Origin: an uncultured Lachnospiraceae bacterium
GTDB lineage: Bacteria > Bacillota > Clostridia > Lachnospirales > Lachnospiraceae
Length of the DNA stretch: 62,631 nucleotides
Assembly: GCA_948470905.1 (NCBI GenBank)
Contig: CAOKQK010000007.1
Coordinates: 1-62,631 of the forward strand
Direction: 5' to 3'
Shown: positions 1-62,631 of the stretch, piece after piece
Layout: the number at the start of each line of letters is the position of its first letter
Position numbering within the stretch: position 1 is the stretch's first letter
Position numbers and translations under genes: made by a program
Notes under the pieces: model-generated
Seen by the model: only the letters and a program-made list of their open reading frames with translations
What the model was told of the DNA's origin: nothing
Databases searched by the model: none

Positions 1-92
1 CAGGCTTGATGCACAGCAAGCTGACGAAATATCAGGCTTGATGCACAGCAAGCTGACGAAATATCAGGCTTGATGCACAGCAAGCTGCGGGG
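1..92. repeat. 32-bp tandem repeat, about 2.9 copies, cut by window edge
   Basis: Units begin at 1, 33 and 65. Each starts CAGGCTTGATGCACAGCAAG, and the third copy diverges after about 24 bases. The array runs into the dispersed repeat that follows, and a diverged two-unit version stands next to the related element near 3.83 kb. The true copy number is unknown because the array is cut by the window start. Confidence 0.9.
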
Positions 93-205
93 ATTTCGAC
101 CCTCGCGGCATTCGTCAAGGTCCCAGAGAAGCAAACTTTCAGGAAGTTTACCTCCTTGGACTTGTGACCCATTGCCTGCGGGAATAACTTGTCCCACACC
201 CGTCA
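90..205. repeat. Dispersed intergenic repeat, family A, copy 1
   Basis: This stretch lies downstream of the gene that ends at 203. It shares the blocks GACCCTCGCGGCATTCGTCA, AAGGTCCCAGAGAAG, AAACTT and TTGCCTGCGGGAATAA with 3870-3953, and partly with 32890-32910 and 33268-33294. It contains no convincing gene. Confidence 0.8.
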
Positions 206-1642
206 TCTTTGGAACTGTATATATAGACTCCACAAAAACCACAATTCATTTATAAAGACCGTGTATTTATAATCCATAATCCCTGCGCCCTGCAACGTAT
301 ACCAGGAAATACAGCACACCGCAAAACAAATCGCTACTACAAACAGCCGCCCTTTTCCCCTGAAACAGGATTTCTCCCCCGCTGCAAGACGTGCGGACAG
401 CAGCACCGCCGTCAGGACAGCTGCCGCCGCGAACCACCAGCTGCCATAATCCACATACAGCTTTGTCAGAACAGGCGCCTGCCGGCGCATGATCTCATAG
501 TTTCTGCCGGAATGAGACTCATAAGCGCCTCCGGACAGCTGTACCTGCAGGATCACAGGTGATGCGCAGTAGCCCAACACATCCCAGCCCACCTGTCGGA
601 TGATCATGGGACCATGGATATCCCAGGAACAGGCCGCCGCCTCCGCCAGAAGCGGTTTTGCCTCCCCGGCACTCATGGCAGCTTCTATCGCCGGCTTAAA
701 GACTCTGTCCATATTTCCCGGATAATAAGTGCTCTCCCACACCGCGTCTGCCGTGGCTTCCTGTATTTCGTCAGGCATCCGCTCATAATCCACCCACAAG
801 GTAGGCCAGCACAGCCTTTTTACCAAAGTCCATTCCATACCGGATATGTCGTTTTCCGCGCCCTGCTTTCCATCCAGGGAGCATGCTGCGAGTATGACTG
901 CCGCTGCCACCCCCAGGAGCACCATGACCTTCAGACCCATTTTCGCCCCGGCAATCCCTCTGCTCTTAAACAACAGCATCAGCACCACCGGCACAGCCCC
1001 AAGAAAGATATATTCCGGCAAGAGCAGCGCCTGGACAAAATAGCACACCCAAAGCCCCGCAAACGGCACAGGGTCGAAAATCTCCCTATGCCCCAAAACC
1101 TCCGACCGCTCATAAAAATTTATATGGCTGAAAACTCTGCTGTGCCGGAAACTCCCCGCCGGCTCCAGCAGCTCACAGCAGAAAGAGAGCTGCAGCAGCC
1201 CTGCGGAACACACGAAGGAATAAGGCAGCAGCGCCATATGGCACTGCATTGCCATAGGCAGGGTCATGAGAGCCAGGCTCCCCCACAGCGCATACAACCT
1301 GTTCTTTTTGCGATTTTGATCCCTGCCTCCATTTAAAGACTTATCCCTGTTCTGACCTCTGCCTCCGTTTAGACACTTATCCCTGTTTTGATCCCTGCCT
1401 CCGGCATATAGGCACAGCCGGGAAACCAGACGCCCGCCCGCCGCAGCCGCAGCCAGAAGCTGCAGGACATACATCACAGGATATGCCTTTCCAAGCAGAC
1501 GCACTGCCCCCCCGTAAATCCCTGTGGAAACCTCCGCGAAGTCCTGGACACTGGAGAAATTACATGCCATCCAGGCCAGTCCCAGCAGGATCTGGACGGA
1601 AAAGCCTATGAAGATAATCCCCCGTATGATCTTTCTAAACAT
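203..1642 (-). CDS. Polytopic membrane protein with internal 12-residue repeats, glycan locus
   Basis: This protein of about 479 residues is very hydrophobic, with roughly eight to ten predicted membrane spans and an extracytoplasmic-looking soluble stretch around residues 270-390. I recognise no catalytic motif. Its position after a WecE-type aminotransferase and a polyprenyl-phosphate glycosyltransferase suggests a GT-C-type glycosyltransferase or polymer-handling protein, but that is inference. The ATG at 1642 lies inside the end of the upstream gene (ATGTTTAG overlap), so translation is probably coupled. A hydrophilic loop near residues 90-125 consists of GGRDQNRDKxLN repeats, which look like an expanded minisatellite in a cytoplasmic loop. 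Confidence 0.7.
   Translation of the reverse strand: MFRKIIRGIIFIGFSVQILLGLAWMACNFSSVQDFAEVSTGIYGGAVRLLGKAYPVMYVLQLLAAAAAGGRLVSRLCLYAGGRDQNRDKCLNGGRGQNRDKSLNGGRDQNRKKNRLYALWGSLALMTLPMAMQCHMALLPYSFVCSAGLLQLSFCCELLEPAGSFRHSRVFSHINFYERSEVLGHREIFDPVPFAGLWVCYFVQALLLPEYIFLGAVPVVLMLLFKSRGIAGAKMGLKVMVLLGVAAAVILAACSLDGKQGAENDISGMEWTLVKRLCWPTLWVDYERMPDEIQEATADAVWESTYYPGNMDRVFKPAIEAAMSAGEAKPLLAEAAACSWDIHGPMIIRQVGWDVLGYCASPVILQVQLSGGAYESHSGRNYEIMRRQAPVLTKLYVDYGSWWFAAAAVLTAVLLSARLAAGEKSCFRGKGRLFVVAICFAVCCISWYTLQGAGIMDYKYTVFINELWFLWSLYIQFQR
1314..1403. repeat. 36-bp tandem repeat inside a coding region, 2.5 copies
   Basis: Units start at 1314, 1350 and 1386 with exact 36-bp spacing. On the minus strand each encodes a 12-residue unit rich in Gly, Arg, Asn, Asp and Lys (GGRDQNRDKxLN), so the frame is kept. 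Confidence 0.9.
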
Positions 1643-2762
1643 AAAATTTCCTGACCATATCACAGATATAATCCACCTGTTCCAGAGTCAGCCCATAGTA
1701 CATGGGCAGGCGCGCCAGACGTTCGCTTTCCCTCGTGGTATACCTGTCCTCCCCGTGGAACCTGCCAAATTTAAGTCCCGCAGCAGCGGTGTGCAGAGGT
1801 ATATAATGGAATACCGACAAAATCCCGTTCTCCTTTAAATGCTGGATAAGTGCCGTCCTCTCCTCCATATCCGCAGCCTTGATATAAAACATATGCGCAT
1901 TGTGTACGCAGCCTTCCGGCACCGTGGGAAGCTCAATCTTGCCCGCCTGCCGCAGAGGCTCCAGATTCCTGTAATACCGGTCCCAGATTTCCAGACGCGC
2001 GCGGTTGATCTCATCTGCGATCTCCAGCTGGGCATACAGGTAGGCGGCATTCATATCGCTGGGCAAATAAGAAGAACCATAGTTGACCCAGGTATACTTA
2101 TCAATCTGCCCCCTGTAATACTTGCTGCGGTTTGTGCCCTTCTCGCGGATGATCTCCGCCTCCTCCACATATTTTCCATCGCGGATCAACAGTGCCCCGC
2201 CCTCTCCCATGCTGTAATTCTTAGTCTCATGGAAGCTGTAAGCCCCGAAGTCACCAATCGTCCCCAGCGCCTTTCCCTTATAAGCTGACATGACAGCCTG
2301 TGCCGCATCCTCGATGACAAACAGCCCATGACGCGCTGCAATCTCCATAATGGTATCCATCTCGCATGCCACCCCGGCATAATGGACCACCGCCACCGCC
2401 CGCGTCCGCTCCGTAACAGCCTCCTCGATCAGCTTCTCATCTATGTTCATGGTGTCCGGACGGATATCCACAAACACCGGCACCGCCCCCCGCAGCACAA
2501 AAGCGTTTGCCGTGGACACAAAGGTATAAGACGGCATGATCACCTCATCCCCGGGCATGATATCCGCAAGCAGCGCCGCAAGCTCCGTGGCATGAGTGCA
2601 GGATGTGGTCATCAGGCACTTTGCCGTCCCGGTCTTCTGCTCGATCCACTCATTGCACAGCTTTGTGTATTTTCCGTCGCCGCAGATCTTTTGATTTTTT
2701 ACACATTCCTGAATGTAATCCATCGCCTTATCCGCATATGGCGGCACATTAAAATTTATCAT
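1635..2762 (-). CDS. wecE: dTDP-4-amino-4,6-dideoxygalactose transaminase (WecE/RffA type)
   Basis: This PLP aminotransferase of the DegT/DnrJ/EryC1/StrS family converts dTDP-4-keto-6-deoxyglucose to dTDP-4-amino-4,6-dideoxygalactose. The 375 residues match the WecE family closely: VIMPSYTFVSTANAFVLRGA (about 75-94), HYAGVACEMDTIM (about 127-139), EDAAQ (151-155), and SFHETKN with the probable PLP lysine at 181. The ATG at 2762 is preceded by AAAGGAGGTG at a good distance, so upstream in-frame codons are not needed. dTDP-sugar synthesis genes (rmlA, rmlB) and a WecD-like acetyltransferase are not adjacent, though a GNAT protein lies at 19 kb. The product is probably a 4-amino sugar incorporated into the surface glycan. 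The family is secure; the exact sugar is inferred. Confidence 0.9.
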   Translation of the reverse strand: MINFNVPPYADKAMDYIQECVKNQKICGDGKYTKLCNEWIEQKTGTAKCLMTTSCTHATELAALLADIMPGDEVIMPSYTFVSTANAFVLRGAVPVFVDIRPDTMNIDEKLIEEAVTERTRAVAVVHYAGVACEMDTIMEIAARHGLFVIEDAAQAVMSAYKGKALGTIGDFGAYSFHETKNYSMGEGGALLIRDGKYVEEAEIIREKGTNRSKYYRGQIDKYTWVNYGSSYLPSDMNAAYLYAQLEIADEINRARLEIWDRYYRNLEPLRQAGKIELPTVPEGCVHNAHMFYIKAADMEERTALIQHLKENGILSVFHYIPLHTAAAGLKFGRFHGEDRYTTRESERLARLPMYYGLTLEQVDYICDMVRKFYV

Positions 2763-2799
2763 GTCTGCACCTCCTTTGCGTGTCTTATCACGCATATCC

Positions 2800-3777
2800 T
2801 TATGAATTCCCCGTCTGCCCCTTTGCTGACCGGGGATTTTTCTTCACGCTTTCCCGCATATTATCCGTCACATGGCTGATGATATATTTGGGCCTGCCCT
2901 TCACTTCCTCGTAGATCCTGGCAATATAATGCCCGATGATCCCAAGGCTCAGCATCAAAAAGCCTCCCACGATCAGGATCAGCAGGATCACCGTGGTAAA
3001 GCCCTCCACCGCCGTCCCCATGAGAAATTTGACAAATGTCTGGATCCCCAGCACCGCGCTGAACAAAAGGAACACCAGCCCAATCACTGTCACCAGCTGC
3101 AGGGGAAGCGTGCTAAAGGAAGTGGCATTGGAAACAGCGTATTTCATCAGGCTCCAGAAGGACCATTTGCTCTCTCCGAACTGCCTCTCCTGAACCTCGT
3201 AATGCACCGTCTCCGTGCGGAAGCCTGCCCAGAAGCTCAGCGCACGGAAGAAGGTGTTGCGCTCCGGCAGCTCCAACAGCACATCCACCACCTTGCGGTC
3301 CAGCAGCTTAAAGTCCGAAGACGCGCTCATATCCATCCTGACCAGCCTGCTCATGATCCTGTAAAACAGTCCCGCAGAAAGCTTATGCGCCAGGCTTTCC
3401 CTGCCGCGGCTCAGCTTGATGCCTTCCACCACCTCAGCCCCCTCCTGCCAGAGCTTCCACATCTGGGGGATCACCTGCGGCGGGTGCTGCAGATCGCAGT
3501 CCATAACGATCACCGCATCGCCCGCAGCCAGCTCCAGCCCTGCAAAAATACCCGCCTCCTTGCCGAAATTGCGGCTGAATTCCGCGCCCTTGACGCATGG
3601 ATTCCCCTCTGATGCCTTCCTGATCTCCGAAAAGGTAGCGTCGCGGGAGCCGTCGCTGATAAACACAAGCTCATATTCTATTTCGTTTTCCGTCAACAGA
3701 TCAGCGAGCACCTTTGCCGTATTGGCAATATTCTGTTCCTCGTTGTACGCCGGCAGGACGATTGATAAAAGTGCCAT
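2800..3777 (-). CDS. Polyprenyl-phosphate glycosyltransferase, GT2 (GtrB/ArnC-like)
   Basis: The 325 residues have an N-terminal GT2 domain: IVLPAYNEE at the start, the donor-binding DCDLQH around residues 93-98, and a GEGS-like loop near residue 200 (here QFGESKWS). Two C-terminal membrane spans follow (about 230-255 and 263-288). Enzymes of this architecture transfer a sugar from a nucleotide donor to undecaprenyl phosphate on the cytoplasmic face. The GtrII-like membrane protein just upstream (3968-5755) would be a natural partner that uses the flipped lipid-linked sugar outside. GAGGTG precedes the ATG at 3777. The donor sugar cannot be read from the sequence. Confidence 0.88.
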   Translation of the reverse strand: MALLSIVLPAYNEEQNIANTAKVLADLLTENEIEYELVFISDGSRDATFSEIRKASEGNPCVKGAEFSRNFGKEAGIFAGLELAAGDAVIVMDCDLQHPPQVIPQMWKLWQEGAEVVEGIKLSRGRESLAHKLSAGLFYRIMSRLVRMDMSASSDFKLLDRKVVDVLLELPERNTFFRALSFWAGFRTETVHYEVQERQFGESKWSFWSLMKYAVSNATSFSTLPLQLVTVIGLVFLLFSAVLGIQTFVKFLMGTAVEGFTTVILLILIVGGFLMLSLGIIGHYIARIYEEVKGRPKYIISHVTDNMRESVKKNPRSAKGQTGNS

Positions 3778-3821
3778 TACCACACCTCATAATGGACGAT
3801 TCCTGAGAACTGTAAATCAAA

Positions 3822-3957
3822 AACCCCGCAGCAAGCTGACGGGGTATCAAGCTTGATGCGCAGCAAGCTGCGGGGTATTTGACCCTCGCGGCATTCGTCA
3901 AGGTCCCAGAGAAGTAAACTTCTCGGACTTTGACTCATTGCCCGCGGGAATAAATCT
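3822..3957. repeat. Dispersed intergenic repeat, family A, copy 2, with hairpins
   Basis: This fills the gap between two glycan genes. It begins with a stem CCCCGCAGCAAGCTGACGGGG-like, repeats GCAGCAAGCTG, then carries GACCCTCGCGGCATTCGTCA, the palindromic AGAAGTAAACTTCT, and TTGCCCGCGGGAATAA. These blocks recur at 90-205 and around 32.9-33.3 kb. It could form several hairpins in the transcript. Confidence 0.8.
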
Positions 3958-3967
3958 TTACAGTTCC

Positions 3968-5755
3968 TTAACGTTTTACATTTTCTGTCTTGATATACAT
4001 GACCCCGTCAATAATACGGACGGAATCTTCACCGGGGAAACTGTCCATCGCCACATATTCCTCCGAGTAATACACCTCCGACATAGCCTCGGCAGGCAGG
4101 ATATTCAGGGTCGCCCCCAGGTAATTTCGGATAAAGGACTCATAATTTTTCCCTGTGTACAGCAGCACATCCCCGTTCATGCCGATCATGCCGCCGGTGA
4201 CAGACAGCGTAAGGTCCGTGGGCGGAAACTGTTCATCCCCCACCACCCCCACCATGGCGATGGGAATGCCGGGATAATATCCTTCCGTCTGCTCTATCCT
4301 GTCCAGAAGGCGCAGGCAGTAAGCATAGGTCTTCTCATATCGCTTCTGCAGGTTCGTGTAGGCAATATTGTCTGTGAGCCCGTAGCAGAATATCAGCACA
4401 AATGCCGCCGCAAACGCTGCCCACTGCACGAGGATGCCGCCCCGCCGCTCATTTCCGCACACGCCACTGCCTTGCTGCTCATCGCTGCACATGCTGCCGC
4501 CCCGCTGCACATTTCCGCACACGCCACTGCCTTGCTGCTCATCGCTGCACATGCCGCCGCCCCGCTGCACATTGCCGGATTTCTCCGCCAACGCCACCGC
4601 CCCAATCAGGTACAGGACCCACTGATACCGCATCAACAGGTGATAAGTTACATCCGGCGATATCAGCAGTATCACGTTGGTGACAGCCGGAAGCACAAGG
4701 AGCGCTATCCCTATTATAACGAAAACTGCCGGATTCTTCCACCATTTTCTGCACTTTGCCATACAGCCAAGGACAAATACCACCGCCGCGGCCAGCAGGA
4801 CACAGGCAAGCAGCCCGAAAACATTCTGGAACAGCACATTTCCCCTGAAAGTAAATGCGGCAAAATCCCGATACATTGCGCCCAGGGAATGCAGGAGCCC
4901 CTCTGCCCCAAAACCGGACATGCCATTTATCCCCTGGTAGGTATCCAGCTCCCTGCCCTGTATTTTCAGAAGGACCTGCAATATGACATAATAAAACACA
5001 ACCCCCAGCACACCCATATAGAGATAGTGCAGCGCCTCCAAGAGGCACCCGCGCAGAGGATGTCTGTCCGCCTCCTTCCTCTCCCTGCAAAAAACCGTAA
5101 GAATCCCAAAGACAGCAAGGATCATTGCAAAAGACAGGTATCCCTGATAGATCCCAAGGCTGAAGGCAAGACAGACCGCCCCCGGCAGGAAGCCGCGCCG
5201 CCACTTCTTTGTAAAAAGCACCGAAAGTACCGAGAGCAGCAGCGCCAGCATATAGCCGTCCAGCGTAAATACATAGGCAAAGGTGGACGCAAGCGCGGGA
5301 AAAGATACCAAAAGCCCGCTGACCGCCACCACCGCCCAGCTCTCCCTGACCTCCAGGAACTCACACAGAGCCGCCGCTGTCAGGCTCAGAAAAAACAGCC
5401 CCAGCAGCCCTATGACCCAGGGCACCGTAAAGAAAGAGGACGCACCGCAGGCTGCCATCAGGAACCACCTTCCGGAGGTGATCATATTCTGGTCAAAATA
5501 CATGCTTGCAAGCCCGTCGTGATTGGGAATATCACTGAGCAGCACAGGCATGTGGATCAGCAGCCCCAGCAGAAAAGCCGACAGAAAGCCAAGCCGCCAC
5601 TGTTTCTTTATCTTACCATATCCGTTTTTCAATGCCTGTGCAGGTGAAAGCATGCTCCTCACCGTCCCTTCCTTTTCCATATCCAGTTCCATATCTGTTC
5701 TTACAGGCAGCTTACGGCATTCCTGACTGTCCCACCGCACCTGCCGCTTGTCCAT
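3968..5755 (-). CDS. GtrII-family membrane glycosyltransferase with internal 20-residue repeats
   Basis: This 595-residue polytopic protein has a cytoplasmic N-terminus of about 55 residues, then about ten membrane spans. The first external loop carries the GtrII-family arrangement (IPNHDGLASMYF...SGRWF, about residues 77-96) that is expected to hold the acidic catalytic residue. Family members move a sugar from a polyprenyl-phosphate carrier onto a polymer outside the membrane. The final 100 residues look extracytoplasmic. Near residues 395-445 a hydrophilic loop is made of repeated CGNVQRGGSMCSDEQQGSGV units, unusually rich in Cys and Gly. GGAAGTG precedes the ATG at 5755. The GtrB-like enzyme downstream at 2800-3777 is a likely partner. 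Confidence 0.8.
   Translation of the reverse strand: MDKRQVRWDSQECRKLPVRTDMELDMEKEGTVRSMLSPAQALKNGYGKIKKQWRLGFLSAFLLGLLIHMPVLLSDIPNHDGLASMYFDQNMITSGRWFLMAACGASSFFTVPWVIGLLGLFFLSLTAAALCEFLEVRESWAVVAVSGLLVSFPALASTFAYVFTLDGYMLALLLSVLSVLFTKKWRRGFLPGAVCLAFSLGIYQGYLSFAMILAVFGILTVFCRERKEADRHPLRGCLLEALHYLYMGVLGVVFYYVILQVLLKIQGRELDTYQGINGMSGFGAEGLLHSLGAMYRDFAAFTFRGNVLFQNVFGLLACVLLAAAVVFVLGCMAKCRKWWKNPAVFVIIGIALLVLPAVTNVILLISPDVTYHLLMRYQWVLYLIGAVALAEKSGNVQRGGGMCSDEQQGSGVCGNVQRGGSMCSDEQQGSGVCGNERRGGILVQWAAFAAAFVLIFCYGLTDNIAYTNLQKRYEKTYAYCLRLLDRIEQTEGYYPGIPIAMVGVVGDEQFPPTDLTLSVTGGMIGMNGDVLLYTGKNYESFIRNYLGATLNILPAEAMSEVYYSEEYVAMDSFPGEDSVRIIDGVMYIKTENVKR
4437..4576. repeat. 60-bp tandem repeat inside the GtrII gene, 2.3 copies
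   Basis: Units start at 4437, 4497 and 4557 at exactly 60-bp spacing. Each encodes 20 residues on the minus strand, so any change in copy number stays in frame. Confidence 0.92.
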
Positions 5756-5779
5756 ATCACTTCCGACTGCGGTTTACTC

Positions 5780-5811
5780 GTAACAGTTCATTGACCTGTC
5801 TGAACTGTTAC
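5780..5811. repeat. Hairpin element, family B, short form
   Basis: A perfect 11-bp stem (GTAACAGTTCA with TGAACTGTTAC) encloses a 10-base loop, placed two bases past the stop codon of the SGNH hydrolase gene. Its sequence is nearly identical to 9972-10003 and related to 61686-61712. It may act as a transcript-stabilising or termination-like hairpin, but no clear U-tract follows. Confidence 0.85.
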
Positions 5812-5813
5812 GT

Positions 5814-6665
5814 TTACTCCGACTGCATAAGCTGCTCCGCAATCTTCTCCGTAAGCAGTTTCATACCGTTCTCATTGGGATGCAGCCCATCCCTGCTGTA
5901 AAGCTTCCAGTCCTCCCACTTCTCATGGGGATACAGATCATGATACACATCTATGACCTCCAGATCCAGTTCTTCCGCCAGACGCAGATCCGCATTCACA
6001 TAATCTTCCAGGACGCCCCCGCCGTTATCAGTCTCCTCACAGGTCTTCCCGTTTACGGTATACCATGTATATACAGGTGTAATAATAACAATACGCACCT
6101 TGGGATTTGCCCTCCTGAACGACCTTACCGCCGCCCTGACGGCACCCATAAAGGTATTCTCGTCATAGGGCGCCTGGGGATCCTCTATGGGCACGCCCGC
6201 ATGATAATCGTTAAGCCCCTGCTGGATCAGTATGGTTCCCACCCCGGAAAAATCAATGGCATCCAGTCCGTCTATCACATCTCCAAAGTACTCTGTATTG
6301 CTCTCCCGCATAATGACCGACTGCTGCACTCCAAAATCACCGGACTCCACAGACTTCGCCAGCTCCACCAGACAAAACAGCCCTCTGGTATAGTCAAGCC
6401 GTCCCTCCGAATCTGTCCTGGCGGCGCAGGTGCCTCCAAAGGCTCCATTGTAGACGCTTTGCCCCAGTATCTGCTGCAGCTGCACGGAAACCGCCTGCTC
6501 ATCCCTGATCTCTCCAAAGATACTGTCTCCAAAGATTACCATATCCACCGGCTGTCTCACAACAGACTTCTCCCGCGGCCGAAAAGAAACCAGGAAAAGA
6601 GCCGCAAATAATGCCCCTGCTATGACACCATATAAAATTTTACGCCCTGTATCTGTCCCCTGCAT
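5814..6665 (-). CDS. SGNH/GDSL-family hydrolase, membrane-anchored
   Basis: This protein of 283 residues has an N-terminal membrane anchor (about residues 9-27) and an extracytoplasmic SGNH domain. Block I is IFGDSI (Ser near 47), block III is QGLND (near 150), and block V is DGLHPN near the C-terminus with the Asp/His pair. Such enzymes add or remove O-acetyl or other acyl groups on cell-surface glycans. The setting among glycan genes supports that use; substrate and direction are unknown. GAGGG precedes the ATG. It resembles the catalytic half of the larger SGNH protein at 14610-16040. Confidence 0.85.
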   Translation of the reverse strand: MQGTDTGRKILYGVIAGALFAALFLVSFRPREKSVVRQPVDMVIFGDSIFGEIRDEQAVSVQLQQILGQSVYNGAFGGTCAARTDSEGRLDYTRGLFCLVELAKSVESGDFGVQQSVIMRESNTEYFGDVIDGLDAIDFSGVGTILIQQGLNDYHAGVPIEDPQAPYDENTFMGAVRAAVRSFRRANPKVRIVIITPVYTWYTVNGKTCEETDNGGGVLEDYVNADLRLAEELDLEVIDVYHDLYPHEKWEDWKLYSRDGLHPNENGMKLLTEKIAEQLMQSE

Positions 6666-6703
6666 TATCCCTCTTTGCCCTGCCCAAACTATTCCGTCTT
6701 AGG

Positions 6704-6890
6704 CTTCTGTAGCTGTCCTTCCTGCTCTGAGCTCCTGTAGCTATTCTTCCTGTCCTAAGCTTCTGTGCCTGTTCTTCCTGTTCTGAGCCCCTGTATCTAT
6801 TCTTCTTGTTCTGAGCTTCTGTAGCTGTTCTTCTTATTCTGAGCTCCTGTATCTATTCTTCCTATCCTAAGCTTCTGTGCCTGTTCTTCC
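6704..6890. repeat. 28-bp tandem repeat between genes, about 6.7 copies
   Basis: Units start at 6704, 6732, 6760, 6788, 6816, 6844 and 6872 with exact 28-bp spacing. Each begins CTTCTGT, CTCCTGT or CCCCTGT and ends CTGAG or CTAAG, and alternate units resemble each other (TAGCTG versus TATCTA types). The array abuts the stop codon of pseG and stops about 40 bp before the start of the SGNH gene. On the transcribed strand it is purine-rich. Confidence 0.95.
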
Positions 6891-8093
6891 TTAACGGGCG
6901 CACAATCTCTCTGCGATGCGCATGGCGCCCCTGCCGTCGACCACTTTCCTGAGTCTTTCGCTGAGGCTGCGACGCAGAGCAAAATCCTCCGCCAGACTGC
7001 CCATATGACTCACCACCTGGTCCAGCATTGCCTCTCCCTGCCTTAGATAATCCCCGCCAAAGCAAGCCAGCTTCTTATCCGCAAAGCCTTTGACAATACG
7101 CTCCTGGTTATCCACAAAAGAAAAGCAGATGACAGGCACCCCCACCGCGCTTAGCTCATACATGGTAGAACCGCCCGCCGACACCGCGATATCACTCTCC
7201 TGCATCAGACCGGACATATTGCTCACATTGCAGCATATACGGACATTTGCATGAGCACTCTCAATAGCCCTCAGCTCCGGCTGATGCACATTGTAAGCCC
7301 CGCTGACCACAAGATAGCGCAAGGCCGCCGTACGCGGATCGGACAGTGCCTTTTTCAAAAGCTGCCCGGCAAGATTATATGGATCGCTGCCCCCTGTCGT
7401 GACAAGCACTGTCTCCGCCTTTTCTCTGACAAAATATTCAATTCCCTCAAATTCACTCCTGAGCGGGACATAGTCCGTTCCCAGCAGATATCCGACGCCG
7501 GCTTCTCCTGCCTCTCCCACACCAAGCTGGCATCCGGCGCTGGCTTCTCCTGCCTCTCCCATACGCGGCTGGCTTCCGACGCTGGCTTCTCCCGTCCTTC
7601 CCACACCCGGCTGGCTTCCGGCGCTGGCTTCTCCTGCCTCTCCCATACGCGGCTGGCTTCCGACGCTGGCTTCTCCCGTCCTACCTGCGGCCGTCCCGTA
7701 AAGGGAGGCGTCCGCAAAAATATTATAGTTGATCAGCAGATCCGCCGACAGGTCTGTACGCACCATGTCATCCAGAATGCCCACAGGCACAGTCTGTCTG
7801 ATCTCCCTCAAATAACGGGATGTTATATGATAACTGTCCGCCAGCAAAAAGTCCGGCTTATATTCCGCCACAATGCGGACAAGCTCCGGCAGCTCTGCCT
7901 CCATATTCCTGAAGTCAGAGTGCAGGACCCTGTAATCCTGCCCCTTATCTTTCAGAAGCGGCGTCCCCCTGTCATCCGCCGTGATAAAGCAGACCTGCTG
8001 CCCCCGCTGCCGTACGGCCCGCGCGATGGCAAGGCAGCGCATCATATGCCCCGTCCCGACCTTCTCGTTGGCATCAGCTCGGATCAAAATCAT
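6891..8093 (-). CDS. pseG: PseG-like UDP-sugar hydrolase with expanded 14-residue repeats
   Basis: In the pseudaminic acid pathway PseG removes UDP from UDP-2,4-diacetamido-2,4,6-trideoxy-L-altrose. The N-terminus has IRADANEKVGTGHMMRCLAI, with the GxGHxxRC motif of PseG and related GT-B-fold proteins. A second conserved stretch, SAGGSTMYELSAVGVP, lies about residues 310-325. At about 400 residues it is longer than usual because a repeat of the type GEASVGSQPRMGEA is inserted near residues 135-205, between the two half-domains. The ATG at 8093, with GGGGGA upstream, is chosen over earlier codons; it overlaps the end of the pseI fusion gene by about 20 bp. The genes above it (pseI, pseF) support the assignment. 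Confidence 0.85.
   Translation of the reverse strand: MILIRADANEKVGTGHMMRCLAIARAVRQRGQQVCFITADDRGTPLLKDKGQDYRVLHSDFRNMEAELPELVRIVAEYKPDFLLADSYHITSRYLREIRQTVPVGILDDMVRTDLSADLLINYNIFADASLYGTAAGRTGEASVGSQPRMGEAGEASAGSQPGVGRTGEASVGSQPRMGEAGEASAGCQLGVGEAGEAGVGYLLGTDYVPLRSEFEGIEYFVREKAETVLVTTGGSDPYNLAGQLLKKALSDPRTAALRYLVVSGAYNVHQPELRAIESAHANVRICCNVSNMSGLMQESDIAVSAGGSTMYELSAVGVPVICFSFVDNQERIVKGFADKKLACFGGDYLRQGEAMLDQVVSHMGSLAEDFALRRSLSERLRKVVDGRGAMRIAERLCAR
7490..7690. repeat. 42-bp tandem repeat inside pseG, nearly 5 copies
   Basis: The block GGCTTCTCC begins at 7500, 7542, 7584, 7626 and 7668. Alternate units are more alike, giving an 84-bp higher-order period. Each unit encodes 14 residues in frame. 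Confidence 0.95.
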
Positions 8094-9723
8094 GGCTGTC
8101 CCCCAATGTTCTCTTGAAATCTGCAATCCTGTCTTCCCATGTGAAAGGATGCTCCTTTCGGATTGCCTCCAGCTCCCTCATACGATGGTAAGTCCCCTCC
8201 CCTGTCTGTCTGCGGGGTACAAGCTTCCCTGTCTTTATCTGTTCCCAGTTTTCCCGGAACAGATCCTGAATGTTTTCCAGAAGCTTGTCATAAGTGCTGG
8301 CAAAGGTCTCCTGTTCCTCGTCGAAGCTGCACTCCCTCTGGCAGAGAATATCTCCTGTGTCCAGACTCTTGTCCATCAGATGGATGGTGACGCCTTTGGG
8401 CGTGTCGTCCCAGAAGCTGAAGAAATTGGGCGCGGAACCTCTGTTAAAAGGAAGAAACGATGTATGCAGGTTGATGATCCTGCCCGGCATCTGCCCCAGC
8501 ACCTCCTCCGGAATTATGTGCCTGTAATTAAAGCTCACAATAAAGGAAGGCGCAAGTTCCTCCACCATCTGGGGCGTCAGCTTATTTTCCACCTTATAAA
8601 CCGCAGGCTCTCTCTGCTTCAGCCAGCGGTACAATCCTTCCGTATTGGCGTTGTTGGTGGCAAACAGCACTGCCCCCTTCTCAAGCGCTCCAAAAGAGAC
8701 TGGCGTCCCCCTCTTAAGCTCCCTGTCCGCACGCATTCCCAGAATATCTCTGTAATACTTTGGCTTCAGGCCGTATCCGGGCCGGATAATGCGGGTGTTC
8801 TGTTCCGTCAGCTCCTCCCCTGCGGAAATATCCCTCACCGCAAAAACAGACCTGCGGAATACCATGCTGCTTTCCTCCTGGCTGCTGACACCATAGGAAA
8901 CCTCTCCCAGCGCCGCCTCTGCCATGCGGACCTCCTGCACCATGGCCCTGTACTCCCCGGGCGTCATGGAAAAGGACGCATCAGGGTTCTCAATCTCACG
9001 GCTGAGACAGAAATGCTTCTCGATGACCGCCGCCCCCAGCGCCGCCGAAGTCACCGCGCTTAAGGAGCCCATGGAATGATCCGAGAGCCCGATGGGTATC
9101 TGAAAGCGTTCCTTCATATCCTGTATAGTCCTCAAATTCATCTGCGCCGGGTCCGCCGGATAGACGCTGGAGCACCGAAGCAGGACCAGCTGATGGTTCC
9201 CTGTTTTGTAGACAGCGTCCACAGCCTCCCTGATTTCCTCCAGAGTCGCCATGCCCGTGGACATAATGACAGGCTTTCCCTTGGAGGCGATATACTCCAC
9301 CAGGGGCAGATCCACCATCTCAAAAGAGGCTATCTTATAGAATTCCAGCCCCAATCCCTCCAGGAAATTCACGGAAGTGGTGTCAAAGGGCGTTGACAGG
9401 AAATCAATGCCCACCCTGTCAGCCTCCTCCTTCAAAGCGCCCTGCCATTCCCAGGGCATGTATCCCTTGCCATAGAGCTGGTAAAGGTTCTCACCATTCC
9501 ACGTTCCGTTCTGCACCTGAAAATATTTGTTGTCACAGTCGATGGTCAGCGTGTCCGGGGTATAGGTCTGAACCTTGATGCAGTCCGCGCCGCTCTCCTT
9601 TGCCGCATGGATGATCTCCTTTGCACGTTCCATGCTGCCCGCGTGATTCGCGGACATTTCCGCTATCATATACACAGGGCAGCCCTCACCGATATAGCGA
9701 TTTCCTATCTTAACTCTCTGCAC
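8074..9723 (-). CDS. pseI: Pseudaminic acid synthase (PseI) fused to a formyltransferase domain
   Basis: Residues 1-345 are a NeuB-family synthase of the PseI type: IAEMSANH (about 20-27), KVQTYTPDTLT, YKIASFE, GLSDHSMGS, VIEKHF, and a C-terminal SAF/antifreeze-like domain (about 287-346, RPGYGLKPKY). It would condense the 6-deoxy-altrose diamine with phosphoenolpyruvate to make a nonulosonic acid. Residues about 350-549 form a second domain with the formyltransferase signature NLHTSFLPFNRGSAPN (Asn 418, His 420) and LDTGDIL, as in methionyl-tRNA and sugar N-formyltransferases. The start is GTG at 9723 with AAAGGAG upstream. Genes pseF and pseG flank it. I infer an N-formylated pseudaminic acid; the fusion is a single open frame. 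Confidence 0.88.
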   Translation of the reverse strand: MQRVKIGNRYIGEGCPVYMIAEMSANHAGSMERAKEIIHAAKESGADCIKVQTYTPDTLTIDCDNKYFQVQNGTWNGENLYQLYGKGYMPWEWQGALKEEADRVGIDFLSTPFDTTSVNFLEGLGLEFYKIASFEMVDLPLVEYIASKGKPVIMSTGMATLEEIREAVDAVYKTGNHQLVLLRCSSVYPADPAQMNLRTIQDMKERFQIPIGLSDHSMGSLSAVTSAALGAAVIEKHFCLSREIENPDASFSMTPGEYRAMVQEVRMAEAALGEVSYGVSSQEESSMVFRRSVFAVRDISAGEELTEQNTRIIRPGYGLKPKYYRDILGMRADRELKRGTPVSFGALEKGAVLFATNNANTEGLYRWLKQREPAVYKVENKLTPQMVEELAPSFIVSFNYRHIIPEEVLGQMPGRIINLHTSFLPFNRGSAPNFFSFWDDTPKGVTIHLMDKSLDTGDILCQRECSFDEEQETFASTYDKLLENIQDLFRENWEQIKTGKLVPRRQTGEGTYHRMRELEAIRKEHPFTWEDRIADFKRTLGDSHDFDPS

Positions 9724-9863
9724 GTCTTTTCTCCTTTACCCCTCTGAGTCAATATGATTTTCCTGCCCCTCCGGCGTCCCGGTCGGTCCCCCCGCTGCAG
9801 GCACCAGGCATCCATTTTACAGCACCGCCCCACCTTCCGTCCTGCGGTGCCGTCAGATATTGT

Positions 9864-10003
9864 GTAACAGTTCAGACAACCCTTCCGCGAAGTCAAAATT
9901 GCGTTTCTATGCAATTTTGCGAGACTCGCAGGCGCCAAAATGAGTTTTCAACTCATTTTGTGTGCATCTACGTAACAGTTCAGTGACCTGTCTGAACTGT
10001 TAC
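9864..10003. repeat. 140-bp inverted-repeat element, family B, full form
   Basis: It is bounded by a perfect 15-bp inverted repeat (GTAACAGTTCAGACA at 9864-9878 and its complement at 9989-10003). Inside are hairpins AAAATTGC...GCAATTTT and AAAATGAGTT...AACTCATTTT, and the short hairpin also found at 5780-5811. It lies between pseF and pseI and supplies the last seven codons and stop of pseF. The structure is like a miniature inverted-repeat element, but no target duplication is clear. Confidence 0.85.
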
Positions 10004-10708
10004 GATATTGTTACCTTTCATACTTCCATGAAGCAGCCGGTACTTTACCTCCGCGATCTCCCAGTCTTCCTCCGTATCAATGTCCTGGATCTCCATCTCC
10101 GGCAGGACAAGCGGCACAGTCCTGCTCATCACCAGCACATCCTGCTCATGAAAGCTCTGCACATTCAGACAGTAAAACTGTCCCGCATCATGATAATAAG
10201 GCTCCAGATCCTGAGAACGCGTCTGGGCATACTCAGGCCATTGAAACCGCAGGAAGCCGTCCCGGATAACCACGCAGCGCTGCGGCGGGAAGCTGAACTT
10301 AGCCACCGGCAGCACGCTGTCCGCGGCATTGTCCTCCAAAAGCCCCACGGCCTCCCGTAGCCTCTGCGCCGTCACAAAGGGCGCCGTTGGATAAATACAG
10401 CAAAGCACATCAAACCTTTCTCCCCTGCCCTCATATTCCTCAAGGACCTCCCTCAGCACCTCTCTCGTGGTGGCGAAATCGCCTGCGGTACGGCTGCTGC
10501 GCAGAAAAGGAACCTCCGCGCCGTACCTTCCGGCAGTCTCCGCAATCTCTTTATCCTCCGTGGACACCATCACCGTGTCAAACACACCCGCTTTCAGCGC
10601 CGCCTCAATGGAATACGCCAGAATGGGCTTTCCACAAAATTCCCTGATATTTTTCCGGGGGATCCGCTTGCTGCCTCCCCTTGCGGTGATAACTGCTATC
10701 CGTCTCAT
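9980..10708 (-). CDS. pseF: CMP-pseudaminic acid cytidylyltransferase (PseF-like)
   Basis: This protein of about 242 residues belongs to the CMP-nonulosonate synthetase family. It activates the nonulosonic acid with CTP. Motifs are ITARGGSKRIPRKNIREFCG at the N-terminus, the VSTEDKEIA region, IYPTAPF near residue 95, and DIDTEEDWEIAEVKYRLL near the C-terminus, the pattern of PseF rather than NeuA. Start ATG 10708 has GGGAG five bases upstream. The last residues (VTVQTGH) are encoded by the inverted-repeat element at 9864-10003, so the natural C-terminus was probably altered by that element. Upstream lies a 35-bp minisatellite, and downstream is the pseI fusion. Confidence 0.88.
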   Translation of the reverse strand: MRRIAVITARGGSKRIPRKNIREFCGKPILAYSIEAALKAGVFDTVMVSTEDKEIAETAGRYGAEVPFLRSSRTAGDFATTREVLREVLEEYEGRGERFDVLCCIYPTAPFVTAQRLREAVGLLEDNAADSVLPVAKFSFPPQRCVVIRDGFLRFQWPEYAQTRSQDLEPYYHDAGQFYCLNVQSFHEQDVLVMSRTVPLVLPEMEIQDIDTEEDWEIAEVKYRLLHGSMKGNNIVTVQTGH

Positions 10709-10735
10709 ACTGACTCCCATCTGCCCGCCATCGGC

Positions 10736-10915
10736 TGGCATCTCTGCTTCTCACACACCCGCTCCACGACTGGCATCTCTTTCTCTCACACGCCCGCCAC
10801 ACAGCTGGCATCTCCTTCTCTCATGCGCCCGCCACACAGCTGGCATCTCTTTCTCTCACACGCCTGCCACACAGCTGGCATCTCTTTCTCTCACACGCCT
10901 GCCACACAGCTGGCA
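10736..10915. repeat. 35-bp tandem repeat upstream of pseF, 5 copies
   Basis: TGGCATCTC-type unit starts are at 10736, 10771, 10806, 10841, 10876 and 10911 (last partial), all exactly 35 bp apart. Units are directly adjacent with no spacers. The array fills the gap between the ABC exporter stop and the pseF ribosome binding site. Confidence 0.96.
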
Positions 10916-10939
10916 TACTCTCGCATTTCGTTCCATATT

Positions 10940-12688
10940 TTACAGGCTTCCCCTCTCCAGCACCGCCTTCGCATTCTCCACCCGGTAGACCAAATCGCAC
11001 TTTTCAATGGTCTGAAGCCTGTGGGCAATGATGATCAGCGTCTTTCTCCCGTGGAGCCTGTTGATGGAATCCATGACCGCCGCCTCCGTGTCATTGTCCA
11101 GGGCGGAGGTCGCCTCATCCAGCACCAGCACCTCAGGGTCATGGTACAGAGCCCTTGCAATGCCGATGCGCTGTCTCTGTCCTCCTGAAATCTGGATGCC
11201 CCTCTCACCGATTCCGGTGTCCACTCCTTCCGGAAGGGTCCTGACAAACTCGTCCAGCTGCGCCTCCTTTAAGACCTCCCACAGCCGCTCCTCGTCAATT
11301 TCTTCCTTCGGCACTCCAAACGCTACATTGCTGCGTATAGAGTCATCCAGCATGAATATCATCTGAGGGATATAGCCGATATTCTTCAGCCAGCCCCTGT
11401 AATTTTCCCTGATGTCCTTCCCATCCGCATAAATTGTGCCGGACTTAACCTCCAGAAGCCCCAGAAGGATGTCCGCAATGGTGCTTTTCCCTGATCCGGT
11501 GGTGCCAACAATACCCACCGCAGTCCCTACAGGGATTGTCATATCCGCATGGTCAAAGATCAGCTTAGCCCTGCTTGGATAGGAGTATGTGATGCCTTTG
11601 AGTTCAATGCACTTTCTGACAGGGAGCTTCTGCACATCCTGGGATGCAAAGGACATGTCCACCTTTTCTTCGTCAATCTCCTCCTGCAGGTTATCGCTGA
11701 CTCCCAGGAAGCAGGGTTCACAATAGGCAATCTGGTTCATCTGCTGGTTGATACGGTTGACACAGGGCAGGAGCACAAAAGCGGCAGCCGCCAGCGTGGC
11801 AAAGGCATCCAGCATGTTCTCCACGGACTCTCCCTGCGCCACCCTGACAATCATGTAACCCATCATCGCCGCCACGCACACCGCCTCCATCAGAAGCTTC
11901 GGAATATTATTGTACAGGCTGTATTTCTGCACGGCATTCACATAGCCTTTTCCGCACTGCTTATACTCCTCCACAAAATATTGCTCCTTGCCGTTTACCT
12001 TGACCTCCTTGATCCCCTGCACAGTCTGGGATATCCATTTAAAAAGCCCGCTGTAATATTCCCGGTTCTCCTCCCCCGCCCTGTGCATCACAGGCTTTAA
12101 TACCGCCTTGACCAGAAACATCAGGAGCGCCAGCACCACGGTCAGGGTAATAGTCATGACACCGTTGGTCATCAGACAGTAACTCACCACAAACAGGGAC
12201 ACCACGCCGTCCGACATGAGCTGCAGCATGGCAAGGATCATGGCGTACATATTGTTTACATCGGATGTGATATTCCTCTGCACCGCCGCCGTGTCCGCGC
12301 TCAGATAGAATTCATAGCCCTTGCGCAGGTAATTACGCATCATGCGTTCCGAAGTGCGGAACTGGTTCGTGTATACAAAGGCAAAAGTGAGCTTCTGCTG
12401 AAAAAAGAGAAAGACATTTTTCACAATGAAAACCACGATGAGAAGAACCATCACCATAATGGAAAAATCGGCGTAGCTCCCGCTGCCAAACAGCCTGTAC
12501 ATGGCTGCCACGGTCCTGCTGTTCTGGAGCGCGTTGTCATCTATGATCACATTCACCGCCTGCACCAGCATCCCCACCCCCGCCGTCTGCAGAAAGGCTC
12601 CGATGACCATAAGCACGATCAGCCCTGCCATGGTTCTTTTTTGTTTTTTATCCAATAACACGTTGAGTTTTTTCAGTATCCTGATCAT
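10940..12688 (-). CDS. ABC transporter, fused permease and ATPase (PglK/MsbA-type flippase)
   Basis: The 582 residues have an N-terminal exporter membrane domain with six spans (about 20-300) and a C-terminal ATPase: Walker A GTTGSGKST near 398-406, signature ISGGQRQRIGIARAL near 498, Walker B with DEATSALD, and the H-loop IAHR. The LNVLLDKKQKR start resembles PglK-like half-transporters that flip lipid-linked oligosaccharides. In a locus without a Wzx-type flippase this is the best candidate for moving an undecaprenyl-linked glycan or precursor across the membrane. A promoter-like sequence at 12764-12792 lies upstream, and a terminator-like hairpin beyond that isolates it from the preceding gene. 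The substrate is inferred. Confidence 0.88.
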   Translation of the reverse strand: MIRILKKLNVLLDKKQKRTMAGLIVLMVIGAFLQTAGVGMLVQAVNVIIDDNALQNSRTVAAMYRLFGSGSYADFSIMVMVLLIVVFIVKNVFLFFQQKLTFAFVYTNQFRTSERMMRNYLRKGYEFYLSADTAAVQRNITSDVNNMYAMILAMLQLMSDGVVSLFVVSYCLMTNGVMTITLTVVLALLMFLVKAVLKPVMHRAGEENREYYSGLFKWISQTVQGIKEVKVNGKEQYFVEEYKQCGKGYVNAVQKYSLYNNIPKLLMEAVCVAAMMGYMIVRVAQGESVENMLDAFATLAAAAFVLLPCVNRINQQMNQIAYCEPCFLGVSDNLQEEIDEEKVDMSFASQDVQKLPVRKCIELKGITYSYPSRAKLIFDHADMTIPVGTAVGIVGTTGSGKSTIADILLGLLEVKSGTIYADGKDIRENYRGWLKNIGYIPQMIFMLDDSIRSNVAFGVPKEEIDEERLWEVLKEAQLDEFVRTLPEGVDTGIGERGIQISGGQRQRIGIARALYHDPEVLVLDEATSALDNDTEAAVMDSINRLHGRKTLIIIAHRLQTIEKCDLVYRVENAKAVLERGSL

Positions 12689-12763
12689 CGCAGCCCCTCT
12701 CTATAACCCCTGGCTTCTATCTATTTTATCCCGCACACAGCCTGATACCTTCACGATCATTCT

Positions 12764-12792
12764 ATTTTACCAGAAAATGCCTCCCAGGTAAA
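12764..12792 (-). promoter_or_regulatory. Sigma-A-like promoter for the ABC exporter and pse genes
   Basis: Read on the minus strand it is TTTACC, 17 bases, TAAAAT. It lies about 75 bp upstream of the exporter start and just past a terminator-like hairpin, so the exporter-pseF-pseI-pseG block may be its own transcript. Confidence 0.55.
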
Positions 12793-12825
12793 ACCTTCCT
12801 GCAAATTTTTATAAAAAAATAATCA

Positions 12826-12875
12826 AAAACGTACAGTTCACACATCAGCTTATCCCGGCCGGCGTGTGAACCGTA
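12826..12875 (-). terminator. Intrinsic terminator-like hairpin
   Basis: On the minus strand GGTTCACAC pairs with GTGTGAACT across a GC-rich loop, followed by TACGTTTTTGATTATTTTTTT. It sits directly after the GtrII-like gene that stops at 12878. Confidence 0.65.
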
Positions 12876-12877
12876 TC

Positions 12878-14608
12878 TCAAAAATGCACAATAATATAAT
12901 CCCCCATATCCACAATGGAACCCTCTTTCGGGAAACCGGGCAGCCCCAGGGAATAATTTTCAATGGCAGGGTAGTCCTCCTCTTTTGTATAGGGGGTCAG
13001 CCCATAGCCGTGCATGGCAAAGAAACGCACCAGCTCTGTGTCGTCTCCAAAGGCACTCCGCCCCCAGTCTATGACGGACAGTTCGGGAGTCTGTGCGACC
13101 CAGACACCGTAATTTCGGTAAAATTTCTCCAATAAGTGCTGGTCTATGGGATCCGTCCAGCGCTTCATCCGATAGAACGTCTCCGTCCCATACTGCACAT
13201 ACGCATCCCCAATGATCTCTCTGGGGACGGCATACTGCCCTGTAAATACCACCGGCTTGGAGGTGTCAAAGCTTCTTTCCAGCTCCAGCGCGATCCTGTC
13301 CGCTGTGTTCCTCGCCGCCTCATACTTCATCCAATCCACATAAAACCAATGGTTCATGTCAAAACATTGGTTCCAGAGCACCGCGGTGAGCGCAAAGACC
13401 GCGGCAGCCCGCCAACCGTCTTTCAGGCAATGTACCGCATACAGCAGCAAAAAGGCCCCGTATGCGCACACAACAGGCAGGAACTGCGCAGTGCGGTAAT
13501 AAGTTGCCTTTCCCTCTATCACTGCCAGGAGAAAACATACAAGCAGGCTTCCTGCCGTCAACACCGGTATCCACGCACTCCTCTGCCGAATGCCGCGCCA
13601 GACCGCAAAAACATTCATGAAAACAGCCGACCACACAAAGACCCTGACAGGGTAATATGCACAGGCAAACACGCCGTACATCACATACAGACGCTTTACC
13701 ACCATGACAAATTTTGCCCCCGCCCCTTCCTGGAAAATCCATGCCAGCATCTCCGTGACAGAGCGCTGCACAGCCTCATCCCTCATGCCTCCCAGGTCAA
13801 ACACCGCGATCACCAGGGCAATCATCACACTGCGCAGCACCACCGCAGCCAGGGCTGCCGCAGCCGCCAGCATAAGCGAAGGCACAATCTTGCGGGACAC
13901 TCCCATATACTTTTCAGTCAGGAGAAGAAGCAGTACCCCCAGCAGCCACACGATCATAAAGGACTCATAACAGCCCAGTGCGACCCACAGAAAAATGATA
14001 CTTCCAAGCCCTGTGGCCAGCAGGCTTTTCTGGTTCCCTGCAGCCTGCTTCATAAGCCTTTTGTCCACCAGCATCATGAATTCCCGAAAAAGGCACAGGC
14101 TGATCCCCGTGCAGAAATAGCCCACGGACACGCCATTGTGCAGGTAGTAGGTGTACACCTCGCTGATCAGGGGGCAGGAGATAAAGATACCGCCAAAAAA
14201 GAGGTAAGCCCCAAAGGGCGCCTTATCCCTGCAGACCATGCGCAGCAGGCTGCACCAGACCACAGCCGCCGCCATCAGGATCAGCACCCCCACAAGGTCA
14301 GTCATAAAAGGAGAGAACTCCGCCACATGGAACACCTTGTTCACAATATACAGGAACCATCTGCCCACAATGGCATTCAGCCCTTCCTCAAAATAATAGG
14401 CATAAGGCGTGTCGTCGATGCCCACCGTCTGGTGCGTCACCAGAAAGCCATAGCTGCACACCGCAGTCAGGCTCATAACCGCCATATATACTTTATTTTT
14501 TATAAAATAACGTGCTTGATCAAGCAAATCTTTCCACACCTCCATAGCCTGCTTCCCCTCTATACATTGAGGCTGCTGCTCTGCCCCGGCATCCGTACCC
14601 TGCTGCAT
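12878..14608 (-). CDS. GtrII-family membrane glycosyltransferase
   Basis: This polytopic protein of up to 576 residues has about ten membrane spans. The first external loop reads GIDDTPYAYYFEEGLNAIVG followed by RWFLY, the same acidic-then-GRW arrangement as the GtrII protein at 3968-5755. The C-terminal 130 residues are soluble and probably outside the cell. It likely transfers a sugar from a polyprenyl carrier. The ATG at 14608 follows the stop of the SGNH gene by one base; a second in-frame ATG at 14545 (MEVWKDLL) also has a GAGGGGA-like site and would remove an unusual Gln-rich N-terminus. The short duplicated stretch encoding CIEGK at both junctions suggests a local duplication created the earlier start. 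Confidence 0.75.
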   Translation of the reverse strand: MQQGTDAGAEQQPQCIEGKQAMEVWKDLLDQARYFIKNKVYMAVMSLTAVCSYGFLVTHQTVGIDDTPYAYYFEEGLNAIVGRWFLYIVNKVFHVAEFSPFMTDLVGVLILMAAAVVWCSLLRMVCRDKAPFGAYLFFGGIFISCPLISEVYTYYLHNGVSVGYFCTGISLCLFREFMMLVDKRLMKQAAGNQKSLLATGLGSIIFLWVALGCYESFMIVWLLGVLLLLLTEKYMGVSRKIVPSLMLAAAAALAAVVLRSVMIALVIAVFDLGGMRDEAVQRSVTEMLAWIFQEGAGAKFVMVVKRLYVMYGVFACAYYPVRVFVWSAVFMNVFAVWRGIRQRSAWIPVLTAGSLLVCFLLAVIEGKATYYRTAQFLPVVCAYGAFLLLYAVHCLKDGWRAAAVFALTAVLWNQCFDMNHWFYVDWMKYEAARNTADRIALELERSFDTSKPVVFTGQYAVPREIIGDAYVQYGTETFYRMKRWTDPIDQHLLEKFYRNYGVWVAQTPELSVIDWGRSAFGDDTELVRFFAMHGYGLTPYTKEEDYPAIENYSLGLPGFPKEGSIVDMGDYIIVHF

Positions 14609-14609
14609 A

Positions 14610-16040
14610 CTATTTCCCTTCTATACACCGAAGCTGTATCAGGCGGATCAGCGCCTGAGCGTAAAGAAACCTTCCGTTTTCAGCCGGATGGCAACCGTCT
14701 GCCAGATAACTCATGCTGTTGGAGGCATCTATGCCCAGCTCATGATAATTGTCCATAAAGATTACACCGCTGTCCTGTGCGACACGCCCTGCCGCCTCCG
14801 CATAATCCGTAAGGGTGCCTCCCGCCTCCCCCTGCTTCTCCTGCCCCTGATCGAAATAGTCCACATAGTTGGGCGACGCCAGTATAATCTCCGCCTCCGG
14901 GAAGGCTTCCTTCAGATCCCGAAGACCGCTCCGGAGTGCGCCTGCGTAAGTGGAAACATCTGATAAATCCTGAGGATTCTCCACGGGAACTCCGTTGAAA
15001 TAATCATTAAGCCCATAATTGACCACGAAGCACAGCCTCTTACCCTCGTGAACCTCCGCAAAATATGCCGCCATATCCTGGAGGCAGACTGATCCCTCCG
15101 GAAGCGCCGGGACCTTTCTCTGAAAGAAGCTGTCCAGGATCTCCGTAAAAGAATGCAGCCCCGGTCCCTCATAGCACGCCAGCGTCCCTCCAACTCCAAG
15201 GTTGTAGGCCCTGCAGCCGGACAGGGCGGCAACCGCATTGGGAATGGATGTGGTATTGGTATAATTTCCTATGACACTGTCCCCGAAAAAGACCAGACAC
15301 CACTCAGAGAGATCCACAGGCGCAGGCGCTACCCTGGCATGGTCTATCTTTGCCGCCAATCCCTTATATGTGGCTGAAAAATTGTCCGCAGTGAGACGGT
15401 AATGCTGATCGCACATTGTCAGGAGCGCAAGATGCTTAGTGATCTCCCGGCTTGCCACCAGGGGCGCAGCATAATTGGTGTCATTCAGGATCATCCAGTC
15501 CTCGGCTCCCACAAAATAAACCTTCGCGTTGTCGCAGGCAAGCAGCTCCTCCGTAAGCTCCTCATAGGAGGCAAGCTGCTTCTCCGCTTCTTCCTTGCTC
15601 TGAGACGTCCAATAGCCCATGGAAGGGGCATTCATAAGAATCTGAAAGGTGGTGCCGGGATACGCCGCCACCATTTGGGCAAGCCTGTCATAATCCCCCG
15701 GCAGGAAGGGGAGCAGCTCCAGATTTACAAGGCTGATCTCATTCCCGCTGTCCAGGGCGGCTTCCAGATGATCGCCCAGATCATTGAAATTCCCGAAATA
15801 CCCCGGAGCAGTCACCGTCTTTATGCCCAGATAATAAGAAAAGAAATCCGCCCCAACGGCATCCGCCCCCATGTCCTGATAAGGAACCATGGAAAAAAAG
15901 ACAGAATCATACTCTGTCTGCCGGAGATAACCCAGCCTGGCACGCCTGAAAAAAGAGAACAGAACGCCCGCCGCCAAGGCTGCCACAACAACTGCGGCAA
16001 CTGCCGCAGCAATAAGAAGACTCTTTTTTGACTGCTTCAT
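14610..16040 (-). CDS. Large membrane-anchored SGNH hydrolase
   Basis: This protein of 476 residues begins with a basic stretch and one membrane span (about 8-30). The C-terminal half is a clear SGNH domain: FFGDSV, GVGGTL, NYGLNDY, and DGCHPAEN near the end (catalytic Ser, Asn and Asp-His). The N-terminal half (about 40-240) is a soluble domain of unclear origin. It carries an expected site for neither catalysis nor binding that I can name. Such proteins often esterify or de-esterify surface glycans. ATG 16040 is preceded by AAAGGAG. It is followed almost directly by the GtrII-like gene, suggesting both act on the same external polymer. Confidence 0.82.
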   Translation of the reverse strand: MKQSKKSLLIAAAVAAVVVAALAAGVLFSFFRRARLGYLRQTEYDSVFFSMVPYQDMGADAVGADFFSYYLGIKTVTAPGYFGNFNDLGDHLEAALDSGNEISLVNLELLPFLPGDYDRLAQMVAAYPGTTFQILMNAPSMGYWTSQSKEEAEKQLASYEELTEELLACDNAKVYFVGAEDWMILNDTNYAAPLVASREITKHLALLTMCDQHYRLTADNFSATYKGLAAKIDHARVAPAPVDLSEWCLVFFGDSVIGNYTNTTSIPNAVAALSGCRAYNLGVGGTLACYEGPGLHSFTEILDSFFQRKVPALPEGSVCLQDMAAYFAEVHEGKRLCFVVNYGLNDYFNGVPVENPQDLSDVSTYAGALRSGLRDLKEAFPEAEIILASPNYVDYFDQGQEKQGEAGGTLTDYAEAAGRVAQDSGVIFMDNYHELGIDASNSMSYLADGCHPAENGRFLYAQALIRLIQLRCIEGK

Positions 16041-16063
16041 AGCAACTCCTTTACTGCCCCCTG

Positions 16064-17887
16064 TCAATATCTCTGATACAGCACTGCCCCTTCCGCTTCC
16101 GCAAGCCTGACAAACCCTGCCGAAATACAGTTCTGTTCAATCTCTCCTCCCGGCACAACGCAGATATAACGGCACTGCAGACTGTCAAAATTCTCCAGGA
16201 CATAATCCGGCATACAACAGCTGATGCCGAAGCCGCCGGGAAGCGCATACAGCAGCTGCCACCGGGTATTCACCGTCTGCCCGCCTGTGACATCACTGAA
16301 CACCCACATTACCGAATTGTCGTAATCCGGCGCCCCGTCTTCCCGAAGCTCCATCTTATCCTCCAACAGCTCGCTCCACGCCTCCACCTGTGCTGCCCGT
16401 TCTTCCCTCACAAAGGGAACCTGGTAATCATAGGGATCCACCGCCATGTAAGAATAAAAATACGCAAATGTCACCCCGATCAGCATGGCCTTCTTAAAAT
16501 ATTTTGTCTCCATCAATGGGATCACAAACACTGCCGCCGCCATAAAGGTGAGCAGGTGCTTGCTCCCCTCCGTCAGCTTATACATCAAAAGCAGTGCAAA
16601 AGTCATCGCCACAAAGCTGAAGGCAAGGTGTACTTCTATGACCAGCATATTAAACAGCCTGCTGCGTTCCGAAGCCTGCTGATGGTCCCTTCTTTTCCGT
16701 CCCGCCAAATCCTTCCCATGCTCCTGCTTCCTCGGTTCCTTCAGATCCTTCCCAATCTCCCGTTCTTCCGGTTCCTCCAAATTCTTCCCCGTCTCCTGCT
16801 TCCCCGGTTCCTTCAAATCCTTCCCGCTCTCCGGCTTCCCCGGTTCCGACTGATCCTTCCCAATCTCCTGTTTCTCTGCTTTCTCCTGCAGGCGTAGCCT
16901 TCTCCACCTCCCAAAATCCACAAAGCTCTGCACCAGAAGCACCGCCATGCACGCCAGATATCCCGCGAAAAAGGCCCCCGAGGCAAGTCCCGTCCGAAAT
17001 CCCTGCATGGTATGCCCCAGAAAATCCCGTCCCATATAATACAGCTTTGACAGCGTGTAGCGCAGCCCCCCGAACAGCCCTCTCTCAAAAAAGGCGGATA
17101 CCCAGTCCGTAAAAAACAGAGGCGCGAAATACTCCGCTCCCAGATAGTGTTTCACCGCCGCATAAATGCCCAGGGTCGCGCCTATGACCGCAAGCGCCCC
17201 CAACGCGCCCCTGACACGGCTCTTTCTGATCCAGAAGTAAGCCGGTAGCAGCATGAACAGCAGCATGTACGGGCGCATCAGCGTCATGACCGACGACAGT
17301 ACAAAGAGCAGTGCCAGCTTCCAGGCCTTCTCCCTGTTTAAATAATTCACCGCCAGGGAATAAAAGAGGATCAGCAGGCTGAAACAGATCACCTCCGGCA
17401 TCACCGACAGCATATACCGGACAAAAGGCGTATAAAGGCAAAACAGCAAGGTCAGGATACCCAGCTGCTTCCACCCCGGCCGCACCAGCCATACGAACAG
17501 AAAAGCCGCCAGCGACATGAGAAAGATATTGCAGGCGACAGGCGACATCAGAGTCCAGCCAAAGGCAAGCCCCCACAGGATCCAGGGAAACACCAGCACC
17601 GGGCTCCACGCCGCAAAGGACAGCTTCAGGGCATGGCTCTCATTGAACCCAAAGTACCCCCGGGGATAGCCCCAGCCGATCATGCCCTCCACCTGCTTAA
17701 AATAAAAGAGCTCGTCATTCCACTCCGACTCCGGGAGATATACCTCCCCCAGGGTCCTGCCCTGCATGGCACAGTAAACAAGACTGCACATCAGGGGCAG
17801 CAGCGCCATCAGTACCGACTGCATCAGGGTAATATATCTTTTATCCTGTTTCCACCAGGCTTTTGTCTTGAGAAATATTTTTGTCAT
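16064..17887 (-). CDS. GT-C-type membrane glycosyltransferase with 12-residue repeats
   Basis: This 607-residue protein has about ten to twelve membrane spans and a soluble C-terminal domain of about 110 residues. The first external loop (ESEWNDELFYFKQVEGMIGW) has the acidic residues expected of dolichyl/polyprenyl-phosphate-dependent GT-C enzymes, and spans near residues 175-215 resemble that class. Its ATG overlaps the stop of the GtrB/ArnC-like gene by ATGA, so the two are probably coupled as donor-maker and transferase. Near residues 335-395 a long cytoplasmic loop consists of repeated EKQEIGKDQSEP-like units. The precise reaction is inferred from architecture and context. Confidence 0.7.
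   Translation of the reverse strand: MTKIFLKTKAWWKQDKRYITLMQSVLMALLPLMCSLVYCAMQGRTLGEVYLPESEWNDELFYFKQVEGMIGWGYPRGYFGFNESHALKLSFAAWSPVLVFPWILWGLAFGWTLMSPVACNIFLMSLAAFLFVWLVRPGWKQLGILTLLFCLYTPFVRYMLSVMPEVICFSLLILFYSLAVNYLNREKAWKLALLFVLSSVMTLMRPYMLLFMLLPAYFWIRKSRVRGALGALAVIGATLGIYAAVKHYLGAEYFAPLFFTDWVSAFFERGLFGGLRYTLSKLYYMGRDFLGHTMQGFRTGLASGAFFAGYLACMAVLLVQSFVDFGRWRRLRLQEKAEKQEIGKDQSEPGKPESGKDLKEPGKQETGKNLEEPEEREIGKDLKEPRKQEHGKDLAGRKRRDHQQASERSRLFNMLVIEVHLAFSFVAMTFALLLMYKLTEGSKHLLTFMAAAVFVIPLMETKYFKKAMLIGVTFAYFYSYMAVDPYDYQVPFVREERAAQVEAWSELLEDKMELREDGAPDYDNSVMWVFSDVTGGQTVNTRWQLLYALPGGFGISCCMPDYVLENFDSLQCRYICVVPGGEIEQNCISAGFVRLAEAEGAVLYQRY
16706..16885. repeat. 36-bp tandem repeat inside the GT-C gene, 5 copies
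   Basis: Unit starts at 16706, 16742, 16778, 16814 and 16850 are exactly 36 bp apart. Each encodes 12 charged residues of the form xKQExGKDLKEP in frame. Confidence 0.95.
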
Positions 17888-18810
17888 AAATTGATCTTCT
17901 CCCGAATGACGTACTGCGGAGAGTTGTTCATGCTGATATAAATGCGCCCGATATATTCCCCTATCAGCCCCAGCATGAGCATGATCATCCCTCCGAAAAA
18001 TACAATTGCCGACATGGTGGAGCTGAATCCCATGGGCACCGCAGGATTTACCAGCCGCTTGATGATAGTGTAGATTCCATACAAAAAGCCCAGCGCCGCG
18101 CTCAGGCTCCCGATCACTGTGGCGATCCGCAGAGGCTTCACGGAAAAGGCGGTAAAGCCGTTAAACCACAGCCCCACAAGCTTCTTCAGATCATAGCCGG
18201 AGACACCCTCCTCCCGCTCCCTGTGGTTTACCGTCACATTGGTGATATTTCCGGTGGCGCGCAGCACCAGCCCGATCACGTAGGGATAGGAATTTTCATA
18301 GCGGACCATATCCTCCACCACAAACCGCTTCACCGCAAAATAGCTGGACACATACAGATTCTTCGGCTTGCCCAGCATGATCCGCGCCATGCGCTCGTTG
18401 AGCCTGCTGCCCATATTGCGGAAGGCAGAATGCTGCTTGTGCTCATATTTCGCATAGACCGCGTCATACCCTTCCTCCAGCTTATCCAGAAGCTTATCCA
18501 CCTCTCCCGCCGGCGTCTGCCCGTCATCGTCCAGGCATACCACATAGTCCCCGTCCGAATGGCGCAGCCCCGCCATCAGAGCGGCATGCTGCCCGAAATT
18601 GCGGGCAAAGCCAATCCCACGGATATTGTCATGCTCCTCACAGAGACTACGTATCACCTCAAACGTATTGTCCGGGGAACAGTCGTTCACCAGGAAAATA
18701 TCGTACTCATATTGGGACAGGGTCTTCATCTTTTCTTCTATCTCCGACACCACATGCGGGAGCGTATGCTCCGAGCGGTAACAGGGGATCACAAAGCTTA
18801 TCTTCTTCAT
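17884..18810 (-). CDS. Polyprenyl-phosphate glycosyltransferase, GT2 (ArnC/GtrB-like)
   Basis: The 308 residues are a GT2 domain with SFVIPCYRSE at the N-terminus, VNDCSPD, FARNFGQHAALMAGL, the donor-site CLDDDGQTP and a REREEGVSGYDLKKL loop, then two C-terminal membrane spans and a short tail. This is the ArnC/GtrB/DPM-like layout that loads a sugar onto undecaprenyl phosphate. The start at 18810 (MKKISF) is preferred over upstream ATG codons because the family motif begins immediately and GAGATG lies at a reasonable distance. It overlaps the GT-C gene by ATGA, an arrangement like other two-gene glycosylation modules. No GtrA-type flippase is next to it. Confidence 0.88.
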   Translation of the reverse strand: MKKISFVIPCYRSEHTLPHVVSEIEEKMKTLSQYEYDIFLVNDCSPDNTFEVIRSLCEEHDNIRGIGFARNFGQHAALMAGLRHSDGDYVVCLDDDGQTPAGEVDKLLDKLEEGYDAVYAKYEHKQHSAFRNMGSRLNERMARIMLGKPKNLYVSSYFAVKRFVVEDMVRYENSYPYVIGLVLRATGNITNVTVNHREREEGVSGYDLKKLVGLWFNGFTAFSVKPLRIATVIGSLSAALGFLYGIYTIIKRLVNPAVPMGFSSTMSAIVFFGGMIMLMLGLIGEYIGRIYISMNNSPQYVIREKINL

Positions 18811-18931
18811 ATCACATCTCATTTCCGTGTCATTTGTCCGCTTTACAAGAGGATGGACATCCCTCCATACCTGCATTCCATACCCGTCTCCGTCGGGCGC
18901 TGAAACATATTTTGGGGCGTTTTATGCCGTA

Positions 18932-19465
18932 TCAGGCGGGTCCCGCCGCCAGCGCTGCCATCCAGACCACATCCCGGTATTGGCCGTCAATACAGACATC
19001 CCCCTTAAGAATCCCCTCCCGGACAAACCCCGCCTTCTCATAGCTGCGTATCGCCGGAAAGTTCTCTGACAGGACACGCAGATACACCCTGTGCAGCCTC
19101 TGCTCCTCAAAGCAGTATCGCAGCATGAGCCTGGCTGCCGCAGTCCCCACGCCTCTGCCCCTGGCGTCCGCTTCACCGATGAAGATACCGTACTCCGCCT
19201 TGTTGTGCCGTCTGTCAATATCCCGGATATAGACGCTTCCCAGAGGTTCGTCCGTGTCCATGTCACAGATCATCATCTGCACCACCCTGCCGGTATCCAC
19301 CATATTGCGGATCCAGTCCTCATGCCCTTCCCGGGTAAAGGCTTCCTGATAAATAAAATTCCTGCGGACCGCATCGCTGTTCCTCCAAGCCACGATCAGG
19401 TCTGTATCCTCCCGCATCATCAGCCTCAGATAAATTTTCACATTCTCGTCAATGTACTGGTTCAT
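18932..19465 (-). CDS. GNAT-family N-acetyltransferase (RimJ/PseH-like)
   Basis: This protein of 177 residues has the GNAT acetyl-CoA site ADARGRGVGTAAARLMLRY (about 103-121) and the later NFPAIRSYEKAGFVREG segment. RimJ-type sequences of this size include PseH, which acetylates the 4-amino group of the pseudaminic precursor, and acetyltransferases that modify dTDP-amino sugars. It lies between an ArnC-like gene and a DegT aminotransferase, so acetylation of that enzyme's amino-sugar product is the simplest reading. PseH activity is possible because no other PseH candidate is present. AAAGGCGG precedes the ATG. Confidence 0.8.
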   Translation of the reverse strand: MNQYIDENVKIYLRLMMREDTDLIVAWRNSDAVRRNFIYQEAFTREGHEDWIRNMVDTGRVVQMMICDMDTDEPLGSVYIRDIDRRHNKAEYGIFIGEADARGRGVGTAAARLMLRYCFEEQRLHRVYLRVLSENFPAIRSYEKAGFVREGILKGDVCIDGQYRDVVWMAALAAGPA

Positions 19466-19527
19466 ATCCGCCTTTCCGCCGCAAATTCACATACCGGCAC
19501 GCATAAGCATTCCTCCCCCGCCATGGG

Positions 19528-20631
19528 TCAGCAAAAACGATTGCAGAGTTCAATCACCCTCTCCACCTCATCCTCCCGCATCCTGGGGAAAAGGGGCAGC
19601 GTCACACAATGTTCCGCCAGCTGCTCCGCATTGGGACAGTCTCCCCGGCGCCCGCCCAGATGTCTGTAGGCTTTCTGCAGATGACAGGGAACCGGATAGT
19701 GCATATTGCACTCCACGTCTGCATCCGCCATATATTTTATAAAACGGTCCCTCTCATCCACCTGGATGACAAATAGATGGAACACTGTCTCCGTATTGTC
19801 AGGATGCGCCTGCATGGTGATCAGGGGATTGGTTATCTCTCTGAGGTAACGCCGACCGATCTCCTGGCGGCGTTTCGTCCATTCGGGCAGATATTTGAGA
19901 CTGACGGACAGCACCGCGCCCTGCAGCCCCTCCAGCCGATAATTATACCCTATCTCATCATGATAATACCGCACATCGCAGCCCTGATTCTTCAGCCGGG
20001 TCATGTGCCTGTAATATTCCTCCCGGCTGCAGGTGACGCTGCCTCCCTCTCCGAAGGCATAGAGATTTTTGCCGGGATAAAAGCTAAAGCAGCCTATTTC
20101 GCCGAGGGCCCCCACATTCCTGCCCTCGAATTTCGCGCCGTGTGCCTGGGCGCAGTCCTCCGCCACAAACAGCCCGTGTCTGTCCGCCACTTCCTTCACC
20201 CCCGCAAAGTCAAAGGGCTGGCCGTACAGATGTACGCCTATGACCCCCTTGGTCCTGTCAGTGATCTTAGCCTCCAGCGCCGCCGGATCTATTTCCCAGG
20301 TGTCCGGCGTACAATCCACGAAAACCGGCGTCGCGCCGGTATAAGAGACGCCCCACGCCGTGGCGATATAGGTATTGGCGGGGACGATGACTTCATCCCC
20401 CTCCCCTGCGCCCAGGGCAAGCATCGCCAGATGCAGGGCGGAGGTGCCGTTATTGACGCCGCAGGCGTAAGGCACGCCCACATACTCCGCAAACTCCCTG
20501 TCAAAGGCATCGGCATATCTGCCCCCGGAGAACGCAGTCTCCCTGCAGACCTGCTCGATCGCCGCCTGATATTCCGCCCTGTACATCTCATAATCCCTGG
20601 CCAGGTCAATCCTCTTAATATGTGTACTCAT
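19528..20631 (-). CDS. DegT/DnrJ/EryC1/StrS sugar aminotransferase
   Basis: This 367-residue PLP-dependent enzyme aminates a nucleotide-linked keto-sugar. Visible features are NNGTSALHLAMLALG (about 58-72), IVPANTYIATAWGVSYTGAT, AEDCAQAHGA, and FSFYPGKNLYAFGEGGS with the PLP lysine in PGKN. The sequence is nearer the 3-aminotransferase group (FdtB/QdtB style) than to WecE or PseC, but that subfamily call is tentative. The GNAT gene downstream could acetylate its product. AGGAG lies nine bases before the ATG, in a leader related to that at 24571-24615. Confidence 0.85.
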   Translation of the reverse strand: MSTHIKRIDLARDYEMYRAEYQAAIEQVCRETAFSGGRYADAFDREFAEYVGVPYACGVNNGTSALHLAMLALGAGEGDEVIVPANTYIATAWGVSYTGATPVFVDCTPDTWEIDPAALEAKITDRTKGVIGVHLYGQPFDFAGVKEVADRHGLFVAEDCAQAHGAKFEGRNVGALGEIGCFSFYPGKNLYAFGEGGSVTCSREEYYRHMTRLKNQGCDVRYYHDEIGYNYRLEGLQGAVLSVSLKYLPEWTKRRQEIGRRYLREITNPLITMQAHPDNTETVFHLFVIQVDERDRFIKYMADADVECNMHYPVPCHLQKAYRHLGGRRGDCPNAEQLAEHCVTLPLFPRMREDEVERVIELCNRFC

Positions 20632-20738
20632 CCCGATAAGCTCCTATTGCAGTTCCGTCTCTGCACTTCTGCGCCCCCTTGGCTGCGCCCCCGTTTCGAG
20701 ACTGTTTTTTGATTCCAGCCGTCTCCTGTGCCCCCGCC
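20632..20738. other. Leader duplicated at 24.6 kb
   Basis: On the minus strand this gap reads GGGGCGCAGAAGTGCAGAG, then GGAACTGCAATAGGAG just before the aminotransferase start. A near copy (GGGGCGTAGAAGTGTAGAG, then AGAACTGGAATAGGAG) precedes the gene starting at 24570. Both include the ribosome binding site. Confidence 0.7.
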
Positions 20739-21464
20739 TCAAATATGCTTCCGTATATAAAATTCATGGAACAGCCTTGCGATCTGCACCAGGTAGTTAC
20801 AGACGGTCTTGAACAGTTTCACCGTAGTATTATAGTCCTCCTGCCACTCCACCGGATAGTCCAGGATAGTTATGCCCCGTTTTTCCGCCCGCAGCAGGAA
20901 CTCAATCATATAGAACCAGCCGTTGTCCCGGCTGCACCCCTCCATCAGGAGAACCGCCGTCTGGCGCCTCACAAAGGTGAAACCGCAGATGGCATCTGTG
21001 GACTTCATCCGCAGGAACAGCTTTAACAGGATCAAAAGCCCCTGGGAAGTAATCCTGCGATACCATTTCCGCCCCTTTGTGTCGGACTCTTTTGCAAAGC
21101 GGCTGCCATTGATATAGGCAATCTCGGGACGCGTCTCAAATATATGGATCGCCTCGCCTAAATGTTTGATGTTTGTGGACAGATCAATGTCCATATAGCC
21201 CACGATATCTCCGCGACCAAGCTCCACGCCCCTGCGGAAGGCTGCTCCGACGCCCCGGACAGCAATCCTCTCATATCTGACCTTGTCATATTTCCCGCAG
21301 AGCCCTGCCGCAATATCCGGCGTCTCGTCCTCGGAACCGTTGTCCACGATTATAATCTCATAATCGGTAAAGTCAATCTTTTCCAGATACTCCACCGTGC
21401 GGGTGATCCCGCTCTCCAGCCGGAGCCGTTCATTTAACACAGGAAAAATTACCGTCAGCTTCAT
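20739..21464 (-). CDS. Family 2 glycosyltransferase, DPM1-like, soluble
   Basis: The 241 residues form a GT2 domain: TVIFPVLNERLRLESGI, EIIIVDNGSEDETPDI, RGVGAAFRRGVELGRGDIVG, then YMDIDLSTN with the DxD motif, and a C-terminal half with GFTFVRR and WFYMIEFLL. There are no clear membrane spans. The group resembles polyprenyl-phosphate mannosyl/glucosyltransferases. Its ATG overlaps the upstream GT2 stop by four bases (ATGA), indicating coupled translation. The sugar and acceptor are not readable. Confidence 0.85.
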   Translation of the reverse strand: MKLTVIFPVLNERLRLESGITRTVEYLEKIDFTDYEIIIVDNGSEDETPDIAAGLCGKYDKVRYERIAVRGVGAAFRRGVELGRGDIVGYMDIDLSTNIKHLGEAIHIFETRPEIAYINGSRFAKESDTKGRKWYRRITSQGLLILLKLFLRMKSTDAICGFTFVRRQTAVLLMEGCSRDNGWFYMIEFLLRAEKRGITILDYPVEWQEDYNTTVKLFKTVCNYLVQIARLFHEFYIRKHI

Positions 21465-22417
21465 TGTGTCAGTTTCTCCACTCCTTCTACCACATAACGC
21501 TGTCTCTTAAAGCTCATGTTCAGGATAACCGATAAATATTTCAATATCAAGGTCAGCAGCACCGACATCATAAAGAACCCAAAGGAAATCAGTGCCATAA
21601 GGGACATCCAGCCCTCCACAGGACGCACCCTGCTGAAAAAGGAATACACGATCCAGCCGAACATCACCAGGATCACCCCGAACAGCACGACACTTACCGC
21701 CAGAGAAACCTTCTCCAGCACATCCGTAAAAATGATAATAGTGTCCGCCGCCAGCGTGCTCCTCTTGCTGCGCTCCTCGCGGTTCCTTGTCTTTCTGGCT
21801 GACTCCTTATTGTCATAGACAATTGTGTCTGTCTTCAATCCGCAGTTCATGTACATCGCCTTGCGATAGGGCACATATATATTCATCTGATTGACACGAT
21901 TGACCGCGCGCCTTGAAATGATACGGAAACGCTCCTGCCGGATCTCCCCCCTGTAATGGCTGCCCCAGTTGTACACCTTGTAAAACAGCCTGCTCGACAG
22001 CGGCACGCCGAATTTCGGAGCGGCGGCAACCACATCGCAGCCCTCCAGGGCCCTGTGGTACACCTCCATGATCAGCGATGGTTCAAAGTCCAGCTCGCAC
22101 CTGTCAAATTCAAACAGAAAGTCTCCCACTGCAAGGTCACAGCCTGCGTTCATGGCGCTCTCGATCCCCTGATAATAGCTCAGGTTCACAAGACTCACCA
22201 CGGGACGATGTTCCGTACACTCAAGAAATTCCCTGATCTGCCCCACCGTGTCGTCCGTACAGCCGTCATTGACACAGACAATCTCGTATTTTTCAAAATT
22301 TTCCCACATCACCCCGCATATGCTTTGAAGGAAATCCCTGGCAGCCCTTCCCTCATTATGCAGATAGATCACGCAGGACACAAAATTTTTTTCTTTATTT
22401 TGCAGCTTCTGCAGCAT
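21461..22417 (-). CDS. Family 2 glycosyltransferase with two C-terminal membrane spans
   Basis: This protein of about 318 residues opens with a GT2-like domain: FVSCVIYLHNEG, IVCVNDGCTDDT and an FEFDRCELDFEP segment in place of a canonical DxD stretch. Two C-terminal spans lie about 235-260 and 275-305. The donor-site motif is unusual (EFDRCELD), so substrate use may differ from relatives. ATG 22417 has GGAGGTG upstream; longer in-frame starts would overlap the FAD oxidoreductase gene. It is followed by the DPM1-like GT2 with an ATGA overlap. Confidence 0.8.
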   Translation of the reverse strand: MLQKLQNKEKNFVSCVIYLHNEGRAARDFLQSICGVMWENFEKYEIVCVNDGCTDDTVGQIREFLECTEHRPVVSLVNLSYYQGIESAMNAGCDLAVGDFLFEFDRCELDFEPSLIMEVYHRALEGCDVVAAAPKFGVPLSSRLFYKVYNWGSHYRGEIRQERFRIISRRAVNRVNQMNIYVPYRKAMYMNCGLKTDTIVYDNKESARKTRNREERSKRSTLAADTIIIFTDVLEKVSLAVSVVLFGVILVMFGWIVYSFFSRVRPVEGWMSLMALISFGFFMMSVLLTLILKYLSVILNMSFKRQRYVVEGVEKLTQ

Positions 22418-22457
22418 TACCCTTTCACCTCCGGCACCTTCCTGCCACCTCTTACCT

Positions 22458-23588
22458 CTATCCTTTATCCAGAAAATCATCCAGGTCATACACAGTATTT
22501 ATCTTCCCTGAGAGGACACTTAAAAAAGTAGGATTCTCGGACACATACCTGATAACCGTAGGCCTGGAATCATCCACCTCCGACGCCTTCAGTATGGGCT
22601 TCACGGAGAACAGGGACTTCTCATACGCAAAGTCATACTCCGGCCTGACATATTTCCTCGTCAGCGCCGCCATGTACTCCCACGCACTGTCCGGACGCTT
22701 TTCACAGCAACTGCAGTTTCTCAGGAAATCACTGCAGCCGCCCTCCGGCACACAGGCAAACTGCGGCGTGGCATCATAACTCGTGGTATGGGGCGTAAAG
22801 GTCACAGATGTCAGGGAATGATAACCTGTCTTCCCGAATGGCATGATCGAAAAGAAGGGACCGTCCATCACCGTCAGCCCCAGATTCCGGAGCCTGTCAT
22901 TGGCTCTGCACAAAATGATCTCGCACAATTCATACTTGATGTCAAAGACCTCTGTCTCAATACCTTCCACACATTTTAATACCTGATTTACGGAGGCGTA
23001 AGTTGCATTCAACACAAAGGCTGACTCATAACGCTCCTCCTTCCCTTCATGCAGCGCAACGACCTCGTAACGGTCCCCCACCTTCACAATCCGCTGTACC
23101 TGTCTCCGGCAGAGCAGCCTGACTCCGGGATACTTTTCCAGCTCATTCACAAAATAATCCTTAAGGATCCCGGCATCATAGGTATACTCCTCCGCCAGGA
23201 ACGCCCCGTCACAGCTGCCCCCGTTAAAATACCGTTCCACAGGAAGCGGCTCGCAGGGGATCCCCGCATCCCTGCAGAATTTATAGAATTCCGCTGCATC
23301 CGTCCAGGAAAAATTCCTTGAAGTGGCATACACCTGCTGGAATTCCGAAAAGACACAAAAGCCGTAATCCTCCGCAAAACGCCTGAAATATCCGGCGGAT
23401 TTCATCGCCGTAGACAGGGACCTGGGATAGTGATACCCCATGTGCAGCCTCGCCTGATTGATATAGGTTGCCCTGGAAAAAGGCGCGTCGTCAATCTCCA
23501 AAATTGTGACGCTCTGCCCTTTTTTTGCACAGTAGAGCGCCGCGTACAGCCCATATAAACCTGCTCCTATTATCAGCCTGTCCACCAT
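22458..23588 (-). CDS. FAD-dependent oxidoreductase, DAO-like
   Basis: This protein of about 376 residues begins with the dinucleotide-binding motif LIIGAGLYGLYAALYCAKKG (about 5-24) and an acidic strand end, TILEIDDAP. It continues with an ARLHMGYHYPRS segment typical of the D-amino-acid oxidase/glycine oxidase superfamily. The substrate is unknown; in glycan loci such enzymes may oxidise a sugar or a lipid-linked intermediate, but I cannot support a specific reaction. The ATG at 23588 (MVDRL) follows GGTAGG, and the preceding TTG is less likely. It sits between glycosyltransferase genes in the same orientation. Confidence 0.75.
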   Translation of the reverse strand: MVDRLIIGAGLYGLYAALYCAKKGQSVTILEIDDAPFSRATYINQARLHMGYHYPRSLSTAMKSAGYFRRFAEDYGFCVFSEFQQVYATSRNFSWTDAAEFYKFCRDAGIPCEPLPVERYFNGGSCDGAFLAEEYTYDAGILKDYFVNELEKYPGVRLLCRRQVQRIVKVGDRYEVVALHEGKEERYESAFVLNATYASVNQVLKCVEGIETEVFDIKYELCEIILCRANDRLRNLGLTVMDGPFFSIMPFGKTGYHSLTSVTFTPHTTSYDATPQFACVPEGGCSDFLRNCSCCEKRPDSAWEYMAALTRKYVRPEYDFAYEKSLFSVKPILKASEVDDSRPTVIRYVSENPTFLSVLSGKINTVYDLDDFLDKG

Positions 23589-23637
23589 CAAAACCTACCT
23601 GCCCTTCTTCTCAAACCAGCCCGTCCGTCTTCTAAAC

Positions 23638-24570
23638 CTACCTGCCTCTCTTTTCGATGCTGATCCTCGTCAGATGATACTCAAAATCACGCCTGTCCTT
23701 GGCCGCCATGACCTCCAGTATCATTCCTGCAAAGAAAGACTGCACCCCCGCCAGCGCCATAAAACCGCAGACGATCAGCGTAGGGAACCGGGGCACCAGC
23801 CCCGTGCTGAAATATTCGCCCAGGATCGGTATCATAAACACCAGCGCCGCGGCAAACAGCATCAGGCACAGCAGTGAAAAAAACTGGAACGGCTTGTAAT
23901 TTTTATACAACTGCAGCATCTTGTGGATCACCTTCATCCCGTCGCGGTAGGTGTTCAGCTTGGACACGCTCCCCTCCGGGCGGTCGCGGAAATCCACCAC
24001 CACATTTTCCACCTGCATATTGTAATTGACCGCATGGATGGTCATCTCTGTCTCTATTTCAAATCCCTTGGAAACCACTGGAAAAGTCTTCACAAACTCA
24101 TAACTGAACGCCCTGTAGCCGGTCATGATATCCATGATATTGGAACCAAACAGCCTGTTGATGCCCCATCGCATGAAACTGTTGCCAAAATTGTGAAAGG
24201 GCCTCTTGTTCTCCGTAAAATAGGTGGAAGAAAGCCTGTCACCCACCACCATATCGGCATTGTGCGCAAGCACCTTGTCCACCATCTCCCCGGCACAGTC
24301 CAGTGGATAGGTATCGTCTCCGTCCAGCATCAGATAGCACTCCGCTTCAATCTCCCGGAACATCCTCCGAACCACATTGCCCTTGCCCTGCTTGTACTCA
24401 CAGCGCACAACGGCGCCCTCCGCCTTCGCAAGCTCCGCTGTCCCGTCCGTGGAATTGTTGTCATACACATATATCACTGCCTCAGGCAATGCTTCCCGCA
24501 CATCGCGGATCACCTTGGTTATGGTCTGCCCCTCGTTGTAGCAGGGAATCAGGACCGCTATCTTATCCAT
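23638..24570 (-). CDS. Family 2 glycosyltransferase with two C-terminal membrane spans
   Basis: This 310-residue protein has a GT2 domain with AVLIPCYNEGQTITKVI, VYDNNSTDGT, KQGKGNVVRRM and MLDGDDTYP (donor DxD), then GYRAFSYEFVKTFPVVSKGF and EIETEMTIHA. Two spans follow at about 235-255 and 268-292. It resembles DPM1-like polyprenyl-phosphate glycosyltransferases. TAGGAGGTG precedes the ATG. The leader is one of two related copies. Downstream is the FAD oxidoreductase. Confidence 0.87.
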   Translation of the reverse strand: MDKIAVLIPCYNEGQTITKVIRDVREALPEAVIYVYDNNSTDGTAELAKAEGAVVRCEYKQGKGNVVRRMFREIEAECYLMLDGDDTYPLDCAGEMVDKVLAHNADMVVGDRLSSTYFTENKRPFHNFGNSFMRWGINRLFGSNIMDIMTGYRAFSYEFVKTFPVVSKGFEIETEMTIHAVNYNMQVENVVVDFRDRPEGSVSKLNTYRDGMKVIHKMLQLYKNYKPFQFFSLLCLMLFAAALVFMIPILGEYFSTGLVPRFPTLIVCGFMALAGVQSFFAGMILEVMAAKDRRDFEYHLTRISIEKRGR

Positions 24571-24770
24571 GAGACACCTCCTATTCCAGTTCTGCGCTCT
24601 ACACTTCTACGCCCCACTGTCTGGAAGGAAATTCCATCCGCAAAAAACTCAGCTGGAATTTCCTTCCGGGGGCGTCTCCGTTCCGAGGCTGTTTTCCTAT
24701 TCCAGTTCTGCACTTCTACGCCCCCATGGCTGTTTTCCTATTCCAGTTCCCTCAGGCGGGAACTTTTCCG
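24571..24770. repeat. Intergenic 41-bp repeat with a strong hairpin
   Basis: GGCTGTTTTCCTATTCCAGT occurs twice, 41 bp apart (starts near 24687 and 24728), and a third related block, CTATTCCAGTTCTG plus CTTCTACGCCCC, lies at 24575-24613. Between them is a perfect 14-bp stem (GGAAGGAAATTCCA at 24623-24636 with its complement at 24654-24667) with a 17-base loop. The hairpin may affect transcription or mRNA stability between two glycan genes. Confidence 0.75.
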
Positions 24771-24776
24771 CCAATC

Positions 24777-26051
24777 TTAATAATACATGGCGCCTGTCAT
24801 ATACTTCCTGAAATACAGCACGCCGCATGCCAGGTGCCACAGAAAGGCAAGCCACTGCGCCGCCAGAAGCAATACCCGCAGCTTTTTTCCTGCTCCCTCA
24901 CTGCCCCTTCCTCCCAACACCTGCCTGGTCTTGCCAAAAAGGAGCGCCAGCGATCCAAAATGGCAGAAAAACGCGCCATACATATAACCCCAGGCAAAAT
25001 TAAAATCAAACTTGCGGAATCCCTTCTCGTAAAGGAAAAAAGTCTCTGCCAGACTGACCAGGAACAGCTGCCACGAAAAACGGTACAACGTATCCTTTTT
25101 CAGCTCTTTGAAGTTCAGTACCAGCACCAGGAGCGGAAATGCAACCAAAAGACAAATGGCAAGGGGAATATTGTCACAGGCATTGCGCCAGACATCCCCA
25201 AAGCTGAAGCCGATCCCTCCCTCCGCCCCGTCCTCCGGCACAAAGACACCCTTATACTGGTACAACAGATCCAGAAAGGTCGGGATAAAGGCCAGCCCCA
25301 GCTGCACTGTGGGCAGGAAATTGCGAAATCCTGCACGGAACAGACGGTACAGCATGATCAGACCCGCCGTGCTCACCATCACAAGGGTAAAGCTGGGCTT
25401 CGTCATGGTAGCAAGGAGCAGGAATACCGAAAAGAGAACGTAATCAACCGCCCTTCCGCGTTTTTCGGGACTGCCGCACATTTCGGAACTGCCCAATTTC
25501 TCATACGCCGGCAAAAGCTTTGCATACCACAGGAAAGCCAGGATCGCAAAGGGTCTTGCCGCCATATAAGTCGCATTGTGAAAGGGATTGGGCGAAAATA
25601 CTCCAAGATAGTTGAACTTGATCCCCGGCAGATATATGCCCTTAGGGGGATAGAGCATGGAAATAAAAAACAGAGCCGCCGAAAACAGGCTCACCGCAAC
25701 GCCTTCCCATAGACGGCGTTTACCGTCGGACAGGAGCATATGGTCAAAGCTGACCTTTGTGATCACAATTGCCAGACTGTTCAGCAGCATGGTGGCGATT
25801 GCCACCGACAGCTCCGGACCTGCGAATAAATGAATAAAAGCGGATAACTTAAAGAACACAGGGTAAGGGAAGCTGTATCCGCTGTCCAAACCCTGCATCT
25901 CCAGAATATATGCTTTCATATCCGATGGGTAGTATCCCGGGCTTCCCGCAGCCTGCCTGTAAAACAAGACCAGCGTCACGGCAGATACTGCCGCAAGCAA
26001 AGCCAAAAACACCGCCCAGTCAATGATCCGATCTCTCTTTTCGCGGCTCAT
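24777..26051 (-). CDS. Polytopic membrane protein, possible GT-C glycosyltransferase
   Basis: This protein of 424 residues has about ten membrane spans. The first external loop reads SPGYYPSDMKAYILEMQGL, with an acidic residue where GT-C enzymes have their catalytic Asp or Glu, and the FSPNPFHNATYMAARPFAIL segment is typical of such polytopic proteins. No family can be named with confidence. AAAGGA precedes the ATG. It is flanked by a GT2 gene and a PseC-like aminotransferase. A short SSEMCGSPEK repeat-like loop occurs near residue 195. Confidence 0.65.
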   Translation of the reverse strand: MSREKRDRIIDWAVFLALLAAVSAVTLVLFYRQAAGSPGYYPSDMKAYILEMQGLDSGYSFPYPVFFKLSAFIHLFAGPELSVAIATMLLNSLAIVITKVSFDHMLLSDGKRRLWEGVAVSLFSAALFFISMLYPPKGIYLPGIKFNYLGVFSPNPFHNATYMAARPFAILAFLWYAKLLPAYEKLGSSEMCGSPEKRGRAVDYVLFSVFLLLATMTKPSFTLVMVSTAGLIMLYRLFRAGFRNFLPTVQLGLAFIPTFLDLLYQYKGVFVPEDGAEGGIGFSFGDVWRNACDNIPLAICLLVAFPLLVLVLNFKELKKDTLYRFSWQLFLVSLAETFFLYEKGFRKFDFNFAWGYMYGAFFCHFGSLALLFGKTRQVLGGRGSEGAGKKLRVLLLAAQWLAFLWHLACGVLYFRKYMTGAMYY

Positions 26052-26071
26052 AAATTATTCCTTTCAGAAGC

Positions 26072-27265
26072 TTAGGAACGGTAATGTGCGACCACCTTCT
26101 CCACCGCCCGGATTACATCCTCCACCTCTCTGTCTGTGAGAGAATAATACAGCGGAAGACTGCAGACTTCATTATAGTACTTTTCCGCATTAGGGCACAG
26201 CCCCCTCCCATAGCCCAGCTTTTCATAGTAAGAATGCCAGTAAACCGGCAGATAATGCACCTGGGAATGGATGCCCTCGGCATAAAGGGCGTCAAAAAAC
26301 TCCCGTCTGCCGCAGTTTAAGCGCTCAAGGTTCAGGCGCAGGATGTACAGGTGCCTTGTAGTGTCCGACTCCGGGATCTCCTTCTGCACCCACAGCTCCG
26401 GCATCTGTGAAAATGCCCCGTCATACCTGGCAACAATCTCCTTCCTGCGGGCAGAAAAAGCAGGAAGCTTGTCCAGCTGGCTGATCAGCAGCGCCGCCTG
26501 AAAATCCGTCATCCGATAGTTATAACCCAGCTCCACCTGCTCATTATACCAGGGATCGTCGGAAGGATTTGCCATCTCCTCCCGATTGCGGGTAATGCCA
26601 TGCGTCCGGATACGCACCAGCCTGCGATAGAGCTGCTCATCGTTGGTGGTGATGGCGCCTCCCTCCCCGCTGGTGACTGTCTTGACCGGGTGGAAGCTGA
26701 AGCATGTCATATCGGCGATGCCGCCCACAGGGACTCCCTTATAGCGCGTGCCTATGGCATGGGCGGCATCCTCGATCAGGCACAGATGATGCTTCTCACA
26801 GATCCGCCTGATCGCCTCATGCTCCACCGCCTGCCCCGTAAAATCCACCGCCACAATCCCCTTCGTCCGGGGTGTGACCAGCTTTTCCACAGATGCCGGA
26901 TCTATATTGTACGTCTCCGGGTTGATATCTGCAAACACAGGCTTTGCACCGCAGTAGAGGACACAGTTTGCGGATGCCGCAAAGGTGATGGAGCTGACAA
27001 TGACCTCGTCCCCCTGGTGAAAGCCCGCCGCCATCGCCGCCAGATGCAAAGCCGCCGTACCGTTGCACACTGCCACCGCATACCTGGCGCCCGTCACCTG
27101 GCACAGCTTCTTTTCAAGCTCTGTGATCCTGGGCCCCACGGTCAGGCAGTCGCTCTTTAAAGTCTCCACCACCGCCGCAATATCCGCGTCATCTATATAC
27201 TGTCTGCCGTAGCTCAAAGGAACTTCTCTCACAGGCTTCCCGCCAAAAACCGCCAACTTCTCCAT
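26072..27265 (-). CDS. pseC: UDP-4-amino-4,6-dideoxy-L-altrosamine transaminase (PseC-like)
   Basis: This PLP aminotransferase of about 397 residues is of the PseC type, which puts the 4-amino group on the pseudaminic precursor made by PseB. Features include LSYGRQYIDDADIAAVVETL, LKSDCLTVGP, CNGTAALHLAAMAAGFHQGD, ITFAASANCVLYCGAKPVF, EDAAHAIGT and FSFHPVKTVTSGEGG with the PLP lysine in PVKT. The start MEKLAVFGG at 27265 is chosen because upstream in-frame codons would lie in the wzz-like gene; an AGGTG lies upstream. It is about 16 kb from pseF-pseI-pseG but in the same orientation. PseB is not in the window. Confidence 0.85.
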   Translation of the reverse strand: MEKLAVFGGKPVREVPLSYGRQYIDDADIAAVVETLKSDCLTVGPRITELEKKLCQVTGARYAVAVCNGTAALHLAAMAAGFHQGDEVIVSSITFAASANCVLYCGAKPVFADINPETYNIDPASVEKLVTPRTKGIVAVDFTGQAVEHEAIRRICEKHHLCLIEDAAHAIGTRYKGVPVGGIADMTCFSFHPVKTVTSGEGGAITTNDEQLYRRLVRIRTHGITRNREEMANPSDDPWYNEQVELGYNYRMTDFQAALLISQLDKLPAFSARRKEIVARYDGAFSQMPELWVQKEIPESDTTRHLYILRLNLERLNCGRREFFDALYAEGIHSQVHYLPVYWHSYYEKLGYGRGLCPNAEKYYNEVCSLPLYYSLTDREVEDVIRAVEKVVAHYRS

Positions 27266-27290
27266 GCCCTGCACACCTGTTATCCTTTCT

Positions 27291-28709
27291 CTACATGCAC
27301 TCCACACCTGCCAGGACCGCTCCCATGATCTCTACCCTGCAGGCATCCAGCTTACTGCACATCTGAGCATATACCTTCTTCATGGTCACATCCTGCTTTA
27401 CTACCAGCACCACTGCCGCCGCCTCATAAGCAGCTTTCGCAGCCGCAGGCTCAGCGACAATATCACCTGCCGCTGCCACTTTATATTCCGACGGGAACAT
27501 GTTTCCGACCTGTTTCACAAAAGCCTTCAGCTCCGCTTCTTTTATGTCACTCACAAAAGCTATCGTACCCGCCTTAACTCCCCTTGCCCTGAGCATCTTC
27601 TCCAGGGAAAGCGCCATGGCTTCCACGCGGCTGTCATATTCAGATTCCTTTGCCACAACTCCGAAAATCCTGTAAACCAGCCTGTCAATGGCATTTTTCT
27701 TCTGTCCCCTTGCCGGCAGCTCCGCCAGGGCAAATACCCTATGCCCCAGATCATCCACGCTCTTAATCCTGCCGGACAACATGTATTTTATGAACAATAT
27801 AACACAGCTGAGGAAGCCTCCGCCCACTCCCGCCAACAGTATCCACTTGACGCCATTCTTCGCGGCAGCCTTCATATCGATCACCGGGTACTCGCCCTTG
27901 ACCTCAACTTCTTTTTCCTTCCACTCACGGTACTCCTCGTTGAGCTGATATTCGTTGTTCCTGTAGTCAGCTTCCTTGTTCCTCTGGTCAATCTGAAACT
28001 GCTGCCTGCCTGTATTGATCTGCGCATTGGATACGGGCTCTGACATAGTCATGGTATGATCTCCCAGAGAAGCCGCCACAAAATCATACCTGCCCTGGAT
28101 AACTTCACTGGCAACCTTCAGCAGCTCGTCGCAGTGCTCCTTTGTATCCGCCAGAGTATTGATCGTAATGGAATATCGGCTGGCATCGACGCTGACAGTC
28201 AGCAGCTCTCTCAGATACTTCAGCTCTCCCACATCAAAGGTAAGCCTCTCCATCACATCCGCATAAAATCCGCTGGCATAATAGTCATGATACGCATACA
28301 TGATCTTATATGCCGGATTTTCATTCTGGACAGAGCTATTCGGTATAATCTGATAATTAGTATCTATATACAGACTTCTGTAACCCACCCACTCATTCTG
28401 GGGATCTATCTTCATCAAAGTAGACTTTTCATTATATTCTGTCTGAAGTGTGAGTTCTCTCTGATTACTTTCCATCCTCCGCTCCAGGCTCTCGCCTTCC
28501 GCCTCATAGTTTCCCACGAGATCCCTGTATTTGGCTTCCCGTTCCGCTATTACCTCCTCATCGCTGAGGCTCTGGATATTTATGGCAAGCTTCGTCCCTC
28601 CTATGCACACAGCTGCCACCGCCGCGACGATCACCAGCGAACGCCACCTCTGACAAACCTTGAACAGAAGCGTGACCAAATTGATTTCATCTTCATATTG
28701 ATTTTCCAA
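27291..28709 (-). CDS. Wzz-like chain-length protein with a degenerate tyrosine-kinase-like tail
   Basis: This 472-residue protein has membrane spans at about 24-44 and 282-305 around an extracytoplasmic coiled-coil-rich domain, the usual layout of polysaccharide co-polymerases. The cytoplasmic C-terminal 160 residues have the outline of a BY-kinase (VFALAELPARG, IAFVSDIKEAE, VVLVVKQDVTM, VEIMGAVLAG) but lack a Walker A lysine motif, so it is probably non-enzymatic. The start is probably TTG at 28709, with AAAGGAGG upstream. It directly follows the ligase-like gene. It likely sets glycan length. Confidence 0.82.
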   Translation of the reverse strand: MENQYEDEINLVTLLFKVCQRWRSLVIVAAVAAVCIGGTKLAINIQSLSDEEVIAEREAKYRDLVGNYEAEGESLERRMESNQRELTLQTEYNEKSTLMKIDPQNEWVGYRSLYIDTNYQIIPNSSVQNENPAYKIMYAYHDYYASGFYADVMERLTFDVGELKYLRELLTVSVDASRYSITINTLADTKEHCDELLKVASEVIQGRYDFVAASLGDHTMTMSEPVSNAQINTGRQQFQIDQRNKEADYRNNEYQLNEEYREWKEKEVEVKGEYPVIDMKAAAKNGVKWILLAGVGGGFLSCVILFIKYMLSGRIKSVDDLGHRVFALAELPARGQKKNAIDRLVYRIFGVVAKESEYDSRVEAMALSLEKMLRARGVKAGTIAFVSDIKEAELKAFVKQVGNMFPSEYKVAAAGDIVAEPAAAKAAYEAAAVVLVVKQDVTMKKVYAQMCSKLDACRVEIMGAVLAGVECM

Positions 28710-28806
28710 GATACCACAATCCTCCTTTACTCTGTTGTACGAGCCGTTACGTACAAATGATACAACACCACATTATAAAAAGCAAGAAAATAAACATTAA
28801 TTTTAC

Positions 28807-28981
28807 CTGTCACAGTTCACACACCATAACAGTCCAGCCTGCGAAGCCAACAATCACACTGCGCCTGAAAGGCTCCTTTGCATGCAATTCTGCAAGACTT
28901 GCAGGTGCCTTACAAGGCGCCTGTACCATGTGCAGCCGTCCCATACTGCCCCTCCAAATAGTGTGGGTAAACTGTAACTTT
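28807..28981. repeat. Hairpin element, family B, diverged copy
   Basis: Within the 275-bp gap between two glycan genes, GCAATTCTGCAAGACTTGCA then GGTGCCTTA matches GCAATTTTGCGAGACTCGCA then GGCGCCAAA at 9925-9953. The outer ends CACAGTTCACA and GTAAACTGTAAC are weakly inverted, as in the full copy. I see no gene here. A -10-like TATAAT lies at 28773-28778 on the minus strand without a good -35. Confidence 0.6.
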
Positions 28982-28984
28982 TAC

Positions 28985-30559
28985 TTAAGCCTGTGTTACT
29001 TTCCCCGTAAACTGAGGATGCATCACAAAAAAGACAAGCGCCAGGATCAGCTGCCCCGGATTCCAGACTATCTCCGGAAGCCCAAACATAAAAAATACCA
29101 CACAGATCATAATCGGAATCATGGCAAACGGATCCTCACTGATATCCCCTGCCTTCCTTCCTGCCTTCCACAAAGCCAGTATGGTCAGAATCGTCAGGAA
29201 CACACCTGCAGGATATCCGAAATAATATATGGTCTGAACCCACAGATTCTGACCATGCCAGACATAAATTTTTGACTTCTCAAATACATAGTTTCCATCC
29301 CCCCTGGGATGCCCATACCATGTGGAACGCTCCAGATAGGTCTGAAAAATGACCTTGCGCTGGAGCAGGGAACTGTGGGTCCAGTCATAATCCGGCTCCG
29401 GGACGATATCCTGTGCCCTTCCCGCATATACATGCAGCACAAAGGGATTGCGTGCGTCCACCAGCTGAATCACATCATAGATCCTGCCAAGCGCCTCCTT
29501 CAGGAACTCCTCCAGCCTCACATATTTCTCGGAGTCAGGCGGATCCCAGGAATGGACCTTCCCTTCATTCCACTCCCCCGAATACCATATGGGATGCGGG
29601 TGGATCGTGGGCAGCCAGCGCACCGTCAGGAAAACCGCCGGAAAGGTCAGGACTGCTGACAATACCAGGACAGCCCCCCTGAGGATCAGCTTTCCTATCC
29701 CGTCACGCCAAGCCCGGTGCAGCACCGCCCAGCCATAGCAGAGCGTAGCCCCTATGGCGCATACCCAGGCTGTCCGGCAGATTGTGAGAAACTGAAAAGA
29801 CAGGAGCCCTCCCGCCAGGGCAATATAAAATATTTTCCACCCCAGCCCGGCCTTTCTGACATGCAGTAAATGAATTTTAAACAAGACCATGCAGTATACA
29901 ATCAGATAATAGAGCGCCATCATATTGCAGTTGTCAAATGCCCCCCTGTATCTGACCTCGTCATAGGGCCGGAACAGATATGCATAGCTCTGGAGCACGA
30001 AAAAAGATGCAACAGTCCCGTCGATCATCGCCCTGATCAGGGCATCCTTGTCCTCCCTGCTGAAACGAACCAGATAAAAGGCTCCAAACATGAGCAGATA
30101 CCACGCAGGCCACCATCTGCCCGCTATGCTGATGACCGTCCAAAGTGTCAGTATGATCCAGCTCCAGCCCAAAGCGCCAACCTGCAGTTTCAGAGTCCTT
30201 TCTTCTATGACCCTGCGGAAAAAATACCGCACCACCATCCCCAGCCACCATATATTCATGATCGCTGTTGCCATCTGTCCGAAATAATACTCCCCTATAT
30301 GCCTTGTCCAGTGAAGGTATACCCCCCCGATTGCCAAGATACACAGGGCAGTGTAAATATAATTTGCCGGCTTTAAAAATTCCCTGACGGGAAGCTGGCT
30401 GAAAATGATCACCATCATCACAAGCCCGGTACAGTTTGCCGCTGCTGACCAGATATTTCCCTTCTGGGTCGCCCGCAGGAATTCAATAAGGCTCAATGCC
30501 ATAAAGCATATAAAGTACAGCGTATATTTACTTAATATTCTTTTGCCAAGGCTTTGCAT
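28985..30559 (-). CDS. O-antigen ligase/polymerase-type membrane protein
   Basis: This 524-residue polytopic protein has about eleven to twelve spans. An RGAFDNCNMMALYYL segment (around 204-218) matches the RGxxxNxN type motif of WaaL/Wzy-like O-antigen ligases, and a large external loop (about 320-460) follows, containing RSTWYGHPRGDGNY. Such proteins join or polymerise lipid-linked glycans on the outer face. The start at 30559 has GGGAG upstream, and a good promoter lies 106 bp before the start codon, so this is likely the first gene of the long glycan operon. Confidence 0.85.
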   Translation of the reverse strand: MQSLGKRILSKYTLYFICFMALSLIEFLRATQKGNIWSAAANCTGLVMMVIIFSQLPVREFLKPANYIYTALCILAIGGVYLHWTRHIGEYYFGQMATAIMNIWWLGMVVRYFFRRVIEERTLKLQVGALGWSWIILTLWTVISIAGRWWPAWYLLMFGAFYLVRFSREDKDALIRAMIDGTVASFFVLQSYAYLFRPYDEVRYRGAFDNCNMMALYYLIVYCMVLFKIHLLHVRKAGLGWKIFYIALAGGLLSFQFLTICRTAWVCAIGATLCYGWAVLHRAWRDGIGKLILRGAVLVLSAVLTFPAVFLTVRWLPTIHPHPIWYSGEWNEGKVHSWDPPDSEKYVRLEEFLKEALGRIYDVIQLVDARNPFVLHVYAGRAQDIVPEPDYDWTHSSLLQRKVIFQTYLERSTWYGHPRGDGNYVFEKSKIYVWHGQNLWVQTIYYFGYPAGVFLTILTILALWKAGRKAGDISEDPFAMIPIMICVVFFMFGLPEIVWNPGQLILALVFFVMHPQFTGKVTQA

Positions 30560-30664
30560 TCGGATTTTCTCTCCCTGTGAGTTCTGTTTTCCCTGCCTCT
30601 GTACTCTCCAAACCTTAGATTGCCGCCCTGTTGCCTACAGCATAGTTTTTGACCGGGTCTGCTC

Positions 30665-30693
30665 ATTATAACACATATCATGTATTCTGTAAA
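30665..30693 (-). promoter_or_regulatory. Sigma-A-type promoter for the glycan operon
   Basis: Read on the minus strand it is TTTACA, 17 bases, TATAAT. It is the closest consensus match upstream of the ligase-like gene and points into the whole 1-30.6 kb locus. Confidence 0.75.
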
Positions 30694-30719
30694 TTGACAT
30701 CCCTGCAAATTTCATACAG

Positions 30720-30757
30720 CAGGCATGGCTGCCGGCAACAGTTCAGCAGCCTGCCTG
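30720..30757 (-). terminator. Strong hairpin after the lipoprotein gene
   Basis: CAGGCA and GGCTGC pair with GCAGCC and TGCCTG to give a 12-bp stem with one bulged base and a 13-base loop, seven bases beyond the lipoprotein stop. A clear U-tract is missing, so termination strength is uncertain. Confidence 0.6.
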
Positions 30758-30763
30758 TACCAG

Positions 30764-31963
30764 CTACCCTAAAATATCAACCGACCACTCCTGATCCACA
30801 TCACTGCCCGGCGTGGGCTCCGGTTTGGGTTCCGGCGTCGGATCGGGTTCAGGCGCAGGTTCGGGCGTCGGATCAGGCTCGGGTTCAGGCGTGGGGTCCG
30901 GCTCCGGCTCATCCGGTTCCGGATCGTAATAATCATCCTCATCTTCGTCTTGGTCCGGCTCAGGTTCAGGTTCCGGTACTGGCGTAGGCACAGGGGTCGG
31001 CGCGGGCGCCATGGTTGGCAGCGGCGTGGGCTGCACGGCCGGATCCGGCGTCGGCTGTACTGCCGGCGTGGGCGCTGCCGGCTTTGGTGTCGGTGCCACA
31101 GGCTTCGGCGTGGATACTGCCGGTTTCGGCGTGGGCTGTACTTCCGGCTTCGGTGTAGGCGCTGCCGTGGGCACGGGCACCGGATTGCCCTGTTGGTCAA
31201 AATATGATTTGGTCATGGTGTAATTAAAGTCTTCCCTGTGGGTCCAGAGGTCAAAGGCATCCCCTGCCGCCCCCGCGCGTTCCGCCCTGGTGTATTCCCC
31301 TACCGTCAGACCTCCGGAATAGGTCCCCTGCTCCCAGATGATCCCGCCGCCCGCGCTGTCGATGGTCCAGTTCGTGAAAGCCCCTTCCAGCACTCCATCC
31401 TTCATGGAAGCCTCCAGCAGCTGGGTCACGGAGCCAAACTGTTTGAGCAAAAGCAGCCCCCCGTCCCCATCCTGAAAACGGATATCCGCATAGAGCACAC
31501 CTGACGAATCCACGCCTGCCTGCATGGTCAGAAGCGTCTTGTCTCCCTGCACCAGCGTATAGCTCCTGCCGCCCTCATAGGTTCCGGGCACCATGACCTC
31601 AAACCATTCATCTGTCGCCACCATATGGATCGCCTCTCCCAGATATTCCGGGACCTCCATATTGCGGTACAGGGTCGTCAGGGTATCCAGCGCCGCGGCC
31701 TCCTCCGCCTCGGTCAGTTCCCCGCCAAAATACAGGAGCCTGACCCGTTCCGGTTCGCCGGGTTCCGGACTGTCCTGCCCGGGGCTTTCCGGTGCCGGGG
31801 TGAAAATCTGCGGCGGCGCAGAGGCCTGTGTCCAGCCGGGTTCCGGCGTTTTATTTATTTCAAGCTTCTCGGGAGCCATGGAACCAATATCGTTTCCGCA
31901 GCCCGCAAACAACAGGACCAGCAGGGCTCCCGCCAATATCAACATGAATCTTTTATCTCTCAT
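30764..31963 (-). CDS. Lipoprotein with a long proline-rich, repetitive C-terminus
   Basis: This protein of about 399 residues starts with a basic n-region, a hydrophobic stretch and a lipobox LLFAGC, so Cys near residue 22 is lipidated. The middle (about 60-260) is a soluble domain I do not recognise. From about 265 the sequence is made of PTPKPxVxPTPKP units, then an acidic DQDEDEDDYY patch and DPTPEPEPDPTPEP units, and it ends DVDQEWSVDILG. Pro-rich tails of this kind often span or bind the cell wall. It lies between the toxin-antitoxin pair and the glycan operon with its own hairpin terminator. Function unknown. Confidence 0.8.
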   Translation of the reverse strand: MRDKRFMLILAGALLVLLFAGCGNDIGSMAPEKLEINKTPEPGWTQASAPPQIFTPAPESPGQDSPEPGEPERVRLLYFGGELTEAEEAAALDTLTTLYRNMEVPEYLGEAIHMVATDEWFEVMVPGTYEGGRSYTLVQGDKTLLTMQAGVDSSGVLYADIRFQDGDGGLLLLKQFGSVTQLLEASMKDGVLEGAFTNWTIDSAGGGIIWEQGTYSGGLTVGEYTRAERAGAAGDAFDLWTHREDFNYTMTKSYFDQQGNPVPVPTAAPTPKPEVQPTPKPAVSTPKPVAPTPKPAAPTPAVQPTPDPAVQPTPLPTMAPAPTPVPTPVPEPEPEPDQDEDEDDYYDPEPDEPEPDPTPEPEPDPTPEPAPEPDPTPEPKPEPTPGSDVDQEWSVDILG

Positions 31964-32114
31964 AAGCACCTTCTCTCACAAAAATCCTTATCCAGGTTAC
32001 TGTGCTGCACATTACCACATTACCATAAAAAACAACGTATGTCTTTTCCTACAGCGCCGACCGCATATTCCTGAATGGCGGCTGTCCACTGCCTTGCTTA
32101 TAACACTTTTTTAA

Positions 32115-32435
32115 TCATTCATCTTCCAAAAGACGTTTGCCAAGGTCGCAGGCACTATAAAGCACTCTGGCAACAATCACTCTTTCTTCTTTAACTACAT
32201 AAAACACAGAATAATTGTCTACCGGCAATTGCCTTAAGCCCATTGTATGCTCCGGTTCAGATTCCATAATCCTGACACGCTCTGGAAACACATTCAGTTC
32301 CTCAATGGCTTCTGCAATCCGATTGTACTGCCCCAAAGCATTTTCAGGTGCCTGAAGATTTATGGCAATATATTCATAAATTCCCTCCATATCTGCCAAT
32401 GCCTTATCTGTAATCTGCACGGTATAATGCTTCAT
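32115..32435 (-). CDS. Type II toxin, RelE/ParE superfamily
   Basis: This 106-residue protein (MKHYTVQITDKALADMEGIY...) has the RelE/ParE pattern: an N-terminal YTVQITDKALADMEGIYEYI helix pair, a LRQLPVDNYSVFYVVKEERV core and a VIVARVLYSACD end. Its start at 32435 follows the antitoxin stop by one base, with GGGAGAGG upstream, a typical antitoxin-first pair. ParE-like proteins act on gyrase, RelE-like ones cut ribosome-bound mRNA; I cannot tell which from sequence alone. Confidence 0.87.
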   Translation of the reverse strand: MKHYTVQITDKALADMEGIYEYIAINLQAPENALGQYNRIAEAIEELNVFPERVRIMESEPEHTMGLRQLPVDNYSVFYVVKEERVIVARVLYSACDLGKRLLEDE

Positions 32436-32436
32436 G

Positions 32437-32739
32437 TCAATGCCTCTCCCTAAACCTTGCAAATGCAGATGCCGCTTCCTGTACTTTACCAGCTTCTATG
32501 TCCTCGTAACCTTCCTGCAATTTGGCATGAACCTCAGCCACATCCATTAAATCCGCATTGACTGCTGGAGGAACTTTCGGCAAAGATACTGCAAAGGGGA
32601 TTCCTCCGGTCAAAGATATCTGGTTGAGATACATATCGATAGCGGTCGACATAGGTATTCCTAATTGTGCCAGTACACTCTCTGCCCGTTGTTTTACAGT
32701 TGGATTAACTCTTAAATTTAATGTAGCTGTTTTTTCCAT
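32437..32739 (-). CDS. RelB/DinJ-type antitoxin
   Basis: This protein of about 100 residues begins MEKTATLNLRVNPTVKQRAE, the ribbon-helix-helix start of RelB/DinJ proteins, and continues LGIPMSTAIDMYLNQI. It would bind the operator and neutralise the toxin encoded downstream. The start at 32739 is chosen because GGAGGAG lies nine bases upstream; an ATG closer to it would be too near. The stop TGA is followed by the toxin ATG after one base. Confidence 0.88.
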   Translation of the reverse strand: MEKTATLNLRVNPTVKQRAESVLAQLGIPMSTAIDMYLNQISLTGGIPFAVSLPKVPPAVNADLMDVAEVHAKLQEGYEDIEAGKVQEAASAFARFRERH

Positions 32740-32761
32740 AACAATCATCTCCTCCGCTTTC

Positions 32762-32790
32762 ATTGTAACGCATTTGTCGTTACATTTCAA
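32762..32790 (-). promoter_or_regulatory. Promoter with overlapping palindromic operator for the toxin-antitoxin pair
   Basis: On the minus strand TTGAAA, 17 bases, TACAAT. The spacer holds TGTAACG and CGTTACA as a perfect inverted repeat (32764-32770 and 32778-32784) that overlaps the -10 box, the position expected for autoregulation by a ribbon-helix-helix antitoxin. Confidence 0.75.
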
Positions 32791-32869
32791 CTCTTTCGTT
32801 TTCGCTACAGTTTCTCTTTATTTGATTTTTTCTTTAATGAATGGTTCCCGCCAATTTTTACCCTTGAAA

Positions 32870-33297
32870 GTCAACACCCCCCGAGGTGTTGACCCTCGCG
32901 GCATTCGCCAAGTACTGCGTTGCGCATATAACGGTGAATATCAGTGCTGAATATTTGTGCCAGGGCAAGGCGGAAGAAGGAAGCGATGTGGCTCCATCGC
33001 TGACTGATGACAACGCAGCACTGGTGCAAATAGGCGGTGCTGAATTCACTGTTAATTGCGCAACACAGTACTAGGCCTTACACACCTCTTTAACGTAGTA
33101 TGGCATTCTATAGCTGATAGTATATCTTCATCAAATATATGGAAATATTCAATGGCACATATTTTAGATAAACGCCGGTGAAGCACAAAGGGATATCTTT
33201 TCTCAGCTTCACATAAGGGTAAGTTATTTTGACACGCATACCGAAGCATTTACATCTAATTCGCCACGGCATGGCTCATTGCCCGCGGGAATAAGCC
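32870..33297. repeat. Dispersed repeat family A, copy 3, apparently interrupted
   Basis: The left block GACCCTCGCGGCATTCGCCA at 32891-32910 and the right block CATTGCCCGCGGGAATAA at 33277-33294 match the two halves of the family A repeat found at 90-205 and 3870-3953. Between them lie the 162-bp palindromic element and about 200 bp of AT-richer sequence with no recognisable gene. The gap between the antitoxin start and the glucosaminidase stop (about 575 bp) holds only these elements. Confidence 0.65.
32911..33072. repeat. 162-bp near-palindromic element (MITE-like)
   Basis: The ends AGTACTGCGTTGCGCA and TGCGCAACACAGTACT are inverted copies, and the match continues inward for about 50 bases (GGTGAATATCAGTGCTGAAT with GGTGCTGAATTCACTG). 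The centre holds another hairpin, AGCGATG with CATCGCT. It is too short for a transposase. It lies exactly at the break in the family A repeat. Confidence 0.85.
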
Positions 33298-33315
33298 TCC
33301 ACATACCGCAGGTCC

Positions 33316-35508
33316 TCACTCTGCATCCGCATCCGACATCAGCTTACGCAGGAAATCATAGGCATCGCTCCCCGGCTTATACACATTCATATCCAGGAGC
33401 TGCCCCGCCAGGGAATAAATACTTTTGGCGCGGATCGGGCCGTACAGTGTTATCTGCTTCCCGTCTTTTTCCAGAACCGCATACCCGCGGAAAGCAAAAT
33501 CCGTTTTATATCTGGAAGCCGGCAGCCCCACCAGGACAGAGGTGTACCTGTACCTGCCGTCCACAATCTCAAACACCTTATCCTGCATGACACCGCTTTC
33601 ATCAATACCGTAGGCGATGCCCGTACTTATCTTCTCGCCGCCCCTTATCATGGGATAGACCCCCATATTGGAGCTGTTCATGATCAGAGTGCCGTATTCC
33701 TTCAGTGTATATCCGTTGACGCCTTTGCCCGTCAGGTCTGCGCGCAGCTCTCTGGAAATTCCCGTCTTAAACCGGATCCCCGACCTGCCGGTGATCCGGA
33801 TGGAAAAACCATGGAAAGTCAGCAGATCCTCCAGACCCGGCTCCGGCGTCACCTTATAGCCCATATCCTTACGATCCAGCGTCCAGACATACATGCCTTC
33901 CGGGATCCCTGTCTCACTGTATCTGTATGCCACAGCTGTCCGGGCATTCATGTCCGGCGCCTCCAGCACATACATGCCGTTCTGGATCAGCGCGTCACAG
34001 GCGACACCATCCAGATACACCACCGGCTCACTGTACCCCTCCGGCACCTGCATCGTGACAGTCAGGGATTCCTTCGGATCCCCGCAGGGCTCCTGGGGCA
34101 TATTTTCATATACCGGGATATTGAACACAAAGGGGCTGTCCAGGGCGTCCGCCCCAGCGTAAAGCTTCTTTACACTCAACGCTTCCGTGGTAGGCGCCGA
34201 AATGTTCTGCATGTACTGGTGGGTGTAAATCTTGTAAGTGCCGTTAGGGTTCACATTATATTTCTGCAGATACAATGTATTCTGCCCCTGTCTAATATAG
34301 TTCCCGGAGATGAACTTCCCGCCTCCCAGGATCGACCAGTAGGCACTGTTCCATGGCGGGTTCTGGCTCTTTGCATAGGTCAGCCCATTCACATAAATCT
34401 GCTCATTGGTAGTGCCCGATGCCTTGATATTAAAATAATTATAATAGCCTTCAAACCCGGGATATGTACCTGAGATCAGGGGAGAATCGCCCCTTCCCTG
34501 CTCCTGGAGCACCCTGGCGGCCAGATGAAAAGGGCTCACCCTGATGCCTTCATCCTGCCCTACCGCCCAGAAAATATGTGCAAAGCTCATCTGGGTCCCC
34601 GGCGCCGGCTTGCTGCCATTCATGAAAGTATTGTCCAGGAAAGCCGCGATCACGTCCTCTGTGTGATGCTGTTCGTTGTAGGTCAGAAGCTCAAACTGGA
34701 AGATGGCATCCTCCGTCAGCCCGTTCCTCGGATCCATGTACTTCTTTAACGCAGATTCTGTGGCATGATACCAATTGTGGCTGTCATAGAGGCTGCCCTT
34801 CGCCCAGTCGGGGAACGTATAGTACACCAGGCTCCTGCTGTTCTGCATTTCGTTGTACACCGCGTCCTCCCAGTCAAGAGTGGTGTTCATCTTGACAAAG
34901 GTCCAGGCAGGATGCTTTTCCTTCAGGGCGTACAGAGCCTCCCTGTAGCTTTCCGGAAACGCTTCAATTTCCATATCGACAGTACTTACGTCCCCTCCGC
35001 TGACAGTGGAGTATACCGATGTCCCGGAGGCTTTCAGCCCAAAATATTCCTCCCATTCCAGGAACCGGGCGTCGGAAACCGCCAGATTGGCGCGGGGTAT
35101 GTATCCATAGTACTCGTCCTCACCATAGCACAAAGTGACATATTCCCACACTTCAAGATTATCGTCCACATAGACGTCCAGGATATTCACCATCTGGCCG
35201 CTGAGCACCGTGACCGCCGCCTCACTGTCATAAGAAGGCTTAAGACGGACGGGATATTCATCGCTCAAATACACCAGCGCCATCACATCCCGCTTCTCTG
35301 CAATGGCGTTCAGCTCCCTGCCAGCCTGGTCGATCCACTCGCCTGTATCCTGATCCATATTCTCAGAATATCGCTCTGCAAAGGTACGTCCATAACCGGC
35401 CTGCACCTTAAATCCGGTGAAATCCCAGTCGGCGCCTGCCGCCAGAGCCGCCACCCCGATCAGCAGAAGGCACCATATTAATTTTTTGAAATAATGTGTT
35501 CTTCTCAT
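33316..35508 (-). CDS. Secreted glucosaminidase-type peptidoglycan hydrolase
   Basis: This protein of about 730 residues has a signal peptide or anchor (KKLIWCLLLIGVAALAAG), an SH3b-like region (about 85-150, YSEN... VTVLSGQMVNILD), and an endo-beta-N-acetylglucosaminidase domain about 180-430 with the LAARVLQEQGRG segment (likely catalytic Glu) and YYNYFNIKASG. The C-terminal 300 residues are an unassigned beta-rich region. AAGGAT precedes the ATG at 35508. It lies after the second polysaccharide operon and may remodel wall to which glycans attach. Confidence 0.83.
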   Translation of the reverse strand: MRRTHYFKKLIWCLLLIGVAALAAGADWDFTGFKVQAGYGRTFAERYSENMDQDTGEWIDQAGRELNAIAEKRDVMALVYLSDEYPVRLKPSYDSEAAVTVLSGQMVNILDVYVDDNLEVWEYVTLCYGEDEYYGYIPRANLAVSDARFLEWEEYFGLKASGTSVYSTVSGGDVSTVDMEIEAFPESYREALYALKEKHPAWTFVKMNTTLDWEDAVYNEMQNSRSLVYYTFPDWAKGSLYDSHNWYHATESALKKYMDPRNGLTEDAIFQFELLTYNEQHHTEDVIAAFLDNTFMNGSKPAPGTQMSFAHIFWAVGQDEGIRVSPFHLAARVLQEQGRGDSPLISGTYPGFEGYYNYFNIKASGTTNEQIYVNGLTYAKSQNPPWNSAYWSILGGGKFISGNYIRQGQNTLYLQKYNVNPNGTYKIYTHQYMQNISAPTTEALSVKKLYAGADALDSPFVFNIPVYENMPQEPCGDPKESLTVTMQVPEGYSEPVVYLDGVACDALIQNGMYVLEAPDMNARTAVAYRYSETGIPEGMYVWTLDRKDMGYKVTPEPGLEDLLTFHGFSIRITGRSGIRFKTGISRELRADLTGKGVNGYTLKEYGTLIMNSSNMGVYPMIRGGEKISTGIAYGIDESGVMQDKVFEIVDGRYRYTSVLVGLPASRYKTDFAFRGYAVLEKDGKQITLYGPIRAKSIYSLAGQLLDMNVYKPGSDAYDFLRKLMSDADAE

Positions 35509-35563
35509 GTATCCTTCCAAATTTCCGCCGCTCCCGCGGCATTTCATGCTCTATCGCAGCAAT

Positions 35564-35683
35564 CCGGACTGCACGCCTCATGGCTTCCGTCCCGGGTACA
35601 CTTCCGGACCGCACACCCCATAGATTCCGTCTCAGGTACACTTCCGAACCGCGCCCCCATGGCTTCCGTCCGATATGCGCGCC
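35564..35683. repeat. 40-bp tandem repeat between genes, 3 copies
   Basis: CCGGACTGCACGCCTCATGG-like units begin at 35564, 35604 and 35644, exactly 40 bp apart; the third is diverged. The array lies between a family 2 glycosyltransferase gene and the glucosaminidase gene. Confidence 0.85.
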
Positions 35684-35703
35684 CGGTCTGTTTTTCCATT
35701 AAT

Positions 35704-36708
35704 CTAATTTCTCTGCCGTCTCTCCAGGCAGAGCTTCCTGTGCAGCCTGCGGATCCCCCTGGGCGCAATGGCAAACAGGGTGTGATAAAGCTTGTTCTTT
35801 CCTGTCAGTATCCTGTTTTTCATGGCTCGCAGCCAGTTTTTCCGCAAATACCCCACAATCTCCCGATACTGCCCGTTATCCGCAGTCATCTGGGATATGG
35901 GGATGTGCAGCAAGTATTCCAGCCTCTGGAAAACAGCGAAGCGGAACGCCTCCTGTGCAAGGTGCGGATACTCCTCCCTGACGATATCGGACACAACATC
36001 CGCATTGTCCACGCTGTCCCCGTATACTCTGGAAAAATTCTCCCTGTCCGCCTTCCGGGAATTGCTCCCGATCCGGTAAAACACATGATACGCCTGCCCG
36101 GGCAAAGATAATATCCTGCCCATCTTTGGCAGCATGCGGATAAGCAGGTTAAAATCCTCATTCAGCCTGCCCTCCGGGAAAGCCTCCCTGGGGAAAAGCT
36201 CCCTGTGTATCAGCTTCGTGCAGAAAGAGCAGTCCCCCCTGTGCAGGAGCAGCTCCCTCATAAAATCAGAGCTCTCTGTCACCACAGGCTCCGGGGGCGG
36301 TTCGCAGATATCGGGCAGGCGGTTCCCCTGTTCGTCTATTTCATCCCTGCCAATCTGTGCGGCAGGGACGCCATACTGCGCGATCCCCCCATAGAGCCGC
36401 TCGTACATATGTGGCTCAATATAGTCGTCGCTGTCCACAAACCCTACATACTCCCCACGGGCAAGGGTCAGCGCCAGATTCCGCGCCGACGAGGAGCCGC
36501 CGTTTTCTTTGTGATACACCCTGATCCGCGGGTCCTCCAGGGCAAGTCTATCGCACAGCTCCCCGGTCCCGTCCGTGGAGCCGTCATCCACCAATATAAT
36601 TTCCAGCCTCTGCCAGGTCTGTGCCGTGATGGAGCGGACGCACCTGGGCAGATATTCCAATATGTTATACACCGGCACGATCACCGTGATCAATGGTCCA
36701 TCCGTCAT
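35704..36708 (-). CDS. Family 2 glycosyltransferase
   Basis: This protein of about 334 residues has a GT2 domain with ITVIVPVYNILEYLPRCVRS, ILVDDGSTDGTGELCDRLA, KENGGSSSARNLAL and VGFVDSDDYI (donor DSDD). Downstream, GRLNEDFNLLIRML holds the likely acidic base region. The start at 36708 overlaps the upstream gene by ATGA (stop at 36705); earlier codons would lie deep in that gene. No membrane span is evident. It is the last glycosyltransferase of the second operon. Confidence 0.87.
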   Translation of the reverse strand: MTDGPLITVIVPVYNILEYLPRCVRSITAQTWQRLEIILVDDGSTDGTGELCDRLALEDPRIRVYHKENGGSSSARNLALTLARGEYVGFVDSDDYIEPHMYERLYGGIAQYGVPAAQIGRDEIDEQGNRLPDICEPPPEPVVTESSDFMRELLLHRGDCSFCTKLIHRELFPREAFPEGRLNEDFNLLIRMLPKMGRILSLPGQAYHVFYRIGSNSRKADRENFSRVYGDSVDNADVVSDIVREEYPHLAQEAFRFAVFQRLEYLLHIPISQMTADNGQYREIVGYLRKNWLRAMKNRILTGKNKLYHTLFAIAPRGIRRLHRKLCLERRQRN

Positions 36709-37910
36709 GACAAGCCGTCTCCTTCCACCAGTCTCCCCGACGCCGTCTCCCGGATCAGGGGCGCCCTGGAGCAGGGACCCTCCTTCGGCGGCGAGATCTT
36801 CTCCCCGCCCAGGATACTCTGGATAAGCCTGTACAATTGCCCCGCTGCATTCTCCGCGTTCCAGAGCTCTGTTATGGTCCTGTAGGCGTTTTCCCCAAGC
36901 CTGCGGCACAGCTCCCTGTCCCGGACCAGCTGCTCCGCCCTGGTAAAGAGCTGCTCCTTTTTTCCGTCCCTGTACAAAAAGCCGTTATGCCCGTTTTGGA
37001 TCAGATAGGGCGCAGCGCCTATCATATGATCTGCAACCAGGGCGCAGCCGCTGTTCATGGCCTCATTTGCCACCGCCCCCCAGCCTTCCTGCCTGTCACT
37101 GGTGAAAAGGAATATATCCGCTCTCTCCATATATCGGCGCACATCCTCCGGAGCCTGATAGCCCAGGAGACTTACTTTGCCTGACAAATTATACCTGCGC
37201 AGCAGTTCCTCCATATTTTTCCTCATCTCACCGTCTCCAATGATATCCATATGGAAGTCCAGACCCTTTTCGTTCAGGTAACGCGCCGTCTCCATGGCAA
37301 GCTCCGGATGCTTCCAGTCTATCATCCGCGCCGCCCACAGCAGATAAGGTTTCCTCTCGCCATCCTGCCCCCTGCCATATCCCTTGGCGGCAAGCAGCCC
37401 TTCCAGCTCATATTTTTTCGTCTCGGGAAAATAGCCCCAACGAAACATTTTGTCCGGATACGCCCTTATGATATGGAAATCGGAAGGCACATACGCCCCT
37501 GAACACAAAAGATAGACCTGGGCCCTGCGGTATCTGGTGTGATCCTCATACTTCTTTCTCAGCCCTCTGGGGGAAACCGCCTTCCACTGCCCGGTTTTGT
37601 ACAGGCGCTCGCTCATCCTGATCACAGGCTTCCCCGCAGAGAGCCTCTCTTTTATATAGCTCTCGTCGTCCGTACCGCCAAAGAGAACCATATCACAGTC
37701 CAGAATCAGAAGACGGCAGGCCTCCGGTTCTTCGTAAAAGCAACGGACATACTCCGGCTGGTCCGCGGCGTTCCAGCCCATCTTTACCCGATGCTCCTCC
37801 ATCCTTTCGGTCTGTATAAAAGTAAATTGCCCCTCCAGGAGACCATACATGGCGCTGCAAAAGGGTATTTGGTGATGATTAATATAGTTTGAAACAAATG
37901 CTGCCTTCAT
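36705..37910 (-). CDS. Family 4 (GT-B) glycosyltransferase
   Basis: This 401-residue protein has the GT-B outline. The C-terminal half carries LLWAARMIDWKHPELAM, MDIIGDGEMRKNMEEL and FLFTSDRQEGWGAVANEAMN with the EGWG(x)3NEAM acidic motif of GT4 enzymes, and GAAPYLIQNGHNGFLY. The N-terminal half has an unusual QTERMEEHRVKMGW start region. It would add a sugar in the cytoplasm to the lipid-linked unit. An AAAGGA lies about 17 bases before the ATG, so the site is weak. It overlaps the next gene by ATGA. Confidence 0.85.
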   Translation of the reverse strand: MKAAFVSNYINHHQIPFCSAMYGLLEGQFTFIQTERMEEHRVKMGWNAADQPEYVRCFYEEPEACRLLILDCDMVLFGGTDDESYIKERLSAGKPVIRMSERLYKTGQWKAVSPRGLRKKYEDHTRYRRAQVYLLCSGAYVPSDFHIIRAYPDKMFRWGYFPETKKYELEGLLAAKGYGRGQDGERKPYLLWAARMIDWKHPELAMETARYLNEKGLDFHMDIIGDGEMRKNMEELLRRYNLSGKVSLLGYQAPEDVRRYMERADIFLFTSDRQEGWGAVANEAMNSGCALVADHMIGAAPYLIQNGHNGFLYRDGKKEQLFTRAEQLVRDRELCRRLGENAYRTITELWNAENAAGQLYRLIQSILGGEKISPPKEGPCSRAPLIRETASGRLVEGDGLS

Positions 37911-37938
37911 TGACTCGACTGCTCAATTCCTTTCCCGT

Positions 37939-39321
37939 TCATTGCTCTTTACTCTCAGAATATATGCTTGCATAAATATCCAGCATCCTGTGGTAATTTG
38001 CGTCTTTATTGTGGGTTATTTCTGCATGTTTTCTTGCATTTCTGCAATATATCCTCATTTGACCCGGCTGTCCCCATATCTCCAGAACTGCCTCTGCAAG
38101 CGAATTTGATATATATTGCAGACGTTTTCCCGAATCATAACCTATGTTATTATTTGTATTTTCGTCTTTATCTTCCAACCTGTGCCCTTCATACAAAATC
38201 CCGTCTTCCCCATGGGTGAAAATGCTGGAAATCCCTCCCACATCCGCGCTGACGCAGGGCATTCCCAGGAGCATTGCCTCCCCCAGGGAGTTGGGAGAAT
38301 TCTCCAGCGCAGAGCAGCATACAAAGAGACTGCTTTTCAGATACCTGTCCCTCATCTGCTCCGCATTCAGCCTGCCCAGGAACAGGATCCTGTCCCCCAG
38401 GCCGTTCTCCCTGATCAGCCGTCTCAGATATTTTCCATAGGCGGAAATTTTCAGCTTCTGCTTCAAGGTCCTGTACTCCACCAGGCTGCTGCCTGCCACA
38501 TAGACCCTGGCGTCAGGATATTTTTCCAGGATCTTGGGCATGGCGCACAACATATAGTGCAGCCCCTTTAAGGGATAATCCCCCTGGCTGATGAATATGG
38601 AGTGCGGGATACAATCCTCCCCGCTCCAGACCGGGCCGTAAAACTCCGGGCGCAAAGTCTCATTCATATGAAAATATTCTGCCTGCGGATTCCACAGCCC
38701 GGCGCTCTCCCTGTCCCAGGCCGTCCTGCCCGTGACATTTCCGGCAAGGGCTATGGACTCCCGCTCCATATTGCCCCGCAGGGCAAACTTTTGCTGCTGC
38801 TGCACCAGACTGTCCCTGCGCAGCAGATCCCGCAGAGTGACGCTGCGGATCACCTTCTCCGGGATGTCCGCATAATACCCCCGGGCGTATAGGGTGCAAA
38901 GCCCCTGAAGCCCCAGCAACAGCCGATCCTTCCTTGGAAAGCTCCTGCACATGGCAAGCGTATGGGGATATTCCGTCCCAAAACAGTGTACGATATCCGG
39001 CTGGACCTGATCTGTGATTTCCTTCATCCTGCCCTCCAGCGCCGGATCATAGACTTCAGCATTATAGATGTCCTCCAGAAATCCATAACACGCAAGAACC
39101 GCCCCGCCTGCCTGAACAGTCTTGCTGCATACTTCCAGGCCATCCAACGATTTTCTGTCCGGCACCGGAAACGCCACCGTCAGCTGGATGGCATTTCCCC
39201 GCCGATCCCTCAGCACCGTATCCGCAAGACCGCTGACCCAGCCCTCTTTATTGGATGCCTCCATATGAAACTGCCCGGCAGCCATCGGCAGCACTACATT
39301 GCACAGCCACAAAACCTTCAT
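37939..39321 (-). CDS. Family 4 (GT-B) glycosyltransferase
   Basis: This protein of 460 residues starts MKVLWLCNVVLPMAAGQFHM and has a central GT4 C-domain: SIFISQGDYPLKGLHYMLCA, DARVYVAGSSLVE, RILFLGRLNAEQM, then FVCCSALENSPNSLGEAM with the ExxPNSLGEAM type acidic motif, and PCVSADVGGISSIFTHGEDG. ATG 39321 has GGAG upstream. A Asn/Asp-rich insertion (EDKDENTNNNIG) near residue 400 is AT-rich compared with its surroundings and looks like a recent insertion in a loop. Acceptor and donor unknown. Confidence 0.86.
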   Translation of the reverse strand: MKVLWLCNVVLPMAAGQFHMEASNKEGWVSGLADTVLRDRRGNAIQLTVAFPVPDRKSLDGLEVCSKTVQAGGAVLACYGFLEDIYNAEVYDPALEGRMKEITDQVQPDIVHCFGTEYPHTLAMCRSFPRKDRLLLGLQGLCTLYARGYYADIPEKVIRSVTLRDLLRRDSLVQQQQKFALRGNMERESIALAGNVTGRTAWDRESAGLWNPQAEYFHMNETLRPEFYGPVWSGEDCIPHSIFISQGDYPLKGLHYMLCAMPKILEKYPDARVYVAGSSLVEYRTLKQKLKISAYGKYLRRLIRENGLGDRILFLGRLNAEQMRDRYLKSSLFVCCSALENSPNSLGEAMLLGMPCVSADVGGISSIFTHGEDGILYEGHRLEDKDENTNNNIGYDSGKRLQYISNSLAEAVLEIWGQPGQMRIYCRNARKHAEITHNKDANYHRMLDIYASIYSESKEQ

Positions 39322-39409
39322 AATATTCTCCAATCCGCCCCTCAAAACCCCTCAGTCCCGTCTCACGCGGGGACAAGGCGCCGCCCCGTCCCACACCGGC
39401 GCAGCGTCC

Positions 39410-40543
39410 TCAGTTAAAGATCCAGTTCAGATAAGGCAGAAGACGCACATCCACCGCATACATTTCCTTCAAAAGGAACACAAAATAAACGCTGAAAGCC
39501 CCCGCAACACCTGCAAAGGCAAGACGGCGCAGCCACCTTTTTTCCATCTCCGCCACCAGCCTCGGGATCAGAAAGACCTGGGAAACGATCATATAATACC
39601 CCACCCGCGACACCTCCGGTATAAAAGAGCCGCAGCTGTAGACCACCAGCCCGAAGATGTTCAGGAAAAAGTAAAAGCGGTTCTGCAGATCGTCCCGCAG
39701 GCTTTTCCTGTAGCAGACCAGCCCCAGCAGGAGCACGCACACACATTTCATAATATTCACATAAGAAAGCTGCCCATTGTCAAATACGGAATTTTCATAA
39801 TAGGGATAGAAATAAAAAATGACCCGCCTGTATAAGCCCTGTCCAAAGATCAAAGAAGCCACGAACACCGCTCCCAGCGCATAATGCCATTTTTTCAGCC
39901 TTGCCGCCGCCAGCAGCCTTGCCGCCAGATAGACAGGCACCACCAGCAGGATGGATTTATGGAACGTCGCCCCTGCCAGTATGAGCAGGACAAATTTCCC
40001 ATATTCCCCCCTGAGCACATATTTCATGGAAAAAAGCGCTATGGCAAGGGCGAAATAATACCTCACCGAGTTCAGGCTGTTAAAATAATAGCCGCTGGTC
40101 ATCAGCAGGAACACGGAAAAAGCGAAATAACTCCCCTGATCCTGCAGCGCCTTCACAAAAAAGAACGCCGTCAACAGTGAAAAAAGCGCAAAGACCGGCA
40201 GATACTTATCATAGCCAAACAGCTGCTGCATCCATTTTACAATATAATTAAAACCAAACTCCGAGGAAACTCCTCTCCCCTGGGAGATCAGCTTAAAATT
40301 CTCCCGATATACCCAATAATCGTTGCCCACAGCGATACGGCACGCCGACACTCCTGCCATCAGACAGTAAATTGCAAAGACAGCAACCCGGTTCCCCGCC
40401 TGCCGCCTGTCACAGCCCGGGCGGACGCCGAACTCCCTCCCGCCCCGGATATATATGGGCACATATTCCCTGTTATCCACAAAAAGCCCCAGCGCCACCG
40501 TCACCACCGTCAGCGCCACATAGACTAACGCACTGCTCTCCAT
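39410..40543 (-). CDS. EpsG-family polysaccharide polymerase-like membrane protein
   Basis: This protein of 377 residues has about ten membrane spans. The RIAVGNDYWVYRENF segment (about 70-84, the G.DY.xY pattern), EFGFNYIVKWMQQLFGYDK and NSVRYYFALAIALFSMKYV, FHKSILL are hallmarks of EpsG proteins, which are thought to polymerise exopolysaccharide repeat units. The ATG at 40543 has GGGAG upstream; longer starts overlap the glycosyltransferase before it. It would be the polymerase of the second operon. Confidence 0.87.
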   Translation of the reverse strand: MESSALVYVALTVVTVALGLFVDNREYVPIYIRGGREFGVRPGCDRRQAGNRVAVFAIYCLMAGVSACRIAVGNDYWVYRENFKLISQGRGVSSEFGFNYIVKWMQQLFGYDKYLPVFALFSLLTAFFFVKALQDQGSYFAFSVFLLMTSGYYFNSLNSVRYYFALAIALFSMKYVLRGEYGKFVLLILAGATFHKSILLVVPVYLAARLLAAARLKKWHYALGAVFVASLIFGQGLYRRVIFYFYPYYENSVFDNGQLSYVNIMKCVCVLLLGLVCYRKSLRDDLQNRFYFFLNIFGLVVYSCGSFIPEVSRVGYYMIVSQVFLIPRLVAEMEKRWLRRLAFAGVAGAFSVYFVFLLKEMYAVDVRLLPYLNWIFN

Positions 40544-40560
40544 GAAATCTCCCTGCTTTT

Positions 40561-41355
40561 CTACCTGATAATATCCCTTTTCCCCTGCCTTATCCCCTTT
40601 TTCATCAGGCTGTACGCCTCCTTCAGGGAAAGCTCCCCGCACAGCTTCCCCCTGTGCGCCAGAAGGAACCGCAGCGCCATGGGCGCCGCAAGCCTTCCAT
40701 ACAGGTAATGGTACAACACCCCCCTGTCAAAAAAGAACTTATCATTATAGCCTGCAAACCAGGTGGACTCGCCTTCCCGCACCTCGCGCCCTATGGTGAC
40801 AGGGGCAGTATATACCTTATAGCCCTTTCTCATGAATTCCTTCAGGAACAGGCTGTCCTCGCCGCTTCCGTATCTGGCGCCGCCGCCAAACAGCAGCGAG
40901 AAAGTCACTCCCGATGCGGTCAGGCTGTCCCTTCTCACCGCAAAGCTCACCGCACCGTACCTGCCGCAATTGTACCAATGAACTTTTTTGCGCTCCGTAA
41001 TACAGTAAGTCTGCCTCTCCTCCTGCACCATAACATTAAAAAGTATCATATCCGCATCATGATTTCTCTCAAATTCCGAAATGACAGCCTGTGCATAGCC
41101 CGGCTCATAGACAATATCCTCGTCCGAAAAGAGACAGATATCTCCGTCCGCCCGCAGGATCGCCTCATTACGGCTTCTGCCCACGCCTCTGTCCGGAAAG
41201 GAATAAAAACGCACCAAGCCTCCCTGGCACGCCATCTCCTCATAGCCCAGCCTGTCGCACTGGTTGATGATCACCGCATCCGACTGCAGCCGCATCTGTC
41301 TCGTAAGATGTTCCATTGTCTGATCCATCACGGAGGCAAGCACCTGGACCTTCAT
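40561..41355 (-). CDS. Family 2-like glycosyltransferase
   Basis: This protein of 264 residues has a shortened GT2-like N-terminus (VQVLASVMDQT...LGYEEM) and a clear middle: YSFPDRGVGRSRNEAILRAD and CLFSDEDIVYEPGYAQAVI with a DED donor-site motif, then GGGARYGSGEDSLFLKEFMRKGYKVY (shown here in parts: GGGARYGSGEDS). No membrane spans. AGGAG precedes the ATG. It stands between EpsG and a Wzz-like gene. Confidence 0.8.
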   Translation of the reverse strand: MKVQVLASVMDQTMEHLTRQMRLQSDAVIINQCDRLGYEEMACQGGLVRFYSFPDRGVGRSRNEAILRADGDICLFSDEDIVYEPGYAQAVISEFERNHDADMILFNVMVQEERQTYCITERKKVHWYNCGRYGAVSFAVRRDSLTASGVTFSLLFGGGARYGSGEDSLFLKEFMRKGYKVYTAPVTIGREVREGESTWFAGYNDKFFFDRGVLYHYLYGRLAAPMALRFLLAHRGKLCGELSLKEAYSLMKKGIRQGKRDIIR

Positions 41356-41377
41356 CTATCTCATCTCCTATATCCTG

Positions 41378-42451
41378 TCACGACACTCCTCGCCGCGGGA
41401 ATCCATAGTACTCCCGTATCAGCCTCTCGTCCGCATCTGTTAATACAACAGCCGTTATCTCACAGCCCTGCTGCTCCAGATATTCCCTCACATACTCCAG
41501 CTGCTTTCCGGCATGGGCACCCGCCTTCAGCGCCAGCAAAATCCCATCTGCCCTCCGAAGCTCCCTGCAGACCTCCGGGTCCGAAATCGGGGACGCCGCG
41601 GCAGACCAGCCCGCAAGCTCCCCCGCCTTCTGCTTAAGCTTATCCAGCACTGCCCCGGAGTCAACACCCTCCTGCACGGCACACACCGCCACCCTTTTCT
41701 TTCCCTCAAAAAAGCAAGAGAGATTCTCCGCCAGCTCCCTGCTCTCCAATGTTCCCGCCGTCCTCAGCCCATACCGCTTCCAAAGTAAAGCCGGCAGCCA
41801 GATGCTGTCATCCCTGACCTCCTTCAAAAGCATTGCCGCCACCGCAAAAAACAGGGACAGCACGGCGCTGAGGATCACGGCCCTCACCGGGCGCACATCA
41901 GGGATCACTTTCTCCGCCGTGTCCCCGGAGTCTATGACGGAGATGCCTGCAACCTCCCTGATCCAGCCCGGGAATTCCTCTGTCATCACCGCTTCCACCG
42001 CCAGGGCTATCCTGACGCTCTTTTCAGGGCTTTCCGTGGTGACGACCGTGGACGACACTCTCAGGTCAGATTTCAGAAAAGCCTTTATCACCCTCCTCAA
42101 TTCCTCATCCGATACGCTGACCTGCAGACTGTTCTCCCGGTTTGCCCGCTCCAGCTGCCGTTGTAGCGCATCAATGAAGTCCTGCGTCCCTACATAGGTG
42201 TTCCAGCTCATCTCGTTGATATAGATGACCGCAACAGCCGCAGCCTCGCTCATCTCATATTCCACCCGGTATATGGATTCCGCCGCATACATATCCTCCG
42301 AACAAAGAAGCACCTTATTCACATAATAGCCCCCTCCGAACAGCACCGTCCCCAACACCGTAATGACCGCTATTATATGCAGCCGGCGCAGCATCCGAAG
42401 CACGGTGAGCCGCAGGTCAAAAGGCTCTTTTCCATAATATACTTCCCGCAT
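41378..42451 (-). CDS. Wzz/capsule-length-like protein with a degenerate ATPase tail
   Basis: This protein of 357 residues has spans about 26-48 and 193-213 around an extracytoplasmic domain, then a cytoplasmic tail of about 140 residues reading VAVCAVQEGVDSGAVLDKLK and ITAVVLTDADERLIREYYGF. The tail looks like a shrunken BY-kinase fold without a Walker A motif (VDSGAV where GEGKST is expected). It probably helps set polymer length in the second operon. AGGAG lies before the ATG. A second protein of the same odd type is at 27291-28709. Confidence 0.8.
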   Translation of the reverse strand: MREVYYGKEPFDLRLTVLRMLRRLHIIAVITVLGTVLFGGGYYVNKVLLCSEDMYAAESIYRVEYEMSEAAAVAVIYINEMSWNTYVGTQDFIDALQRQLERANRENSLQVSVSDEELRRVIKAFLKSDLRVSSTVVTTESPEKSVRIALAVEAVMTEEFPGWIREVAGISVIDSGDTAEKVIPDVRPVRAVILSAVLSLFFAVAAMLLKEVRDDSIWLPALLWKRYGLRTAGTLESRELAENLSCFFEGKKRVAVCAVQEGVDSGAVLDKLKQKAGELAGWSAAASPISDPEVCRELRRADGILLALKAGAHAGKQLEYVREYLEQQGCEITAVVLTDADERLIREYYGFPRRGVS

Positions 42452-42467
42452 CCCATTCTCCTGTCCG

Positions 42468-43931
42468 TCACATCTCGTCTTTATGTTCCGTCTGCTCTCT
42501 CCACTTTTTTTCTTCCCGGAGCGCCGTGATCTGCTCGGCGTCCACGCCTTCCGTGCTGTCAGGCCAGAAAAGGATCTTCAAAGTCAGCATCATAAGCTTC
42601 ATGTCCAGCCATACGGAATAATTTTCAATATAGGTCAGATCCAGCTTCAGCTTATCATAGGGCGAAGTATTATACTTTCCATACACCTGGGCAAAGCCCG
42701 CAAGCCCCGCCTTCACCTTCATGCGGAAGACAAACTCCGGCATGACCTCAACATATTGCGCAATGATCTCCGGCCTTTCGGGTCTGGGGCCGATAAAGGA
42801 CATGTCCCCCTTCAGTATGTTAAAAAGCTGCGGAAGCTCGTCTATCCTGCACTTCCTGATGACCTTTCCGATGGGGGTGATACGGTCGTCATTTTTCTGT
42901 GCCAGCCTCGCCACACCGTCCCCCTCCGCGTCCGTCCTCATGCTGCGGAACTTCATAATATGGAACTGACGCTGATTCACCGTACAGCGCACCTGCTTAT
43001 ACAAAACCGGGCCGCCGTCGTAAAGCTTGATGGCCATGGCTGTCACCAGCATAAAAGGCGACGTGATGATCAGCAGTATCAGGGAAAACAGGATATCCAT
43101 GGACCGTTTGATAAAACGCTGCTCCATGGTAAGGCTGTACTCCCTGGTCAACAGCATGGGACTGTCAAAGACATGAAGCTCCTCCGCCCCCGTCAGGATG
43201 ACATCCGATATCTTGGGGAACAGATAGACCCGGATAGAATGCCCATAGCAGAATTTCAGCAATTGGCTCCTGTCCTCCACAGAGATATCTCCCAGCACTA
43301 CCGCATTGCATTCGTCACACTCATATGCCTGCAGGATAAGGCTGCACAGCCGCTCATAGCCCTCCTTCACATGGACGGTCTTTGTAATCACATATTTGTC
43401 GCTGCGGCTCTCAAACTTCGCACAGACTCCCTCTATGGATCTGTCGCCATGTATCAGCAAAAGCTTCCTGGGCGGGAACAGGGACCGGTATATCCTGTTC
43501 GCTATGTTGATATAGATGATAATGACTGCCGTCTGCTCCAGCATCATCATAATAAACACCTTGGGATGGAACAGCTGGAATGCCATGACAGACAGCTCCG
43601 CATAGATCACCAGGTTTGCGATCAGCGTGGCGAATACCTGCGAAAAGATAAGCTCCGCATTCTTCAGATAGCCCAGACGCATACCGCCGTACATCAGCGA
43701 CAGCATGAGCAGTATCACCCCGTAGATGGCAATCTCCAGAAGATGCCCCTTGAACCAGAACCCCTGCAGCTCCTCCACCACGCTGTACCGGAAATGCACC
43801 AGCCAATGATAAGCGAAAAGCCCGATCTCCAGCCCCAGGCATACCACAGTCAGCCCCAGATTGATCAATCGCTTAAACGTTCCCAATTTTCTTATTTTTT
43901 CTTCGTTGGTACCTGTTTTCAATGCAGACAT
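42468..43931 (-). CDS. Undecaprenyl-phosphate hexose phosphotransferase (WcaJ/WbaP type)
   Basis: This 487-residue protein has four N-terminal spans (about 15-125), a cytoplasmic nucleotide-binding-like region (LFPPRKLLLIHGDRSI), a fifth hydrophobic stretch (about 275-300) and the catalytic bacterial sugar-transferase domain: FRSMRTDAEGD, KCRIDELPQLFNILKG and GPRPERPEI, then KAGLAGFAQVYGKYNT. It starts polysaccharide synthesis by placing a hexose-1-phosphate on undecaprenyl phosphate. GGAGG touches the ATG at 43931, which is too close; a TTG at 43922 nine bases further on may be the true start. It is the initiating enzyme of the second operon. Confidence 0.93.
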   Translation of the reverse strand: MSALKTGTNEEKIRKLGTFKRLINLGLTVVCLGLEIGLFAYHWLVHFRYSVVEELQGFWFKGHLLEIAIYGVILLMLSLMYGGMRLGYLKNAELIFSQVFATLIANLVIYAELSVMAFQLFHPKVFIMMMLEQTAVIIIYINIANRIYRSLFPPRKLLLIHGDRSIEGVCAKFESRSDKYVITKTVHVKEGYERLCSLILQAYECDECNAVVLGDISVEDRSQLLKFCYGHSIRVYLFPKISDVILTGAEELHVFDSPMLLTREYSLTMEQRFIKRSMDILFSLILLIITSPFMLVTAMAIKLYDGGPVLYKQVRCTVNQRQFHIMKFRSMRTDAEGDGVARLAQKNDDRITPIGKVIRKCRIDELPQLFNILKGDMSFIGPRPERPEIIAQYVEVMPEFVFRMKVKAGLAGFAQVYGKYNTSPYDKLKLDLTYIENYSVWLDMKLMMLTLKILFWPDSTEGVDAEQITALREEKKWREQTEHKDEM

Positions 43932-43977
43932 CCTCCAGACCGCTTCGTATTAGTATACCACATACCAGGTGCAAATA

Positions 43978-44742
43978 CTACACCCTTCTTTTTACGGCGC
44001 GCACCGCCCAGAAGCAGAAATGCCATGCGCTCTTTAAAACGCCCAGCCCCTCCGCGTCCCGGTAAAGCCTCCAGATACGCCGTATTGCCTTCAGCTTATT
44101 GGAGGACAGAGTCCTTCCCGCCCTTCGATACAGCGCCAGGTTCTCGTCCAGCCCGTAAGCGGTATAGCCATTTCTAAGGACCTTCCACCAAAGCGCCGTA
44201 TCCTCGCTTTTCATAATCGGCATCTCCAGAAGCTCTCCTGCGATCTTCTCCGTATCAAACATCACGGTGGTGGTAAAGATGGTAGTGTTGCTCAGCGCCT
44301 GCCTGTAAGACAGAGTCCCGGGGACATGCACTACCTTCCCCGTCCCCCTGCCCCTCTCATCCGCAAACTCATAACCGGTAAACGAAAACGCTGCCCCCTG
44401 CTCCTCCATAAAGCCAAGCTGCAGCTCCAGCTTCCCGGGCATCCACAGGTCATCCGCGTCCAGATAGGCGATATAACGCCCTCTGGCCTCCCGGACTCCC
44501 CGGTTGCGCGCCCTCGCCGCCCCCATATTGGACGGCTGGCGGATCAGGCGGATCCGGTCTTCTTTTTTCTGCCTGACATATTCTTCGATCACCGCCGCCG
44601 TGCCGTCGCTGCTGCCATCCTCCACAAGGAGCAGCTCCCAATTAGGATAGGTCTGGGCTGCCACACTGCCAATCGTCTCCAAAATAAACTTTTCCACATT
44701 ATACACCGGCACGATAATGCTGACCAACTCGTCCTTCGCCAT
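43978..44742 (-). CDS. Family 2 glycosyltransferase
   Basis: This protein of 254 residues has a classic GT2 domain: VSIIVPVYNVEKFILETIGS, LLLVEDGSSDGTAAVIEEYV, RQPSNMGAARARNRGVREAR, IAYLDADDLWMPGKL (donor DADD) and an SEDTALWWKVLRNG acid region. It has no membrane span. The ATG at 44742 (MAKDEL) follows a TTG codon; GAGGG is about 12 bases upstream. It lies just before the initiating phosphotransferase in the same transcript. Confidence 0.9.
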   Translation of the reverse strand: MAKDELVSIIVPVYNVEKFILETIGSVAAQTYPNWELLLVEDGSSDGTAAVIEEYVRQKKEDRIRLIRQPSNMGAARARNRGVREARGRYIAYLDADDLWMPGKLELQLGFMEEQGAAFSFTGYEFADERGRGTGKVVHVPGTLSYRQALSNTTIFTTTVMFDTEKIAGELLEMPIMKSEDTALWWKVLRNGYTAYGLDENLALYRRAGRTLSSNKLKAIRRIWRLYRDAEGLGVLKSAWHFCFWAVRAVKRRV

Positions 44743-44763
44743 CAAAATTCAAAACCCTCGCGT

Positions 44764-45603
44764 CTACAAGATTAACAGATAACAGCCCTCAAGCCTTGCG
44801 GTACGGGCTCCCAGCGCCGCTTCCAGCTCCGCCACCTTATCCAGGGCTGCATCCGCCGGCAGAAGGATACAATTGACACCCTTTGCCTTCACCGTCTCCG
44901 CACAGCGCCTGACCGCGGCACAGCCCTCCTCGTATCCCTCACCGGACGGAAGCGCTTCGCCTGCCTGTCCCATCCATTGATACAGCTCTGTCACCGACGG
45001 ATCATAGATATCGTATGTGTAGGCATTCAGGGCAGGCTCCCACATATTCCTGCCATAGACAAGGCAGATGCCGCCGTCAAGCTCCCTTGCATACTCCATC
45101 ACGCTCTCCGGCGCCCACAGCCATATCTGCCCATCTCCAAGCCGCTCCCGGATCCCGTCTATCAAAAGCTGCGCCTGCTTCCTCTCCTGCGCCTCCTCCC
45201 AGCGGCTCCAGCCCGGCTTTCCCAGCCCCCCGCACAGTAAGAGGACACCGAGCAAAAGCAGCGCCACAGGCAGGCCCCTTCTCCAAAGGCTTCCCTTAAA
45301 GTCTTTCCAATACTCCGTAAGGAATTCAGCAAAACCATAAGCCGTCACCGCCGTCACCGGCACAAGGCTCCAGATCCACTCATAATCATAAAACCTGGTC
45401 TGATACAGCATCAGTGCCGCCGCCGTCACGGGCACCATGCAGCACGCCGCCATCCCTGCGGCATATAATACGAAAGAACCCTTCACCGCCTTTTTAGGGC
45501 GCATCTGCAGAAACAGCAGCGCCGCCAGGAACAGCGCCGCAATCTTGCCATCCTGTGTAAACCTGATCCAGCCAAGCCAGGCATTGCGAATAAGTTCCGC
45601 CAT
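44764..45603 (-). CDS. Membrane protein, second half of a DUF6077-like pair
   Basis: This protein of about 279 residues has four to five spans (about 20-110 and near 140-160), then a soluble C-terminal domain of about 120 residues. Its ATG shares a base with the stop of the upstream gene (TAATG), so the two are translated together. The neighbour's membrane segments and this protein's together give the length expected of one larger polytopic glycan protein, so they may be the split parts of an ancestor. I cannot assign a reaction. Confidence 0.6.
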   Translation of the reverse strand: MAELIRNAWLGWIRFTQDGKIAALFLAALLFLQMRPKKAVKGSFVLYAAGMAACCMVPVTAAALMLYQTRFYDYEWIWSLVPVTAVTAYGFAEFLTEYWKDFKGSLWRRGLPVALLLLGVLLLCGGLGKPGWSRWEEAQERKQAQLLIDGIRERLGDGQIWLWAPESVMEYARELDGGICLVYGRNMWEPALNAYTYDIYDPSVTELYQWMGQAGEALPSGEGYEEGCAAVRRCAETVKAKGVNCILLPADAALDKVAELEAALGARTARLEGCYLLIL

Positions 45604-46514
45604 TATGCAGCCTCCCTTCCGGCAGTATACACCTTCCCCGCAAACCCGGCAGCCGCCATCCCTGCCGTCACCGCCGCACAGGCACCCAGGCCGTAAAGAG
45701 TCCAGACCATACACGCCTCCACAAAGATACAGGGCAGCGCGGCAATCCATTTCTTACGGATCAGCAGCGAGAACAGCCACGGCAGCAGCACCGCATTGCG
45801 GATCACCACGCCTCGGAACCCGCAGGACAGCACGCCAAAGCCGTCCATGCAGAACATATAATTCTCCGCCCACAAAAGCAGCGAAACCGCCACCAGAAAA
45901 CAGCCCCTTTTCTTCCCATTCTCCGGGAACAGGCTGCATGCCAGAAGCCCATATGCCAGGTAACACCCCAGAAGCGTCAGCACAGGCACCAGCCTCCACA
46001 CCACAAATTGAGGCGCAAGGCCCGTCAGGCTGCAAATGCTTCCATACAGTGTGGGAAGACATAATATTTTCAGCCTCAGAGGCATCCCCCCTGTATAAGG
46101 CATCCCCGTCAGGGGATTTACACTGTACACCTCATTCGTCTCCAGAAAACTGTTCACAGTCTCCACCGTCATATCCCCCTGCCTGTACCCGTCCCCTGCC
46201 GCCAGTATGAACGCCAGCTGAGATACAATGACAAGTAAGAGCACGGCACAAAGCATCCAGTCCGCAATCCCAAATTTCGCCAGGAAATGCCTGCCTGTCC
46301 TGCCCGCCATTCCACTGCGGCATCTTCTCACGATCCCGTGCCCCACTGCCGCCACAAGCAGCGCCGCCTGCAGCGCCAGCCATATCACTGTGCAGTCCGA
46401 AAAAGGGCGCCCCAGGAACACGGCCGTCAGATGCGCCGCCTCCGCCATTCCCACAATGGCAAAGCCCCCGCCTATCAAATAATCTCCAATCAAATATTTC
46501 TTTCCGGTCTTCAT
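45603..46514 (-). CDS. Polytopic membrane protein, DUF6077-like
   Basis: This protein of about 303 residues has eight or so spans. An external loop around residues 110-150 (QGDMTVETVNSFLETNEVYS then NPLTGMPYTGG) resembles the conserved loop of DUF6077-type membrane proteins found in Firmicute glycan loci. AGGAG lies four bases before the ATG at 46514. It is the first gene of the second operon. Its role is unknown; a GT-C-like activity is possible. Confidence 0.65.
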   Translation of the reverse strand: MKTGKKYLIGDYLIGGGFAIVGMAEAAHLTAVFLGRPFSDCTVIWLALQAALLVAAVGHGIVRRCRSGMAGRTGRHFLAKFGIADWMLCAVLLLVIVSQLAFILAAGDGYRQGDMTVETVNSFLETNEVYSVNPLTGMPYTGGMPLRLKILCLPTLYGSICSLTGLAPQFVVWRLVPVLTLLGCYLAYGLLACSLFPENGKKRGCFLVAVSLLLWAENYMFCMDGFGVLSCGFRGVVIRNAVLLPWLFSLLIRKKWIAALPCIFVEACMVWTLYGLGACAAVTAGMAAAGFAGKVYTAGREAA

Positions 46515-46544
46515 GCTTCTCCTAACATCCATATTTTATGCTGT

Positions 46545-46590
46545 CCTTCTGTGTCAACATTTTAACACATTAATCCTCCCGGCACAACCC
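46545..46590 (-). promoter_or_regulatory. Possible promoter of the second polysaccharide operon
   Basis: On the minus strand TTGTGC, 17 bases, TAAAAT lies between the upstream terminator and the first gene; a TTGACA follows it downstream but lacks a good -10. This is a weak to moderate match. Confidence 0.4.
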
Positions 46591-46607
46591 AAACTCCCAT
46601 AAGATCC

Positions 46608-46642
46608 CAAAAAGCGGTCGGACATCATATGCCCGACCGCTT
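46608..46642 (-). terminator. Intrinsic terminator
   Basis: On the minus strand AAGCGGTCGG pairs with CCGACCGCTT and is followed by TTTTT. It lies about 45 bp after the Spo0A-like gene and separates it from the second polysaccharide operon. Confidence 0.88.
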
Positions 46643-46687
46643 ACCTTGTTCACGCAGCAACTACTATATGTAATGGTTTTCTTTTGT

Positions 46688-47065
46688 CTATTTTGCCTTA
46701 TAATCCAGCCTAATCTTATCTGCAATACGAGCTATGTACTCACTGTTAGTAGGTCTGCTTCTTCCTGTCAAAGGCGAGTAGCCGAACATCTCCTGAAAAG
46801 TATTTGTATTTCCTCTTGACCACGATACCTCTATAACGCTTCTAATCGCTCGCTCCACCTTCTGGTCAGTAGTATGAAATCTTTTTGCAATAGTGGGGTA
46901 GAGAAGCTTCGTCACACTGCCCACTACTGTCATATCCTTGCCGGACAACAATATGGCATCTCTCAGATAAAAATATCCTTTCAAGTGAGCCGGCACTCCG
47001 ATATCCAGCATGATATCAGTGATATAACGCTCCAGCTCGCAATCACTTACATCCATTATCTCCAT
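46688..47065 (-). CDS. Stand-alone Spo0A C-terminal DNA-binding domain
   Basis: The 125 residues correspond to the Spo0A effector domain alone: ITDIMLDIGVPAHLKGYFYL, VGSVTKLLYPTIAKRF, TDQKVERAIRSVIEVSWSRG and RPTNSEYIARIADKIRL, as in full Spo0A, with the recognition helix preserved. The phospho-receiver domain and linker are absent, and the start is preceded by an AGGGGAA-like site, so this is not a truncation by the window. It may bind 0A boxes without phosphorylation control, as a competitor or constitutive regulator. It has its own terminator. Confidence 0.9.
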   Translation of the reverse strand: MEIMDVSDCELERYITDIMLDIGVPAHLKGYFYLRDAILLSGKDMTVVGSVTKLLYPTIAKRFHTTDQKVERAIRSVIEVSWSRGNTNTFQEMFGYSPLTGRSRPTNSEYIARIADKIRLDYKAK

Positions 47066-47320
47066 ACGAATTCCCCTTTCTTCTCTCGATTCACAATTAC
47101 TGCCATGAACAATGTTATCATACCATATATAGTGGTATTACGAAAGCTTTTGTGGTGCTAAGAATTCGTTAAGACTTTTTTATAAGCATTATGCTACAGG
47201 ATATTTTTTCCCAGCCTCCTTTTTGAGGGAGTTTTATTACCCTCATAAAATGTTATCCTTTATTCAGGATAAAAAAAAGAGCAAAAAGCTCAATCTTTCT
47301 GAATAAGGAGGTAAGCGTTT
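47066..47320. other. Intergenic region between divergent genes, with hairpins
   Basis: This 255-bp region holds the promoters of the Spo0A-like gene and of the 37-residue protein. TTGAGGG pairs with CCCTCA around 47224-47245, and a stronger hairpin at 47260-47306 abuts the small gene's ribosome binding site. No additional gene is seen. Confidence 0.6.
47260..47306 (+). promoter_or_regulatory. Hairpin leader next to a ribosome binding site
   Basis: TTATTCAG pairs with CTGAATAA, and inside it AAAGAGC pairs with GCTC-x-TCTTT to make a long stem. The Shine-Dalgarno GGAGG begins at 47307, the base after the stem, so the structure could influence translation of the small gene. Confidence 0.6.
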
Positions 47321-47434
47321 ATGAAAGGCTACAACACACAAAGCGGGTACATGGGACTGGTCAACGGAGAGTACATGCTGTTCGCCACCGAGGAGGACTA
47401 CAGGGAATATCTGGAGGCAGTGTCTGAAATCTGA
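47321..47434 (+). CDS. Small 37-residue protein
   Basis: The frame reads MKGYNTQSGYMGLVNGEYML then FATEEDYREYLEAVSEI. It starts with ATG after AAGGAGGTAAGCGTTT, an ideal site. The pattern SGYMGxVxxxYMLFATEEDY with an acidic C-terminus looks like a folded small protein rather than a random frame. I recall similar short proteins in Clostridia but cannot name a function. It lies between the Spo0A-like gene and a sugar kinase gene. Confidence 0.75.
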   Translation: MKGYNTQSGYMGLVNGEYMLFATEEDYREYLEAVSEI

Positions 47435-47571
47435 TATCCTGTAAATTTAAAGGCTAAATCCGTGTCCGCTCTTTCCCGGCGCAGGAAAATATGGTATGAT
47501 AATTATATTAATATCATGATCACATTCCTGTTTCACAGCATCAGTACTGATCAAGAAAGAGAGGACGCACT

Positions 47572-48594
47572 ATGAAAAGAGAATTTGACCTGCTTTCCCT
47601 GGGTGAGATTATGCTGAGACTGTCGCCGCCTGCCAACGAGCGGCTCACCAGAAGCAGCGCTTTAAGCCAGCAGGCGGGGGGCGCTGAATTAAATTCAGCC
47701 ACCGGCGCGGCAATGATGGGACTACGCTGCGGCATTATCTCCAAGCTCCCCGCCAATGACCTGGGCATGTTCATCAAGAACCACGTCCGTCTCTGCGGCG
47801 TCAGCGACGACTATCTAGTGTACGACGAGAGCAGGGACGCCAGGCTTGGCGTATACTATTACGAGAATGGCGCCTATCCCCGCAAGCCCCGCATTGTCTA
47901 CGACAGGAAGAACACCTCCGTCAACAAGCTGTCGATCGGCGATTATGATGAGAGCCTGTTTTCCTCTACCCGCTGCTTCCACACCAGCGGCATCACGCTG
48001 GCGTTAAGCCCCCAGCTTCGCGCCACCGCTATCGAGATGATGAAGCGCTTTAAGGAACAGGGCACCATCATTTCTTTCGATGTCAACTTCCGCGGCAATC
48101 TCTGGAGCGGCCCGGAGGCAAAAGCATGTATCGAGCAGATTCTTCCCTATGTGGACATCTTCTTCTGCTCCGAGGAGACTGCGAGGCTGACCTTCCTGAA
48201 AGAAGGGGATACAAAGACTATTATGAAAAGCTTTACGGCAGATTACCCCATCTCCATCGTGGCATCCACCCAGCGCGTCGTTCACAGCCCCAAGCGGCAC
48301 ACCTTCGGCTCCATCATCTACAGCGCAAAGGATGATACTTACTATGAGGAAGCTCCCTACAGCGACATCGAGGTAGTGGACCGCATCGGAAGCGGCGATG
48401 CGTACATCTCAGGCGTACTCTACGGCCTGCTCTCCCACGAGGGAGAATATCAGCGTGCCCTGGAATACGGCAATGCCGTCAGCTCCCTGAAAAACACGAT
48501 TCCAGGCGACCTTTTGAGCACAGACCTGAAAGAGATCGAAGGCATTATCAGAGAACATAAGTCCACCGGACGGATTGCCGAGATGGACCGATAA
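47572..48594 (+). CDS. PfkB-family sugar kinase (2-keto-3-deoxygluconate kinase-like)
   Basis: This protein of 340 residues is a ribokinase-fold kinase. It starts LLSLGEIMLRLSPPANERLT and has GGAELNSATGAAMMGLRCG, FDVNFRGNLW and VVDRIGSGDAYISGVLYGL, where the last holds the catalytic Asp and anion hole (GSGDA). KdgK-like enzymes phosphorylate 2-keto-3-deoxygluconate; fructose or another keto-sugar is possible. GAGAGGACGC precedes the ATG. The URO-D-type gene follows 80 bp later. Confidence 0.85.
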   Translation: MKREFDLLSLGEIMLRLSPPANERLTRSSALSQQAGGAELNSATGAAMMGLRCGIISKLPANDLGMFIKNHVRLCGVSDDYLVYDESRDARLGVYYYENGAYPRKPRIVYDRKNTSVNKLSIGDYDESLFSSTRCFHTSGITLALSPQLRATAIEMMKRFKEQGTIISFDVNFRGNLWSGPEAKACIEQILPYVDIFFCSEETARLTFLKEGDTKTIMKSFTADYPISIVASTQRVVHSPKRHTFGSIIYSAKDDTYYEEAPYSDIEVVDRIGSGDAYISGVLYGLLSHEGEYQRALEYGNAVSSLKNTIPGDLLSTDLKEIEGIIREHKSTGRIAEMDR

Positions 48595-48673
48595 CAGCCC
48601 CCGCAAAAAAATGTCAGCGGAATTTTAAATCAGTTTCGCAGCAAAGAGGCGGAACCGGAACAGGAGAATAGTA

Positions 48674-49636
48674 ATGACAAAAAGAGAGAGACTATTAAAC
48701 GCATTTCACAACCAGCCTGTTGACAAGCTTCCCATGGGATTCTGGTATCACTTTTCCCCCGATGACGATTTCGGACAGCAGACCGTGGAAGAACATCTGA
48801 AGCTTTATCGCGAGGCGGACATGGATTTTATCAAGGTCATGTGCGACGGCTACTTTAATTATCCGAACCCGTTCATCGACACGGTGAACAGTCCCGCCGA
48901 CTGGGCTCACATGCGGCCCCTTGGGGAGAACAGCCCCTATATCCGCAGGCAGGTTGCCCGCGCAAAGGCAGTGGCAGATGCAGTGGGAAAGGAATGCTGT
49001 GTATTTTATAACGTGTTCTGCCCCATGTCCCTGATGCGGTTCGGCACAAATGAAAATATTTTGATGGGACACTTAAAGCGCGACGAGGAAGCCGTATGCC
49101 ATGCCTTTGAAGTGATTGCTGAGGATATCAAGGCACTGGTACGGCTGCTGATCACAGAAGCCGGCTGCGACGGCATATACTATTGTGTGCAGAATGCCGA
49201 ACAATTCCGCTTTACAGAAGAAGAATACCGGCGGATCGTCCGTCCTGCGGAGCTTCAGGTACTGGAGTACGCCAATTCCCTGAGCGAAAACAATATCCTG
49301 CACTGCTGCGGCTGGGCAGGCGACAGGAACCGTATCGAAGTATGGCAGGATTATCCTTCCGCCGCGGTGAACTGGGCGGTTTACGTAGAGCAGATGACGC
49401 TGGGGGAGGGAAAGAAGTTTTTCGGGAACCGCTGTGTGCTGGGTGGTTTTGACAATCGCAAAACAGGCGTCCTGTACTCCGGCACCAAAGAAGAAATCCA
49501 GGCCGAAACAGAAAAGATCGTCGCCGAAGCGGGAACGACGGGCGTTGTCATTGGCGCCGACTGTACCATGCCCTCCGACATATCCGCAGAAAGATTCCGC
49601 TGGGTCCGGGAAAAGCTTGATCAGATGGCACAATGA
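48674..49636 (+). CDS. Uroporphyrinogen decarboxylase-family protein (methyltransferase-like)
   Basis: This protein of 320 residues has the URO-D superfamily pattern: RERLLNAFHNQPVDKLPMGF at the start, DFIKVMCDGYF, an ILHCCGWAGDRNRIEVWQDY segment with a Cys pair and His (metal ligands in corrinoid methyltransferases) and VLGGFDNRKTGVLYSGT near the end. It is probably not heme biosynthetic, given the HCCGW motif and the context beside a sugar kinase. CAGGAG lies eight bases before the ATG. Confidence 0.8.
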   Translation: MTKRERLLNAFHNQPVDKLPMGFWYHFSPDDDFGQQTVEEHLKLYREADMDFIKVMCDGYFNYPNPFIDTVNSPADWAHMRPLGENSPYIRRQVARAKAVADAVGKECCVFYNVFCPMSLMRFGTNENILMGHLKRDEEAVCHAFEVIAEDIKALVRLLITEAGCDGIYYCVQNAEQFRFTEEEYRRIVRPAELQVLEYANSLSENNILHCCGWAGDRNRIEVWQDYPSAAVNWAVYVEQMTLGEGKKFFGNRCVLGGFDNRKTGVLYSGTKEEIQAETEKIVAEAGTTGVVIGADCTMPSDISAERFRWVREKLDQMAQ

Positions 49637-49689
49637 CTGCAGCCGCCGGATAATAGACATTTCCTCCCTTTGATTTTCTGCATACATGG

Positions 49690-49695
49690 TATAAT
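49690..49695 (+). promoter_or_regulatory. -10-like TATAAT upstream of spoVT
   Basis: TATAAT preceded by CATGG. The -35 region is weak (TTTGAT with 15-base spacing). The CATGGTA overlap slightly resembles a sigma-G -10, but the -35 does not fit. Confidence 0.4.
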
Positions 49696-49754
49696 CTCTC
49701 TGATTTTACAGATAATAGTGTCACAGTCATTTCAGTAAAAAGGAGAGAACTTAT

Positions 49755-50300
49755 ATGAAAGCAACCGGAATCGTGCGAAGAATAGATGATCTAGGCAGAA
49801 TAGTAATACCCAAGGAAATCAGGAGGACCCTGCACATCAGGGAGACGGATCCCCTGGAAATCTTTACGGACAGGGAGGGACAGATCATACTGAAAAAATA
49901 TTCCCCCATTGGGGAGATGGCTACCTTTGCCAAACAGTATGTGGAGAGCCTCGCCCAGGTGTCCGGGCACGCGGCGCTGATCGCGGACAGGGATCAGTTC
50001 ATCGCGGCGGCAGGCGGCTACAAGCAGCTGCTCAACAAATCCGTCAGCAGACAACTGGATGAAAAAGTCCACAACCGCGAGACCGTGATGGCAACCCGGG
50101 GCGACAGGAGCTTCATCCCTGTCTGTGACGAAGGCAACGAGGATTACCAACACGAAGCCATCGCCCCCATACTGTGCGAGGGCGACATCATAGGCAGCGT
50201 GGTGCTTCTGCAGAACGACAACAAGGCACGCATGGGCGAAGTGGAGCAAAAGCTCCTCATGTCCGCTGCCGGCTTCCTGGGAAGACAGATGGAGCAATAA
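49755..50300 (+). CDS. spoVT: Stage V sporulation protein T
   Basis: This 181-residue protein has an N-terminal AbrB/SpoVT swapped-hairpin DNA-binding domain (MKATGIVRRIDDLGRIVIPK then EIRRTLHIRETDPLEIF, about 1-50) and a C-terminal GAF-like domain (about 55-178). SpoVT regulates forespore gene expression late in sporulation. AAAGGAGAG precedes the ATG. It supports a spore-forming Clostridia. A strong terminator follows. Confidence 0.95.
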   Translation: MKATGIVRRIDDLGRIVIPKEIRRTLHIRETDPLEIFTDREGQIILKKYSPIGEMATFAKQYVESLAQVSGHAALIADRDQFIAAAGGYKQLLNKSVSRQLDEKVHNRETVMATRGDRSFIPVCDEGNEDYQHEAIAPILCEGDIIGSVVLLQNDNKARMGEVEQKLLMSAAGFLGRQMEQ

Positions 50301-50342
50301 TTGCAAAGCAATATGTGCAGAACAGTAAGCACACAACCACAG

Positions 50343-50373
50343 GGGGGCTGCCATGGCAGCCCCCTTCGCTTTT
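50343..50373 (+). terminator. Intrinsic terminator after spoVT
   Basis: GGGGGCTGCC pairs with GGCAGCCCCC across AT, followed by TTCGCTTTT. It lies between convergent spoVT and kptA. Confidence 0.88.
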
Positions 50374-50397
50374 CCCTATTGCAGGCAGTCCCCTGCT

Positions 50398-50931
50398 TCA
50401 ATTTCTGGCCAGATACTCTGCCGGCACCCTTTTTGTAAGCCACACCCCATTTTTCGAGAGATAAAAATGATAGCCGTCCCGATACATTTCACCCGCCCTT
50501 ACGATATACAGCACCGGCCTGCCGTGACGCTGCCCAACCCTGACCGCCGTATCCCTGTCCCTGGACAGATGCACGTACAGTCTGCTCTTTGGGATCAGCC
50601 CCCGGGCATCAATGGACGCCGCATATTTCTCCCCTGTGCCGTGCCAGAGCTCTGCCGGCGGTTCCGCCTCCTCCAGCTCCACATCCACCGGAACGGAATG
50701 CCCCTGGTTAGCCCTGATCAATGTCTTATCTTCGTTAAACGAATACCTTTGTTTCCCGTCAGTCCGGACGATCTCCTCCAGGATATCCATGTCAAACCTG
50801 CGGGTCTTCGCAATTCCCCCGATCAGTTCCCCCACATCAGCCCACCCATGCTCATCCAGGCTGATGCCGATTGTCTCCGGCCTGTGACGCAGGATCAGGC
50901 TCAAAAATCTGCTCGCACCTGTTAAATCCAT
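50398..50931 (-). CDS. kptA: RNA 2'-phosphotransferase, Tpt1/KptA family
   Basis: This protein of 177 residues has the KptA plan: LSLILRHRPETIGISLDEHG (catalytic Arg), RANQGHSVPVD (His), ELWHGT, SRLYVHLSRD and VGQRHGRPVLY (Arg residues), and full length. KptA removes a 2'-phosphate from RNA using NAD; bacterial substrates are largely unclear. A short intergenic gap leads into it from the FMN-binding lipoprotein gene. Confidence 0.93.
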   Translation of the reverse strand: MDLTGASRFLSLILRHRPETIGISLDEHGWADVGELIGGIAKTRRFDMDILEEIVRTDGKQRYSFNEDKTLIRANQGHSVPVDVELEEAEPPAELWHGTGEKYAASIDARGLIPKSRLYVHLSRDRDTAVRVGQRHGRPVLYIVRAGEMYRDGYHFYLSKNGVWLTKRVPAEYLARN

Positions 50932-50978
50932 AGCATGTGTCTCCTCCCGGCCTTTCCTTTGAAGAATCCTCTATCCGT

Positions 50979-51422
50979 CTAATGATTTGTGTCTACAATC
51001 ACAATGCTGGAATCCCCCCGACGCGCCTGTTCCAGTACAGCCTGCGCCAGTATCTGAAACGACGCATGTGAGGTAGACGCCCCTGCAATCGCGTCGATTT
51101 TCCCCTCGCCCTGCCCTTCCAATAACTGACCGGCATAGTAGCGGGTATATTCATTGGGGTAAGTTCCCTGTATATGCAGCATGGTCTGCATATAAGAATT
51201 ATCCCAGCTCTTGATGAAGCCGCTTGGGTTTTCCGCATTATACTCCACAGAGATAATGTCCCCTCCCTTCACCAGGATGGTAACATATTCCTTCCAGCCA
51301 TGGTTGAACTCAGCGGCCTGTGCCGTATAATAACCATCCTGGAGCCCTTCCTCACTGCCGCAGGACGTCAGCAGCCCTGCCGCCAACAGCAGGCTCAGGA
51401 TTATGCCAAGAATCCGTTTCAT
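50979..51422 (-). CDS. FMN-binding-domain lipoprotein
   Basis: This 147-residue protein has a lipoprotein signal ending LLTSC, so Cys near residue 21 is modified, then a small FMN-binding domain with [20 protein letters not shown], an [13 protein letters not shown] strand pair and [16 protein letters not shown], where the GASTS Ser/Thr is the likely flavin attachment site used by ApbE. The stop overlaps the next gene (chemoreceptor) start by ATGA, so it is co-translated with it. It could bring a redox-active flavin close to the receptor's outer domain. Confidence 0.83.
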
Positions 51423-53443
51423 TCACCACGCGCCTCCTTTAAAACAAACTTTTGCACCTGGGCTTGGAGCGCCCCGGCCTCTTTCTCCAGCAATCCGCTG
51501 GATTGCTCTGTCTCTCCGGCATTCTGCAGATTGCGGTCTGCTATGGCGGAAATGGAGTCGATTCGTTCCTCCATAAGCGCCAAAGCCGTTTCCTGTCCTT
51601 GTACCGCTGTCACCAGCTGATCCGAAATGGTCCTGATTTGTATGGAAACATCGGCAATCGCATGAAGGGAATCAGCAGTATCGGCAGTCAGCGCCACGCC
51701 ATTCCGTATAATTGCCTGTGTATTGTTCACCATTTCCCCTGCGCTCTGGGCAGCTAAAGCGCTCTGGGCAGCCAGCCGCTTGACCTCCCCTGCCACTACC
51801 GCGAAGCCTTTCCCTGCCTCCCCCGCATGGGAAGCCTCCACAGAGGCGTTTAGGGCAAGAATATTAGTCTGGAAAGCAATATCCTCGATATCCTTTGCAA
51901 TCTTTGTAACCTGCTTCGCATTAGTGCTGATGCTGTCCATGGCAGAAGACAAGGCAGCCATCTGTTCATTGGCAATCTCAATCCGCCGTGCGATTTCTTC
52001 GGTCTGGATACGGGTCTGACCGCTGCTTTCTGTAACATCTGCCAGCCGCTCCTTTACATGGGCTACCTCGTGAACCAGCTCCTCGGCAGAGTAATTCTGC
52101 TCCATGGACGCCTGGTGCAGCTGTGCGGACTGCCCGTTCATCTGCGCCGCCATATCAGTCAGCCGGTTTGCAGCCCCCCGGAATCCCAACAGCGTTTCGT
52201 TCATTGATTGGATAATGGTATGCAGGCTGTTGCGGATCAGCTCAAAATCACCTTTATAATCCACCTGTGGCTCCGTGCGCAGGTCGCCGCCTGCAACACT
52301 GGTCAGGACCTGCTGAATATCAGATATGTACCTGTTCATGCTTTCTACCGTAGTATCCAGCGTATGCGTCATAAGCTCCAGCTCATCCCTGCTGTGTACG
52401 GACGTCACCTCCGTATGCAGGTCGCCGCCGGAAAGCGCCACCATCCGATTCGTGACGCATTTCACCGGATGGGAAATAGAACGGGCAAACTGCAGGATAA
52501 GCAGCATGGAAATCAGCAGGCCTGCCAGGGTAGCCAAAACGGATACCAGCATGGCGCCGTTAATAAACTGGCTGTAATCAGACTTAGGGATCTGGATGAC
52601 CAGCGACCACTGGGTACCCCGGATAGGAGAAAACGCAGCCAACATTTTTTCCCCTTCAATGGAAAAATCCAACGCCCCCGTCTCCCCTGTTGTGACACGC
52701 TCTACCGCATCTCCATTTCCCCCGGTGAGCTGGACCAGCGTGCTTTGGTTGAGAACCCGGGACTGGTCCGGGTGTCCGGTAACGACGCCCTCCCGGTTGA
52801 CCATATATGCCATGCCGCTTTTCCCCAGGTTGATACTGCTGATCACGTCATTGAGAGTATCATATTTATAAACGCCCACCACATACAGAATCGTTTCTCC
52901 CTTCTCCTTCACCGGCATCCCCATGGCAACGCCCAGCTTTCCCTGATGGATCGTGGAGGAGTTCGTGGTCAGATTATCCGTTTCTTTCAAAAGAGCAAAA
53001 AAACTGCTGTCCAGGCTCGCCGGTGCGCCTTCTATCCCCTGCACCAGCCGCCCGTCAAGGCCATACAGGGCAATTGTATGGAATTCATAAATCTCCGCGG
53101 CTTCCTCCAACACCATCCTGCGGCTTTCCTCCGTTGCGGCGGCGTCCGGTATTTCCGCCCCGTTTGTATCGGCAATGGTTATTGTACCCATCCCATGGTC
53201 TGCCGCAATGGTCATCATGCGGTCAGCCAGCATATGGATGTTTGCCTCTACTGTTTTTGCCGACTGCCTTGCCATGGGCTGGAGGCTGTCCAGCAATATA
53301 TTGTTCGCCAGTGACTGCAGCGAAAAAGCCATAATCACACAGCATACGACCACAAGTATCAGGATGTTCAAGGTTGTGTTTTTTAATATTCTCCCATTCA
53401 GGCTCCGTTTCATCCCCCGGTTGGCAGAGAAGTTCGTTTTCAT
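51419..53443 (-). CDS. Methyl-accepting chemotaxis protein, dCache type
   Basis: This 674-residue receptor has a first span (about 24-45), a large extracytoplasmic dCache-like sensor (about 50-295), a second span (about 300-322), a HAMP domain ([20 protein letters not shown], about 323-375) and a coiled-coil signalling domain whose tip is [20 protein letters not shown]. It would control a CheA kinase; no cheA or cheW lies in the window. Its stop overlaps the FMN lipoprotein gene. Start 53443 has AAAGGAG upstream. Confidence 0.93.
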
Positions 53444-53842
53444 TCCCGTCGCTCCTTTTCTGAATGATTTTTTCGGAAGTTTTTTCTAAAGGTTTTTTAT
53501 GAATGACTTTTTGGAAGCAGAGGATGGAACGCATGCTCTGCCTATTGTCACAGCACAGATTATAACACAAATTACCTGTTTAAGAAAGCCCTTTTTCACA
53601 ATCAGGAATCCCGCTTCCAAATTTATGGGGCGGACTTGCTTTTCTACCTCTTATTTTATTGACATGAATGAAGGTGCATGGTATTATGACAAAGATTTGT
53701 CTGATATTTTTATAAAGAAGCCGCAGGAACAGAGCGGAGTTATATTAATTTCCTAAAGCAGCGCATTCCGGCAAAAAAACATTCCCATGTCAGGATTTGC
53801 TGCGGTAACTATGATCGGATCACCAATGTGGAGGATAGGCGT
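53444..53842. other. Divergent promoter region, about 400 bp
   Basis: It separates the chemoreceptor gene from the first hybrid kinase gene. It holds a near-consensus promoter on the plus strand (53659-53687) and a minus-strand TATAAT at 53559-53564 with a weak -35. The remaining sequence shows no RNA motif I recognise, and a short plus-strand frame at 53499-53756 lacks a ribosome binding site. Confidence 0.65.
53659..53687 (+). promoter_or_regulatory. Near-consensus sigma-A promoter for the hybrid kinase
   Basis: TTGACA, 17 bases, TATTAT, giving a transcript with a leader of about 150 bases before the kinase start at 53843. Confidence 0.8.
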
Positions 53843-56386
53843 ATGGATTATTCAAAAGGGCTTGAACAGCACAACGGTATCTGGAGCGTTCAAAATCTGG
53901 AGTCCGTTATCAATGAAGGTCTTCGCGTCGCCCTGCTGGAAGAAACCCCGGACCAGTCACTGGATGTGCTGCTGAAGCACCTGGGGAATGCCCTGAACGG
54001 GGAACGAACCTATATATTTGAACAGAACGAAACCGGCGGCGATGACAATACTTATGAGTGGGTAGCTGATGGGGTGAATCCTGAAAAGGAAAACCTTCAA
54101 AACGTGCCTCCCGAAGTGTGCGCCAGCTGGTATCAGAACTTCAGCATCGGCGGGCATATCGTCATTAAGAATCTGGAGGACATACGGGACACCGATCCCC
54201 TTCAATACGATAACCTGAAAAGGCAGGGAATCCATTCCCTTGTGGTAGTCCCCCTATATGACGGCGAGCAGATCATCGGCTTTTACGGCGTGGATAACCC
54301 TCCTGTGAAGTCGTTGGAATATGCCTCTAACATGCTCCAGACTGCGGCATATTTTATTGTATCCTCCCTGAAGCGGCGCAACCTGTTCCGGGAACTGCAA
54401 AAGCGGAGCTACAACGTCCTCCATGCCCTCAGCGTAGACTATCTGGGCATATATGAGGTTGACTTTGACACAGGCGAATGTGAGATATACCGGAACAGCA
54501 AACGGATATTCATGGACTGGCCTGCCCATTTCAGGGACGGTTATCAAGCTGCCATGGAAAAGTATATTTCCGAGTATGTAGTCCCCAGAGACCAGGAACG
54601 CCTCCGGGTCGCAACAAAAAAGGACTATGTGCTTGCCCAGCTGAGAGAAAACAAAAAATTTTCCATACGTTATCAGGTAAAAGACAGCTCCTCCGGCCTG
54701 CGGCATCTGGAAATCCACTTTTCCGCCACAGAAAAAACATCCAAGAAGAACTGTGCTATTTTTGCCCAGCGGGATGTGAACGCCGTAGTGGAACAGGAAG
54801 AAAAGAACAAGCTGGAAGCAAGGCAAAGCCTGGAGGACATTCTGGAGGGAGCAAGAACCGGCATCTGGACCATAGAGCTGGAAGACGGCTGCCCGCCAAG
54901 GATGTATGCGGATAAAACCATGCGGATCCTCCTTGGCGTCCCGGCTGGGATAGGGCCGGAGGAATGTTACCGGCGATGGTTTGAAAATATTGATCCCGAT
55001 TATGTGGAAATGGTCCAGGAAGCCGTGTCTGACATATTGGAAACCGGGCGTTCCGAGGTAATTTATCCCTGGAACCATCCAACGCTGGGAAAGATTTATG
55101 TCCGCTGTGGGGGCGTACCGGACAAAACCTTTGAAAAACAGGGCGTCTGCCTGAACGGATACCATCAGGATATCACTGAAACCATGGTGACAAGAAAGAA
55201 TCAGGAGCAGTCCATCATGGAGCTTCTGGAGAAGGTAAGACGGGCAAATTCAGCCAAAAGCGAATTTCTTTCCCATATGTCCCACGACCTGCGCACACCG
55301 ATCAACGGCATTCTTGGGATGCTTGTCATTATGGAGCAATGCCAGGAGGACCTGGAGCGCCAGAAGGACTGCCGGAAGAAAATCCGTATATCCACAGAGC
55401 ACCTGTTGTCCCTCGTAAACGATGTGCTTCAGGTAAGCAAGCTGGACAGCGGAAGGCCCGCGGCAGTAGAGGAACCCTTTGACCTCCATGACGCGCTGGA
55501 AGACTGCATCACCATTATGTCCTCCCAGGCGGAGGAAAAGGGAATCTGCCTGGATCTGGAGAAATCCGGTCTGCAGCATAACCGGGTCATCGGGAACCCG
55601 CTGCATTTAAGGCAGATCCTGATGAATGTCATTGACAACGCCCTCAAATATAACCGGCCCCACGGCTCCGTATTTGTGCAGGTTCAGGAAACCGGCATTC
55701 AGGACGGGATTGCAGACTATTGTTTCATAATCAAGGATACCGGAATCGGTATCGGGGAGGATTTCAAGGCACATATTTTTGAGCCCTTCACCCAGGAGCA
55801 TCAGGACGCAAGAACAAATTACAGCGGCACGGGGCTTGGGATGTCCATCGTAAAGAAGCTGGTAGACCAGATGGAAGGGACCATTACAATAGACAGCCAG
55901 ATCGGCACGGGGAGCACCATTCAGATCACCCTGCCCCTCCAGGTGGATGCTGCATGGAGCGAGCAGCCTGCAGAGGAGGACCCGGATACACAGGACAATG
56001 TGGCAGGAATGCGCGTCCTCCTGGTGGAAGACAATGAGCTGAACTGCGAGATTGTAGAGTACCTCCTGAAGGAAGCGGGCGCGGAGGTGACAACCGCCAA
56101 CGATGGCAAAGCCGCCGTAGACACCTTTGCAGATTCCGCCCTGGGAACCTTTGACTGCGTACTCATGGATCTGATGATGCCGATCATGAGCGGATATGAG
56201 GCAACGCGGGTCATCCGCAGCCTGAACCGGACGGATGCACAGACCATTCCCATCATAGCCCTGTCTGCGAATGCGTTTGAAGAAGACATCGCGTTGTCAA
56301 AGGACGCCGGAATGAATGACCATCTGGCAAAGCCGGTGGACATTCATAAAATGTTCAACGTTATGAACCGGTTGAGGCGCTGCTAG
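53843..56386 (+). CDS. Soluble hybrid histidine kinase with GAF/PAS-like sensors and receiver
   Basis: This protein of about 847 residues has no membrane span. In order: a GAF-like domain (about 20-175, YIFEQNETGGDD to VVPLYDGEQIIGFYGVDNPP), two PAS-like regions (about 185-310 and 330-445), a HisKA domain with the phosphoacceptor in FLSHMSHDLRTPINGILGM (about 475-493), a HATPase (NALKYN, DTGIGIG, GTGLGMSIVKK) and a C-terminal receiver (LLVEDNEL, VLMDLMMPIMSG with the Asp). ATG 53843 has GGAGG eight bases upstream. No HPt or output regulator is adjacent, so the output is unknown. Confidence 0.92.
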   Translation: MDYSKGLEQHNGIWSVQNLESVINEGLRVALLEETPDQSLDVLLKHLGNALNGERTYIFEQNETGGDDNTYEWVADGVNPEKENLQNVPPEVCASWYQNFSIGGHIVIKNLEDIRDTDPLQYDNLKRQGIHSLVVVPLYDGEQIIGFYGVDNPPVKSLEYASNMLQTAAYFIVSSLKRRNLFRELQKRSYNVLHALSVDYLGIYEVDFDTGECEIYRNSKRIFMDWPAHFRDGYQAAMEKYISEYVVPRDQERLRVATKKDYVLAQLRENKKFSIRYQVKDSSSGLRHLEIHFSATEKTSKKNCAIFAQRDVNAVVEQEEKNKLEARQSLEDILEGARTGIWTIELEDGCPPRMYADKTMRILLGVPAGIGPEECYRRWFENIDPDYVEMVQEAVSDILETGRSEVIYPWNHPTLGKIYVRCGGVPDKTFEKQGVCLNGYHQDITETMVTRKNQEQSIMELLEKVRRANSAKSEFLSHMSHDLRTPINGILGMLVIMEQCQEDLERQKDCRKKIRISTEHLLSLVNDVLQVSKLDSGRPAAVEEPFDLHDALEDCITIMSSQAEEKGICLDLEKSGLQHNRVIGNPLHLRQILMNVIDNALKYNRPHGSVFVQVQETGIQDGIADYCFIIKDTGIGIGEDFKAHIFEPFTQEHQDARTNYSGTGLGMSIVKKLVDQMEGTITIDSQIGTGSTIQITLPLQVDAAWSEQPAEEDPDTQDNVAGMRVLLVEDNELNCEIVEYLLKEAGAEVTTANDGKAAVDTFADSALGTFDCVLMDLMMPIMSGYEATRVIRSLNRTDAQTIPIIALSANAFEEDIALSKDAGMNDHLAKPVDIHKMFNVMNRLRRC

Positions 56387-56492
56387 TACATCGGACTATG
56401 GCCAAATCGACGCCCGACGGGCAATCTACTGAATTTTAGCAGCTGAGGATATGGAGGAAGTTTTGAGGTAAACTTCCAAATTTTGCAATTAG

Positions 56493-56510
56493 TGCCTGCC
56501 AGGGGCAGGC
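56493..56510 (+). other. Hairpin before the second hybrid kinase gene
   Basis: GCCTGCC pairs with GGCAGGC across AGG, 14 bases before the ATG at 56525. With a short linker to the start it may mask or mark the ribosome binding site. No U-tract follows. Confidence 0.5.
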
Positions 56511-56524
56511 ATGGGGGTATAAGT

Positions 56525-59131
56525 ATGAAAAATATTGCTTTGCCGCGTTCCTTTAAAATTGGTACTGCAGTAATTATCTGCTTAAATATTTTCGTGTTTT
56601 CTTTCCTCGGGATATCCATCAACCGCATGAGTGAAAACGCGATCAACGATATCGGCATGGCTTACATGAATGAAATGAACGAGCAGGTATCCCTGCACTT
56701 TAAAACCATCATAGAGCTCAGGCTGACCATGGCGCAATCCATAGCACACATCGCGGCAGGCGAAGAAAATTCCGGCTATGGAGCAAAGGAAGATATTGAA
56801 TATGGTGCAAGGGCAAGGCATTTTTTATGCGCTGCCCTATATTCAACCAACGGGAAAATTGAAATGATTTACGGCGATCCTGTGGAACCCAACCACCCCG
56901 AGCCGTTTTTGGAAAGCTTGCAGAATGGGGAGCGCAAAGTGTCTTCTGCCACCAACAGCATGGGAGAGAATGTTATTTTGTTCGGCGTTCCCTGCGAATA
57001 TCCCATGTCCGACGGAAGCAGGAGCCTTGCCCTGATCGTAGGTCTTTCCTCCCAATATATGGGCGAGACACTTTTCCTCGATTCAGACAGCTCCCTGACT
57101 TATTCTTTCGTCATACGGAAGGACGGCAGCTATGTTGTCCGGGATCACGGAGACTTCCATGATAATTATTTTGACAGGCTCCACAAAATATTTGACAAAC
57201 ATCCCGACGACGAGTCTTCCTGCGTTGTGGAACATCTTTCTGCCGCCATGGATGCAGACGAAGATTATTCCATCATCCTGAATGAAGGCGAATCGCGGCG
57301 CCACCTATACTGCACCAGCCTCCCCTACTGTGAATGGTATCTGGTGACGGTCCTCCCCTTTGACCGGCTGGATTATGCCATTACCGGCATGAGCACCCGC
57401 TGGCTTACGATTGTTTACGCCGCATTCTTCGCAACGATTGCCATGCTCCTGTACATATTCTGGCATTACTTAAAATTATTCAGAAAGCAGGTTTCTGAAT
57501 TGCAGCACAAAAACAAGGAAATAGATGCGGAACGGAAAGCCGCAGAAGAAGCCCGGAAGGAAGCAGAGCACGCCAATACGGCAAAGCAGGATTTCCTGTC
57601 CAGCATGAGCCACGACATACGCACCCCCATGAACGCCATAGTAGGCATGACGACCCTTGCCTTGGGCAATACGCATAATCCGGAACAGACACAGGATTAT
57701 CTGCGCAAAATCGCCCTGTCAAGCAGGCATCTTCTGGGGCTTATCAATGACGTGCTGGATATATCCAAGATTGAAAGCGGCAAAATGACGCTGAATTTGG
57801 AGCCGGTGTCGCTGAGAGATATAATGGACAGCATCGTCAATATCATGCTGCCGCAGCTTAAGGAGAAAAAACAGCAGTTCAACGCAGCCGCCTACGAAAT
57901 CCATTCGGAAAACGTATATTGTGACAGTGTGCGGCTGAACCAGATATTGATCAACCTGTTGGGAAACGCCGTCAAATTCACACCGGAGAACGGCCTTGTC
58001 CAGGTGTCTGTGTATCAGGAAGCACTGCCGGAGGATAGCTCCTGCGTCCGCACCCATTTCCTGGTGAAAGATACAGGCATTGGCATGTCAAAAGAATACC
58101 AGAAAAAAATATTTAACTCCTTCAGCAGGGAGGACAACACCCGCGTGCGGAAAACAGAAGGTTCCGGGCTGGGAATGTCCATTACCAAACATATTGTAGA
58201 CACAATGGGCGGCAGCATTACCGTCCGCAGCGAACAGGGCAAGGGCAGCGAATTCCATGTTGTGCTTGACCTGGCAAAAGCGCCAGAACCGGAGATGGAC
58301 ACAGGACTTCCTGTACGGAATATGTTGGTAGTGGACGGCGATGAACGGTTATGCGCCAATACCGTCCATTCCCTGACATCTATCGGCATCCGTTCCGAAT
58401 TCTGCCTGAGCGCCCAAAAGGCAATGGAACTGATTGCCCAACATCATGGCAAAAACGACGCTTACCAGATGGTCCTTCTGGCTTACAGCCTGCCGGATAT
58501 GGATGGAATGGAAGCGGCTCGGAAAATCCGTTCCGATTATGGCGAAAACAGCCCAACGCTGCTGCTCTCTGCCTGTGATTGGCACGAAATAGAAAAAGAA
58601 GCCAGAAAAGCGGGAATTTCCGGTTTCCTATCCAAGCCTGTGTTTAAAAGTACTTTGCTTGACTCCCTGAAAGCTTTCGCCGATAATGCCGTTGAAGAAA
58701 CCTCAGACGCCAGGGAAACAGTTGACCGGAAGCTTCAGGGGAAACATATTTTGCTGGCAGAAGATAATGAACTGAACTGGGAAGTTGCGAGAGAACTGCT
58801 TTCCGTGCTGGAACTGGAATTGGATTGGGCGGAAAACGGACAAATCTGTGTTGAGAAATTTAAGGAATCCCCTGTGGGGTATTATGACGCGATCCTTATG
58901 GATGTGCGGATGCCCGTTATGGACGGCTATGAAGCCACCGGGGTTATCCGCAGTCTGGAACGCGGGGACGCGGATATTCCCATTATCGCCATGACCGCGG
59001 ACGCATTTTCGGAAGATATCCAAAGATGTCTGGAGTGCGGCATGAACGATCATCTGGCAAAACCCATTGATATACAGGCTGTGACCTTCACATTAAAAAA
59101 GCATCTGAAATCAAAAACCCCGCGGGAATAA
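56525..59131 (+). CDS. Membrane hybrid histidine kinase with a defective and an intact receiver
   Basis: This protein of about 868 residues has a first span (about 14-34), a periplasmic-type dCache-like sensor (about 40-280), a second span (about 290-315), a coiled coil, a HisKA in FLSSMSHDIRTPMNAIVGM, a HATPase (NLLGNAVKFT, DTGIGM, GSGLGMSI), then two receivers. The first (about 590-700) reads MVLLAYSLPDMDGMEA, where Ala replaces the phospho-Asp (LLAY instead of LLD). The second (about 740-860) has VMLMD-like AILMDVRMPVMDG with the Asp. It resembles the kinase just before it. A GGGGG lies before the ATG. Confidence 0.92.
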   Translation: MKNIALPRSFKIGTAVIICLNIFVFSFLGISINRMSENAINDIGMAYMNEMNEQVSLHFKTIIELRLTMAQSIAHIAAGEENSGYGAKEDIEYGARARHFLCAALYSTNGKIEMIYGDPVEPNHPEPFLESLQNGERKVSSATNSMGENVILFGVPCEYPMSDGSRSLALIVGLSSQYMGETLFLDSDSSLTYSFVIRKDGSYVVRDHGDFHDNYFDRLHKIFDKHPDDESSCVVEHLSAAMDADEDYSIILNEGESRRHLYCTSLPYCEWYLVTVLPFDRLDYAITGMSTRWLTIVYAAFFATIAMLLYIFWHYLKLFRKQVSELQHKNKEIDAERKAAEEARKEAEHANTAKQDFLSSMSHDIRTPMNAIVGMTTLALGNTHNPEQTQDYLRKIALSSRHLLGLINDVLDISKIESGKMTLNLEPVSLRDIMDSIVNIMLPQLKEKKQQFNAAAYEIHSENVYCDSVRLNQILINLLGNAVKFTPENGLVQVSVYQEALPEDSSCVRTHFLVKDTGIGMSKEYQKKIFNSFSREDNTRVRKTEGSGLGMSITKHIVDTMGGSITVRSEQGKGSEFHVVLDLAKAPEPEMDTGLPVRNMLVVDGDERLCANTVHSLTSIGIRSEFCLSAQKAMELIAQHHGKNDAYQMVLLAYSLPDMDGMEAARKIRSDYGENSPTLLLSACDWHEIEKEARKAGISGFLSKPVFKSTLLDSLKAFADNAVEETSDARETVDRKLQGKHILLAEDNELNWEVARELLSVLELELDWAENGQICVEKFKESPVGYYDAILMDVRMPVMDGYEATGVIRSLERGDADIPIIAMTADAFSEDIQRCLECGMNDHLAKPIDIQAVTFTLKKHLKSKTPRE

Positions 59132-59153
59132 AATGCTTCCGGCAAAAAACAAA

Positions 59154-59197
59154 GTGTGCAATCCCCTCACTCACGAAGGGATTGCACACAATTTTTT
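59154..59197. terminator. Bidirectional intrinsic terminator between convergent genes
   Basis: GTGTGCAATCCC pairs with GGGATTGCACAC across a 12-base loop and is followed by ATTTTTTT, with AAAAAACAAA on the other side, serving both the hybrid kinase and the EIIC-chemoreceptor gene. Confidence 0.92.
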
Positions 59198-59273
59198 TAC
59201 ATTACCATCTTTTTTACCACTTCCCTATCCTTTGGCAGCCGCCTCCGGATTTCGTTCCCTCTGTGGTATTTCA

Positions 59274-61517
59274 TTACTTCCCACGACTCATCTGTGTTTC
59301 ATTGCTTGCAGGCTCCTCCCCGCTTTCAAGGCTCTCAAGTGCATTCACTGCCAAGAGGCTTGTCTCCTCATTGAGCCGCAGCAGCTTTTGCGCCATTTTC
59401 TTGGATGCATCCGACTTATCCCGAACCTGTTCCGCCACCTTGGACGTATGGGATGTGGTTTCCACAAAGAAACGGCTGGTTGTCTGAATCTGTTCATTGA
59501 TTTGCTGCAGCTCGTCCATTACCTCTCCGCTGTGCTTGAAGACCGTATCACACTGTGCTTGAATATTGTGGATGTTCTGCACAATTTCGCCAAACAGCTC
59601 GTTGGTGTCAATCACCTGCTGCCGCCCGGTTTCTACCTGCCTCAAACTGACTTCCGACTGCTCAATCATATCAGAGGTATCCTCTTTCATCCCCTGCAGC
59701 AAGCCCTCGATATCGGAAACGGACCGCACTGTTTTTGCCGCCAGCGCTTCTATGTTGGATGCCACCACAGAAAACCCTTTGCCGTGGACACCGGCGCGCG
59801 ACGCCTCAATGGAGGCATTGAGCGAAAGAATGTTCGTTTTCCTGGATATGTCCTTGATGCTCTCCAGGATCTCCTCAATCTGCCTGCAGCGCATATTAAG
59901 CTGGCCGGATAGTTCATTGGCTTTTTGTGTGGAAAAAAAGATTTCCTCCATCTTCTGCATCGTTTGCTGCATGTTCTGCGCGCCTGCTATGGATACCTCA
60001 TTGGTCTTTTCCATATTCTGCAGGACAATTTTTATACTGTTATCCGTGTTGCCCACCGAGGTATCAATAGTCTGTATGTATTCGACGCAGGTATGCAGCA
60101 GCTGCATCTGCTTCTGCATCTGGGCAGAGAGATCATTCAGATCTCCGACGATGCTTTCCAGGACAATTGAAAAGTTTGTAATCTCCCCATTGATCTCACC
60201 TGTGGAGTTATGGATTTTCTCAACCACAGTATTCAGTGTATTTTTTAACAGCGCCGTATTGTCGTCCTTCAAGGCTTCCTTTTGCACCTCCCGCCTGTCC
60301 ATCAGACGAATAAACGGCAGATAAATCAGGATGCCAATAGCAATATTAAGCGCCTGGAGGATGCTGCCCGACAGGTGTCCGCCGGTTGCCAGATATCCGC
60401 TGACCAAAGGCGGCATCGCCCAATGAACCTCCGTTACAACCCGGGCTGCCAGACCGAGAGACATGGCACTCCACGAAACGAGCGTTATCGCCAGCGGCGT
60501 GAGCAAAAAAGGAATCAGCAAAATAGGGTTCAGAATCACAGGAAAGCCGAACAACACAATTTCATTCATGTTGAAGACCGCAAATATACCGCCCATTTTG
60601 GCGATACTGCGCATATACCGGCTCCTGGCAATAATCAACACCGCAATGATGATGCATAACGACGTACCTGCACCCCCCATAAATACAAACGTATCCAGAA
60701 AGCCCTTGCTGATAATGGCAAGCTGCCCGTCAAACGCATCGTGATTCGAGGCATACAGGTTGGTATTATGGATAAGATTCTCGCCAAAGGCGCTGACCAT
60801 AATGCTATCCATAACATTTCCGCCATGAATACCAAAGAACCAGAAAATATGGATGCCGAATACCAGAAACAAGGTTCCAAGAAGCCCGCCGCCATCAGCG
60901 GCTGAAAAAAGAAACGACAGGCCAGTATAAATCCACTCGTCAGCCCCTTTGCCGGAGGTCATCAATATAATGCCGTTTGTAAGGGCAATGCAAAAAACGG
61001 ACAGCATGACAGGGAACAGGGCGGCAAACATTTGCTGCACCTCCTCCGGCGTATCCTCCGAAATGTTAATTTTAAGGCGGGAAAATATACGATATAGCTC
61101 GGTGGCTAAAATCGCGATAAGGATAGCTCCAAAAAGCCCGCCGGAACCCAATCTGCTCAGCGAGATACCTCCATCCGCGGTTGTAACGCAAATGGTCAGA
61201 TAGGCTGATACGCTTGTAAGGGCGGAGAGCGTGCCGTTAAGTTGATATTCCTTACCAAGATAATAGCCCAGGGTCCAGGCGATCAAAATTGCCATAATGG
61301 CTGTGCTGCCCAGCCAGACCGCCCCATTTACAGCCCGGATCACCCCTCCAACCGGGGTGGACAGTCCTGCCTGTACTATGTCGATGGGCATATTGTTGAT
61401 CAGCGATGCTATGGAACCCAGGATGATTACCGGAAGCGTGATGGTAAATGCCTTTTTGATGGAAATGATGTAACGGTTTTGAAATAGCCTGTCGGCCGCC
61501 TGCAAGATGTTTTCCAT
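59274..61517 (-). CDS. PTS EIIC permease fused to a chemoreceptor signalling domain
   Basis: A single frame of 747 residues (from MENILQAADRLFQNRYIISI). Residues about 1-410 form a complete lactose/cellobiose-type EIIC: about ten spans, the FWFFGIHGGNV motif (His near 231, the substrate-phosphorylation His region of ChbC-like EIICs) and MNEIVLFGFPVILNPILLIP (Glu near 319). A linker and coiled coil (about 415-540) lead to an MCP signalling domain whose tip region is SRKTNILSLNASIEASRAGV at about 560-580, with VVASNIEALAAKTV after it. No HAMP, EIIA or EIIB is in the protein or the window. The tail has no periplasmic sensor, so the permease itself would be the sensor. AGGAGGAAGGATT precedes ATG 61517. 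Confidence 0.9.
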   Translation of the reverse strand: MENILQAADRLFQNRYIISIKKAFTITLPVIILGSIASLINNMPIDIVQAGLSTPVGGVIRAVNGAVWLGSTAIMAILIAWTLGYYLGKEYQLNGTLSALTSVSAYLTICVTTADGGISLSRLGSGGLFGAILIAILATELYRIFSRLKINISEDTPEEVQQMFAALFPVMLSVFCIALTNGIILMTSGKGADEWIYTGLSFLFSAADGGGLLGTLFLVFGIHIFWFFGIHGGNVMDSIMVSAFGENLIHNTNLYASNHDAFDGQLAIISKGFLDTFVFMGGAGTSLCIIIAVLIIARSRYMRSIAKMGGIFAVFNMNEIVLFGFPVILNPILLIPFLLTPLAITLVSWSAMSLGLAARVVTEVHWAMPPLVSGYLATGGHLSGSILQALNIAIGILIYLPFIRLMDRREVQKEALKDDNTALLKNTLNTVVEKIHNSTGEINGEITNFSIVLESIVGDLNDLSAQMQKQMQLLHTCVEYIQTIDTSVGNTDNSIKIVLQNMEKTNEVSIAGAQNMQQTMQKMEEIFFSTQKANELSGQLNMRCRQIEEILESIKDISRKTNILSLNASIEASRAGVHGKGFSVVASNIEALAAKTVRSVSDIEGLLQGMKEDTSDMIEQSEVSLRQVETGRQQVIDTNELFGEIVQNIHNIQAQCDTVFKHSGEVMDELQQINEQIQTTSRFFVETTSHTSKVAEQVRDKSDASKKMAQKLLRLNEETSLLAVNALESLESGEEPASNETQMSRGK

Positions 61518-61615
61518 AATCCTTCCTCCTAGTAGTCGACGGCAAAACAATGGCAAACCAGTGTATGGCATAAAAAACTGCCAATCCTGCCTTGCCACCG
61601 TGCCATATTGCTTTG

Positions 61616-61621
61616 ATTATA
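61616..61621 (-). promoter_or_regulatory. -10 TATAAT for the EIIC-chemoreceptor gene
   Basis: On the minus strand TGATATAATC lies about 100 bp upstream of the start codon. The -35 region (ATTCAA-like at a 17-base spacing) is poor. Confidence 0.45.
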
Positions 61622-61685
61622 TCACATCTGCAGCCGTTTGAATATATAAATACAGCAATTCAGTCCTGAAAGCTACTTTTTCTCC

Positions 61686-61712
61686 AACAGTTCTGTGACC
61701 TGTCCTAGCTGT
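61686..61712. repeat. Hairpin element, family B, diverged short form
   Basis: AACAGTTCTGTGACCTGTCC then TAGCTGTTAC resembles the hairpin at 5780-5811 with a mismatched stem. As at 5780, it begins just past a stop codon, here that of the VWA gene. Confidence 0.65.
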
Positions 61713-62380
61713 TACCGTTTCCTCTTCTGGTAGTCGGCCTCAACCTCCTCCGACCAGCCGCTGGTGTCCAGGGCATAGGCGGCGCAGCCTGCAGCCGCCG
61801 ACCTCATGGCGTGTACGGCCCTGTCCACTGCCGCATACACCACGCCTGTCCCCTGTTCGTCGCACACGTAATTTACTGTCCTGTCACTGCGGATCCCAAA
61901 TTTCTGCGACTCCGCCACAGCGTCCATATTTGCGCCGATGAACAAAAATTCCCATCCGTACTTCTTCTGTTGCCGCTCCACCATCTTCTTTACCTTGTCA
62001 TAAGAATAGGTATGGCTGGCGTTTTCCAGGCCGTCCGTGGTAATGACGAACATGGTCTTCTCCGGTCTGTCCTCCTCCCTGGCGTATTTGTGAATGTTGC
62101 CTATGTGGTGGATCGCGCCGCCGACAGCGTCCAGCAGGGCGGTGCAGCCCCGCACATAGTACTCCTTCTCCGTCATTTTAGGAACCTTCTCCAAAGGGAT
62201 GCGGTCATGGAGCACCTCGCTCACATTGTCAAAGAGGACCGTGGACACATATGCCTCCCCTTCCTCCTTTCTCTGTCTCTCCATCATGGAGTTGAAGCCG
62301 CCAATGGTATCCGCCTCCAAACCTCCCATAGAACCGCTTCTGTCCAAGATAAATACAAGCTCTGTCAATCCTTTTGCCAT
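61712..62380 (-). CDS. VWA (von Willebrand A)-domain protein
   Basis: This protein of about 222 residues is a single VWA domain with the MIDAS motif LVFILDRSGSMGGLEADTIG, a threonine in VRGCTALLDAVGGA and VITTDGLENAS for the metal site. It is cytosolic by sequence, and its C-terminus is Lys/Arg-rich. The start MAKGLTELVF at 62380 is favoured by family length; an upstream ATG at 62392 is an alternative. Bacterial stand-alone VWA proteins of this type are often linked to stress or tellurite-resistance systems, but no partner is visible here. Confidence 0.83.
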   Translation of the reverse strand: MAKGLTELVFILDRSGSMGGLEADTIGGFNSMMERQRKEEGEAYVSTVLFDNVSEVLHDRIPLEKVPKMTEKEYYVRGCTALLDAVGGAIHHIGNIHKYAREEDRPEKTMFVITTDGLENASHTYSYDKVKKMVERQQKKYGWEFLFIGANMDAVAESQKFGIRSDRTVNYVCDEQGTGVVYAAVDRAVHAMRSAAAGCAAYALDTSGWSEEVEADYQKRKR

Positions 62381-62465
62381 CCTTTTGCCCATCCTTTCCC
62401 AACATGAATCAAGATTTAAAAAACTCAATTTGTCTCTGATGAGTCTATCATAAGGCAGCTTTCAC

Positions 62466-62495
62466 CAAAAAAGGTCGCCCCACAGGCGACCTTTT
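62466..62495. terminator. Bidirectional intrinsic terminator
   Basis: GGTCGCC pairs with GGCGACC across CCACA, with A-run on the left and TTTTCC on the right. It lies between the VWA gene and the gene remnant at the window edge. Confidence 0.85.
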
Positions 62496-62511
62496 CCTAA
62501 ATTTTGTAAAA

Positions 62512-62577
62512 TTATGCTTCAATAGCTTCTGCACCTGACGCCCCTGGAATTTCTTCCAGCTCAGCCGACACTTTTGC
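62512..62577 (-). pseudogene. C-terminal gene remnant, 21 codons, cut off by a possible transposon end
   Basis: On the minus strand an in-frame tail AKVSAELEEIPGASGAEAIE then A and stop ends at 62512. The codon before its first residue is TAG (62578-62580), so the reading frame is closed upstream. The adjoining sequence, AGAGCGTGTTTGAAAATTAT at the window end, looks like a transposon terminus, so the upstream part of the gene may have been displaced. The parent family is not recognised. Confidence 0.45.
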
Positions 62578-62631
62578 CTAGAGCGTGTTTGAAAATTATC
62601 AATTTTTGACTATTTTATCCAAATAAGGATT

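Follow-up and report, generated by a model that had tools for sequence, protein, structure and literature searches.

A lactose/cellobiose-type PTS EIIC joined directly to an MCP-type coiled-coil hairpin with an altered tip in Lachnospiraceae

The window, which is the whole stretch of 62,631 nucleotides that was analysed, carries a gene in which a lactose/cellobiose-type PTS EIIC, with both of its site residues in place, is continued in the same frame by an MCP-type coiled-coil hairpin. The fusion occurs in independent assemblies, the PTS partners of its family were not found in the genome of the window (90% complete), the EIIC and the coils are held under selection and the tip of the hairpin is altered in the window copy and eroded in the orthologues. 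The reading preferred here, given roughly even chances, is that the protein is a permease-derived sugar sensor (transceptor) with an MCP hairpin and not a PTS transporter, and that its coil once served as a CheA/CheW output whose tip has since eroded. The features of the gene are as follows.

59274..61517, minus strand: EIIC-MCP fusion gene, 747 aa, ATG start, TAA stop, open frame throughout
60276..61502, minus strand: PTS EIIC domain of the lactose/cellobiose family, aa 6-414 (TIGR00410, PF02378 and 3QNQ matches)
60825..60827, minus strand: codon of His231 (GIHGG), aligned to ChbC (3QNQ) chain position 250
60561..60563, minus strand: codon of Glu319 (NEIVLFG), aligned to ChbC (3QNQ) chain position 334
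59325..60275, minus strand: MCP-type coiled-coil hairpin, aa 415-731, following the last hydrophobic stretch directly, without HAMP
59478..60008, minus strand: MCPsignal match (Pfam), aa 504-680

The domain make-up of the protein was analysed with Pfam, NCBIfam and the closest solved structure. PTS_EIIC (PF02378) was placed at residues 22-341 (E 5e-37) and MCPsignal at residues 504-680 (E 8e-30), the latter with 104.4 bits against a curated cut-off of 34.6, while TIGR00410 (lactose/cellobiose IIC), whose cut-off is 236 bits, gave 288.4 bits over residues 6-414. By sequence the nearest EIIC of solved structure was ChbC (PDB 3QNQ), which covers residues 4-414 (E 4e-58). These results are in accordance with the sequence-only reading, which had seen a whole lactose/cellobiose EIIC and an MCP coil in one frame and had proposed a domain search for PTS_EIIC and MCPsignal; both were found in the single protein. 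The GIHGG His and NEIVLFG Glu motifs that it had pointed out are both in register with 3QNQ, and H231 and E319 are presumably the sugar-binding residues of the EIIC. Neither HAMP, whose absence had also been remarked, nor any further Pfam family was matched in the fusion at E values up to 0.01, and no Pfam match to EAL was found behind the EIIC. Hydropathy analysis gave eight hydrophobic stretches, some of them sized for two spans and all before residue 410, with none past residue 420.

The signals flanking the gene were read from the sequence.

61525..61530, minus strand: ribosome-binding site AGGAGG, strong, 7 bases before the ATG
61616..61621, minus strand: likely promoter -10 box TATAAT, extended (TGATATAAT)
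59154..59189, no strand assigned: inverted repeat with T-runs on both sides, a likely terminator common to the fusion and a hybrid kinase gene, unscored

The start Met is identical in the orthologues by alignment, and TG-N-TA(T/C)AAT boxes likewise precede the seven orthologue starts examined. A flagellar sigma-factor promoter pattern was also tried; it matched none of 26 ordinary MCP frames and no fusion, and was set aside as uninformative. No convincing terminal repeats of a mobile element were seen around the gene, and no plasmid record covered 80% of the protein. Two tandem hybrid histidine kinases on the plus strand (53828-56386 and 56483-59131) converge on the fusion gene; they are 39-42% identical to the kinase part of an EIIC-kinase fusion, L086. 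A short VWA-like protein, under the Pfam cut-offs, lies upstream of the fusion (61712-62428, minus strand), and an ordinary dCache-HAMP MCP lies 6 kb away (51419-53443, minus strand), its tip being canonical except for a His in place of R388. Further off, the minus-strand region 3968-43931 holds glucosyl transferase GtrII, EpsG, a bacterial sugar transferase, a DegT aminotransferase and an ABC transporter, and is probably a surface polysaccharide region.

The occurrence of the fusion in other genomes was surveyed by scoring, in each genome, the 2 to 7 highest-ranking candidates. The same four carriers, the genome of the window included, were recovered from 196 relatives and from 138 genomes of the genus; the G063 copy is cut by a contig end inside the EIIC. 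Among 397 genomes of the family one further carrier was found (G510), with the fusion split across two contigs. In 391 genomes of the class and 398 of the phylum, the genome of the window was the only carrier among the candidates scored, the extra part of four frames of 555-593 aa in the phylum survey (G1163, G1012, G1268 and G1230) being left unclassified. A scan of named genomes gave five loci with fusion matches, namely an Acetatifactor MAG, Mediterraneibacter agrestimuris DSM 111629, Schaedlerella arabinosiphila DSM 106076, a Lachnospiraceae MAG and a MAG fragment (88 residues matched). Full-length fusions were available from the window, G026, G041, M. agrestimuris and S. arabinosiphila, all separate assemblies and the last two isolates. 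Pfam found PTS_EIIC and MCPsignal in all four full-length orthologues; the MCPsignal score was 104 bits for the window copy, 65-74 for these orthologues and 94 for the G510 fragment.

An assembly artefact or a chance join of two genes, which the sequence-only reading had named as one objection, is refuted by the five full-length copies, which share one junction although they come from separate assemblies (two of isolates), and may be practically dismissed. Another of its objections, that close relatives would encode the EIIC and MCP parts separately without a fusion, failed as well, no such relative being seen in the surveyed genomes. The survey it had proposed for the same fusion elsewhere gave full-length fusions in four other assemblies, and the fusion is taken as genuine.

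The conservation of the protein was then compared part by part, with the tip core defined as below.

59727..59852, minus strand: hairpin tip core, aa 556-597; among orthologues only the C-terminal tail is less conserved

Set against the four full-length orthologues, the window copy was 88-91% identical in the EIIC, 74-81% in the coils and 52-62% in the tip core (64% in the tip core against the G510 fragment). The corresponding dN/dS values were 0.12-0.15, 0.17-0.28 and 0.48-1.15 (tip core against G510, 0.41). Among the orthologues alone they were 0.14-0.18, 0.20-0.73 and 0.35-4.8, the last with small dS, and the contrast of tip and coil was weaker there than with the window copy. Invariant positions over the five copies numbered 344 of 414 in the EIIC, 161 of 247 in the coils and 18 of 42 in the tip core; the difference between tip and coils gave a Fisher p of 0.009, a value which ignores kinship and concerns a region picked after inspection. 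Invariance was lower again in the last 27 residues (22%), partly owing to the greater length of the window copy, by 15 residues. Ordinary MCPs show the reverse order, that is a tip better conserved than the coils: in the control pairs the tip was 62-93% and the coils 35-73% identical, and the tip stood above both coils and sensor in all eight distinct pairs. This control started from 26 frames, of which 16 dropped out for want of a hit at 1e-30 or because identity was below 35% or coverage below 60%, and its ten rows include two duplicates and are best hits, not proven orthologues.

The eroded tips of the orthologues and their coil dN/dS of up to 0.73 are what a decaying gene, a former chemoreceptor heading for loss, would show. 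This explanation is nevertheless quite improbable, as none of the five full-length copies has a frame break, EIIC dN/dS stays at 0.12-0.18 in ten of their ten pairs, and divergence between genera is low, as after transfer and retention.

The tip residues were compared with those of 44 ordinary MCPs picked by similarity to residues 481-700 of the fusion. The Tsr numbering and the CheA/CheW-contact and trimer-contact roles given to these residues are our assumption. At position 391 all six fusion tips have Val (V577 in the window copy), where the ordinary MCPs have E (38), S (3) or D (3). The window tip is further altered at R559 and has K560 at the position of Q374, which is Q in 40 of the 44. 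The losses are greater in the orthologues: all five tips lack R388 (R in 41 of 44 ordinary MCPs, H or N in the other three), G395 (G in 43) and N376 (N in 35), all five have T for I377 (I or L in 43), and four of the five lack L380 (L in 41). T375, E385, G393, F396, V398 and A400 are kept in all six fusion tips, and the window copy retains N376, I377, L380, N381, E385, R388 and G395. The tip was called recognisable in the sequence-only reading, and so it is, but it is not a normal one in the window copy and is more altered in the orthologues. That reading had also held that an MCP tail without a conserved tip on alignment would speak against it; such loss was found in the five orthologue tips and by half in the window copy.

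Whether these tips could reach CheA was considered together with the chemotaxis genes of the carriers. In the genome of the window Pfam found CheA, CheW, CheB, CheR, CheC, CheD, a CheY-like receiver and a sigma factor, along with 25 MCPsignal matches, the fusion included. All four genus carriers had a CheA-sized frame with a CheW domain (719-734 aa), as did the two named carriers (698 and 711 aa), and each of these six had additional CheW matches; G510 lay outside this comparison. The gene set of the window's genome, the near-canonical window tip and the place of the window EIIC as sister to the other five MCP fusions (94/80 in the EIIC tree) favour a true chemoreceptor, with the EIIC as sugar sensor and the MCP tip in direct control of CheA at least in the species of the window, the erosion in relatives being later. 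Set against this are V577, where every ordinary MCP has E, S or D, K560 in place of the usual Q, and the low likeness of the tip core (52-62%) in four carriers whose genomes hold CheA-sized frames with a CheW domain as well, which leaves the chemoreceptor as a tentative alternative, somewhat unlikely on balance. Direct coupling of the fusion to CheA is doubtful. The residues kept by the window copy make such coupling possible for that copy, and the lost tip contacts would argue against a CheA output in the other carriers. The straight control of CheA proposed from the sequence is accordingly weakened by the loss of contact residues in the orthologues, but keeps some ground in the window copy, where most of them persist.

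The PTS partners of the carriers were searched for in the lactose-type EIIA (PF02255) and PTS_IIB (PF02302) classes. Lactose-type EIIA was found in none of the six carrier genomes; PTS_IIB was found in none of the four genus carriers (84-97% complete) and in both named carriers, or two of six in all. The fusion EIIC was the sole PF02378 match in each of the four genus carriers, whereas the named carriers had 9 and 4. The absence of EIIA and EIIB from the window, seen in the sequence-only reading, thus extends for PF02255 and PF02302 to the whole genome, which is 90% complete. The fusion is probably no working PTS transporter, as the searches of the cell's genome gave no EIIA and EIIB to match it. 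Sensing would therefore be the better reading than PTS transport, given that the genus carriers have no lactose-family EIIA, PTS_IIB or second PTS_EIIC. It had been proposed earlier that missing partners would be compatible with sensing rather than transport, and a fusion that is real, found in independent genomes and without PTS partners of its family agrees with this. EI was found in all six carrier genomes, among them G000:C43, G026:C1, G041:C17 and G063:C27, where the fusion is the only PTS_EIIC found. The EI of G000 contains GSVNSHTAILAR, which we take to be probably its active-site stretch.

That the permease acts as a facilitator, or uses EIIA and EIIB of another class, with a coil that only dimerises or positions the protein, is an unlikely explanation. 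The EIIC is the best-kept part (88-91%), retains His231 and Glu319 and is accompanied by EI throughout, all of which suits a facilitator; the lack of lactose-type EIIA in any carrier, the lack of PTS_IIB and of another PTS_EIIC in the genus, and the lack of a neighbour gene common to the loci do not.

The EIIC of the fusion was placed among its relatives in Clostridia using 137 EIIC rows, which were selected by score and frame length and are related to each other. They comprised 69 with EAL, 57 stand-alone, 6 MCP fusions, 2 with histidine kinase and 3 with something else. EAL labels came from a local profile, and the three EIIC-EAL rows checked were all confirmed by Pfam; for one of the six MCP rows (L004) the contig ends before the coil and the label follows from a 90% EIIC. 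EIIC-EAL fusions are thus common in these Clostridia. Of the two kinase rows, L086 (G315:C1), from the same family, carries EIIC, histidine kinase (HisKA, HATPase_c) and receiver, and L203 (G945:C1), from another family of the class, carries EIIC and histidine kinase (HisKA, HATPase_c) in a frame that holds only the later part of the EIIC. A Pro after the NE motif was present in 3 of the 66 EAL fusions whose motif could be read, in 51 of 56 stand-alone EIICs and in none of the six MCP fusions, a strong trend, although these rows are related and the p-value is therefore not to be relied on. Its absence, as in 63 of the 66 readable EAL fusions, may be a mark of sensor EIICs. As a strict mark of transporters the Pro was rejected, because 3QNQ (ChbC) itself has NEM; the five stand-alone EIICs without it include L017, whose motif was mis-read (actually SEPIVFG), and L131, probably a fusion whose frame is broken.

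A tree built from 79 EIIC rows placed the MCP fusions in one clade (100/100), which grouped with stand-alone EIICs (100/99) outside the EAL groups. The tree has a midpoint root only, and three EAL rows branch beside the group of MCP fusions and stand-alone EIICs. An output swap from an EIIC-EAL ancestor was not supported by this tree, although the uncertain root and the three adjoining EAL rows leave such a swap some likelihood.

The surroundings of the fusion were compared all against all over nine loci. None shared a neighbour gene with the window, and no neighbour gene occurred in more than two loci at above 31% identity. A gene 85% alike over 408 aa adjoins the fusion in G041 and lies about 3 kb away, inverted, in G063; another, 60% alike, lies 8 kb from the fusion in G026 and adjoins it in the L116 fragment. 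Upstream of the gene the longest stretch of DNA likeness measured about 270 bases (G026 and L116); downstream it was about 200 (M. agrestimuris and S. arabinosiphila). For the window copy likeness to the other loci starts 18 bases before the ATG. Between M. agrestimuris and S. arabinosiphila dS was 0.054 for the EIIC part, 2.51 for CheA and saturated for EI. The window gave 0.51 for EIIC, saturation for CheA and 2.62 for EI against M. agrestimuris, and 0.50, 2.03 and 1.68 against S. arabinosiphila; in these comparisons the CheA pairs (38-44% identity) are maybe not true orthologues, and the EI pairs are 58-72% alike. The fusion gene has probably moved between genera, transfer being the simplest reading. 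A new way of signalling, in which a transporter-derived sugar sensor uses the MCP coil to address some partner that is neither CheA nor CheW, as a one-gene unit spreading between Lachnospiraceae genera, is possible, though somewhat unlikely.

For the preferred reading, a permease-derived sugar sensor, the following course of events is proposed. A lactose/cellobiose-type EIIC would have become a membrane sugar sensor when its end was joined directly to the coiled-coil hairpin of an MCP. Binding of a disaccharide or a similar ligand in the EIIC dimer would bring about a conformational change, and with it a change in how the dimeric coil is pitched or packed; the dimer, the ligand binding, the conformational transfer and the final output are what we infer for this protein. 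The coil would be a former CheA/CheW-coupled output, and weak coupling may persist in the window copy. In the other carriers the tip, which contacts CheA, CheW and neighbouring receptors, would have been largely freed from selection, and the coil there would then most likely be a dimer stalk or a docking platform for another partner.

The fusion was also compared with known systems. Like methyl-accepting chemotaxis proteins it scores above the curated MCPsignal cut-off; unlike them it has an EIIC for a sensor, no HAMP, and a tip that is altered in all six copies and, in five of them, eroded. ChbC/CelB (PDB 3QNQ) aligns with its EIIC nearly end to end and shares both site residues, but the fusion adds about 330 residues of coil, and no EIIA or EIIB partner of the family was found in its genome. 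The EIIC-EAL proteins have the same kind of EIIC, likewise followed on its C-terminal side by a signalling output in the cytoplasm; that output is EAL and not an MCP coil, and the EIICs of the MCP fusions form a separate clade outside the EAL groups. In the accessible parts of the literature, PTS_EIIC is described as a rare domain of c-di-GMP proteins (PMC8846402), and Ks-Amt5 as an ammonium transporter fold which has lost transport and drives a fused histidine kinase without HAMP (PMC5764959). Ks-Amt5, as far as that text goes, resembles the fusion in using a transporter fold as sensor with the output attached directly without HAMP; it differs in both transporter and output and has been tested experimentally, whereas the fusion is known from sequence. 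The accessible text of PMC4996493 gives a FRET change of E. coli EIIC-Glc domains on glucose even without EI, and deals with E. coli chemotaxis to PTS sugars by way of EI and CheA. The fusion would likewise connect PTS sugars with chemotaxis, but in E. coli the connecting part is believed to be EI, acting at ordinary receptor complexes, and not a fused EIIC. Phosphorylation-free sensing by the fusion is plausible by analogy with EIIC-Glc (PMC4996493) and Ks-Amt5 (PMC5764959), in so far as these texts were accessible. No EIIC-MCP protein was found in print in the literature on EIIC or PTS_EIIC with chemoreceptors and on transporter-chemoreceptors, subscription papers being mostly outside reach. 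The novelty claimed earlier for a chemoreceptor built on an EIIC holds to that extent, but PTS_EIIC as an input of c-di-GMP proteins is already known from the accessible part of PMC8846402.

The change of a transporter into a receptor has usually been argued from few cases, such as ammonium transporters with kinases. The EIIC family offers a natural series of stand-alone, EIIC-EAL, EIIC-histidine kinase and EIIC-MCP proteins, the last with an output that is seemingly changing or being lost. An annotated "MCP domain" need not imply CheA control, and the fusion provides a direct test case for whether substrate binding by an EIIC can, without phosphorylation, drive a coil.
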